DNA of 36,585 bases, from the NCBI GenBank assembly GCA_028710485.1, contig JAQTTZ010000032.1:1-36585 (forward strand). Direction: 5' to 3'. This DNA is from Bacteriovorax sp. GTDB lineage: Bacteria > Bdellovibrionota > Bacteriovoracia > Bacteriovoracales > Bacteriovoracaceae. Positions 1 through 36,585 of the stretch are shown piece after piece. The translations under genes and the position numbers were made by a program. How positions within the stretch are numbered: the first letter of the stretch is position 1; each line of letters starts with the position of its first letter. Under the pieces are notes generated by a model that saw only the letters and a list, made by a program, of their open reading frames with translations, was not told the origin of the DNA and ran no database searches.

Positions 1-98
1 CCGAGCTAATTATGATCGACTTCTTGTGAAGGTTTTCACCTGGCTTCAAGTTATTAATAATTTGGGGGATATTTTTATCGAATTTTCTGAATTTAAAA

Positions 99-161
99 TG
101 GAGCGGATTACAAGGATTGAACTTGCTACCTTCTCGATGGCAAGCAAACGCTCTACCACTG
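99..161 (-). repeat. Displaced tRNA-Gly 3' fragment (copy 1)
   Basis: This segment matches the intact tRNA-Gly at 6286 from the CCA end through the T arm, anticodon loop and into the D loop, 59 of 63 positions by hand alignment. One mismatch is in the T-arm junction and three are in the anticodon stem. Beyond 161 the similarity stops, so the 5' acceptor strand is missing and it cannot be a working tRNA. It is best read as the outermost attachment-site remnant left when DNA integrated at the 3' end of tRNA-Gly. Confidence 0.85.
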
Positions 162-192
162 CTACGAATTTATGTATATTCTCATAAAATAG

Positions 193-230
193 TTCCTATT
201 ATCTAGATACCGCTTATTCTCCTCAGAAAT
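193..230 (+). repeat. Cassette left-end repeat, copy 1
   Basis: The first 26 bases match 2644-2669 with two mismatches, centred on the palindrome ATCTAGAT followed by ACCG. After it a looser T/C-rich run and AGAAAT are also shared. It sits 94 bases inside the tRNA fragment, against 86 in cassette B. A recombinase arm site is the likeliest role, by inference. Confidence 0.6.
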
Positions 231-430
231 AGATTTTTCGTTTTAGAATTTTTTATGATCAAAATTTATGTTTCGATTGTTAAATTCAGAGCTTTTGCTT
301 AAAACAAGCATTAGTTGGGATATGAAAATGGTATTGGTGACAAATGGAAAGCTTCGTAATTCAAGCTAGTTGCCTGTCTTGGAAATCATGGTATCTTAAT
401 TTTAGTTAAAGCTTAGGTCGGAGAAAAATT
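231..430. other. AT-rich leader of cassette A
   Basis: There is no convincing gene here. The stretch is AT-rich and should hold the promoter of the small-protein/PIN pair, but I could not pick out a clear -35/-10 pair or an inverted-repeat operator. A ribosome binding site GGAG at 420-423 serves the gene at 431. Confidence 0.4.
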
Positions 431-616
431 ATGAGTAATAACGAAGAAAAATCAGCAGGACAATTAATGAGAGAAGAGTTTTGGGAAAAAAAGAAAAAAC
501 TAAAAGCTTCTCCTGAACTACTGGCAAGATTTAAGAAAAAAGAAAAAAATTCTTCAAAGGAAGAATCACCTATTAAGAAAGTTGCTCGCCCTAATTCCCC
601 TGAAACAGGAATATAA
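431..616 (+). CDS. Small basic protein, candidate antitoxin of a PIN pair
   Basis: This 61-residue protein is highly charged and Lys/Glu-rich, with no signal peptide or membrane segment. The middle is predicted helical (residues 8-40) and the Lys/Ser/Pro-rich tail looks disordered. GGAG lies 7 bases before the ATG. Its TAA overlaps the ATG of the PIN gene by one base (TAATG), so the two are translationally coupled. A small charged protein just upstream of a PIN nuclease is the usual antitoxin position, but I recognise no DNA-binding fold, so this role is inferred from position only. Confidence 0.65.
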   Translation: MSNNEEKSAGQLMREEFWEKKKKLKASPELLARFKKKEKNSSKEESPIKKVARPNSPETGI

Positions 617-1347
617 TGAAAATTAAAATTTCTGAGCTAGAAAGACTGATTCAATCCCATCCAGAGCTTAAAAAAGGATGCATCGTTGATACAAATATAG
701 TTTTCGCCTTTTCATTTCCACTTGATACTTTTAACGAGTGGGCAGAAGAAGTTGTAAGCACTTTACACAAACTCAATATCCCAATTTATACAAATCTAAA
801 TGTTCGCTCTGAGTTTATTGATCTCAATCGTAGGGTGATGATTCCTGAGGGACTAGTTGATTTTTACGATGAGATTGACGGCTCTTTTGATGAAGGTACT
901 GTCATTGCAAAGCTGAAATCATTAAAAACAAGAAAAAGAAAAGCAGAAGATGAAGGAAGAACTTTTAAGTTGAGTGATTCGGAAATCAAACAATATAGTG
1001 AACTTCTTAATCGCATTCCTTGGGTAGATGGAGAAAGTAACTGGACACTTTTTTGTCGTGATTATTTTGCTCCATATATTGATGACGTTTGGGAGAGAGC
1101 CGTTAAGCGAATGAAAATCAATTTTCTTGGCACAAGGGAAATCGAAAGCAAAGAGTTTTTCGAGAAACATCCATCATGGGAAAACATGGTAAAGATTGTT
1201 GGATTGTCTGGGCTTGGTTCTTCTGATGCTATGATCGTAAATCTCTTTCAGGAATCAAAGATCCCGCTGATGATTACGGCCGATGTTGCTGTGAAAAATA
1301 TGTTATTGGAATTTATGACTTCAGAGAATTTCGTGCTTGCTCCATAA
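616..1347 (+). CDS. PIN-domain nuclease, candidate toxin
   Basis: This 243-residue protein has the acidic residues of a PIN-fold ribonuclease in order: VDTN (D25) at the end of the first strand, RSEF (E66), SSDA (D204) and TAD (D223). PIN toxins are usually about 130-150 residues. Here a charged helical insert of roughly 90 residues (about 90-185) separates the two halves of the active site, as in larger PIN families associated with toxin-antitoxin pairs. It overlaps the upstream small gene by one base. Metal-dependent RNA cleavage is expected from the fold; target and toxicity are unknown. Confidence 0.75.
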   Translation: MKIKISELERLIQSHPELKKGCIVDTNIVFAFSFPLDTFNEWAEEVVSTLHKLNIPIYTNLNVRSEFIDLNRRVMIPEGLVDFYDEIDGSFDEGTVIAKLKSLKTRKRKAEDEGRTFKLSDSEIKQYSELLNRIPWVDGESNWTLFCRDYFAPYIDDVWERAVKRMKINFLGTREIESKEFFEKHPSWENMVKIVGLSGLGSSDAMIVNLFQESKIPLMITADVAVKNMLLEFMTSENFVLAP

Positions 1348-1436
1348 CTTGCAGAGAGCATTAACAAGTTTTCTCAAAGAATGTAAAACTTTAAACTATT
1401 AAGTTTAGTGCAGAAATAAAAAATATTTGATATAAA

Positions 1437-2408
1437 ATGTTCATGAAAAATCATCGCTTCATCATGGAAAAATTTTTATCTAAGAATAACTTTCCACCAA
1501 AATCACATTTTAGAACTATTAATCGAAATGACATCGTTGCTTTAGGCGATCTTTTATATGAAGCAGATCTTGGCACAGTTGATGATGAAGGACTTCCGGT
1601 TGAAGACTCAATAAATGAAATTGAAAATACTTTAAGTGGAAAGTATGGGAAATTCCTAGAACGCTCTTCATTTGTTGCTATAGAAAATTCAAAACCTATT
1701 GCCGCTGTACTTTTTACTTTTTATGAAAAAGAATCAATGCCATTGCTTGCTTTTACCATGACTCATCCAAAATATAAAAATAAAGGACTTTGTAAGGATT
1801 TACTACAAGTTGCTTTTACACAACTCGAAAAAAATAACTATCAAAAATGTTTTCTTGCTGTGAATGCAGCTAACCTTCCGGCCGTTGCGGCTTATAAGCG
1901 GGTGGGGTTTGAAATTCGTGAATCAACCAATTTTAACAATATAGCTAAAGATTTTTGGAATACCTATCTTTCACAATTGCCCGAGGGCCAGCTTCATACA
2001 ATAAGTGTAAACAATCCGCTTTTTGTTGAAAGTTCATTTGCTGGTAATGCTCTTATTACAGATGAGTTAATTCAATTGATAATCGAAGGTAAAAAATTTG
2101 CAGGTAGTAGTCTTGTTCAAGATTTTAAAACGGTAGGAGATCCATTACCTAGAGTCGGTAATTTTTGGATTGCCCTGGATAAAAATGAAGAGCCGAAATG
2201 CATTTTGAAGACAGTTCGAACAGAGATAAATAAATTCAATAATATTACAGAGGAAATTACTAAGGCGGAAGGCGAAGGTGATTGCACTATTAGATATTGG
2301 AAACAGGTACATCAAGAGATCTATACGCCATTTTTAGAACAATGGGGTATTGAGGATTTGAATGAGACAGAAGTCATTACAGAGTTTTTTGAAGTTGTTT
2401 TTAAATAA
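1437..2408 (+). CDS. GNAT acetyltransferase-ASCH domain fusion
   Basis: Residues about 25-170 form a GNAT N-acetyltransferase domain: the acetyl-CoA loop is visible as KYKNKGLCKDLL, and NAANLPAVAAYKRVGF is the usual motif B. Residues about 195-323 match the ASCH/YqfB (DUF984) RNA-binding-like family, with LITDELIQLIIEGKK, a GNFWIALD strand and an EGEGDCTIRYWKQVH segment. Each half is normally a separate protein. The start is uncertain: ATGs occur at 1437, 1443 and 1464 and none has a strong ribosome site. Substrate is unknown. It is the last gene of cassette A. Confidence 0.75.
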   Translation: MFMKNHRFIMEKFLSKNNFPPKSHFRTINRNDIVALGDLLYEADLGTVDDEGLPVEDSINEIENTLSGKYGKFLERSSFVAIENSKPIAAVLFTFYEKESMPLLAFTMTHPKYKNKGLCKDLLQVAFTQLEKNNYQKCFLAVNAANLPAVAAYKRVGFEIRESTNFNNIAKDFWNTYLSQLPEGQLHTISVNNPLFVESSFAGNALITDELIQLIIEGKKFAGSSLVQDFKTVGDPLPRVGNFWIALDKNEEPKCILKTVRTEINKFNNITEEITKAEGEGDCTIRYWKQVHQEIYTPFLEQWGIEDLNETEVITEFFEVVFK

Positions 2409-2460
2409 TTTTTTTTGGAAATAAATTTATACTGATAATTATCTAACTCAATCGAATGAC

Positions 2461-2557
2461 AATTAGAACACTTCTACTATTCTATCCATTTTGAATGATT
2501 TTCTATCCATTTCAGAATTAATTTTTTCGATAAATGTGAATGATCTCAGAGACTAAA
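2461..2557 (+). repeat. Cassette right-end repeat, copy 1
   Basis: These 97 bases align without gaps to 6189-6285, 82 of 97 identical by hand count. Both end directly at the CCA of a tRNA-Gly sequence. Inside is a direct repeat TTCTATCCATT at 2480-2490 and 2501-2511, 21 bp apart, which places both copies on the same face of the helix. This is the arrangement expected of recombinase or accessory-factor binding sites. Confidence 0.75.
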
Positions 2558-2618
2558 TGGAGCGGATTACAAGGATTGAACTTGCGACCTTCTCGATGGC
2601 AACGAGACGCTCTTCCAC
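2558..2618 (-). repeat. Displaced tRNA-Gly 3' fragment (copy 2)
   Basis: The first 56 bases (2558-2613) are identical to the CCA end, T arm, anticodon arm and part of the D arm of the intact tRNA-Gly at 6286. Similarity fades over the next five bases and the acceptor 5' strand is absent. It is the junction between the two cassettes. Identity with the intact gene is higher than for copy 1, which suggests a younger insertion. Confidence 0.88.
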
Positions 2619-2643
2619 ACCTATACTTCACTCTAAAAGCAAT

Positions 2644-2683
2644 TTCCTATAATCTAGATACCGGTTATTTTTTTTCAAATTAG
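2644..2683 (+). repeat. Cassette left-end repeat, copy 2
   Basis: The first 26 bases match 193-218 with two mismatches and contain AATCTAGATACCGG. A T-rich stretch and TTAGAAAT follow, as in copy 1. No third copy is seen beyond the intact tRNA, as expected for an unoccupied side. Confidence 0.6.
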
Positions 2684-2757
2684 AAATTATCTTAGATATA
2701 TTTTGTTACATGAGGGACAAATGATATTGTCGTAATTACATTTGGTTACGTTCAGGG

Positions 2758-2786
2758 AATATACAAAACTTCCCGGTTTGTATATT
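2758..2786. promoter_or_regulatory. Inverted repeat in cassette B leader
   Basis: AATATACAAA (2758-2767) is the inverse of TTTGTATATT (2777-2786). Outside it TTCAGG (2751-2756) can pair with CCTGAA, and GTTAC with GTAAC, so a larger structure is possible. No T-run follows, so it is not a typical terminator. It may be a second operator or a structured cassette end. Confidence 0.35.
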
Positions 2787-2842
2787 ACCTCGGGTAACTA
2801 CCTGAATCTTAAGTCTTTCGGATACTTGATTATTGAAGCCAT

Positions 2843-2878
2843 TTGATATATACTAATGTTTGACTTGGTATATATCAA
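2843..2878. promoter_or_regulatory. vapBC operator (inverted repeat)
   Basis: TTGATATATAC (2843-2853) and GTATATATCAA (2868-2878) form a perfect 11-bp inverted repeat with a 14-bp spacer. It ends 18 bases before the vapB ATG. VapB-type antitoxins with the AbrB-like fold bind such repeats together with VapC to repress their own promoter, so this is the expected autoregulatory site. The role is inferred from position and symmetry. Confidence 0.65.
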
Positions 2879-2896
2879 TAAGTGAAGGGGGTTAAA

Positions 2897-3145
2897 ATGT
2901 CAGCTGCAAAAGAAACAACTTTATTTATGAATGGCCGCAGCCAGTCTCTTAGAATTCCTCATGAAATGAGACTTATTGGAGAAAAGGCAAAGATTCAAAA
3001 GATTGGAAATATGCTTATTGTTACTGAAGCAGATTATGAAAATCCTTTTCTTGCCCTTGATCTTGCTCAAAGTTTAATCTCAGATGATTTTATGAAAGAT
3101 GGGCGTGATCTTAAATCGATCCAAGAAAGAGAAGACCTTGAATGA
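2897..3145 (+). CDS. vapB: VapB-like antitoxin
   Basis: This 82-residue protein starts with the swapped-hairpin AbrB/VapB DNA-binding pattern: TTLFMNGRSQSLRIPHEM, then KIQKIGNMLIVTEAD. The C-terminal half is the acidic segment expected to wrap VapC. The ATG at 2897 has AAGGGGG at 2885-2891, whereas an in-frame GTG at 2882 has nothing, so I use 2897. It overlaps vapC by four bases (ATGA). It should neutralise VapC and repress the pair through the inverted repeat just upstream. Confidence 0.85.
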   Translation: MSAAKETTLFMNGRSQSLRIPHEMRLIGEKAKIQKIGNMLIVTEADYENPFLALDLAQSLISDDFMKDGRDLKSIQEREDLE

Positions 3146-3576
3146 TCTACCTGCTTGATACAAATACATTGATTGCGCTTTTTCACAGAAGAGAGCCGAC
3201 CAATACTTACCTTAGGACAAAAAAGCCTGAAAATCTTTTTTTATCCGGTGTAACGATAGGTGAAATCTTTTATGGAATTGAGAAGAGTTCTTTTGAGAGC
3301 ATCGCTAAAAATCGGGTAGCAAGGGAAGCTATTATGACCCAGTTTCAGCACGTCTATACGGATCAGTCTATCTCAGAAGAGTACGGAAAAATTAAAGCAG
3401 AGCTGTCTGCGAGCAAAAGCTATAGTCCTAATAATGAAAATGATATTTGGATAGCTGCTCATGCGAGAGCAAAATCTTATATATTAGTTACTGAAAATCT
3501 TAAAGACTTTCAGAGTATTCAGGGATTATCTATTGAGTGTTGGGCTGATAATCCTATTAAAGTCATTCAGACGTAA
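3142..3576 (+). CDS. vapC: VapC-like PIN toxin ribonuclease
   Basis: At 144 residues it has the normal VapC length and PIN active-site residues: LLDTN (D6), TIGEIFYG (E41), NDIWIAAHA (D101) and VTEN (E118, in the place often held by Asp). VapC enzymes are magnesium-dependent ribonucleases that cut tRNA or rRNA. The ATGA overlap couples it to vapB. It lies at the start of cassette B, where it could stabilise the cassette by post-segregational killing. The target RNA cannot be read from sequence. Confidence 0.85.
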   Translation: MIYLLDTNTLIALFHRREPTNTYLRTKKPENLFLSGVTIGEIFYGIEKSSFESIAKNRVAREAIMTQFQHVYTDQSISEEYGKIKAELSASKSYSPNNENDIWIAAHARAKSYILVTENLKDFQSIQGLSIECWADNPIKVIQT

Positions 3577-3603
3577 AAAAATATCTCTACAATAGAGATT
3601 CAA

Positions 3604-3630
3604 AGCAAGAAAAAATCTTGCTAAATTTTT
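3604..3630 (+). terminator. Terminator after vapC
   Basis: AGCAAGA and TCTTGCT form a 7-bp stem with an A5 loop, followed by AAATTTTT. A second small hairpin, ATCTCTA/TAGAGAT, lies just before it at 3583-3599. Together they would separate vapBC from the lipoprotein gene. Confidence 0.5.
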
Positions 3631-3676
3631 CTTCTGTAACTAATATATAAAAAAGCAATAGGGAGAGAGAGGTTTC

Positions 3677-5152
3677 ATTCATAACAAAACAATCCTTTGG
3701 TTCGCAATCTGTTTATCACTTCATATATTGTGTGGATGTTCACAAGTCCCTTTACATCAAAAAATAGTTGAACTAAATCTTTTAAAGATAGAGCCTCTCA
3801 AATCACCAGAACTTTCTTCATTCCCCTTGGCGGAAAAAACTCTTTTATTTGACTCTAAAAAAATAAGAAACAAAAATATCGATTTTGACCTCAATGGAAA
3901 TTTAATGTTACCTCCCGGTGACTATATTATACCGGTAATGACTTATTGTATGAATCATAGTGGGTCTAGTCCCGATGCTCATTCGTACACATTAAGTAAG
4001 CTTGAAGGAAGCAGGGCCCAGGTCATCCGAGAGTTGAATTTAATGGCCCCATTAAAATTCAGCGTAGAAGATATTCAGATTACATCGTGGAGTATTCAAG
4101 CGGGACTTTCTTATGAGGAAATGACAAAGATTAGCCAAAATGTCGTAGATCTCATCTTGCGAAAATATAAAGAAGAGTTAAAAGAGTCTTATCTCAAGAT
4201 CGCCGAGAAAAAATGGAATGCTTTGGCGAACTCAACTCAAGGAATCATGCCAGATTTTAACGAAGCATCAAATCAGGTTATCGACAATCTTGGTGAAGTC
4301 GGAATTAAAATTAATGACTATAGAAAATTTAAAACTGAGCTGAGTGAAATTGGACATAATTATCAAGAACTAAGTAAAATGATTCAAACTTCTGGCAGAT
4401 TATCGCGAACGAAAAAAAATGAAACACCATGGTCAATAATTTCGCCAAATGTTTATGCTCGATTTATTACGGACGGGCATTTTAATCAAATTGTCTTTTT
4501 GCAGATCAAAGTAACTCAAGAAGCTCAACAACGAAAAATTAATTCAATTACTGATGAAAGAGTATTGGTCGATATAGGATCATTAATTGGTAATCCTAAT
4601 GATAAGAATGTTCAGCCATTATCTTTTTCAATGTTTTTAAACTCTCAAGGTGTTTGGGCTGTTCCTGTTTTAATAGAATCTCCAGTTGCAGCAGGATTGA
4701 TATTAGCGGCTATCATTGCAGCTCAAAAAATTAACTGGGATTCTTTTTTTGATTTGTATGATTATTTAAAAGATTCTAAATCAAAGGAAATTCGAAATGA
4801 AATTGACAAAGGGCTTCGGGCTTTGCAGGAAGCGCACGATGAGCTTGAAAAAGAATTAAAAGAAGTCGGAATAATTTCAGGCAAAACGAAAGATACTACA
4901 AAAAAAGAAAAGAATCCAACACGAGAATACGAAAAGGCAGGAGGGGACAAAGAACTAGAAGAAGATTTTAATAAGTTGCCTGGTATTCGGATAAAACCAC
5001 CGGACGGCATTGAGTATAAAGTAATTTCCAATGATTCAAAAGCAATTAAACGTCTTAGAGATGGGGACAAACCTCCTACGTTAGAAATTCAGCCTTTAAA
5101 GGATTCTACTAAGTATTTTCATAAATTAAGAGTAAAGGTAAGGTACAAATGA
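3677..5152 (+). CDS. Lipoprotein with toxin-like C-terminus
   Basis: Read from an ATT at 3677 (ribosome site GAGAGAGG at 3665-3672), the protein starts with a basic-hydrophobic signal ending LCGC|SQ, a good lipobox with the second Cys lipidated. A TTG at 3728 would leave only MCGC and lacks a ribosome site. An N-terminal segment (LPPGDYIIPVMTYCMNH, later EDIQITSWSIQAGL) resembles a family of secreted proteins with a YCL..G signature. A hydrophobic stretch (VAAGLILAAIIAA) and a charged coiled-coil region follow. The last 75 residues (PPDGIEYKVISN, PTLEIQPL, LRVKVRYK) recall C-terminal domains of polymorphic toxins. Toxin activity is inferred. The stop overlaps the next gene. Confidence 0.6.
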   Translation: MHNKTILWFAICLSLHILCGCSQVPLHQKIVELNLLKIEPLKSPELSSFPLAEKTLLFDSKKIRNKNIDFDLNGNLMLPPGDYIIPVMTYCMNHSGSSPDAHSYTLSKLEGSRAQVIRELNLMAPLKFSVEDIQITSWSIQAGLSYEEMTKISQNVVDLILRKYKEELKESYLKIAEKKWNALANSTQGIMPDFNEASNQVIDNLGEVGIKINDYRKFKTELSEIGHNYQELSKMIQTSGRLSRTKKNETPWSIISPNVYARFITDGHFNQIVFLQIKVTQEAQQRKINSITDERVLVDIGSLIGNPNDKNVQPLSFSMFLNSQGVWAVPVLIESPVAAGLILAAIIAAQKINWDSFFDLYDYLKDSKSKEIRNEIDKGLRALQEAHDELEKELKEVGIISGKTKDTTKKEKNPTREYEKAGGDKELEEDFNKLPGIRIKPPDGIEYKVISNDSKAIKRLRDGDKPPTLEIQPLKDSTKYFHKLRVKVRYK

Positions 5153-5640
5153 AAGAAAAATCGGATTTCGTTAAAGGTGTTCTTAGGGAGCGTTGGAAAA
5201 CTCCTATCATGCATAACGACCAGTTGTGGCTTCATTTTATTCTACAAACAATAACAGGAATTCACTTTTTTTTTACCCTAGATCAAGAAGAAGAAATTCA
5301 TATAATGACGATTGATAGCGGAACACCATACAGATTCACAGATGAATCTTTAGGGTACCATTGTATTGGAAGATATTTTAGGACAAAAAAACCTTTTAAT
5401 TCTAAAATTAAAAGATGTTCAACTTGGAAGCTTTGGAACACTTCTTTTATCTTAGATTTGGAAACAGGAAATGCGTTGTCTGGATATGCTAAAAAAAGAG
5501 ATAAAAATTATTTTGAATATTTAATTTCCTCACAAGATGAGTACATTGAATTTGTAACACCTACTCCTCCTGTGTGGGAGCTTCGTAAAAATGTGAAAAT
5601 TGATAAATTGATAAATGAATACGTAAAAAAAGCACTTTAA
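5149..5640 (+). CDS. Hypothetical protein, candidate immunity partner
   Basis: This 163-residue soluble protein has no signal peptide and no family I recognise. It is aromatic-rich (LWLHFILQ, IHFFFTL, STWKLWNTSF). Its ATG overlaps the stop of the lipoprotein gene in ATGA, so the two are co-translated. A small cytoplasmic gene directly behind a secreted protein with a toxin-like C-terminus is the classic immunity position. The coupling is seen; the immunity role is inferred and could be wrong if the upstream protein is not a toxin. Confidence 0.6.
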   Translation: MKEKSDFVKGVLRERWKTPIMHNDQLWLHFILQTITGIHFFFTLDQEEEIHIMTIDSGTPYRFTDESLGYHCIGRYFRTKKPFNSKIKRCSTWKLWNTSFILDLETGNALSGYAKKRDKNYFEYLISSQDEYIEFVTPTPPVWELRKNVKIDKLINEYVKKAL

Positions 5641-5703
5641 AAATAAGAGTGAGTAGCATTTGCCTATTAAATTAAAAAAGATATATATGAGCAGAGGGCC
5701 AGT

Positions 5704-6150
5704 ATGAACTCAAGTCTGAAAATAGTTCCAATGATAAACAGCGATCTTGAGGAGGCTTTCATATTTTATAAAGTATCACTTGAAGATGTTATCGCTAAGA
5801 CTTTTGGATGGAATGAAGAATTTCAAAGGAGCAGGTTCTTTAATCAATATCAACTTAATTGGTTTTACTGGATTAAGACAGATTCTCAACGTGTAGGTTA
5901 CATTTGCTTTTGGCAATCTGACTTAGAAATTCATGTCTCGTTAATAATTATAGTCCCAGAAAAACAAAGACATTCATATGGCCGACAGATAATGCTTCAC
6001 TTGCATAACCAAGCTCGCGAATCCGGTCGCAAGATTACTCTCTCTTCATTTAAAAAGAACGAAGAAGCCATTCGATTTTACGAAACTCTTGGCTATAAGA
6101 TAATTGGAAGTGATGAGAACTTTGTAGATATGGCATTTACAGTTTTATAA
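5704..6150 (+). CDS. GNAT family N-acetyltransferase
   Basis: This 148-residue single-domain protein has the GNAT core: a beta-4 strand VSLIIIVPEKQRHSYGRQIML (acetyl-CoA loop degenerate relative to RxxGxG/A) and the motif B region EEAIRFYETLGYKIIG. The ribosome site is CAGAGGG before the ATG. It closes cassette B, just as a GNAT-containing protein closes cassette A, but the two are not obviously close relatives. Substrate is unknown. Confidence 0.75.
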   Translation: MNSSLKIVPMINSDLEEAFIFYKVSLEDVIAKTFGWNEEFQRSRFFNQYQLNWFYWIKTDSQRVGYICFWQSDLEIHVSLIIIVPEKQRHSYGRQIMLHLHNQARESGRKITLSSFKKNEEAIRFYETLGYKIIGSDENFVDMAFTVL

Positions 6151-6188
6151 CTACTAATTTTCTTTAATTTAAGAATAATCAAAATAAT

Positions 6189-6285
6189 AATTAGAACACT
6201 TCTACCTTTCTAGCCATTTGTGGTGATTTTCTAGCCATTGCAGAATTTTCTTTTTCGAAAAATGTGAATGATTTCAAAGACTAAA
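6189..6285 (+). repeat. Cassette right-end repeat, copy 2
   Basis: This is the gapless partner of 2461-2557 and abuts the CCA end of the intact tRNA-Gly. It contains the direct repeat TTTCTAGCCATT at 6207-6218 and 6228-6239, again exactly 21 bp apart. The T-to-G change is shared by both repeat units (TCTAT in copy 1, TCTAG here), which suggests the two units change together. Confidence 0.75.
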
Positions 6286-6360
6286 TGGAGCGGATTACAA
6301 GGATTGAACTTGCGACCTTCTCGATGGCAACGAGACGCTCTACCACTGAGCTAAATCCGC
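6286..6360 (-). tRNA. tRNA-Gly (anticodon GCC)
   Basis: The reverse complement folds as a complete tRNA: acceptor GCGGATT with AATCCGC, D arm GCTC/GAGC around AGTGGTA, anticodon stem TCTCG/CGAGA with loop TTGCCAT (anticodon GCC), variable AGGTC, T arm GCAAG/CTTGT with loop TTCAATC, discriminator T and an encoded CCA. It reads GGC and, by wobble, GGT glycine codons. It is the intact target of the cassette insertions, whose 3' fragments lie at 2558 and 99. Confidence 0.96.
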
Positions 6361-6431
6361 CTAAAAACTTAAAAAATCGAAAACAACTAACTATTTCTGC
6401 CACTCTGACCATTGAAAAATACACTTTTACA

Positions 6432-6485
6432 ATCTGGGACTTCTGCATGATAAGCAGAAGCTCTAGCTAATTGAGCTAATCCCGC
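6432..6485 (-). pseudogene. Truncated tRNA-like fragment (Asp-like anticodon AUC)
   Basis: On the minus strand GCGGGAT-TA-GCTC-AATTAGCTA-GAGC is followed by a TCTGC/GCAGA anticodon stem with loop TTATCAT. It then reads AGTCCCAGATT and breaks off where the T loop should be; no matching ATCCCGC acceptor strand follows. The D loop lacks the conserved GG, and the anticodon would be AUC. It looks like the 5' two thirds of a tRNA, upstream of and parallel to tRNA-Gly. It may be a decayed gene or an old integration scar. Confidence 0.5.
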
Positions 6486-6581
6486 AACGAATTTGTGTAA
6501 AAGCGATATTAAGGTCTGATAAAAAAGAAGTCAATCAGATTTCTGGATTTTTGGCTGTGCACCGCCAAAGAACCCCGCATT

Positions 6582-7529
6582 TTATTTCATTTTAGGGTGA
6601 GCAAAATGCAGCCTTCTGTCACATCCATAAGAAATGGTGCTCTCGTTAACTTGAATGTTCCCAATACGTCTCCATTCACTGGCCGCTTGATCTTTGCTGG
6701 TATCATTAACCAAAATATTGAACTTAATGCCATTGGCATGGTTTTTTCTAATACTTAGTTCATCTCTAAAGTCGGTGTCGTCATTACGAGCTACGCTCTT
6801 ATCCGTTTCAAGCATCATAAACTTAGGAGTTTTCACTTTTTCCCCTGTTGCTAGGCCCATTTCAGAAATAGGGTAAACTGGTCTGTAGATAGGATCAGAA
6901 TCAACGGCCTTAAAAACTTTCATAATTTTAAGCGCCATCGAAAGCACGCTTGCCCTAAAGCCCAGGCTTGGGTTGTTTGTCAGTTTGACATCCATGTAGC
7001 GGTTTCTTTGAGTTCCCATTAGAACGTCTACTAAAAAGAAGTTGGCCGTCTTTACACTGGCGTTTTGATCCATCGTTGGAAAAATTTTTCCAGCAAAACC
7101 AAATCCTCTAGGATCTCCACGTTCTGTTTCCGTTAGGGCAGTTGAAGCGCGACCGATAAATAATCCTTTTGAACCAGCTTTAAAAAAACCGCTATAAGGA
7201 TTGGCTTCAGTCATTGTCCATACACCCGTGAAGCAAGCTCCATTTGAATGAACAAGTTTTTCTAAGCGTGGGTAGTAGTCATCGGTATCTTTAAGAGTGC
7301 GTGTTGCTCTATCTAGCAAGTGATTGACACCACCAACGATAAATTTAGAACTGGTGACTTCGTAGTGAGGGAGACGTCCTTGTTCATAGTTTTTCATTTC
7401 TATTTGAATGCCGACATCACTTGAGTTTGGATTTGCGCCAAAGACAATATTTCGGACTTCATTGAAGCTAGAGTTGGCAAAAGTAGGGGCGCTTGTTGCC
7501 AGAAAAATACTAAGAGTTAAACATTTCAT
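6582..7529 (-). CDS. Secreted catalase-like haem protein
   Basis: This 315-residue protein has a signal peptide ending near TFANS. Its core recalls the catalase fold: KLVHSNGACFTGVW resembles the distal His segment, ERGDPRGFGFAGKIFPT the RDPRGFA strand, and VKTANFFLVDVL the region of the catalytic Asn. It is much shorter than a normal catalase (about 480) and lacks an obvious proximal RxxxY motif near the end (CDRRLHFAHPK instead). This matches the short catalase-related proteins rather than a classic KatA. Peroxide-related activity in the periplasm is plausible but not shown. Confidence 0.6.
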   Translation of the reverse strand: MKCLTLSIFLATSAPTFANSSFNEVRNIVFGANPNSSDVGIQIEMKNYEQGRLPHYEVTSSKFIVGGVNHLLDRATRTLKDTDDYYPRLEKLVHSNGACFTGVWTMTEANPYSGFFKAGSKGLFIGRASTALTETERGDPRGFGFAGKIFPTMDQNASVKTANFFLVDVLMGTQRNRYMDVKLTNNPSLGFRASVLSMALKIMKVFKAVDSDPIYRPVYPISEMGLATGEKVKTPKFMMLETDKSVARNDDTDFRDELSIRKNHANGIKFNILVNDTSKDQAASEWRRIGNIQVNESTISYGCDRRLHFAHPKMK

Positions 7530-7629
7530 ATAAGTCCTCTGATTTGTAATGGAGTAACAAAAGTGAAATTAGCACCCTGAAAAAACTAAAGATACTGAGT
7601 CTGTATTAGATAAATGATGGGATTTGACG

Positions 7630-8649
7630 TTATAACTTGATTTCTTTTCCATGGCGGTTGATAAGTGTCCCGCTAAAAGTGAAACTTTCTGGGTTAAGGG
7701 CCGGAACTTTGCCTTCGCCACCGGGGATATCGATAACGTACTGAGGAAGGGCCCAGCCTGGGAGTAGATCGTGAAGTGGCTGAACTATTCTACGTCCGGC
7801 CTCTAGACTCATATGGAAATGCATGGCCCCTAGAGCTTCATCTGGGTGATGAAGATAATAAGGTTTTACTTTTATTTCTGCCAAGCGAGTAAATAGTTCT
7901 AGCAGTATTTCGGTTTGATCATTTACACCTTTGAGTAAAACAGTTTGCGAGAAAACTTCTATTCCAGCATCTGTGAGTAGCTTGATCGCTTCTACCACTT
8001 CCGCATCTAATTCATCTCCATGATTGATATGAATCATCAGCATCGATCTCATGAATATTTCACTGGCACTTGTCATGACGGCCAGAAACCCGTCGTCTAT
8101 TCTGCCTGGAAGTATAACTGGAGTACGCGAGTGAAAACGAATGTATTTTATACTCTCGATTTCAGCAAAATCTTGAATAAAGCTAGCAAGTTTTTCATTG
8201 CTTAAAATCAGCGGATCTCCACCAGTGAAGATCACTTCATTGATTGTGGGATTCGCTTTCAAATATTTTTTAGCCTCAGCAAAATTTTGATTAAAGACTT
8301 CGTCTTTTTCGGCCAATTCATTTTTTCTAAAACAATAGCGACACAATACCGGACAAACAGTGGTGGGAGTAAATAGCACACGGTTTTGGTAGCGATGAAT
8401 GAGCTGATTACCTTTGGAGTGAGTCTTGTCTCCAATCGGATCATAACGTCCACTAAGATTTTGGTCTTCGTCTTTATGTGGAAGAAACTGTTTCCATAAC
8501 GGAGAGCCAATTCCGTGATTTTTTATTTTTTCGGCAAAAGTTTTCGGAATAAAAATGGGGTAGTGAGTTTTAGGAAATTCCACTTCGAAGAATTTTGCTA
8601 AATCTTCATTGGAGCGAAGGGCCTCTTTATAATCAGTTTGCCAGTTCAT
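7630..8649 (-). CDS. KamA-family radical SAM lysine 2,3-aminomutase-like protein
   Basis: This 339-residue enzyme has the radical SAM cluster motif CPVLCRYC (C99, C103, C106), the SAM-binding FTGGDPL segment and PLP-type KamA features (RFHSRTPVILPGRID; PYYLHHPDEALGAMHF). The C-terminal PGGEGKVPALNPE matches KamA more than EpmB, although the short length is close to EpmB, which modifies elongation factor P. Either beta-lysine formation or EF-P lysine processing is possible; no efp or epmA lies nearby. It overlaps the membrane gene before it by four bases (ATGA), as third gene of an operon. Confidence 0.85.
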   Translation of the reverse strand: MNWQTDYKEALRSNEDLAKFFEVEFPKTHYPIFIPKTFAEKIKNHGIGSPLWKQFLPHKDEDQNLSGRYDPIGDKTHSKGNQLIHRYQNRVLFTPTTVCPVLCRYCFRKNELAEKDEVFNQNFAEAKKYLKANPTINEVIFTGGDPLILSNEKLASFIQDFAEIESIKYIRFHSRTPVILPGRIDDGFLAVMTSASEIFMRSMLMIHINHGDELDAEVVEAIKLLTDAGIEVFSQTVLLKGVNDQTEILLELFTRLAEIKVKPYYLHHPDEALGAMHFHMSLEAGRRIVQPLHDLLPGWALPQYVIDIPGGEGKVPALNPESFTFSGTLINRHGKEIKL

Positions 8650-8936
8650 GGAGTGTCTTGCTGTTTAGTTTGCTGGTTAACTTGTTCATTATCTGCAATA
8701 TGCTTTGCCTTTAATTCATTTAAATAATGATAACGGGCCCAGTAAGCACAACCGCGAATTAAGACTGCTCCCATGATCGACATGCCGATAAAATGGTAGA
8801 TAACTTCAGTCATTGAAAAGGCACCGGAGTTAGAAAGAACATAGTACATCCAGTACAATAAAATTAAGTGGAGAACTAGAATCACTAGCTGCTGAGTGCG
8901 GTACCAAAGATTATATTGTCGAATAAAATTTTTCAT
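8646..8936 (-). CDS. Small two-helix membrane protein
   Basis: With the ATG at 8936 the protein has 96 residues, two hydrophobic segments (LVILVLHLILLYWMYYVL and YHFIGMSIMGAVLI) and a Lys/Gln-rich cytoplasmic tail. I choose 8936 because it forms an ATGA overlap with the exonuclease stop, matching the ATGA overlap at its own 3' end. A GTG/ATG eight codons earlier would extend the overlap. I recognise no family. Its place between a nuclease and a radical SAM enzyme suggests only co-expression. Confidence 0.7.
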   Translation of the reverse strand: MKNFIRQYNLWYRTQQLVILVLHLILLYWMYYVLSNSGAFSMTEVIYHFIGMSIMGAVLIRGCAYWARYHYLNELKAKHIADNEQVNQQTKQQDTP

Positions 8937-9898
8937 AGCTTTTGAGTCTTGATTAACCACTGCTGGATTTCTTCGGCACTAGGATGTCGAAGTGCAGTTA
9001 TTTTATTGAGTTTGAACGATTTATACATATCACTCAACAAGCAGCGAGCATATAAAATATTTCCATCGGGCGTGTTGAGCAAACTCGTCAGTTTTATTGG
9101 GCGGAATTTGTTTTTATGAGTACCACCGGTATATTGAATTTCAATCACCGCAGCTTCTTTGACTAATTTATTTAATTCTTCCAAATGCAAAGGTAGTTCT
9201 TGAGTTTTTAATTCGTCGAACTGCTCCAGAGAAAAAAGAAATCCGTGAGATTTTAAATCGGCCTTTTGTTTTTCAGGCTGATTTTCAACTTTAAGCCTCT
9301 CTAAACCTTTGATAAAAACCATGAGTGAGGCAAAGGCATCATCAAGCGCTCTGTGATGGTTGAGCAACGGAATATTGAGTTCTTTAACTAAGGTAGCAAG
9401 TTTGTGATTGATCACTTCTTTATGCGTGATGCGTGCCATTTTGCATGAGCAATAGATAAGGGCGGAAGAAAGTTTTATTTTAGCTCGAAGCAGTCCCATT
9501 ACGATAAAGCCCAGATCGAACTTGGCGTTGTGGGCAACAATTGGTGTTTCACCCAAAAATTCTTTGAACTCCTGCAGGACTTCAATTAATTTTGGTGAAG
9601 TCTGGACCATATCATCGGTAATATTGTGAATGGCCGTTGTATGCGGCGGAATGAGGATTTCAGGATTTATAAGGGTCTCATAGAGGCTAATCCCTTCTTT
9701 GGTGACTTTAAAGGCCGCTATTTCAATGATTCGATCAACAAGGGGAGAAAGACCGGTGGTTTCCAAATCGATGGCAATAAGGCCTTCGGGGAAGAATTCT
9801 AATAGCGTTTCAAGCTCCGCGTTAGTTAAATCCATGCCCTTAGTATCACTAGAGATTCTTGAGTTTGAGAGAATAATTTGTGTTGAAGTTTTTATCAC
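8933..9898 (-). CDS. DEDDh exonuclease with WYL-like C-terminal domain
   Basis: Residues about 38-205 are a DnaQ/epsilon-type 3'-5' exonuclease: AIDLETTG (D44, E46), HNAKFD (D128) and HHRALDDA (H182, D187), the complete DEDDh set. Residues about 245-321 (IEIQYTGGTHKNKFRPIKL to SFKLNKITALR) resemble a WYL ligand-binding domain. The GTG at 9898 has a weak ribosome site; an ATG at 9835 is an alternative and loses nothing of the fold. It heads an operon with ATGA overlaps. A role in DNA or RNA repair is likely; ligand control through WYL is inferred. Confidence 0.8.
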   Translation of the reverse strand: MIKTSTQIILSNSRISSDTKGMDLTNAELETLLEFFPEGLIAIDLETTGLSPLVDRIIEIAAFKVTKEGISLYETLINPEILIPPHTTAIHNITDDMVQTSPKLIEVLQEFKEFLGETPIVAHNAKFDLGFIVMGLLRAKIKLSSALIYCSCKMARITHKEVINHKLATLVKELNIPLLNHHRALDDAFASLMVFIKGLERLKVENQPEKQKADLKSHGFLFSLEQFDELKTQELPLHLEELNKLVKEAAVIEIQYTGGTHKNKFRPIKLTSLLNTPDGNILYARCLLSDMYKSFKLNKITALRHPSAEEIQQWLIKTQKL

Positions 9899-9988
9899 GT
9901 TTTTTTGACTGTCCTTTCATTGACAACCGAAGCCATCATCTTTAAAAATGTACGCTACAATAAACTAAAATATTTAAGGATTCAATGA

Positions 9989-11374
9989 ATGAAAACTTTT
10001 GATCTTGTGGTTCTAGGTAGCGGTCCGGGTGGTTATATAGCTGCAATCAGGGCAAGTCAGTTAGGAAAGAAAGTAGCGATCGTCGAAATGGATAAAATGG
10101 GAGGCGTTTGCCTTAACCGTGGTTGTATTCCAACAAAGGCCGTTTTGAAATCTGCTCACTCAGTTCATGAACTCCAAGACATGAAAGATCTAGGTATCAA
10201 TATAACAATCAATGGTCTCGATGGCGCTCAGGCCGTGAAGAGAGCTACTGGAATTTCTGACCGCATTTCAAAAGGTGTAACTTTTCTAATGAAGAAAAAT
10301 AACATCGAAGTGATTTCTGGGTTCGGGAAAATAAAGTCTGCTACGACTGTTGAAGTTAAATCAGCAAGTGGTGTAGAGATTGTAACTTTTAAAAATTTAA
10401 TTGTGGCAACTGGGGCCCACTACAAAACTTTTCCAGGATTAGAACACGACGGGAAAAGATTAATTGGTGCTTGGGAAGCTGTGAAGATGGAAACACTTCC
10501 AAAATCAATTGGTATTATCGGTGCTGGAGCAATTGGAGTAGAGTTCGCTTACTTCTGGAATGCTTTTGGCGTTGAAGTGCATATCTTTGAGCTACAGAGT
10601 CACTTGCTTCCAATCGAAGACGATGACTCTTCGATAGAAGTGGAAAAAGCTTATAAAAAATATGGTATTAAAATGTCTCTTGGAATTGAAGGTGTTCGCG
10701 CCGTCAATAACGGGAATGACGTTTCTATTTATGCCAAAATAGAAGGCAAAGAAGTTGAACACAAATTCGAAATGGGATTGATTGCAGTCGGTATGACTGG
10801 AAACATTGACAATATCGGACTGGAATCAGTAGGAATTAAAACAGAACGCGGTTTTATTTCAGTTACACCAATGTATCAAACGAACGTTCCAAATATCTAT
10901 GCTATCGGAGACGTTTCAGGACCTCCGCTTTTGGCCCACGCCGCTTCTCATGAAGGTGTTACAGCAGCAGAACATTTATCAGGACTACATCCTCACGCTA
11001 TCGATAAAATGAATATTCCAGGATGCACTTATTGTCAGCCACAAGTGGCCTCAGTTGGTTACACTGAAAGAGAATTAAAAGCGCAAGGGATCGAGTACAA
11101 AGTGGGAAAACTTCCATTTGTTGCCAACGGTAAAGCTGTTGCTTCAAATGAAAAAGATGGGTTTGTTAAAACTCTGATGGGCAAGCACGGCGAAATGCTG
11201 GGAGCTCATATTGTTGGAACTCAGGCGACAGAAATGATTCACGAGTATGCTTTATTTAAAACAATGGAAGGCATCGACGAAGAAATTTTTGCCACAGTTC
11301 ATCCGCATCCAACTCTTGGAGAGTGGTTGGGAGAAGCTGTTCTTGCTTCTAAAGGCAGAGCTTTAAACTATTAA
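9989..11374 (+). CDS. lpdA: Dihydrolipoyl dehydrogenase (E3)
   Basis: This 461-residue flavoprotein reoxidises the lipoyl arm of 2-oxoacid dehydrogenase complexes, passing electrons to NAD+. Visible are the FAD loop GSGPGG (11-16), the redox disulfide GGVCLNRGCIP (C41, C46), the NAD loop GAGAIGVEF, YAIGDVSG for FAD, and the C-terminal HPHPTLGE with H440 and E445 as the acid-base pair. The length is typical. It is followed after 36 bases by the E2 gene, so the two are one transcript. No E1 gene is in the window. Confidence 0.95.
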   Translation: MKTFDLVVLGSGPGGYIAAIRASQLGKKVAIVEMDKMGGVCLNRGCIPTKAVLKSAHSVHELQDMKDLGINITINGLDGAQAVKRATGISDRISKGVTFLMKKNNIEVISGFGKIKSATTVEVKSASGVEIVTFKNLIVATGAHYKTFPGLEHDGKRLIGAWEAVKMETLPKSIGIIGAGAIGVEFAYFWNAFGVEVHIFELQSHLLPIEDDDSSIEVEKAYKKYGIKMSLGIEGVRAVNNGNDVSIYAKIEGKEVEHKFEMGLIAVGMTGNIDNIGLESVGIKTERGFISVTPMYQTNVPNIYAIGDVSGPPLLAHAASHEGVTAAEHLSGLHPHAIDKMNIPGCTYCQPQVASVGYTERELKAQGIEYKVGKLPFVANGKAVASNEKDGFVKTLMGKHGEMLGAHIVGTQATEMIHEYALFKTMEGIDEEIFATVHPHPTLGEWLGEAVLASKGRALNY

Positions 11375-11410
11375 TTAAAAAATATAAGACAAGAATCAGG
11401 AGACTATAAA

Positions 11411-12709
11411 ATGAGACACGAAATCGTAATGCCCCAAATGGGAGAGTCCATCACTACTGGTACCATTACAAAATGGCATAAAGCTCCGGGTGATAAAATC
11501 GCTCTAGATGAAATCCTTCTTGAAATTTCAACTGATAAAGTTGAATCAGAAATTCCTTCACCAGTTGAAGGACGAATTGAAGAACTTTTTTTTAAAGAAG
11601 GCGACACCGTTGATATTCAAAAACTAATTGCCATTATCGAAGACGATCTTTCCGTTCCATTTAAAGGTGCGGCAGCACCGCACCTAAACTCCGCACCAGC
11701 AACAACAACGGCCGAAACAAAAGAAGCACCGAAAGCTGTACAGGCCACAGTACCGGCCGCACCATCAACACAAACAGAATCTCATGACGACAGATTTATC
11801 ACTCCACTTGTTAAGGCCATGGCCAGTGAGGCCGGCGTTCCTTTAACTGAGCTTGCTCAAGTCAAAGGTACAGGAGCTGCTGGAAGAGTTAATAAAGCAG
11901 ACTTCGAAACTTATCTTACTACTCGTAAATCCGGTGCAGCTCCCGCAGCTCAAACGGCTTCTGCGGCACCTGCAAAAGCTCCTTCAGCTCCTGCATTTGC
12001 TCCCGGCGAGCGCACTACAATTGTCCCAATGGACAATATGAGAAAAACAATTGCAAGAAATATGCAAGCCTCTAAACTAACTTCACCTCACGTGAACTCA
12101 ATCGACGAAATCGATATGACAAATCTTGTGAAGTTCAGAGAAGGATTCAAAAAAGAATTCGAAAAACAAGAAGGCTTCTCACTTACTTATACTCACTTCA
12201 TTCTCTACGCTCTTGTTCAGGCGCTCAAAGAATTCCCAATCGTTAATGCTTCAATCGATGGTGATAATATCATCATGAAAAAAGATATTAATCTTGGATG
12301 TGCTGTAGCTGTTCCGGGAAGTGGTTTGGTGGTTCCAGTTATTAAAGGTGCTGATAATTTAAATATCAGAGGAATTGCCCGTGCTTTAGATATTCTAGTA
12401 AAAAAAGCAAAAACTAAAAAATTAACGATGGATGACATGACTGGTGGAACTTATACTTTCACAAATAATGGATCATTTGGAATCTTAATTGCGACTCCAG
12501 TAATTCTTCAACCTCAATTGGGAATTTTTTGTGTTGGAACAATTGCAAAACGTCCTATCGTAACGGCCGACGATGCAATTGCCATTCGTCAGATGATGTA
12601 TGCAACTCACACTTACGATCACCGTGTAATCGACGGAGAAATCGGATCGAAATTCTTAAGACATGTAGTAAACACTCTACAAACAATGGATCCAGCAGCT
12701 TTATTCTAA
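11411..12709 (+). CDS. Dihydrolipoamide acyltransferase (E2) of a 2-oxoacid dehydrogenase
   Basis: This 432-residue E2 has three parts. The lipoyl domain is at 1-80, with the lipoylated K43 in STDKVES. A peripheral-subunit-binding domain is at about 129-169, between two Ala/Pro-rich linkers. The catalytic core follows to the end, with HTYDHRVIDG (H404, D408). The ribosome site CAGGAG precedes the ATG. It forms the core of a pyruvate, branched-chain or 2-oxoglutarate complex, but the acyl specificity cannot be decided from motifs alone, so I give no symbol. The E1 subunits must be elsewhere. Confidence 0.92.
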   Translation: MRHEIVMPQMGESITTGTITKWHKAPGDKIALDEILLEISTDKVESEIPSPVEGRIEELFFKEGDTVDIQKLIAIIEDDLSVPFKGAAAPHLNSAPATTTAETKEAPKAVQATVPAAPSTQTESHDDRFITPLVKAMASEAGVPLTELAQVKGTGAAGRVNKADFETYLTTRKSGAAPAAQTASAAPAKAPSAPAFAPGERTTIVPMDNMRKTIARNMQASKLTSPHVNSIDEIDMTNLVKFREGFKKEFEKQEGFSLTYTHFILYALVQALKEFPIVNASIDGDNIIMKKDINLGCAVAVPGSGLVVPVIKGADNLNIRGIARALDILVKKAKTKKLTMDDMTGGTYTFTNNGSFGILIATPVILQPQLGIFCVGTIAKRPIVTADDAIAIRQMMYATHTYDHRVIDGEIGSKFLRHVVNTLQTMDPAALF

Positions 12710-12729
12710 GAATATTAAGGATTATTATA

Positions 12730-13029
12730 ATGATGAAACAATTTTTAGCTCTTACATTTTTAGTTTCTAGTTCCGCCGTTTTTGCTTCTTACACACCTCT
12801 TGTCGAAGTGAGTACAAGCAACGATAAAACAATCCACGTTGTAATCGTTAACGATTCAGGAGTGGATCTTATTTGTAAATATTCAGTGTCTTGGTTTGTG
12901 AACATGCTTTCTTTTAGAAAAGAATTTGGCCGGGTCAATCTAATGCCCTCTGGTGTAGCTGAACTCGCCTACCAGAATGACCAGTTTTCTCGACTTTCAA
13001 GAATCAATGCAAAAGCCATTTGCGAATAA
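12730..13029 (+). CDS. Small secreted hypothetical protein
   Basis: This 99-residue protein has a clean signal peptide (LALTFLVSSSAVFA|S) and a mature part of about 80 residues with two Cys (ICKYS and the penultimate C) that could form a disulfide. The start is fixed by AAGGA nine bases before ATGATG at 12730; the frame is open further upstream inside the E2 gene but that is not used. It follows E2 by 20 bases and may be co-transcribed. No family recognised. Confidence 0.7.
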   Translation: MMKQFLALTFLVSSSAVFASYTPLVEVSTSNDKTIHVVIVNDSGVDLICKYSVSWFVNMLSFRKEFGRVNLMPSGVAELAYQNDQFSRLSRINAKAICE

Positions 13030-13041
13030 GAAATTCAAAAC

Positions 13042-13923
13042 ATGCCTAAAATTTCCGGTTTTACATTTATAAAAAACGGTCTCACTCTCGGGTATCCAAT
13101 ACTCGAGAGTGTACTTTCTATTGAACCAATCTGCGATGAAGTTATTATCAATGTAGGTTTCGAAGACGCTGAACTCACTATAGATGATGGCACTTATAAA
13201 TATTTAACGGACCGTTTGAAAGATCCTAAATACAAATTTATAAAGAGCTGGTGGGATCCAACGATTAAAAAAAGTGGAGTTATCCTTTCTCAGCAAACCA
13301 ATATTGCATTGAACGCTTGTACCGGGGATTATTGTCAGTACATCCAGGGGGATGAATGTATTCACGAAGATGATTTGAAATACATTCTTGCCGGCGTAGA
13401 AGAGATGGAAAAAGATCCGCGCATAGATGGGCTTATTTTTAATTATATGCACTTTTATGGAAACGTTGATACTTATAAATACACCCGCAATCTTTATCGT
13501 CGCGAAGTACGCTTGATCAGGAATCATAAAGGGATAAAATCCTGGCTTGATGCTCAAGGTTTTAGAAATGCAGACGATACAAAAATAAGAGCGCGATTAA
13601 TTTCAGCTCGTATTTTTCATTATGGTTGGTCAAGGGCCGAGCAAGTCATGAAGAATAAAGTTAAAGTCTTTGATACTTTTTATCACGAAAAAGAACGCGA
13701 TGTTAAAGAATTCCAATACGAACGCAATTGGGGACTGACAAAGTTTACCAAGACTCATCCACGTGTCATGAAAGAGTGGATTGAAAAAAATAAAAATCCA
13801 ATTGATTTGATGTCACTGCCTCTTAGCTGGGGGAGTAATCTTTTCGGGCTAGTCATTAGTGATACGATCGAGAAGTTTACCGGCTATCGAATCGGTGAAT
13901 ATAAAAACTATAGGAAAATATAA
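13042..13923 (+). CDS. Glycosyltransferase family 2-like protein
   Basis: The protein has 293 residues. The start (KISGFTFIKNGLTLGYPILES) and the following CDEVIINVG strand resemble GT-A enzymes that act on surface polysaccharides. The QGDECIHEDDL segment is in the usual place of the DxD-type metal site, although here it reads GDE. There is no membrane segment. Its stop overlaps the next ATG by one base, coupling it to the FkbM methyltransferase. Donor and acceptor sugars are unknown. Confidence 0.7.
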   Translation: MPKISGFTFIKNGLTLGYPILESVLSIEPICDEVIINVGFEDAELTIDDGTYKYLTDRLKDPKYKFIKSWWDPTIKKSGVILSQQTNIALNACTGDYCQYIQGDECIHEDDLKYILAGVEEMEKDPRIDGLIFNYMHFYGNVDTYKYTRNLYRREVRLIRNHKGIKSWLDAQGFRNADDTKIRARLISARIFHYGWSRAEQVMKNKVKVFDTFYHEKERDVKEFQYERNWGLTKFTKTHPRVMKEWIEKNKNPIDLMSLPLSWGSNLFGLVISDTIEKFTGYRIGEYKNYRKI

Positions 13924-14648
13924 TGAAGTCAGATTATGAGTATCCCCTGAATTATTTCTTGGATAAATTAAATATTCCCAAGGGCAAATTTGTCGATGTT
14001 GGGGCCAATGATGGAATGATTGGAAGCATGACCTATGATTTGGAAAAAAATGGTTGGAGTGGAATTCTCATTGAACCAAATCCAACTCTTGTTGAACATT
14101 TAAAAAAAATTAGAACTTCTCCCGTTTTTCCTTATGCTATTTCGTCTACAGAGGGTGATTTGCCTTTTTATATTGTTGAAGGCCCGGATAATTTACACGG
14201 TCTTTCTCGTTTTAATTATACAAAAGAATTTGAAGACCATATTAAAAAATGTGGTGGCTCTGTTAAGAAGACAATTGTCCAAGTGAAAAAGATTTCAAGC
14301 ATCATGAAAGAAGCCCAAAATTTAGATAGTGTAGATTTTTTAAAAGTTGATGTTGAAGGACATGAGTTTGAAGTTTTAAAAAGTTTTGATTTTGAAAAGT
14401 TTCATCCTCGCCTAATCGTGACAGAGGACAATTTTAAAGATTCCGACAAATCGGTTCGCCGTTTTCTTCACTCAAAAGGCTACGCGGTAATTGCCAGAGA
14501 CAGGCTTAATTATTGGTTTGCTCCAAAGTCAGAAATAAAACATTTTCTTTATGATTATATTCATTCCAAAATTCGTTTTCTTCGATGGGATGTGAAAAGA
14601 TTCATTTATCGTTTAATTAATAAGAAATTTCAAACGGGTAATAATTAA
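13923..14648 (+). CDS. FkbM-family methyltransferase
   Basis: This 241-residue protein has the FkbM pattern: KFVDVGANDGMIGS for SAM binding, GILIEPNP, and DFLKVDVEGHEFEVLKS near the C-terminal half of the domain. FkbM enzymes O-methylate sugars or polyketides, and next to two glycosyltransferases a methylated surface glycan is the most likely product. It is translationally coupled to the gene before it and ends one base from the convergent glycosyltransferase. Confidence 0.85.
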   Translation: MKSDYEYPLNYFLDKLNIPKGKFVDVGANDGMIGSMTYDLEKNGWSGILIEPNPTLVEHLKKIRTSPVFPYAISSTEGDLPFYIVEGPDNLHGLSRFNYTKEFEDHIKKCGGSVKKTIVQVKKISSIMKEAQNLDSVDFLKVDVEGHEFEVLKSFDFEKFHPRLIVTEDNFKDSDKSVRRFLHSKGYAVIARDRLNYWFAPKSEIKHFLYDYIHSKIRFLRWDVKRFIYRLINKKFQTGNN

Positions 14649-14649
14649 A

Positions 14650-14672
14650 TCAAACTGTTTCATACAGTTTGA
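14650..14672 (-). terminator. Hairpin at the 3' junction of convergent genes
   Basis: TCAAACTGT and ACAGTTTGA form a perfect 9-bp stem with a TTCAT loop, overlapping the last codons of the glycosyltransferase. On the minus strand it is followed by TTTAATTATT, a weak U-rich tail. It may stop transcription of the glycosyltransferase before it runs into the FkbM gene. Confidence 0.4.
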
Positions 14673-15642
14673 GATAACTATCAGCGGCCAGTTTCCAATC
14701 AAATAGTTTTGAGCGTTCAATGAGTCGCGCTTTTTTTTCTGGTGTGAAGTCATTCATGCCAGCAATAAAAATATCCCGCATATGAGTGGCTTCAAAATTT
14801 TCTAAATAATAAGCATCATCTCCACCGATTTCAGGCAATGATGTTTTATTTGAAATAAAAAGAGGAAGTCCCAGGCTCATGGCCTCGGCCACTGGAAGTC
14901 CAAATCCTTCAAGAATAGATGGGAAAATAAAAGCGCAAGCATTTTGGTAGTACCAAAGTTTTTGTGGCTCATCGATCGTTCCAATTAAAAAAAATCGATC
15001 TGCCAGACCTTCGTTATTGATTCTCTTTTGGATTTCATGAGCATAGGGATGAAATAATGTTCCGGCGAGAACCATCTTGTAGTCGGGAATTAGTTTTAAA
15101 AAATCAATCAAGACATGAAAGTTTTTTTTGGGAAGAACCGTTCCGACAGAAAATAAAAAAGGCCCCGAAGGAACAATTTCTGGTTTTTCAGTCGTTTTAC
15201 CAAGTGAAATGCCATTGTAGATAACTTGAATTTTCTTTCCTTCCAGTTTGAAATCTCTTGTTACTTCGCTTTGAGTGAATTTCGATATGAAGGTTATCAC
15301 ACTTGCCCGATCAATTTTTTGCTGAAGCTTTTTTTTATAAATATTTCCTGTACCAAATTGAGTGTGTTCATAAAGAGCGTTGAGATCGTGAATGGTCAAA
15401 AGGTATTTTGTTTTTGAAGACCATGGCATATACGGTGAGTCTTGATGAACGGCATGAAAGACATCGCTCTTAGGAAGAATAAAAGGAATTTTCTTAGCAT
15501 ATTTTTGAAAATTTGATGGAATCCAGTAGTGAATATTAAGTGGACTCTTATCAAAAAAAAATTTCAAATGGGCGCAAAACTGGCCGAGTCCTGAATAGGG
15601 ATCTTTTATTTTTTCAAAGTCGATGAGAATTTTTTTAGTCAT
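14650..15642 (-). CDS. Glycosyltransferase family 4 (GT-B)
   Basis: This 330-residue GT-B enzyme has the C-terminal sugar-nucleotide site typical of GT4: FSVGTVLPKKNFHVLID, the YYQNACAFIFPSILEGFGLPVAEAM segment with the EGFGLPxxE motif, and LFISNKTSLPEIGGDDAYY. It is soluble and cytoplasmic. It runs convergently to the GT2-FkbM pair with one base between stops, so it belongs to the same glycan cluster but to another transcript. Confidence 0.88.
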   Translation of the reverse strand: MTKKILIDFEKIKDPYSGLGQFCAHLKFFFDKSPLNIHYWIPSNFQKYAKKIPFILPKSDVFHAVHQDSPYMPWSSKTKYLLTIHDLNALYEHTQFGTGNIYKKKLQQKIDRASVITFISKFTQSEVTRDFKLEGKKIQVIYNGISLGKTTEKPEIVPSGPFLFSVGTVLPKKNFHVLIDFLKLIPDYKMVLAGTLFHPYAHEIQKRINNEGLADRFFLIGTIDEPQKLWYYQNACAFIFPSILEGFGLPVAEAMSLGLPLFISNKTSLPEIGGDDAYYLENFEATHMRDIFIAGMNDFTPEKKARLIERSKLFDWKLAADSYLKLYETV

Positions 15643-15646
15643 ATGG

Positions 15647-15669
15647 AAAGGCTCCCTTAGGAGCCTTTT
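15647..15669 (-). terminator. Terminator-like hairpin after endonuclease I gene
   Basis: AAAGGCTCC and GGAGCCTTT form a 9-bp stem around CTTA in the short gap between the endonuclease gene and the glycosyltransferase gene, both on the minus strand. Only three T follow on the minus strand, so termination may be partial. Confidence 0.5.
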
Positions 15670-15672
15670 AGT

Positions 15673-16443
15673 TTAGAACTTATTGATGTCGTTAGCAAGG
15701 CTTGGGAAATCGATAAATGGATTTCTGTTTCCTTGAACTTGTTGAATTGCATCGTTGTGGTCAATTTCTTCTTGGTCAACTGGATCAAGATCGTTCCAAC
15801 GACGAAGAACATCTTCTTCTGTTTTTGGAATTGAAATTTTATAGCGAACAGAGAAGTAGAAAAGAGCGCGAGCTACATTTCCTTTATGAGTAAGTGGTGG
15901 TTCAAACCCGTCATTGCTAGAAGCGGACGAAGAACCATATTTTGAAATGCTGCAATCATCTTGAGCAAGTGTCCCAGTATCGTCTTTAACATCTATAAAG
16001 TCATCATTTCCGCGGATACTGTTTGCTCTTGAATCAGATGGATATAAATGGTGAAGATCTGACTTTTGCATTTCATTATCAAAAGCTCTCGTGAATTTAC
16101 TTTGCGGCCAAGTGTGCTCGCAATTAATTTTCATTCCATTAGGAATTGTATTTACACCAACTCCAGCGCTTGCTCCAAAACGTTTTTGGCAGTACACATC
16201 AGAGATATAATTCCCATTGCTATCATTTTTTAAGAAAAGTTTTCCAAACATTATTTTTCTAGCGCCGTCGTATCCCAAAACAGTTTGGTTAGCTGAGATA
16301 GTATCGAAAAGTGCAGCTTTAAGTGTTTCATTTTTTAGTGTATGGCCGCTTAATTTAGCGTTCAAATCAGGAGAATAATATTTCAGGTCGGCAAATGCAG
16401 TTGAGACAATGAGGAGGAGAAAAAGACTGAGTGTTGTTTTCAA
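15673..16443 (-). CDS. Secreted endonuclease I (EndA family), paralogue 1
   Basis: I start it at a TTG (16443) because AAGGGAAG lies five bases before it and the resulting N-terminus, KTTLSLFLLLIVSTAFA|D, is a signal peptide like that of paralogue 2. A longer frame to 16512 would bury the signal. The 256-residue protein has the beta-beta-metal nuclease core: NCEHTWPQSKF, SDLHHLYPSD and a GNRNPFIDFP C-terminal motif. It degrades DNA outside the cytoplasm. Two Cys (YCQKR, DDCSIS) may form a disulfide. Confidence 0.85.
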   Translation of the reverse strand: MKTTLSLFLLLIVSTAFADLKYYSPDLNAKLSGHTLKNETLKAALFDTISANQTVLGYDGARKIMFGKLFLKNDSNGNYISDVYCQKRFGASAGVGVNTIPNGMKINCEHTWPQSKFTRAFDNEMQKSDLHHLYPSDSRANSIRGNDDFIDVKDDTGTLAQDDCSISKYGSSSASSNDGFEPPLTHKGNVARALFYFSVRYKISIPKTEEDVLRRWNDLDPVDQEEIDHNDAIQQVQGNRNPFIDFPSLANDINKF

Positions 16444-16576
16444 AATATCTTCCCTTTGTAAAAATAATATAATTGCAAAGGAAAGATAAAATAGGTGATT
16501 AGGTTTGGCCAATACTTATCATTAGTTTTTCTAATAAAATACTTACTTTTTTCTGTAAGAATCTATGACAACTATC

Positions 16577-17395
16577 TTAAAACTTTGAGATGTCCTGCGC
16601 TAAATTTGGAAAATCGATAAAGGGATTTCTGTTCCCTTGGAGTTTTTCGATAGCATCGTTGCGCGCCATTTCTGCATCATCAACAGGATCTTGTTCATTC
16701 CATTTTCTGAAAAATGTTTGCTGATCACTACCTAATGGCATCTTGTAGCGAACCGAGAAATAAAAGAGTGCGCGGGCCACATTTCCTCTGTGTTCACTAG
16801 GGGGTTCAAAAAATGTGCTTCCACCTGCAATCACCGAAGCTCCTGATTTGCTGGCGTCACAGTTTTTAAGATTTTGATTTGCGACTACTTCGGCGAAATC
16901 AAAATTGCCGCGGGTCGAATTTGCTTTCATATCAGTGGGAAACAAATGGTGCATATCAGATTTTTGTAGCTCTTTATCAAAGGCCCGGCTGAATTTGCTT
17001 TGCGGCCATGTGTGCTCACAATTAATAATTTTTTCGTTAATTGGAACCATTTGTTCATGGTTGCAGTAAACTTCCTTAAGGAAACTTCCACGACCGTCGG
17101 TCTGAACATGAAGTTGGGTGTAAAGATATTTTCTCGCTGGACCGTAACCAACTGCGACGTGAGATACACACTTACCTTTATTTTGATCGCAACCGAGAAT
17201 ATCGTCATCTTTAGGGAGTCTGGTGTGTGCGGTGGTAAGAATGGCGAAGAGCTTGTCTTTTAAATCTTGGTCATGAAGTTTGTGGCCGGCGATTTGTTCT
17301 TGAAACTGAGTTGGGTAGTAAACGCTAGTGGCATATGAGAGAAGTGGAAATAAAATTGCTAAGACAACTGCTGGAAGCGAAATCATTTTCTTCAT
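16577..17395 (-). CDS. Secreted endonuclease I (EndA family), paralogue 2
   Basis: The ATG at 17395 has AAAGGA seven bases upstream; a TTG two codons earlier is not needed. The 272-residue protein has a signal peptide (LPAVVLAILFPLLSYA) and the same motifs as its downstream neighbour: NCEHTWPQSKF, SDMHHLFPTD and GNRNPFIDFP. A Cys-containing insert (LGCDQNKGKCVSH) is not found in paralogue 1. The two are clearly duplicates arranged in tandem, 133 bases apart. It hydrolyses DNA in the periplasm or outside the cell. Confidence 0.87.
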   Translation of the reverse strand: MKKMISLPAVVLAILFPLLSYATSVYYPTQFQEQIAGHKLHDQDLKDKLFAILTTAHTRLPKDDDILGCDQNKGKCVSHVAVGYGPARKYLYTQLHVQTDGRGSFLKEVYCNHEQMVPINEKIINCEHTWPQSKFSRAFDKELQKSDMHHLFPTDMKANSTRGNFDFAEVVANQNLKNCDASKSGASVIAGGSTFFEPPSEHRGNVARALFYFSVRYKMPLGSDQQTFFRKWNEQDPVDDAEMARNDAIEKLQGNRNPFIDFPNLAQDISKF

Positions 17396-17497
17396 GTTCA
17401 ATCCTTTGGAGTGGGAGATTCTCTAAAAGGATAAGAGTAAAATTATAAGTCTGACTAATATTTTTTATTAAGTGTTAGTTAATTTTTTGTTTTCAAT

Positions 17498-18781
17498 TTA
17501 TTTGGACGCAATTTGTCCCCAAAGTTTCTCCAATCTTTTTCTCAAACCATCTTCTTTTCCTTCAAGAGTTGGAATATAAAAATTTGGAATAGGATTCTGG
17601 GTGTAATTTTGTTTAACAAAATGGTTATCATATGAATGTGGGTATAAATATTTTTGCGATCCCATTGGTGGATGATTTTTTAAATGATCAGGTACCTGAA
17701 TCGTTGCCTGAGAGCGCACGTATTCGAGTGCTTGATCGATAGCTAGATAAGCAGCATTACTTTTGTAAGTTGAAGCTAGATATGTAGTTGCTTGAGCTAA
17801 AATAATTCGCGCCTCCGGCATTCCAATATTTGAAACAGAATGCAGGGCAGAGGTGGCAAGTGTGAGGGCCGTTGGATCGGCATTACCCACATCTTCGCTG
17901 GCAAAAATAACAAGTCTTCTGGCGATAAAAACTGGATCTTCCCCTCCATCGATCATCACGGCTAGCCAGTGAATCGCTGCCTGTGGATCACTTCCACGCA
18001 TACTTTTAATAAAAGCTGAAATGACATCGTAATGGCGGTTGCCACCTTTATCGAAAGCGCGAGCGTTTTCAATGATCAATAATTTGATCTCTTCCTTGGT
18101 TGGATTTTTAAGCTTGGCGGCCGCTTCGAGTGTATTGAGCGCCACTCTGGCGTCCCCGCCTGCGAAATCAGCGATGATAATAAGTAGGCCCGCGTCGATT
18201 TCCAGCGAGAATTTCTCTTTGGTTTGAAGCAGAATTTTATAAATATCATCAGGTGTGAGTTCTTTGAGTTGAACAATATGCATTCTGGAGAGTAGTGCCT
18301 TATTAATAGAAACTCGGGGATTCTCGGTGGTGGCCCCAATTAAAGTAAAGGCACCCTCTTCTATATAAGGAAGAAGAGCGTCTTGCTGGGCCTTATTGAA
18401 GCGATGAATCTCATCAACAAAGATAATGGCCTCTTGTCCCAATCGTTCGCGCATCTCTTGCGCTGCAAGGATTAGCTTCTTAAGATCAGCAACCCCTCCC
18501 AGAACAGCGTTAAATTTATAAAATTCTTTGCCCGAATGAAGGGCCAGAAGCCTGGCCAGAGTCGTTTTACCGGTTCCCGAAGGCCCAAAAAGGATAATGC
18601 TGGGGAAATTTTTACTTCTTAGGAAGGAGTAGGTCTTAAAAATTTCTGAATGGCCGATAAATTCTTCAAAAGTCTGAGGTCTTGATAGATGGGCCAAGGG
18701 AGGCAATATTTTCCCCTTGGAAGCTTTGACGTCTTCATTTAGTGTTGAGTCAAAGAGTGAATTTTGAGAAGACTTTTCCAT
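17498..18781 (-). CDS. rarA: Replication-associated recombination protein A (AAA+ ATPase)
   Basis: This 427-residue clamp-loader-like ATPase acts at stalled forks. Walker A is GPSGTGKT (66-73), Walker B IIFVDEIHRF (119-128), and IGATTENPR (148-156) is the sensor 1 region. A C-terminal MgsA tetramerisation region follows (MRGSDPQAAIHWLA, ARRLVIFASEDVGNADP). The N-terminus (PPLAHLSRPQTFEEFIGH) matches the family, which supports the start. It is divergent from rpsU. Confidence 0.95.
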   Translation of the reverse strand: MEKSSQNSLFDSTLNEDVKASKGKILPPLAHLSRPQTFEEFIGHSEIFKTYSFLRSKNFPSIILFGPSGTGKTTLARLLALHSGKEFYKFNAVLGGVADLKKLILAAQEMRERLGQEAIIFVDEIHRFNKAQQDALLPYIEEGAFTLIGATTENPRVSINKALLSRMHIVQLKELTPDDIYKILLQTKEKFSLEIDAGLLIIIADFAGGDARVALNTLEAAAKLKNPTKEEIKLLIIENARAFDKGGNRHYDVISAFIKSMRGSDPQAAIHWLAVMIDGGEDPVFIARRLVIFASEDVGNADPTALTLATSALHSVSNIGMPEARIILAQATTYLASTYKSNAAYLAIDQALEYVRSQATIQVPDHLKNHPPMGSQKYLYPHSYDNHFVKQNYTQNPIPNFYIPTLEGKEDGLRKRLEKLWGQIASK

Positions 18782-18807
18782 AATTAATAACTAACCACAA
18801 ATAAACG

Positions 18808-18836
18808 TTGACTGAAAACTGGCGCTATCTTACAGT
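18808..18836 (+). promoter_or_regulatory. Candidate rpsU promoter
   Basis: TTGACT (18808-18813) and TACAGT (18831-18836) are separated by 17 bases, a good sigma-70-type match about 100 bases before rpsU. The leader between is AT-rich without an obvious hairpin. Confidence 0.4.
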
Positions 18837-18935
18837 GATAAAACTTTTTTCACTAGTATTTTACTAGGAAATTTCTCTATAGAAAATGTTTAATTTTTTA
18901 TAGACCCAATGCTAATAAAGAGGAGGTGACTTAAA

Positions 18936-19166
18936 ATGGCTCAAGATCCACAATCAGCAATCACAGTACAGATCGATGAAAGATCTGGTGTAGAACGTTC
19001 TCTGAAGAAATTCAAGAGAATGTGTGAATCATTTGGTGTTGTACGCGAGTACAGAAAACGCCAAGAGTACAAAAAGCCTTCTGTTAAACATAAAGAAAAA
19101 GTTGAAGCAGCAGAAAAAAGAAGAAAGAAGACAGCAATGAAATTTACAAGAGTTTCAAAGTACTAG
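18936..19166 (+). CDS. rpsU: 30S ribosomal protein S21
   Basis: This 76-residue very basic protein has the S21 pattern: VERSLKKFKRMCESFGVVREYRKRQEYKKPS, then a Lys/Arg-rich helix. A perfect Shine-Dalgarno AGGAGGTGA at 18921-18929 precedes the ATG by six bases, the strongest in the window and fitting a highly expressed gene. The N-terminus is about ten residues longer than in E. coli. A strong terminator follows. Confidence 0.95.
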   Translation: MAQDPQSAITVQIDERSGVERSLKKFKRMCESFGVVREYRKRQEYKKPSVKHKEKVEAAEKRRKKTAMKFTRVSKY

Positions 19167-19200
19167 TCCTTTCTCTTACCTAATACACAAACATTAGTAA

Positions 19201-19227
19201 AAGCCCCAAGAATTTGGGGCTTTTTTT
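19201..19227 (+). terminator. Terminator after rpsU (bidirectional)
   Basis: AAGCCCCAA and TTGGGGCTT form a 9-bp GC-rich stem with a GAAT loop, followed by seven T (19221-19227). A-rich sequence on the left side gives a shorter U-run on the other strand, so it may also serve the convergent phhA operon. Confidence 0.9.
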
Positions 19228-19256
19228 GGTCCAAGATCATGAAATAAAAAAGCAAT

Positions 19257-19517
19257 CTAGAGCTCCTCAATTTTATGGGCGAGACTAAAATCTTTTTCAC
19301 CGACACCGCCTTCATCGTGAGTTGTTAAGCGAACGACGCATTTGCTGAAACTCACTTCGAGATCGGGATGATGATTTTCTTTGTTGGCCAGCCAGGCAAC
19401 GGCGTTAACAAAGGAGATCGTTTTTAAATAGGATTTAAATTGAAATTCTTTAACGATACAATTTTTATTTGAATCGTATGACCAACCGGGAAGAGTTTTT
19501 AATTTTTCATCATTCAT
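19257..19517 (-). CDS. phhB: Pterin-4a-carbinolamine dehydratase
   Basis: The 86-residue protein starts at the ATG at 19517 (AAGGGG seven bases before), overlapping the phhA stop by eight bases. It has the family signature NHHPDLEVSFSKCVVRLTTHD and the final GVGEKDFSLAHKI. It dehydrates the 4a-hydroxy-pterin formed by phenylalanine hydroxylase so the cofactor can be reduced again. Operon context with phhA fits this completely. Confidence 0.93.
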   Translation of the reverse strand: MNDEKLKTLPGWSYDSNKNCIVKEFQFKSYLKTISFVNAVAWLANKENHHPDLEVSFSKCVVRLTTHDEGGVGEKDFSLAHKIEEL

Positions 19518-20316
19518 AATTTTTCCCCTTCTTTTTTTTCTTTTCAAATTTCGGAGGGAAATCTGTCATCGTCATCGAAAGGCCTGCAAGTTCCAATGGA
19601 TTTTTATCAATCAGCTTAAAGAGATCCTCAAAGCTTTCGATTACAAAATATACGGGTTGCAATATATCTATGCGAAACGGAGTTCTTAGAGCATCAAGAG
19701 GATCAAGAGGACGTCTTTCGGGAATATCGCTTTCAACAGAATAGATGATTTCAGATTTTGAAGACAGAATTCCGCCACCGTAAGCCTTGTATTGATTGTC
19801 TTCTTTGATCAGTCCAAATTCTATCGTAAACCAAAATAAACGAAACAGTCTCATTTGTGTTTTTTTATCGGCCAATAAGGCAAGCTTGCCATACTGATGC
19901 ATAAATTCAGCATATGGTGCATTGGTTAGAAGGGGACAATGCCCAAAGATTTCATGAAAAACATCAGGCTCTTCGATATAATCAATGTCCGCTGGAGTTC
20001 GAATGAAATTGGCAGCAGGAAATTTTTTTTGTGATAGCAGCGAAAAAAATATATCAGGTTGAATCAGCGCCGGAACTGGTTCAACTCCCCAGCCAGTATA
20101 AGAATTTAAAATAGCAGTGATGTCTCCATGCTGAGGAATTTCATCATCAAATTTTAGGATTTCCACGCCTTTAATAAATTCTTTTGAAGCTCTACTTTTA
20201 ATTAGTTCTTTTTGACGATGAAGTAGAAATGCCCAAGTTTCATTTTCTTCCTTAGAGTAATGAGCAAGTCCTTTGCCATCTAGAGGCTTTGATTGGTAAA
20301 CATGCTTAGTTTTCAA
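19510..20316 (-). CDS. phhA: Phenylalanine 4-hydroxylase
   Basis: This 268-residue monomeric bacterial enzyme converts phenylalanine to tyrosine with tetrahydrobiopterin and O2. The iron ligands are visible: H121 and H126 in HEIFGHCPLL and E166 in FWFTIEFGLI; RTPADIDYIEEPD is the usual pterin/substrate region. It starts with TTG at 20316 (KTKHVYQSK follows), with only a weak ribosome site. It is translationally coupled to the dehydratase gene downstream. Confidence 0.94.
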   Translation of the reverse strand: MKTKHVYQSKPLDGKGLAHYSKEENETWAFLLHRQKELIKSRASKEFIKGVEILKFDDEIPQHGDITAILNSYTGWGVEPVPALIQPDIFFSLLSQKKFPAANFIRTPADIDYIEEPDVFHEIFGHCPLLTNAPYAEFMHQYGKLALLADKKTQMRLFRLFWFTIEFGLIKEDNQYKAYGGGILSSKSEIIYSVESDIPERRPLDPLDALRTPFRIDILQPVYFVIESFEDLFKLIDKNPLELAGLSMTMTDFPPKFEKKKKKGKNYE

Positions 20317-20418
20317 GATAGTTCTCGCTTATAGGTAGAAGATCAATATTAAATTTTGCTAAAAGAAGCTGATAATGTTTTTCGATTATTGTCTTGATTA
20401 AAAATTTCATTAAAAAAT

Positions 20419-20979
20419 TTAAGCAGCTTTCTTGATTGATTTCAAAGAATACTTAATCCTCTGGTTGCTATAGAGCGAGCTGAATGGACTTAGCCAGCAA
20501 TCTTCACTTAAATGAAAAACAACTTTATGAAGACTAACCTTTGGCTCAGACTTTATGAAGGCCTTTGGAAATAATGCCAATGGCGCTTTCTCTAAAATAA
20601 ATTCAATTTTTTTATCTTGCGAAAGCTCACCTGAATAAAGAGCTGCGAGACAAATATAGGCACCGTAATGATTGGCCTCTATCACGACATGAGTCTGTTT
20701 TGACTGATTGATTTCAATAACTAATTTTTTAGCATCCATATTTAACGAAAACGGATTTAAGTGACGGTAGTAATTTAACATTTTACGATGAGATCTTGAT
20801 AATTGTTTTTTCTCTTCCGCTGTGAGTTTTAGATTTCCAAAGCTGGCCATCATAGTATTGGTTATGCTCTCGAAACCTTCATTAAAGGTGGGATCTGCAT
20901 ATTTCATCAGAGTCTTTTTTTCAGTCGCTTTAACACCTACAAACTGGATTTTGCCTTTAAAAATAATGGGCTTACTCAT
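20419..20979 (-). CDS. Hypothetical protein
   Basis: This 186-residue soluble protein has no signal peptide and no motif I recognise. The N-terminal third is alpha/beta with a strand KPIIFKGKIQFVGV; the C-terminus is basic (RIKYSLKSIKKAA). AAGGAATTTTTC precedes the ATG. It stands alone, 102 bases downstream of phhA on the same strand, or more exactly upstream of phhA in transcription order, so co-transcription with phhA is possible. Confidence 0.55.
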   Translation of the reverse strand: MSKPIIFKGKIQFVGVKATEKKTLMKYADPTFNEGFESITNTMMASFGNLKLTAEEKKQLSRSHRKMLNYYRHLNPFSLNMDAKKLVIEINQSKQTHVVIEANHYGAYICLAALYSGELSQDKKIEFILEKAPLALFPKAFIKSEPKVSLHKVVFHLSEDCWLSPFSSLYSNQRIKYSLKSIKKAA

Positions 20980-21129
20980 AGAAAAATTCCTTGTAGGGGG
21001 GTTTTCTTACATAATACGCTGTATCGGAGAAATTATCTAAAAGATGAGCAGTTTGGTAAAAATTTTCCCAAATTCGGGGCTTTATGTTAAAAAAGCTTTT
21101 AATTTATATGCCCATAAAGTGGTTCATTT

Positions 21130-21226
21130 TGAGGACGATTTGAGATTAAAATCTTTTAATCTCTCTTAAATGTCATTTTAATGTGTGAGGACGATACTCA
21201 ATACAAGTTCAAACTAAGGGTTCATT
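21130..21226 (+). promoter_or_regulatory. Repeats and palindrome upstream of secreted-protein genes
   Basis: TGAGGACGAT occurs at 21130-21139 and 21186-21195, and GGTTCATT at 21121-21128 and 21219-21226. Between them is a perfect inverted repeat GAGATTAAAA-TC-TTTTAATCTC (21142-21163). This arrangement lies just before the gene at 21256 and is a plausible regulatory region; the factor is unknown. Confidence 0.35.
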
Positions 21227-21255
21227 GGAATCCAAACACACATCAGGAGAATCAC

Positions 21256-21504
21256 ATGAAATTTCTACTAGCATTAGCTCTTTTGTCATCATTCGCAATG
21301 GCTAACGACGCAAAAGAAGTAAAAGAAGCAGTTAAAGCTGAAAAAGTTGCTGAAGTAAAAAAAGAAGCTGTCGCAGCTGATAAAAAAGATCTTAAAGAAG
21401 ACAAAAAAGCAGCTTACAAAGCAGCTAAAGAAGCTTGTTTGAAAGAAAACAAAGACCTTAAAGGTAAAGAACTTAAAGAATGTATCGTTTCTAAAAACAA
21501 ATAA
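21256..21504 (+). CDS. Small secreted Lys/Ala/Glu-rich protein, paralogue 1
   Basis: The ATG at 21256 has CAGGAGA before it and gives a signal peptide (FLLALALLSSFAMA|ND); an in-frame ATG at 21181 would mask it. The 82-residue product is a charged helical Lys/Ala repeat ending in EACLKENKDLKGKELKECI. The two Cys spaced around LKG.ELK recall the PsiF-repeat family, a weak likeness. It is similar to the next gene in that motif. Function unknown; periplasmic or exported. Confidence 0.7.
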   Translation: MKFLLALALLSSFAMANDAKEVKEAVKAEKVAEVKKEAVAADKKDLKEDKKAAYKAAKEACLKENKDLKGKELKECIVSKNK

Positions 21505-21550
21505 TTCAAAGCAAAATAATTTGCTTTAACTTAACTCACTGGAGATTCAC

Positions 21551-21775
21551 ATGAAAAACGCAATCGTAATCGCTCTTGCTCTATTATCAGTAACTGCTTT
21601 CGCAGGAACAAAAGTAACTAAAGAAGCTCGTAAAGCTGCTGTAGAAGCTTGTAAAGCTGAAGGGAAAACTGCTAAAAAAGACCTTAAAGCTTGTGTTAAA
21701 GAAAAAACTGCTGCTCCAGCTCCAGAAGCTAAAATGGAAACAGCTCCAGCTGCTACTGCACCTGCTGCAAAATAA
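21551..21775 (+). CDS. Small secreted Lys/Ala-rich protein, paralogue 2
   Basis: This 74-residue protein has a signal peptide (IVIALALLSVTAFA|G) and the motif ARKAAVEACKAEGKTAKKDL followed by KACV, matching the Cys pattern of the gene 46 bases upstream. The tail is Ala/Pro-rich (APAPEAKMETAPAATAPAAK) and probably disordered. CTGGAG lies eight bases before the ATG. The pair forms an operon ending in the terminator at 21806. Confidence 0.7.
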   Translation: MKNAIVIALALLSVTAFAGTKVTKEARKAAVEACKAEGKTAKKDLKACVKEKTAAPAPEAKMETAPAATAPAAK

Positions 21776-21805
21776 TTATTACTTTTAAGTAAAATTATAT
21801 AAAGA

Positions 21806-21834
21806 GGGGGATTCTTAGGAATCCCCCTTTTTTT
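21806..21834 (+). terminator. Strong terminator after secreted-protein pair
   Basis: GGGGGATTC and GAATCCCCC form a perfect 9-bp stem with a TTAG loop, then seven T. It cleanly ends the operon before the response regulator gene. Confidence 0.92.
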
Positions 21835-21924
21835 ATGTCCAGGATGGACGGTATGCTCGCAAGAGGCAGGAGCCGAAGCGGGCAAGACTTTTCACTCCTC
21901 GATTTCCCTTGTATGATTCCTACC

Positions 21925-22596
21925 ATGAGAATCCTAGTTGTCGAAGATCAGCCAAAAATGGCAAGTTTTATTAAAAAAGGCTTAAATGCTCAAGGCTATA
22001 TTGTCGACGTTTCCGAAACGGGAATGGGGGCAGAGAGTTTAGTTGCAGAAAATCCCTATGACCTCATCGTACTCGATGTAAATCTTCCTGATCAAAACGG
22101 CATGGACACCGCCAGACATATTCGTCAGGACGGTTATAAAGGCCCGATCTTAATGCTAACGGCCCTGAGTTCTACTAAAGATAAAATCCATGGTCTCGAT
22201 GCTGGCGCAGATGATTATCTGACAAAGCCATTTGATTTTGATGAACTTCTCGCACGTATCCGCGCTCTACTAAGAAGAAATACTGGAAGTGAAACCTCAA
22301 AACTTCGTTTTGCAGATGTCGAACTAGATATGGTTCTTCGTAAAGTAGTAAGGGCCAATGTTGAATTGAATTTAACCGCAAAAGAGTTTTCTCTCCTTGA
22401 ATATTTCATGAGGCACCCTAATCGACCACTGACCAGGGTTGAAATTAGTGAACATGTTTGGGATGTCAATTTTGATACCAACACCAATGTCATTGATGTT
22501 TATATCAATATGCTTCGTAAGAAGATTGATTCTCCTTTTGAGAAAAAACTTATTCACACCATGGTTGGTTACGGCTACATATTAAAGGATTCATAG
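21925..22596 (+). CDS. OmpR-family response regulator
   Basis: The receiver domain starts directly at MRILVVEDQ, so I use the ATG at 21925 although no ribosome site precedes it; the open frame to 21835 adds only low-complexity residues. In this 224-residue numbering D51 (LIVLDVNLP) is the phosphorylation site, T79 and K101 complete the switch. A winged-helix DNA-binding domain fills the C-terminal half (LTAKEFSLLEYFM, HVWDVNF, IDVYINMLRKKID). It pairs with the kinase 16 bases downstream. Confidence 0.9.
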   Translation: MRILVVEDQPKMASFIKKGLNAQGYIVDVSETGMGAESLVAENPYDLIVLDVNLPDQNGMDTARHIRQDGYKGPILMLTALSSTKDKIHGLDAGADDYLTKPFDFDELLARIRALLRRNTGSETSKLRFADVELDMVLRKVVRANVELNLTAKEFSLLEYFMRHPNRPLTRVEISEHVWDVNFDTNTNVIDVYINMLRKKIDSPFEKKLIHTMVGYGYILKDS

Positions 22597-22612
22597 TCCT
22601 TGCAAAAATCCG

Positions 22613-24055
22613 ATGAAAATTTTACAAAAAATAAGTCTTAAATTAAAACTCACTCTGCTCTTTGGATTAATCTTTACCGGGATGCTTTCTAGTTTTAGTT
22701 ATATTCTCTACAGAGAATTTTCCAAGCTTCAATCAGAAGAATTTGACACTACTCTTTACAATTATGCGATTGATGTGGCCGAGTCTCTCGATATCGATAA
22801 TTATGGGGAAGTCGAATTTGACCCGGACATTATTAAGCTCAATGAAAAGATTCTACCCTTTGCACTGGGGACTAGTTATATATCTGTTTTAGATATTAAC
22901 GGGAAAATTATTGCCAGCTCTTCTAACGCCAGCGACAAGCATGTACTACCTGTCAGCGAATATAAGCTCGGACGGGTTTTAAAAAAAGGGGCAAGCTACG
23001 ATATTTTGAGTTTTAAAAAAATTCCACACAGGGTTATCAATTACCTTTTACCTGTACTTAAAATTGATTCTCCTTTGATTTTGCAAATTTCTGTTCCAAT
23101 GACCACCTTCATGAATACGAATAAAAACCTCATTCGATTTTTTCTAACGAGTGTTCCTATCATGATGTTGATTTCCGCCATTATTGGTTATTTTTTCGTA
23201 GGACGAGCACTTTTGCCCATGTTGGAAATTATTAATAAAACTAAAAAAATTGAAGTGTCTAATCTTGAAGAGAGAGTACCCGTTCCGGAAGCAAAGGATG
23301 AAATCTGGCAGCTGGCGGATACTATTAATCATTTATTGAGCCGTTTACATGAATCGTTTGTCTCGCAAGAGCGTTTTATACAGGATGCTTCTCACCAATT
23401 AAAAACACCACTGGCAATTATTAAAGGTGAACTGGAGCTATTTAGATCAGAAGTTCGCAGTGAAAAAGAAACAGCACAATTTATTGAAAGTATGTCTCAG
23501 GAAATTAATTTCTTGATCAAATTAACTAATGATTTACTTATTTTGGCGCGTGTGGATAGCGGAGCGACGTCTTTTGTTTTTACTAAAAACAGGTTAGATG
23601 AAATTGTTTTATCGCAAACTTCAAGACTTTCGAAACTGGCCTCTCTTAAAAATATTTCACTGCGAATTAATTTTGATTCATTTGAAAATGCCTCTGATGA
23701 TGCTTTATCTGTATTTTGTGACCCCGATTTGTTGGGAGTGCTCTTTTATAACCTGATTGAAAATGCAATCAAGTATTCACCAGAAAATTCGACTATTATC
23801 ATTTCAGGAATAAACGATAATGACTCTATTACTGTAGTAGTCTCTGATGAAGGAGTGGGAATCAAAGATGTCCAAATTGGCAAAATTTTTGATCGCTTCT
23901 TTAGGATCGAAGGAAGTTCAAAAAGTGCGATGGGAAGTGGATTGGGGTTAGCTATCTGTAAAGTGGTTGCTGATTCATTGGGCGCCAAGCTCTGGGCCGA
24001 AAATAATCCCGAAAAAGGAACTTCTTTTTATTTTAAAATGATGAAACGAAGTTAG
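22613..24055 (+). CDS. Membrane sensor histidine kinase
   Basis: This 480-residue kinase has a transmembrane helix at about 11-31, a periplasmic sensor of about 140 residues, a second helix at about 175-196, a HAMP linker, a HisKA domain with H261 (DASHQLKTPLA) and an ATPase domain with NLIENAIKYSP, DEGVGI and GSGLGLAI. It should phosphorylate the response regulator before it. The arrangement resembles the CusS/QseC class, but the signal cannot be read from the sensor domain. Confidence 0.92.
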   Translation: MKILQKISLKLKLTLLFGLIFTGMLSSFSYILYREFSKLQSEEFDTTLYNYAIDVAESLDIDNYGEVEFDPDIIKLNEKILPFALGTSYISVLDINGKIIASSSNASDKHVLPVSEYKLGRVLKKGASYDILSFKKIPHRVINYLLPVLKIDSPLILQISVPMTTFMNTNKNLIRFFLTSVPIMMLISAIIGYFFVGRALLPMLEIINKTKKIEVSNLEERVPVPEAKDEIWQLADTINHLLSRLHESFVSQERFIQDASHQLKTPLAIIKGELELFRSEVRSEKETAQFIESMSQEINFLIKLTNDLLILARVDSGATSFVFTKNRLDEIVLSQTSRLSKLASLKNISLRINFDSFENASDDALSVFCDPDLLGVLFYNLIENAIKYSPENSTIIISGINDNDSITVVVSDEGVGIKDVQIGKIFDRFFRIEGSSKSAMGSGLGLAICKVVADSLGAKLWAENNPEKGTSFYFKMMKRS

Positions 24056-24062
24056 AAAGTCA

Positions 24063-24617
24063 TTAGCGAAATCGAAAGGAAAGATTAATCATAGGCATTA
24101 GTGAGCTGTAAGTATCACTTACAGATGTTGCCACGTTACTAGCACTAATCGCCTTAGAAATACTCAGTCTGTGATAATTTAGACTTCCTCCGATATGAAA
24201 ATTGCGGTTGATTTTAACTTCGGCCCCAAGGCCTACTAACAGTCCATATCCCGAAATATCATCCGTTACACTCGAAACAGTCCTTTTGCCTTTGGCGTAT
24301 GGATTCCAGCCAAGTGTTCCATAGAAAACATTTTCTTCACTAAAAAAATATGTAAGTCTTGGTCCGAGTTCAAGTGTATTTACTTTATTCGTGGTAGCGG
24401 CTTTTAGCTGATGTGTGAATAGAGTAATATTTTGGCCGATAAAAAATTTCTGTTTAACACCGAGACTTGCTCCAATATAAATATGATTAGAAACATCACT
24501 GATATCAGTTGTTGTTTTTGAATCAGTACTCGAAGAATAGCCTGACATGGTATCAATCATGAAAGCAGCGTGAGCGGTGTTGATAAAAAAAAGAGAAGCT
24601 AATAAGATTTTGTTCAT
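24063..24617 (-). CDS. Outer-membrane beta-barrel protein
   Basis: This 184-residue protein has a signal peptide (ILLASLFFINTAHA) and a mature part of alternating strands (NHIYIGASLGVKQKFFIGQ, GYGLLVGLGAEVKINRNF, PMINLSFRFR) ending in an aromatic-basic strand, as in small OmpA/OmpW-like barrels. It follows tyrS by six bases on the minus strand and is probably co-transcribed. It ends eight bases from the convergent kinase. Confidence 0.7.
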   Translation of the reverse strand: MNKILLASLFFINTAHAAFMIDTMSGYSSSTDSKTTTDISDVSNHIYIGASLGVKQKFFIGQNITLFTHQLKAATTNKVNTLELGPRLTYFFSEENVFYGTLGWNPYAKGKRTVSSVTDDISGYGLLVGLGAEVKINRNFHIGGSLNYHRLSISKAISASNVATSVSDTYSSLMPMINLSFRFR

Positions 24618-24623
24618 AAATTT

Positions 24624-25898
24624 TTAAGAGAATTTTACTACACAGTAATTTTTCTTACCTTTTCTAATAACCAAACAAGTTTCACTTGCAAGATTTTTTT
24701 CGTTTAACACTAAGGCCATATCGCTGGCACCGATATTATTGAGATAAACGCCCTTTTGTTCTACAGAGCGCTTGGCTTCTCCTTTGCTGGAAAATAATGG
24801 CGTAAGGGCCAAAAGATCTAGAAAAGGAATGCCGGCCTTAAGAGATTCAAGAGTTAATTCAATTGAAGGAACATCTCCAAAAATCGCATTCAAGTCGCGG
24901 TCCTTAAGATTTGAAATGACTTCACCAAAAAATATTTTAGTGGCAGTCATTGCTGATTCAAGGCCTTCTTCGGCGTGGACAATTTTGACAACTTCAGAGG
25001 CCAAAACTTTTTGAGCTTCACGAAGATGTGGCTCATCTTTTGTTTTTTGTTCTAATACCGCAATTTGATCTAAAGAAAGGAATGTAAAATATTTGAGGTA
25101 TTTTATGACAGATGAATCATCAGAATTAATTAAGTATTGGTACATTTGATAAGGAGACGTCATTTCCGGGTCTAAATAGATTGCTGTTCCACCTTCGGAT
25201 TTGCCAAATTTATTTCCATTGGCATCAGTCACGAGGGGAATAACAATTCCGTAAACTTGTTTTCCATCCATTTTTCGTGCCAGATCAATTCCTGCCGTAA
25301 TATTTCCCCATTGATCTCCGCCACCCATTTGCAACAGAACATCATGTTCTTTTGCGAGGTATTTAAAATCGTAAGCCTGGAGCATTTGATAAGTAAATTC
25401 AGTAAAACTTATTCCCACTTCAGAGTTGATTCTATTTTTCACAGATTCTTTCGCAAGCATTTCTGTCACTCTAAAGCGCTTGCCTACATCGCGAAGAAAT
25501 TCGATGAATGTGAATTTTCCCATCCAATCATGATTATTTACCATCACGGCAGAACTAGGCCCTGCTCCGAAGTCCAGAATTTTTTGAAATTGTTTTTTTT
25601 GGGCTTCAATATTAACCTGGATAATTTCATCTGTAAGAAGAATGCGCTCGCTATTTTTCCCTGAAGGGTCACCAATCATACCTGTGGCACCACCGATAAC
25701 AACGTAAGGTTTATGCCCAGCAATCTGAAAACGCTTCATGGTAATCAACGCAAACAAATTTCCAATCTGCAGTGATTTAGCAGTGGGATCATATCCGATA
25801 TAAAATGAAATTTTCTTATTATTAAGAAGATCAGGTAGGTCTTCACTGGAAGTAGCTTCAATTAAGCCACGAGCGACAAGTTCTTGGTAGAAATTCAT
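24624..25898 (-). CDS. tyrS: Tyrosyl-tRNA synthetase
   Basis: Class I synthetase charging tRNA-Tyr, 424 residues from the ATG at 25898, which has AAAGGA before it (a start 12 codons earlier is not supported). Visible are SFYIGYDPTAKSLQIGNL (the HIGH-like region reads QIGN), VIGGATGMIGDPSGK, QMGGGDQWGNI and KFGKSEGG in place of KMSKS, then a C-terminal S4 RNA-binding domain. This is the TyrRS form with a KFGKS loop common in bacteria. Confidence 0.96.
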   Translation of the reverse strand: MNFYQELVARGLIEATSSEDLPDLLNNKKISFYIGYDPTAKSLQIGNLFALITMKRFQIAGHKPYVVIGGATGMIGDPSGKNSERILLTDEIIQVNIEAQKKQFQKILDFGAGPSSAVMVNNHDWMGKFTFIEFLRDVGKRFRVTEMLAKESVKNRINSEVGISFTEFTYQMLQAYDFKYLAKEHDVLLQMGGGDQWGNITAGIDLARKMDGKQVYGIVIPLVTDANGNKFGKSEGGTAIYLDPEMTSPYQMYQYLINSDDSSVIKYLKYFTFLSLDQIAVLEQKTKDEPHLREAQKVLASEVVKIVHAEEGLESAMTATKIFFGEVISNLKDRDLNAIFGDVPSIELTLESLKAGIPFLDLLALTPLFSSKGEAKRSVEQKGVYLNNIGASDMALVLNEKNLASETCLVIRKGKKNYCVVKFS

Positions 25899-26088
25899 TA
25901 AAGGTCCTTTGCGACTGAAAATGGATAGTGACAAGAAAGATTATGGCAGAAAAAAGGACGGATGAGAATCCCTCAATTTGTGAAAAACTCATCAGTCCAA
26001 CCACTTAATCCATGTGTTTATTTCTGTTCTAGTAGTCAATCAGTACTTTGGATGCCAAGATTATTTAAAAATTTATAGGAGTTTTTAA

Positions 26089-26436
26089 ATGTACCTATTA
26101 TTAAAAACACTTATTACGGCCTTGGTCGTAGTGGGGATTTCTTCGTTGGGTAAAAAGTTTTCTTTAGTAGGGGGCTTACTTGCTTCATTGCCACTGACTT
26201 CACTTCTGGCCTTTGTGTGGCTTTATCAAGATACAAAAGATGTGACTAAAATCATGGAACTTTCTTATGTGATTTTTTGGATGGTTATTCCTTCGCTATT
26301 TTTCTTTCTTTGTTTACCTTGGTTCTTAAGGCTTGGATGGCGCTTTTATCCTTCTTTGGCCACTTCTGCTGTTTTAATGGCGGGAGTTTATTCTCTCTAT
26401 ATAATAGTGATGAAAAAATTTGGAGTGAAGCTTTGA
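26089..26436 (+). CDS. DUF3147-family membrane protein
   Basis: This 115-residue protein is almost entirely hydrophobic, with four predicted helices and the family's SSLGKKFSLVGGLLASLPLTSL segment near the N-terminus. TAGGAG precedes the ATG. It overlaps the next gene (TTGA), so the two are co-translated. The family has no established function. Confidence 0.75.
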   Translation: MYLLLKTLITALVVVGISSLGKKFSLVGGLLASLPLTSLLAFVWLYQDTKDVTKIMELSYVIFWMVIPSLFFFLCLPWFLRLGWRFYPSLATSAVLMAGVYSLYIIVMKKFGVKL

Positions 26437-26795
26437 CAATTGTATTTTATGACGGGGATTGTGGGCTTTGTCAGCGTTCAATTCGATTTCTCTATAAGGC
26501 CGATAAAAAGAATAAAATTTTATTCGCACCTCTTAATGGAATGACTTATAAGCAGATCTATGGTGATGAACCATCACTTTTAACAACTGTAAAATTGTAT
26601 CACAATAAAAAAACTTTTGAAAAAAGTTCAGCAGTTCTACAATTATGTCTAATCCTGGGTGGACTTTATAAAATTTTTTATCTTTTTATAATTGTTCCAT
26701 CTTTTATTCGCGATGCTTTTTACGATCAAATTGCCTCTCGAAGAAAGACCTTTTCTTGTGTACTCCTAAAAAAAGATGAGCGTTTTTTACTTTAG
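26433..26795 (+). CDS. DCC-family thiol-disulfide oxidoreductase-like protein (DUF393)
   Basis: I start it at the TTG at 26433, which overlaps the previous TGA and has GGAG at 26422-26425. The 120-residue protein opens with the family signature VFYDGDCGLCQRSIRFL, with a CxxC pair at 10-13. The rest (LILGGLYKIFYLFIIVPSFIRD) matches DUF393. It is expected to be a thioredoxin-fold redox protein of unknown substrate. Its last four bases overlap the convergent lipoprotein gene. Confidence 0.8.
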   Translation: MTIVFYDGDCGLCQRSIRFLYKADKKNKILFAPLNGMTYKQIYGDEPSLLTTVKLYHNKKTFEKSSAVLQLCLILGGLYKIFYLFIIVPSFIRDAFYDQIASRRKTFSCVLLKKDERFLL

Positions 26796-27151
26796 AGTTT
26801 TTCAATAAAGGCTCCCTCAGGAATGTGCAGGGGAGTATTAGATTTAAATTCATAATAATGATCGTTTAAAACAGAGGAAATGACTCCAACGCCTATGACT
26901 TTTTTCTTTTTCTTAATAGGTAAATTTCGACTTTGATGCTCTTTTAAATCTGCTTCAAAATCTTCATATTTTAAAATGCTCACGTGATCTCCAACTTGTA
27001 AGCTGCGACCTTTGTATTGAGCGTGAAAAGTCTGACTATCAAGATTGCTAACCACTTCCCCTTCGGATGGCGCGACAGTGGTTGTCAAATGCGAGGAGCA
27101 GCCGGTAGCGAAAATAAAAAAACAAATTATGGTGAGGAATTTATGCTTCAT
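26792..27151 (-). CDS. Small lipoprotein divergent from copZ-copA
   Basis: This 119-residue protein has a signal ending FIFATGC|SS, a good lipobox. The mature part has a beta-rich region (SLQVGDHVSILKYEDF) like an SH3-type or PRC-like barrel, and no metal-binding motif. A promoter reading toward it (TTGCCC at 27222-27227, 17 bases, TACAGT at 27199-27204) contains the second CsoR-like palindrome, so it may be copper-responsive. Its function is unknown. Confidence 0.65.
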   Translation of the reverse strand: MKHKFLTIICFFIFATGCSSHLTTTVAPSEGEVVSNLDSQTFHAQYKGRSLQVGDHVSILKYEDFEADLKEHQSRNLPIKKKKKVIGVGVISSVLNDHYYEFKSNTPLHIPEGAFIEKL

Positions 27152-27178
27152 GTTTAACTCCTGGTGAGTTTTATAGAC

Positions 27179-27219
27179 ACCCCATGGGGGTATGTGTTAC
27201 TGTACCCCCTATAGGTATG
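27179..27219. promoter_or_regulatory. Two CsoR-like operator palindromes
   Basis: ACCCCATGGGGGTATG (27179-27194) and TACCCCCTATAGGTATG (27203-27219) resemble the TACCC...GGGTATG operators of copper-sensing CsoR repressors, 24 bp apart. The second lies between the -35 and -10 of a leftward promoter. For the copZ direction TTGACT at 27239-27244 is a candidate -35. No csoR gene is in the window. The match is to the remembered consensus. Confidence 0.55.
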
Positions 27220-27292
27220 ACGGGCAAGTCAGAAGAGATTGACTCAAGGTCAAATTGAGACAGTAATAATAAGACATATTTAGGAGATCTTA

Positions 27293-27523
27293 ATGAGCAA
27301 TAAAAAAACAGTTAATCTTAAGGTAAATGGCATCCATTGTAATGGTTGTGCATCAAAAATTCAAAAGGGCCTCGACTCATTGAATATAGAACACACCACT
27401 AATGTGAATATTGAGACTGGAGATGTTAAAATTATTTTTGACAGCGATAAGGCCGGTCTTTCCGACATCAAATCAAAAATTACAGAAGCAGGTTTTCAAG
27501 TGGAGAGTGTTGAACTTGAATAA
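27293..27523 (+). CDS. copZ: Copper chaperone (CopZ-like HMA protein)
   Basis: This 76-residue single HMA-domain protein carries the metal site GIHCNGCASKI (CxxC). The ferredoxin-like fold is complete (NIETGDVKIIFDSD, SKITEAGFQVESVELE). It delivers Cu(I) to the CopA pump encoded directly downstream; AGGAGA precedes the ATG. Copper is the expected ion from the CxxC and the neighbour, though the domain alone does not prove it. Confidence 0.88.
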   Translation: MSNKKTVNLKVNGIHCNGCASKIQKGLDSLNIEHTTNVNIETGDVKIIFDSDKAGLSDIKSKITEAGFQVESVELE

Positions 27524-29690
27524 TTCCAAAATCAAGACTTATAAAATTGAAGGAATGACTTGTGCTAGTTGTTCCCAGATCATAGAAGAAAATGTGCGCA
27601 AGCTCTCGGGAGTTGATTCAGTTCAGGTTAACTTTGTTACTGAAAAAGCCGAGCTTGCTGTCGGAGATAGTTTTCAAGAAGAGATTTTTAGTGAGATGCT
27701 TAATAAGTTAGGCTACAGAGCACTCTCATCAGAGAAAGTTAAAGAAGTCGAAAGAGCATTCGCAGATAAATCATTTTTTAATATTCAATTTTTCCAATCA
27801 GCGCTGTCTTTATTGGTTGGGATTTTTTCCATGGCCTTGGCCATGGGGCCATTTAGCAAATATGCTGATCACCAGACAAATAATAGTATCCAATTTGTCC
27901 TCTCGACCTTGATTCTTCTACTCTTTGGGAAAGTTTATGTTAAGAGCGTTTATCATTTTTTCACCACTCGATATTCCAATATGAATACCTTGATAGGATT
28001 GGGTGTGCTCGCGGCTTATTTCTATAGTTTGATTTTAATGTTTTTTTCAGTTCATGCTCACGTTTATTTTGAAACAATTCCTTTTATTATTGGCTTTACT
28101 CTCTTCGGGCACTTCCTGGAGGAAAAGGCTAAAACTAAGGCCAAAAGTTCTCTAAGTTCTCTCTATAAAATGCAAATTAAATTTGCTTCAAAAGTAGTGG
28201 AGGGAGTGGAAGTTAATACTCCTGTCATAGACTTAAAAGTTGGAAACACTATTCGCTTGAGACCAGGAGACAAAATTCCACTCGATGGAATCGTCTCCGA
28301 AGGAAGTTCTCACACTGACGAATCGATGATTACAGGTGAGTCTAGTGCTGTCAGTAAAAAGATCGGAGATAATGTATTTGCGGGGAGTTTAAATTTAGAA
28401 GGAAGCCTGCTGATTAAAGTTCAAAAGGAAATACACCAAGGTTTTATTTCTGATGTCGTGGCCTATGTGGAAAAAGCACAACTTCGCAAAGCTCCCATTC
28501 AAAAATATGCTGATAAAATTGTTCAGTACTTTGTTCCAACTATTATTATTATTTCACTGTTCACTTTTTTGATCTGGATGATTTTTAATCCAAACGAAAA
28601 AACCTATCAGGCCTTCTCACATATGATTGCCGTTTTACTAATTGCATGCCCCTGTGCCTTAGGATTAGCGGTTCCCATGGCCGTTATGATCACAACGGCC
28701 GAAGCCTCCAAATCCGGTCTTTTAATTGGAGGAGGAGAGGTCATTGAGCGTGCGAGTACCATTGATATTATTGTTTTTGATAAAACAGGGACCCTGACTG
28801 AAGGGCATCCAAATGTTATTGATTATGAGTCGAGTCCAAGTATAGATGAGAGTGAATTTTTTAGAGTGGTAGGAAGCATCACTAGGTATTCAAGTCATCC
28901 GCTTTCTCATTCTATTACCCAATTCATTGAAGCCCGAAAAATAAAATTGGGGGATCCGGACAAATTTAAAAATATTCCAGGTTATGGCGTGGAAAGTTTT
29001 TTTGAAGGCAAAAGAGTCCTCGTAGGGAATGCGGAATTTTTAAAAAGAGAAAAGATTGAAATTTGTGAATCAGAAAAAGTTGGAAGCTTGGTTTATATAA
29101 GTATTGATCAAAGTTTTGCCGGCGTTTTTGTGATAGCAGATCCGCTTAAAAAAGAAGCAAAAGAAACGATTGCTTCTTTAAAAAGACAGGGGATTGAGGT
29201 GTGGATGCTCACGGGGGATAATCAAAAAATTGCGAGAAAAATTGCTACGGAACTGGGAATTGTAAATTTTAAGGACAGTGTACTGCCTGTCGAAAAAGCT
29301 GATTTTATCTTAGCTCTTCAGGAGAATGGAAAAAAAGTGGCGATGATTGGAGACGGTATAAACGATGCCCCGGCACTGAGTTCCGCCAATCTTTCAATGG
29401 CCATGTCTAGTGGATCAGATGTTGCAATAGAAGCCTCAGATGTTAGTATCCTCGAAGGAAAAATTGCCTGTGTCGCCCAATTCTTTGAACGCTCAAACAA
29501 AACGATGAGAGTCATAAAGCAAAATCTTTTTCTTTCATTTTTTTACAACTTACTATGTATTCCTTTAGCTGCAGGACTTTTATATCCATTGTTTCAAATT
29601 TCATTGACACCGATGTGGGCAAGCCTTGCCATGGGATTGTCGAGCTTGTCAGTGATTTTAAGTTCACTAAGACTTAAAAAATCGTTATAA
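27516..29690 (+). CDS. copA: Copper-translocating P-type ATPase
   Basis: I place the start at the TTG at 27516, overlapping copZ by eight bases; GTG 27507 and TTG 27510 are alternatives, and a frame open to 27411 would lie inside copZ. One HMA domain (GMTCASC, C16/C19) precedes the P1B core: TGES, the membrane metal site ACPCALG, DKTGT with the phosphorylated Asp, SHPLSHS and GDGINDAPA. It exports Cu(I) from the cytoplasm with ATP. Length about 724, normal for one HMA domain. Confidence 0.94.
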   Translation: MNNSKIKTYKIEGMTCASCSQIIEENVRKLSGVDSVQVNFVTEKAELAVGDSFQEEIFSEMLNKLGYRALSSEKVKEVERAFADKSFFNIQFFQSALSLLVGIFSMALAMGPFSKYADHQTNNSIQFVLSTLILLLFGKVYVKSVYHFFTTRYSNMNTLIGLGVLAAYFYSLILMFFSVHAHVYFETIPFIIGFTLFGHFLEEKAKTKAKSSLSSLYKMQIKFASKVVEGVEVNTPVIDLKVGNTIRLRPGDKIPLDGIVSEGSSHTDESMITGESSAVSKKIGDNVFAGSLNLEGSLLIKVQKEIHQGFISDVVAYVEKAQLRKAPIQKYADKIVQYFVPTIIIISLFTFLIWMIFNPNEKTYQAFSHMIAVLLIACPCALGLAVPMAVMITTAEASKSGLLIGGGEVIERASTIDIIVFDKTGTLTEGHPNVIDYESSPSIDESEFFRVVGSITRYSSHPLSHSITQFIEARKIKLGDPDKFKNIPGYGVESFFEGKRVLVGNAEFLKREKIEICESEKVGSLVYISIDQSFAGVFVIADPLKKEAKETIASLKRQGIEVWMLTGDNQKIARKIATELGIVNFKDSVLPVEKADFILALQENGKKVAMIGDGINDAPALSSANLSMAMSSGSDVAIEASDVSILEGKIACVAQFFERSNKTMRVIKQNLFLSFFYNLLCIPLAAGLLYPLFQISLTPMWASLAMGLSSLSVILSSLRLKKSL

Positions 29691-29697
29691 TTCCAAT

Positions 29698-30705
29698 ATG
29701 GAAAAAACTGCTCAACTATTATTTTTAAAAGCCAACAAAGAAAGAAAATTTGCTTCTTATCTTTCACTTGTTTTTGGAATTATTTTATTATGTTTTAAAT
29801 TCTATGCTTATCACCTCACCAATTCTCAGTCGATTTTTTCCGACGCACTTGAAAGTATTGTCAACGTCGTTGCGGCCGTTATTACTGTTATTGTTATCAT
29901 TGTTGCCGCAAGACCTGCTGACGAAGATCATCCTTACGGACATGGTAAAATCGAAAGTATGGCCTCGACCTTTGAAGGGGGTGCAATTTTACTGGCCGGT
30001 ATATTAATTATGATTCAGGCCATTCAGTTTTTTTTTCATGGAGCAAAAGTTTCTGAAATTGAATCCGGTTTAGTTATTGTCGTTGGGGCCGGAATCGTCA
30101 ATGGGCTGCTTGGCTGGTTTTTATTTTTTCGCGGAAAAAAGCTTCACTCTGAAGCTCTGAAATCCGGAGGTCTTCATTTATTGACTGACACTCTCACTAG
30201 TGTTGGGGTTTTAATTGGCCTCTTGATGGTAAAGTACACGGGATTAAATTGGATTGACCCCGTAGTTGCAGCTGTTTTTGGGGCAATATTGGTTTTCACC
30301 GGAGGAAAGATTTTAATTCGCTCAGGAAATATTTTAATTGATGCTCAGGACATCGATACTTTAAAGCTTATTGCGACACTTTTTAAAAAGCACTACCGCC
30401 CGGGTGTTATTCAAATTCATTTTACTCGCGTAATTAGAAGTGGAAATTATCACCATATCGACTGTCATATGGTCATCCCGGAATTTTGGACTGTTCTTGA
30501 AGCTCATGACTTTAGCGAAACATTTGAAAAAAGTGTTATCAAAGATTATCTAGTTGATGGCGAACTTCATATTCATCACGATCCATGCCATAAGGCCTTT
30601 TGTGAATCTTGTGAGTTAACAAATTGCCCTATCAGGCAAGCTGAGTTTAAATCGAGAAAAATTTTAACTTTTGAAGAGATAACAGCGCCAATGACGGCCC
30701 GTTAA
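29698..30705 (+). CDS. Cation diffusion facilitator transporter
   Basis: This 335-residue CDF exporter has membrane helices 1-4 with the family sequence SDALES, HPYGHGKIE and HLLTDTLTS, and a cytoplasmic domain. The C-terminus is unusual, with HIHHDPCHKAFCESCELTNC giving four Cys and several His, a likely extra metal site. CDF proteins move Zn, Fe, Mn or Co in exchange for protons. It starts eight bases after copA and may be co-transcribed. Confidence 0.87.
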   Translation: MEKTAQLLFLKANKERKFASYLSLVFGIILLCFKFYAYHLTNSQSIFSDALESIVNVVAAVITVIVIIVAARPADEDHPYGHGKIESMASTFEGGAILLAGILIMIQAIQFFFHGAKVSEIESGLVIVVGAGIVNGLLGWFLFFRGKKLHSEALKSGGLHLLTDTLTSVGVLIGLLMVKYTGLNWIDPVVAAVFGAILVFTGGKILIRSGNILIDAQDIDTLKLIATLFKKHYRPGVIQIHFTRVIRSGNYHHIDCHMVIPEFWTVLEAHDFSETFEKSVIKDYLVDGELHIHHDPCHKAFCESCELTNCPIRQAEFKSRKILTFEEITAPMTAR

Positions 30706-30716
30706 AAGTCAGAAAA

Positions 30717-30926
30717 TTATTTTTTTTGAGCTTTGATATTAATAGCGAGTTCGTATTGCTTTAAAATATCTGCATCGATTTCTGTGGGTTCGATAGTTTT
30801 GATGCTTTTCATCGAGTTTTTCATTTCATCGCACATATGAGCACCACCGTCACCATCGATAGGACGATTGCGTCCACCTTCTTTCATCCAGGTAATCTCT
30901 TTATTGCAAAATTTACAGCGGGCCAT
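30717..30926 (-). CDS. Small zinc-finger-like protein
   Basis: This 69-residue protein opens with ARCKFCNKEITWMK and continues GRNRPIDGDGGAHMC, giving a CxxC...HxC set that probably binds one zinc ion. The tail is helical and charged. AAGGATC precedes the ATG. It runs convergently to the CDF gene with 11 bases between stops. No named family; a nucleic-acid or protein contact role is guesswork. Confidence 0.7.
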   Translation of the reverse strand: MARCKFCNKEITWMKEGGRNRPIDGDGGAHMCDEMKNSMKSIKTIEPTEIDADILKQYELAINIKAQKK

Positions 30927-30999
30927 ATTGATCCTTTTTCCTATACAAAATTCGCTCGATTAGGGCAAAATAGAAACGTCATTATAACAAGGGATCCTC

Positions 31000-32271
31000 A
31001 TGCTAGATATTAAATTCATTCGAGAAAATTCTGACATTGTTAAAAAAGCCTGCCAGCTTAAAAATATTTCATTGGATATAGAGCAACTATTGTCCTTTGA
31101 TCGGGAATTGGTGACTCATAAAACTGAAGAGCAAAATCTTTTGACGCAAAAAAATGCAATAACAGCGAAGATTCCTAAGGCAAGTGCCGAAGAAAGACCA
31201 AAATTGATTGCTGAGTCAAAAGCATTGGATGAATCGGCCAAGAACCATAAAACTATTGCGGACGAAGTTGAAGAGAAATTAAAAGCTCTTTTGTATCTCG
31301 TTCCCCAAATTCCTTCTGATAAAGCTCCCGTCGGAAAAGACGATAGCGATAACGTCGAAATAAAAAAATTCGGAACACTTCCAACATTTGATTTCACTCC
31401 ACTTGATCACGTCCAACTTTTAGAGAAACACAACTGGGCCGACTTCGAGAGAATCGCAAAAGTTTCTGGTTCACGTTCATACTCACTTAAAAACGAAATG
31501 GTTCTAGTTGAAATGGCGATGCATAGAATGGCGATGGAAAAACTAATGGCAAAAGGTTTTAACCTTGTGTCTGTTCCATCTTTTGCTCGCGAAGAAGCTC
31601 TATTTGGAACGGGACATTTTCCTACAGGAAGAGACCAGGCTTATTTTGTGCCTGAACACAATCTCTACTTAACAGGAACGGCCGAAGTTCAAATCAATTC
31701 GCTTCATGCCGGTGAAATATTAAAAGAATCAGAATTGCCAATTTTATACGCTGGCTACTCACCATGTTTTAGAAGTGAGGCCGGATCATACGGCCGCGAT
31801 GTTAGAGGCCTTGTTCGCGTTCACCAATTTATGAAAGTCGAACAATTCGTCATCTGCAAAAATGACCCCGTCGAATCGGCCATCTGGCACCAAAGGCTCC
31901 TGGAGACTTCTGAAGAAATCGTTCAGGACTTAGAACTGCCTTATAGAATTGTAGAGTGTTGTACGGGAGATATGGGGACTGGAAAAGTTCGCATGTACGA
32001 CGTTGAGGCATGGGTTCCTTCGGAGCAGAAATATAGAGAGACTCATAGCTGTTCATCTTTACATGACTGGCAAGCTAGACGTACTCAGACTCGCTATAGA
32101 GATACTGATAATAAAGTTCAATTTGTTCATACACTCAATAATACGGCGATTGCGACTCCAAGAATTTTGGTTCCGTTTTTAGAGAATCATCAGCAAAAAG
32201 ATGGGACGATTAGAATTCCTGAGAAGTTGAGACCGTTTTTGAGTGGGGTTTCGGTTTTGGGAAAAGTATAA
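31000..32271 (+). CDS. serS: Seryl-tRNA synthetase
   Basis: Class II synthetase of 423 residues charging tRNA-Ser. The N-terminal coiled-coil arm (about 30-100) contacts the tRNA long variable arm. The catalytic core shows TGTAEVQINSLH, motif 2 FRSEAGSYGRDVRGLVRVHQF and motif 3 LNNTAIATPR. AAGGGATCCTC precedes the ATG. It stands as a single gene; accessory genes follow. Confidence 0.97.
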   Translation: MLDIKFIRENSDIVKKACQLKNISLDIEQLLSFDRELVTHKTEEQNLLTQKNAITAKIPKASAEERPKLIAESKALDESAKNHKTIADEVEEKLKALLYLVPQIPSDKAPVGKDDSDNVEIKKFGTLPTFDFTPLDHVQLLEKHNWADFERIAKVSGSRSYSLKNEMVLVEMAMHRMAMEKLMAKGFNLVSVPSFAREEALFGTGHFPTGRDQAYFVPEHNLYLTGTAEVQINSLHAGEILKESELPILYAGYSPCFRSEAGSYGRDVRGLVRVHQFMKVEQFVICKNDPVESAIWHQRLLETSEEIVQDLELPYRIVECCTGDMGTGKVRMYDVEAWVPSEQKYRETHSCSSLHDWQARRTQTRYRDTDNKVQFVHTLNNTAIATPRILVPFLENHQQKDGTIRIPEKLRPFLSGVSVLGKV

Positions 32272-32392
32272 AGTTTGTAGAAGTGTTATCAAAGACGAAA
32301 GAATGACAAATAAGCGATGGTTTGAAACCATTAGCTATAAACACAGTTCATAATTAGAAGACATTTCTTAAATAATTTGAAAAAATAATCTT

Positions 32393-33109
32393 ATGGAAAA
32401 TAATTACTCAAAAACTTGGTATTCTCTTTTTATGGATACTATTTCATCCGCAAAAACCAATGAAGAAATCGAATTTATAAGATCCATCATACCAACGATC
32501 AGCTATCCATATCTTTTGGATTTATGCTGTGGAACAGGAAGACATATTCAGGGATTAAGTCAATGTGGATATAAAATTTTAGGTATTGATTCAAATGGTA
32601 CGGCCCTTGATAAGGCTAGAGAACTAAATCTACCTAATGTTACATACGAGCAAAATGATATCTTTAACTTGTCATTAGAGTCGGAGAGCTTAAATGCTGT
32701 AATATGCATGTGGCAGAGCTTTGGATATGGTGATGAATCTCAAAATAGTAACCTTCTTAAAGCTCTTTGGCATGGTTTGAAACAAGATGGTGTCTTCCTT
32801 TTAGATATTTACAACAAAGATTTTTTTGAAAGATTTTTGGGAGAAAGAATTTTTGAAATTTCGGGCGTAAAAGTAACTGAACTAAAGGAAATTTTTAATG
32901 ATAGACTAAAAGTGACTTTAACTTATGAGAATACATCCGATAAAGATATATTCAATTGGAAGATCTTTTCTCCCATAACTATCCAAAGCCACATGCGAGA
33001 ATTTGGCTTTGAACTTATAGGGTCATATTCATCATTCTCAAAATCGCTAAGTCCTTCAAGTGATAACCCGCGAGCGCAATACTTATTTAGAAAAAATAAC
33101 TTACTCTAA
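32393..33109 (+). CDS. SAM-dependent methyltransferase
   Basis: This 238-residue class I methyltransferase has motif I LLDLCCGTGRHIQGL and the following ILGIDSNGTALDKA acidic strand, with a VICMWQSFGYG region after. The substrate is unknown; the UbiE/methyltransferase-25 type acts on small molecules. No clear ribosome site is seen before the ATG. It is the first gene of an AT-rich accessory stretch behind serS. Confidence 0.8.
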   Translation: MENNYSKTWYSLFMDTISSAKTNEEIEFIRSIIPTISYPYLLDLCCGTGRHIQGLSQCGYKILGIDSNGTALDKARELNLPNVTYEQNDIFNLSLESESLNAVICMWQSFGYGDESQNSNLLKALWHGLKQDGVFLLDIYNKDFFERFLGERIFEISGVKVTELKEIFNDRLKVTLTYENTSDKDIFNWKIFSPITIQSHMREFGFELIGSYSSFSKSLSPSSDNPRAQYLFRKNNLL

Positions 33110-33223
33110 ATCATTAAAAAATAACTTTCATTTCAAAAATGAAAATTTCCCTCATCATTCTTCCTAAATATTGCGAACTATTTATGACAACGTTAGTTTC
33201 TTTTGTTTTTTAAGGAGATTACA

Positions 33224-33751
33224 ATGAAATTTCAAATCGAAAAGATTGAGGCCATGATTTACACCGTCCGAGGCCAAAGAGTGATGCTCGATAGTGATCT
33301 AGCAAAGCTATATGGAGTAGAAACAAAACGACTAAATGAGCAAGTCAGAAGAAATTTAGATCGTTTTCCCCTGGATTTCATGTTTAAGCTAACTTCTGAA
33401 GAATTTGAAGTTTTGAAGTCGCAAATTGCGACTTCAAAAACTGGAAGCGGTGGAAAGCAAAAACAGCCCCTCGTTTTTACAGAAAACGGCGTAGCGATGT
33501 TATCTGGGATTTTAAATAGCAAGCAGGCTATTCAAGTGAATATTGCCATCATGCGAACATTTACAAAGCTAAGAAGCTTTTTGGCCATGGAATCCACTTT
33601 AAAAGAAGAAGTTGGTAAATTAAAAGATGGCACCAATCAACTTTTTAAAATCGTTTTTGAAAGATTAGATAATCTTGAAGATCAAGTTACCCCAAAACTT
33701 CCCGCGAACAGAAAAAAGATTGGACTTAGACCAGATCGAAAGGACTTATAA
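33224..33751 (+). CDS. ORF6N-domain protein
   Basis: I use the ATG at 33224, with AAGGAG nine bases upstream. The 175-residue protein has the ORF6N domain of phage antirepressor-type proteins at about 7-90: VRGQRVMLDSDLAKLYGVETK, then RRNLDRFPLDFMFKL and FTENGVAMLSG. A coiled-coil region follows. The family is common in phages and as solitary genes in bacterial islands; a DNA-binding role is expected. The coding sequence includes a perfect 29-base palindrome at 33411-33439. Confidence 0.85.
   Translation: MKFQIEKIEAMIYTVRGQRVMLDSDLAKLYGVETKRLNEQVRRNLDRFPLDFMFKLTSEEFEVLKSQIATSKTGSGGKQKQPLVFTENGVAMLSGILNSKQAIQVNIAIMRTFTKLRSFLAMESTLKEEVGKLKDGTNQLFKIVFERLDNLEDQVTPKLPANRKKIGLRPDRKDL
33411..33439. 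repeat. Perfect palindrome inside the ORF6N gene
   Basis: TTTTGAAGTCGCAA is the exact inverse of TTGCGACTTCAAAA with one base between, 14-bp arms. It encodes LKSQIATSK, a conserved run in ORF6N proteins. It could form an mRNA hairpin or be a binding site, but strong protein constraint cannot be ruled out. Confidence 0.7.
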
Positions 33752-33912
33752 AGATCTCAAACTGCGTTTTTTAACGCTCGCAATTTAAATACAAAACCAA
33801 AGGCCAGACAACATTGGTGTGGAAAGCAAATAATATTGGTCCTCAAGTCATGCAGGACTTTGAAGAGCTTGTATTGTTTAATTTCAAAGTTTTTTGATTC
33901 CTTTGCACCTGA

Positions 33913-34224
33913 TTAGGACTTGAGCCAAGCGGCTTTACCAAGAGTTGGATCAAAGACGATTTTACCTTTTACAATAATTTTTTGTTGAGTAACGATCGCG
34001 TATAATACTTCAGGCGATAAATCCAGATTACCTGGCCACTCAATTGTTCCAAACTGATTTACAGAAACTTTATTAAACAAAGATTTGTTCTTTAATTTTT
34101 TAAAGATTCCTTCGTATGGAAAATAGTCTTCAAAACAAAACATTCCATCTTTTCCGTTGGAGAATCTTAAGTAGAGAATTTTTTCTGGAAGGGCCAGTGC
34201 TTCAACAACTTCTTGAAGGTCCAT
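33913..34224 (-). CDS. DUF2442-domain protein
   Basis: This 103-residue protein starts at the ATG at 34224, which overlaps the previous stop (TAATG); an open frame to 34314 lies inside the neighbour. It has the DUF2442 pattern (ILYLRFSNGKDGMF, DYFPYEGIFKKLK, VNQFGTIEWPGNLDLSPEVLY). The DUF4160-DUF2442 pair is recurrent in bacterial genomes and thought to be a toxin-antitoxin-like module. Function is not established. Confidence 0.82.
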   Translation of the reverse strand: MDLQEVVEALALPEKILYLRFSNGKDGMFCFEDYFPYEGIFKKLKNKSLFNKVSVNQFGTIEWPGNLDLSPEVLYAIVTQQKIIVKGKIVFDPTLGKAAWLKS

Positions 34225-34484
34225 TATTCTAATCCTGGAATCTTTTTTACCTTTTCGAATTTTAGCATCATATCCCATGCTTGAAGAAGTTCTTTTTGGT
34301 GAATAAGTCTCCATTCTTCTGTTAAGGATCTGGCCTTGATAGGTAATTTCCCTGCTAAAATTTCACCATTGCGAATATTCACAGAGGCCTTAAACCCGCT
34401 ATATCTAACATGGAAATGGGGTGGATTATGCTCTCTAGGGTATAAGAGAATATAAATTCCATAAAACTGAGAAATTGTAGGCAT
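34224..34484 (-). CDS. DUF4160-domain protein
   Basis: The protein has 86 residues from the ATG at 34484, six bases after AAGGA; an ATG two codons earlier is too close to the ribosome site. It shows the family hallmark FYGIYILLYPREHNPPHFHV followed by NGEILAGKLPIKA and the RLI/WDM helix. It overlaps the DUF2442 gene by one base. An inverted repeat spans its start codon, suggesting self-control. Its biochemical role is unknown. Confidence 0.82.
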   Translation of the reverse strand: MPTISQFYGIYILLYPREHNPPHFHVRYSGFKASVNIRNGEILAGKLPIKARSLTEEWRLIHQKELLQAWDMMLKFEKVKKIPGLE

Positions 34485-34514
34485 AGACATTCCTTGATTG
34501 ATCTATGTCTATGC
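34481..34514. promoter_or_regulatory. Inverted repeat over the DUF4160 start codons
   Basis: GCATAGACAT (34481-34490) and ATGTCTATGC (34505-34514) are a perfect 10-bp inverted repeat. The left arm contains both candidate start codons and the loop contains the AAGG ribosome site on the minus strand. It may be a protein operator or an mRNA hairpin that hides the start. Confidence 0.55.
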
Positions 34515-34617
34515 GAGTCATTTATTGAAAATATATTTCTAAATTAGTAATAAAAGGAAAGCTAAAATGGTTAATAAACTAATTTTTTAACATTTAAAAA
34601 TCAAAAATATTTGTTCT

Positions 34618-35385
34618 TTATTTTAACTGATTTTTATATTGTAACGCCAACATCTTCTTAGATTTCTCATTACTAATATTCGTTGGATTTTCTTGAGGCG
34701 TATGAATATAAGAGGGAGGAGTTAACCCCAATTTTTTAGCTTCTTCAGTGTAATAATCTTCTTTAGAAATTCTCAAATCATTCACCAAATTAAAATCTTC
34801 CGACCAACTTTGGTTTTCAATAATTTTAACAATAGCATCTATACAATCATCACGGTGAACGAGGTGAAGTAATTCCTGGCCAGTGGTTAAGTCGGTTTTC
34901 CCTTGAAGTGAATTGAGCGGATGACGGTTTTCACCATAAAGACCACCGGGGCGAACGATAGTTAAATTTTTAAAATGAGCACGCAAATAGCTCTCGGATG
35001 CTTTTAGGTATTTTCCATTTTTAGTCTGAGGAGTCAGTTCAGATTCTTCATTGGTAGCACCTTCTGATTTTCCATAAACTGAAGTTGAACTAATGAATAA
35101 AATCTTAGAGTCGGGATCGACTGCATGAAAAAATCGTTCCACCTCACCAAGACCGAGGGGAGGAATGGTGTAAATAATAATATCGCAGGCAAGTAGATTT
35201 TGATCGGGAACTTGCGAGATTACGTCGAACAAGTGAACATCCAATTTCTTAAGATGGTGCGCTTTTTTTTCAGGAGTAGTTGTAGTGGCAACAACCTTGT
35301 GACCAGCTGCAATTAAGCGCTCGCAAAGAGGGAGTCCCAACCAACCGCAACCAATAACTGTAATTTTTAATTTATTTAAATCCAT
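34618..35385 (-). CDS. NAD(P)-binding reductase of the YeeZ/SDR type
   Basis: This protein, 255 residues from the ATG at 35385, has the Rossmann loop ITVIGCGWLGLPLCERL at its N-terminus, then FISSTSVYGKSEG with the Ser/Tyr pair of extended SDR enzymes, and VRPGGLYG. A longer start (TTG or ATG near 35400) is possible; neither has a good ribosome site. The substrate is unknown; the family includes sugar-nucleotide epimerase-like proteins. It is divergent from the next operon. Confidence 0.75.
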   Translation of the reverse strand: MDLNKLKITVIGCGWLGLPLCERLIAAGHKVVATTTTPEKKAHHLKKLDVHLFDVISQVPDQNLLACDIIIYTIPPLGLGEVERFFHAVDPDSKILFISSTSVYGKSEGATNEESELTPQTKNGKYLKASESYLRAHFKNLTIVRPGGLYGENRHPLNSLQGKTDLTTGQELLHLVHRDDCIDAIVKIIENQSWSEDFNLVNDLRISKEDYYTEEAKKLGLTPPSYIHTPQENPTNISNEKSKKMLALQYKNQLK

Positions 35386-35454
35386 ATTAGACTTAAGCAT
35401 CAATCAATTGGTATAAAAGTGCAACAGGACATTCTAAAGGCAACGGGAGAAATT

Positions 35455-35880
35455 ATGAAAAAAATGGCTTTATTGTTAACAGTTTTTGCGTCACTAAATG
35501 TTTTTGCCTTCATCGACCCAAAAGTTGGAGGAACAGTCACTCTGGCCCGTGGTCTTGAGAAAAACTTAACTCCCCATGGAGTCTTATTTGTTATAGCAAA
35601 AAAGGCCGGTCCTGATTCTAATCCAGGGGATCGTTCACCTCCAGTTGCTGTTATAAAAATTGAAAATCCAAAATTTCCTCAGGCTTTTGTTATCACCGAA
35701 AAACATATTATGATCGCAGGATCTTCGCTCAAGGGTCCACTTCACGTTATCGCGCGCTATTCACCAAGTGGTGATGCTTTAGATAAAAAAGGAGCGATCG
35801 AAGGATTAGATTCAAAATTTCCTTCAACTGATGTGGGAAATAAAAATCTTAATATCGAATTAAAAACTCTACTAAAATAA
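35455..35880 (+). CDS. Secreted CycH-like domain protein
   Basis: The ATG at 35455 has GGGAGA before it and gives a signal peptide (MALLLTVFASLNVFA|F). The 141-residue protein resembles the C-terminal Ig-like domain of CcmI/CycH cytochrome c assembly factors: GTVTLARGLEKNL, GVLFVIAKKAG, VAVIKIENPKFPQAF and SPSGDALDKKGAIEGL. Here the domain stands alone without TPRs. It is translationally coupled (TAATG) to the next gene. Confidence 0.7.
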   Translation: MKKMALLLTVFASLNVFAFIDPKVGGTVTLARGLEKNLTPHGVLFVIAKKAGPDSNPGDRSPPVAVIKIENPKFPQAFVITEKHIMIAGSSLKGPLHVIARYSPSGDALDKKGAIEGLDSKFPSTDVGNKNLNIELKTLLK

Positions 35881-36512
35881 TGTTGGACCTAAGTCTATTT
35901 CCTAGCAAAGAAGAATGGGGAACAGCTGACGAAGCGATGGATAATAAATTATCCATCGCTTTGAAAAAAAGTATTACCAACTTAACGTTTGATTCTATAA
36001 CCGAATTTTATTTTTTAGGCACCTCCCTTAAGCCTAGGACTGTTAATCCATCTTTCCTGGTCACGATCGAGCTGGTAACGAAGGCCCTTTTTCACTTCCT
36101 CGATCCTGATGCTTGCATCGATCTCACTTTCAAAAAAATGAAAGGGCAATATCACTCAAAAGAAAAAATATCATTTAATTTTGATGAACGAGATATTGTT
36201 CTTAGAGAATTAAATTCTTCTAAAAAATATCGCTATAAAAATCAAATTGATTTTTCTATTAATCTTCAAAATCCTACTGAACGAAATCCTTTTGTCCGTG
36301 GTGAACTTAAAAGATCAACCATTGATTTAAGCACAAAGATTATCTTTAAGGACTTTAAGAGTTTTCTAAATGAAGAAGCGAAAGTTGAGCTATTTACTGA
36401 GCCTTTATTTTGGGCCTTAAAAGGTGGCAAGCAAGTCCTTTTAATCGAAAATTTCGCTGAAATTTGGTATCATCAAGATCAGATTTTCTCTCTTTCTCAT
36501 ATCCCCGAATAA
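35880..36512 (+). CDS. Hypothetical protein
   Basis: This 210-residue soluble protein has no motif I recognise. Short strand-rich blocks (IIFKDFKSF, IDLTFKKMKG, KYRYKNQIDFSINL) suggest an alpha/beta fold; there is no signal peptide. Its ATG overlaps the stop of the CycH-like gene by one base and the next ATG follows after 17 bases, so it is the middle of an operon. Confidence 0.6.
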   Translation: MLDLSLFPSKEEWGTADEAMDNKLSIALKKSITNLTFDSITEFYFLGTSLKPRTVNPSFLVTIELVTKALFHFLDPDACIDLTFKKMKGQYHSKEKISFNFDERDIVLRELNSSKKYRYKNQIDFSINLQNPTERNPFVRGELKRSTIDLSTKIIFKDFKSFLNEEAKVELFTEPLFWALKGGKQVLLIENFAEIWYHQDQIFSLSHIPE

Positions 36513-36529
36513 TAGTCAGGAGACTAACC

Positions 36530-36585
36530 ATGAATATTAAAGAAATTTTAGATCAGTTAGATTTAAAAAAGTTTAACTGCCATTT
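36530..36585 (+). CDS. Gene start cut by the window end (partial)
   Basis: An ATG at 36530 with CAGGAGA at 36517-36523 opens a frame MNIKEILDQLDLKKFN that runs to the end of the window. Only 18 codons are visible, so no function can be given. It is the third gene of the operon begun at 35455. Confidence 0.65.
   Translation, partial: MNIKEILDQLDLKKFNCH

What the first reader, a model, noticed from the sequence alone, without database searches (positions are those of the whole stretch)
99..6360. Tandem cassettes stacked at the 3' end of tRNA-Gly, each bounded by a tRNA fragment
Seen: the intact tRNA-Gly(GCC) at 6286-6360 and two 3' fragments (2558-2613 identical over 56 bases; 99-161 at 59/63) in the same orientation, dividing the region into blocks of 2459 and 3728 bp. 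Both blocks share a left-end motif and a gapless 97-bp right end. Known: integration at tRNA 3' ends leaves exactly this footprint. Inferred: a modular, repeatedly used insertion site, something like a cassette array whose attachment site is a tRNA fragment. I know of no named element of this form.
Basis: partly seen in the sequence, partly recalled or inferred. Interest (0 to 1): 0.88.

Follow-up and report, generated by a model that had tools for sequence, protein, structure and literature searches.

The report
Integrase-free gene cassettes stacked at tRNA
In a group of predatory bacteria, small DNA cassettes carrying toxin-related and enzyme genes, but no enzyme to insert themselves, are stacked one after another on the end of a tRNA gene and differ from species to species, which points to a mobile-gene docking site worked by a recombinase supplied from elsewhere.

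Summary
Observation confirmed, reading supported. The window is a whole contig of a (by its relatives) Bacteriovoracaceae genome. Two cassettes (2,459 and 3,728 bp) lie at the 3' end of tRNA-Gly(GCC), each bounded by a copy of the tRNA 3' part and with conserved ends; a boundary reads right arm, tRNA core, left arm, like an attP. Of 14 genus genomes, 4 carry such cassettes, 7 have the tRNA without a second copy, 3 are uninformative. Cargo differs between species; the closest shared stretches are 94-97% identical (others 77-87%) where chromosomal flanks are 73-79%, so some moved recently. No integrase, whole or broken, was found in the arrays. Searches for the arms in the 14 genomes hit only these arrays. 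Integrase-free blocks bounded by tRNA 3' copies also occur at tRNA-Phe, -Glu and -Pro in the family, often with the same gene pair: a lipoprotein resembling polymorphic toxins plus a small partner. Best explanation: non-autonomous cassettes integrated by a tyrosine recombinase acting in trans; that recombinase was not found. Closest known: cis-mobilizable elements and the tandem ssrA islands of Dehalococcoides. A new variant of a known kind.

The parts
6286..6360 (-). Intact tRNA-Gly(GCC), the integration target; the anticodon loop (proposed crossover) is 6324-6330
   Evidence: ARAGORN, Rfam; loop position read
2558..2618 (-). tRNA-Gly 3' part, boundary between cassettes 1 and 2; loop equivalent 2596-2602
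   Evidence: 60/61 identity to the tRNA
99..161 (-). Distal tRNA-Gly 3' part, outer boundary of the array; loop equivalent 137-143
   Evidence: 59/63; 193/194 overlap of window 1-194 with contig C81
99..2557 (+). Cassette 1 (2,459 bp)
   Evidence: between successive tRNA copies
2558..6285 (+). Cassette 2 (3,728 bp)
   Evidence: between successive tRNA copies
2455..2557 (+). Right arm of cassette 1, with direct repeat TTCTATCCATT, units 21 bp apart (first at 2480)
   Evidence: 83.5% gapless to 6183-6285; repeat; alignment
6183..6285 (+). Right arm of cassette 2, with direct repeat TTCTAGCCATT at 6208 and 6229
162..255 (+). Left arm of cassette 1 (TAGATACCG motif at 204)
2614..2707 (+). Left arm of cassette 2 (TAGATACCG motif at 2655)
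431..616 (+). Cassette 1: 61-aa ORF, possible antitoxin of the next gene (inferred from position)
   Evidence: no Pfam or PADLOC match
616..1347 (+). Cassette 1: 243-aa protein, only a sub-threshold PIN match
   Evidence: Pfam PIN E 0.082, below cut-off
1437..2408 (+). Cassette 1: GNAT acetyltransferase fused to ASCH domain
   Evidence: Pfam ASCH 7.3e-15, Acetyltransf_1 2.2e-10
2897..3145 (+). Cassette 2: VapB-like antitoxin
   Evidence: NCBIfam VapB 2.9e-16, below curated cut-off
3142..3576 (+). Cassette 2: VapC-like PIN toxin
   Evidence: Pfam PIN 6.9e-16; NCBIfam VapC 1.8e-26, below curated cut-off
3683..5152 (+). Cassette 2: putative lipoprotein of about 489 aa (start codon uncertain), polymorphic-toxin-like
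   Evidence: nearly invariant lipobox-like cysteine; N-terminal and middle part shared with a Nostoc plasmid protein ending in CdiA_C
5149..5640 (+). Cassette 2: 163-aa partner, candidate immunity protein
   Evidence: relatives follow the lipoprotein gene directly in the loci aligned; no Pfam family
5704..6150 (+). Cassette 2: GNAT acetyltransferase; this slot holds other genes in other genomes
   Evidence: Pfam 3.2e-11; replaced by an RmlD-like gene in G010 and cut short in G008 C180

Best explanation
The region is a tandem array of small non-autonomous integrative cassettes. Each cassette circle would carry an attP of the form right arm - tRNA-Gly 3' core - left arm. A tyrosine recombinase that the cassette does not encode would bind the arms, recombine the core with the chromosomal tRNA-Gly in or near the anticodon loop, restore an intact tRNA with the 3' part brought by the cassette, and push the old 3' part to the far end of the insert. 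Because the tRNA is restored, the next cassette can enter at the same place, so the array grows at the tRNA and the oldest cassette is outermost. Cassettes differ by cargo: a toxin-antitoxin-like or nuclease-like slot behind the left arm, often a lipoprotein-toxin-like/partner pair in the middle, and a GNAT or other enzyme slot before the right arm. Shown: the repeated cores, the arms, sites without a second core, cargo differences, high cross-species identity of some stretches, and no integrase found. Inferred: the recombinase class, action in trans, the crossover point, the circle, the order of insertion and the function of the cargo.
For: Of 14 genus genomes, 4 carry arms and/or extra cores (G000, G008, G010, G011), 7 (G001, G002, G005, G006, G007, G012, G013) have the tRNA at 98.7-100% and no second core, and 3 (G003, G004, G009) have only weaker matches. 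In G011 (102,772-bp contig, two cassettes) the flank beyond the outer fragment matches that of empty G005, G002 and G013 (z 13.2, 10.8, 9.7 against 300 shuffles). The closest cargo stretches are 94.7% (2,076 bp, G000-G008), 94.3% (1,812 bp, G000-G010), 95.1% (1,805 bp, G008-G010) and 96.9% (1,052 bp, G008-G011) identical, against 73-79% for the chromosomal flank; other shared stretches are 77-87%. Ends of different cassettes align (7 right, 6 left). Profiles built from those ends find nothing else below E 0.26 in 56 sequences, the integrase neighbourhoods among them. A right-arm pattern (finds 4 of the 7 known right ends) and a left-arm pattern (5 of the 6 known left ends) hit nothing but arrays in 14 genomes; backward controls 0. 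Three of six left ends differ from the intact tRNA directly after the anticodon loop while the tRNAs do not, which places the exchange in or before the loop. No frame in ten array stretches (50 kb) matches the integrase profile better than E 0.29, while two positive controls gave 7.7e-24 and 2.8e-17.
Against: No recombinase using these arms was found: the neighbourhoods of 27 of the 31 PF00589 hits (E up to 1e-8) of the four array genomes were fetched and none has the arms; three viral-contig scans were empty. Excision and circles are not shown. G000's own outer flank matches the empty sites only weakly (z 3.3-3.7), and the G008 outer flank not at all. Left ends carry either CGAG or GCAA after the loop, also within otherwise near-identical cassettes of G008 and G011, which one fixed crossover does not explain; the core match also runs on past the loop (ACGCTCT). 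Much shared cargo is hardly more alike than the chromosomes (77-87%). The genomes are draft assemblies, and G000 is 8% contaminated by estimate.
Confidence: 0.7

Rival explanations
1. The blocks are decayed leftovers (CIMEs in the strict sense) of former integrase-bearing islands that lost their integration genes and now sit fixed, occasionally moved in cis by a neighbouring element.
For: This is the published route to tandem structures (PMC5704250 passages), and integrase-free ssrA islands are read that way (PMC3146451 passages). An integrase end (65-aa frame) lies beside the same lipoprotein pair at tRNA-Leu in G091.
Against: No integrase remnant in 50 kb of array stretches at four tRNA species; some integrase-free stretches are near-identical across species, so they travelled without the gene in the stretch seen; ends of different cassettes stay alike.
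Confidence: 0.22
2. The variation comes from homologous recombination between flanking tRNA copies or shared cargo genes after uptake of foreign DNA, without site-specific recombination today.
For: Shared cargo looks mosaic: a G008 stretch on contig C209 matches G011 at 97%, while the G008 lipoprotein stretch on contig C180 matches G000 at 95% and G011 at 79-83%; the two contigs may hold different cassettes, so this is suggestive only.
Against: It does not by itself create new tRNA-bounded inserts with arms; boundaries coincide with the tRNA and arms extend beyond the shared core.
Confidence: 0.08
3. An ordinary chromosomal region with tRNA pseudogenes and no mobility.
For: A tRNA relic does occur here: a decayed sequence like another tRNA-Gly lies at 6413-6485.
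Against: Presence and absence across 14 genomes, cargo swaps, and identity of some stretches far above the chromosomal flank.
Confidence: 0.01

Closest known systems
Cis-mobilizable elements (CIMEs) and accretion (PMC5704250, passages seen)
   Same: att sites kept, no integration or transfer genes, tandem with other elements at the 3' end of a gene
   Different: CIMEs are described as elements that lost their integration and transfer genes; here no integrase remnants were found, blocks are 0.9-5.8 kb, the design recurs, and some stretches are near-identical across species
Dehalococcoides ssrA genomic islands (PMC3146451, passages seen)
   Same: tandem islands next to an RNA gene, bounded by its 3' fragments; 15 islands lack an integration module
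   Different: those use a serine recombinase (DsiB), with the integration module in 16 islands, and a 20-bp repeat at tmRNA; here about 60 bp of tRNA-Gly and no recombinase found in the arrays examined
Integron cassette arrays (recalled; no integron paper read here)
   Same: array of small exchangeable gene cassettes, toxin-antitoxin rich, integrase outside the cassette, growth at one end
   Different: attachment site is a tRNA 3' part with arms, target is a tRNA gene; none of 10 recombinases scanned reaches the integron-integrase cut-off; attC not tested
tRNA-targeting phages and islands using the anticodon-loop site, e.g. mycobacteriophage L5 in tRNA-Gly (recalled)
   Same: core from anticodon loop to 3' end, arm-type sites around the core
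   Different: those carry their own integrase
SitBAI lipoprotein toxins of Myxococcus (PMC5562445, passages seen)
   Same: lipoprotein with variable toxin end followed by an immunity gene, often on mobile DNA
   Different: the 163-aa partner does not match the SitI3-family protein P0002; function untested; only the cargo, not the array, is compared

Membership tests
CIME (cis-mobilizable element) | attL and attR kept | tested here: met
   tRNA cores with arms at the boundaries; that they still recombine was not tested
CIME (cis-mobilizable element) | no integration or transfer genes | tested here: met
   no integrase frame; Pfam on the 8 cassette proteins of the window shows no recombinase or transfer gene
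CIME (cis-mobilizable element) | derived by decay of an ICE or IME | tested here: inconclusive
   no integrase remnant found, but absence cannot exclude old deletion
CIME (cis-mobilizable element) | moved in cis with an adjacent integrative element | tested here: inconclusive
   no PF00589 hit (E up to 1e-8) of the genus lies on the tRNA-Gly array contigs, but several of these contigs are short; movement itself not testable here
Site-specific integration at a tRNA gene by a tyrosine recombinase | intact tRNA plus displaced identical 3' part, and an empty site in relatives | tested here: met
   (both flanks clear for G011, weak for G000, far flank not matched for G008)
Site-specific integration at a tRNA gene by a tyrosine recombinase | cognate tyrosine recombinase encoded on the element | tested here: not met
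Dehalococcoides-type ssrA island | DsiB-like serine recombinase in the island group and ssrA target | tested here: not met
   target is tRNA-Gly; no serine recombinase among the cassette proteins of the window; not searched genome-wide
Integron | IntI integrase in the genome | tested here: inconclusive
   10 recombinases of 8 family genomes scanned, TIGR02249 scores 52-75 against cut-off 265; most recombinases were not scanned
Integron | attC sites between cassettes | not tested
   no attC model was run
SitA-like polymorphic toxin (cargo) | lipobox, conserved delivery domain, exchangeable toxin end, adjacent immunity gene | tested here: inconclusive
   domain shared with a Nostoc protein ending in CdiA_C next to a SitI3-family gene; own C-terminal end has no Pfam match

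The most novel reading that the evidence does not exclude
Bacteriovoracaceae use several tRNA genes (Gly, Phe, Glu, Pro) as integron-like docking sites. Families of integrase-free cassettes, each with its own tRNA-derived core and arms, are loaded and unloaded by recombinases acting in trans, and one shared cargo, a polymorphic-toxin-like lipoprotein with its partner, has been passed between cassette families with different target tRNAs.
Probability: 0.4. Interest if true: 0.8.

Novelty: new variant of a known kind. Interest (0 to 1): 0.6.

Why it matters
It would show that genes can spread and accumulate by site-specific integration without carrying any integration gene, using only a borrowed tRNA end and arm sites of about 100 bp. 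Such cassettes would be missed by island finders that start from an integrase. It gives an easily tested case (about 2.5-kb cassettes, defined arms) for who supplies the recombinase, and links predatory bacteria to a mobile stock of toxin-antitoxin-like and toxin-immunity-like genes.

Tried and rejected
Search for the recombinase: PF00589 in 14 genus genomes and 8 further family genomes; neighbourhoods of 27 of the 31 hits of the four array genomes fetched and scanned with arm profiles: no arms. A tree holds 10 frames of the four array genomes (G000 3, G008 2, G010 2, G011 3) and these form no group common to all four; the other hits were not in the tree. Of four loci of genus g36 with 316-324 aa recombinases, three were scanned; they score highest against XerC/XerD models but below the cut-offs; no link to the arrays was found.

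Viral contigs scanned for the core, right-arm and left-arm patterns: 0, 0, 0. Phage records (7 with a match) and plasmid records (2): matches only within the tRNA part of the query (bases 102-166 of 246), no arms. Lipoprotein and partner profiles against PDB sequences: none at E 1; Foldseek of both models against PDB: none at E 0.001; the lipoprotein model is poor (pLDDT 56.7), the partner's fair (83.7). PADLOC gave only weak hits.

Considered and rejected: assembly artefact (G011 has the same layout inside a 102,772-bp contig, and C81 shows the edge); chance repeats (identity and recurrence); plain pseudogenes.

Results against a simple picture: 7 of the 20 non-Gly stretches fetched for the lipoprotein gene have no tRNA call. 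In 3 of these (L141, L145, L150) the gene starts at a contig end, but L134 (a gene fragment), L136, L137 and L148 have more than 8 kb upstream and still none. The tRNA-Phe-like fragments are imperfect copies (3-4 mismatches in 17). The 60 permuted controls gave a mean of 0.63 and a maximum of 8 hits against 15 observed sites, of which 5 are the tRNAs themselves.
Full report
WHAT IS THERE. The window is the whole contig C98 of a genome of 4,296,179 bases in 234 contigs. Records found by its cassette protein are titled Bacteriovorax, Bacteriovoracaceae or Bdellovibrionales; the family name of the window's genome is inferred from that. tRNA-Gly(GCC) lies at 6286-6360 on the minus strand. Two copies of its 3' part lie at 2558-2618 (60/61) and 99-161 (59/63), spaced 3,728 and 2,459. 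The right ends 2455-2557 and 6183-6285 align without gaps at 83.5%; the left motif recurs at 193 and 2644. Contig C81 overlaps window 1-194 at 193/194 and continues for 9 kb into other genes, so, if the join is right, the array here has two cassettes. The eight cassette genes that I accept all lie on the plus strand, reading toward the tRNA.

ATTACHMENT SITE. Aligned boundaries from four genomes (7 right ends, 6 left ends) show a right arm of about 95 bp, a core that begins at the tRNA 3' end and is almost invariant up to the anticodon loop (ATGGCAA), and a left arm of about 90 bp. In the right arm a motif TTTCTAGCCATT or close to it occurs twice, 21 bp apart, in 4 of 6 ends scanned; in the other two (G011 at 9409, G008 C180) only one unit fits, and G008 C209 was not scanned. 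The layout right arm-core-left arm is what a phage-type attP looks like; that comparison is recalled, not computed. Directly after the loop the left ends carry CGAG (3 of 6, as in the tRNAs) or GCAA (3 of 6), then again match the tRNA (ACGCTCT). GCAA in the fragments but not in the tRNAs puts the exchange in or before the loop; why near-identical cassettes of G008 and G011 differ here I cannot explain.

VARIATION AND MOVEMENT. In 14 genus genomes: G000, G008, G010 and G011 carry arms and/or extra cores; seven have the tRNA at 98.7-100% and no second core; G003, G004 and G009 have only weaker matches. G003 and G004 have another tRNA-Gly(GCC) beside the same flanking genes. In G011 the flank beyond the outer fragment is that of the empty sites G005, G002 and G013 (z 13.2, 10.8, 9.7); for G000 the match is weak (z 3.3-3.7) and for G008 absent. 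In a search of 129 family genomes (these 14 included; E up to 1e-9, six candidates scored per genome) matches to the arms were found only in this genus. A right-arm pattern, which finds 4 of the 7 known right ends, and a left-arm pattern, which finds 5 of the 6 known left ends, hit nothing else in 14 genomes, with zero backward controls. The closest shared cargo stretches are 94-97% identical between species whose chromosomal flank is 73-79% identical; other shared stretches are 77-87%, among them those of G011 against G000 (80-84%). So recent movement is shown for some stretches, not for all.

CARGO. Behind the left arm: VapBC-like (G000 cassette 2), a 130-aa protein with an HTH protein, which I read as HigBA-like (G011, G008), a DUF6036/AbiEii-like nucleotidyltransferase plus a 221-aa protein (G011, G008), or a 61-aa ORF with a weak PIN-like protein (G000 cassette 1). 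Middle: a lipoprotein of about 489 aa with a 163-aa partner, in G000 cassette 2, both G011 cassettes, G008 C180 and G010, while a G008 C209 cassette keeps only a 198-bp piece of the partner gene. Before the right arm: GNAT (G000, G011), RmlD-like (G010), DUF4269 (G008). The lipoprotein's N-terminal and middle part matches a Nostoc plasmid protein (hhalign 99.9%) that ends in a CdiA_C domain (1.8e-18) and precedes a gene annotated SitI3 family. I therefore read the pair as polymorphic-toxin-like lipoprotein plus immunity candidate; this is inference, and the partner does not resemble that SitI3 protein.

NO INTEGRASE. An integrase profile built from genus recombinases finds nothing better than E 0.29 in ten array stretches totalling 50 kb, while it finds the positive controls. 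Of 31 PF00589 hits in the four array genomes, the neighbourhoods of 27 were fetched and none holds either arm: profiles built from the known ends find those ends and nothing else below E 0.26.

THE SAME KIND ELSEWHERE. The lipoprotein family occurs in 14 of 129 family genomes. A genome-contig scan gave 16 loci, titled Bacteriovorax, Bacteriovoracaceae or Bdellovibrionales; the domain alone also occurs in two cyanobacterial plasmids. The matches away from tRNA-Gly lie on 20 contigs, all fetched; 13 of the 20 contain a tRNA call (Pro 4, Phe 4, Glu with Lys 3, Leu 1, Thr 1), and in all 13 the gene lies downstream of the tRNA 3' end in the same orientation. In the tRNA-Gly arrays it points the other way. 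Four genomes checked have 25-32 detected tRNAs, one per 110-135 kb, so this is far above chance. Boundaries made of tRNA 3' copies: tRNA-Glu L142, 17 of 17 and 13 of 17 bases, blocks of 1.9 and 5.8 kb; tRNA-Pro L138, 20-base copy, 3.7 kb; tRNA-Phe L140, L147 and L149, blocks of 0.9-3.0 kb. For tRNA-Phe, 15 sites in 11 loci were found where 60 permuted controls gave a mean of 0.63 and a maximum of 8; 5 of the 15 are the tRNAs themselves. By eye, these boundaries carry a hairpin and T-run soon after CACCA. BrnT/BrnA, Phd-like, ParE-like and HigB-like genes lie in these arrays. The Gly arms are absent from them, which fits a different recombinase per tRNA target (inference). Against generality: 7 of 20 stretches had no tRNA call, 4 of them with more than 8 kb upstream; and empty sites or movement were not tested for these other tRNAs.

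COMPARISON. CIMEs are defined in PMC5704250 (passages) as elements that lost integration and transfer genes but kept attL and attR. Dehalococcoides ssrA islands (PMC3146451, passages) are tandem, bounded by ssrA fragments, and 15 lack the integration module. The present arrays work like these, but I could not show decay from a larger element, and the uniform small design with conserved arms is not described in the passages I saw. A review of hitcher elements (PMC11389934) was seen in one passage only. Among the papers listed by the literature searches I saw no title on tRNA-bounded cassette arrays in Bdellovibrionota; the library holds open-licence PMC papers only and the lists were capped. 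PMC4383910 (Islander) was seen only as an abstract start in a listing.

VERDICT. Observation confirmed; interpretation supported, with known relatives named. New variant of a known kind, interest 0.6.

Noticed in passing
window 6413-6485, minus strand: A decayed tRNA-like sequence (Rfam tRNA 22.3 bits, below cut-off) whose 5' half matches the tRNA-Gly(GCC) that occupies this locus in G003 and G004 (89% over 47 bp). The locus seems to have changed its tRNA-Gly gene, perhaps by loss from an old tandem pair.
   Followed up: partly
L050:3918-4060, compared with L044 and L042 beside the tRNA: G003 has a different tRNA-Gly body but, by eye, nearly the same sequence after the CCA as empty sites with the usual tRNA-Gly.
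   Followed up: no
L052 and L188 (G000 contig C187, G103 contig C167): Two adjacent tyrosine recombinases (352 and 479 aa) that sit close together in the tree although from two different genera; the G000 copy shares its contig with a tRNA-Leu(gag).
   Followed up: no
L191, L196, L200, L204 (and similarly L070 in G000 contig C119): Recombinases of 302-324 aa directly preceded by a 183-234 aa gene; the upstream proteins of the four g36 loci look alike by eye. Function unknown.
   Followed up: partly
L218:3635-5935 and L219:3629-6079: Cyanobacterial plasmid proteins share the lipoprotein's N-terminal and middle part; the Nostoc one ends in CdiA_C and is followed by a SitI3-family gene, suggesting an unnamed polymorphic-toxin domain.
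   Followed up: partly
L142:9013-9312 and 13921-14220: A 300-base repeat at 97% identity in two neighbouring blocks at tRNA-Glu, by coordinates in the region of the small antitoxin-like and 234-aa genes.
   Followed up: no
window 127 against contig C81: The only difference in the 194-base overlap falls inside the distal tRNA fragment: strain mixture or assembly error.
   Followed up: no
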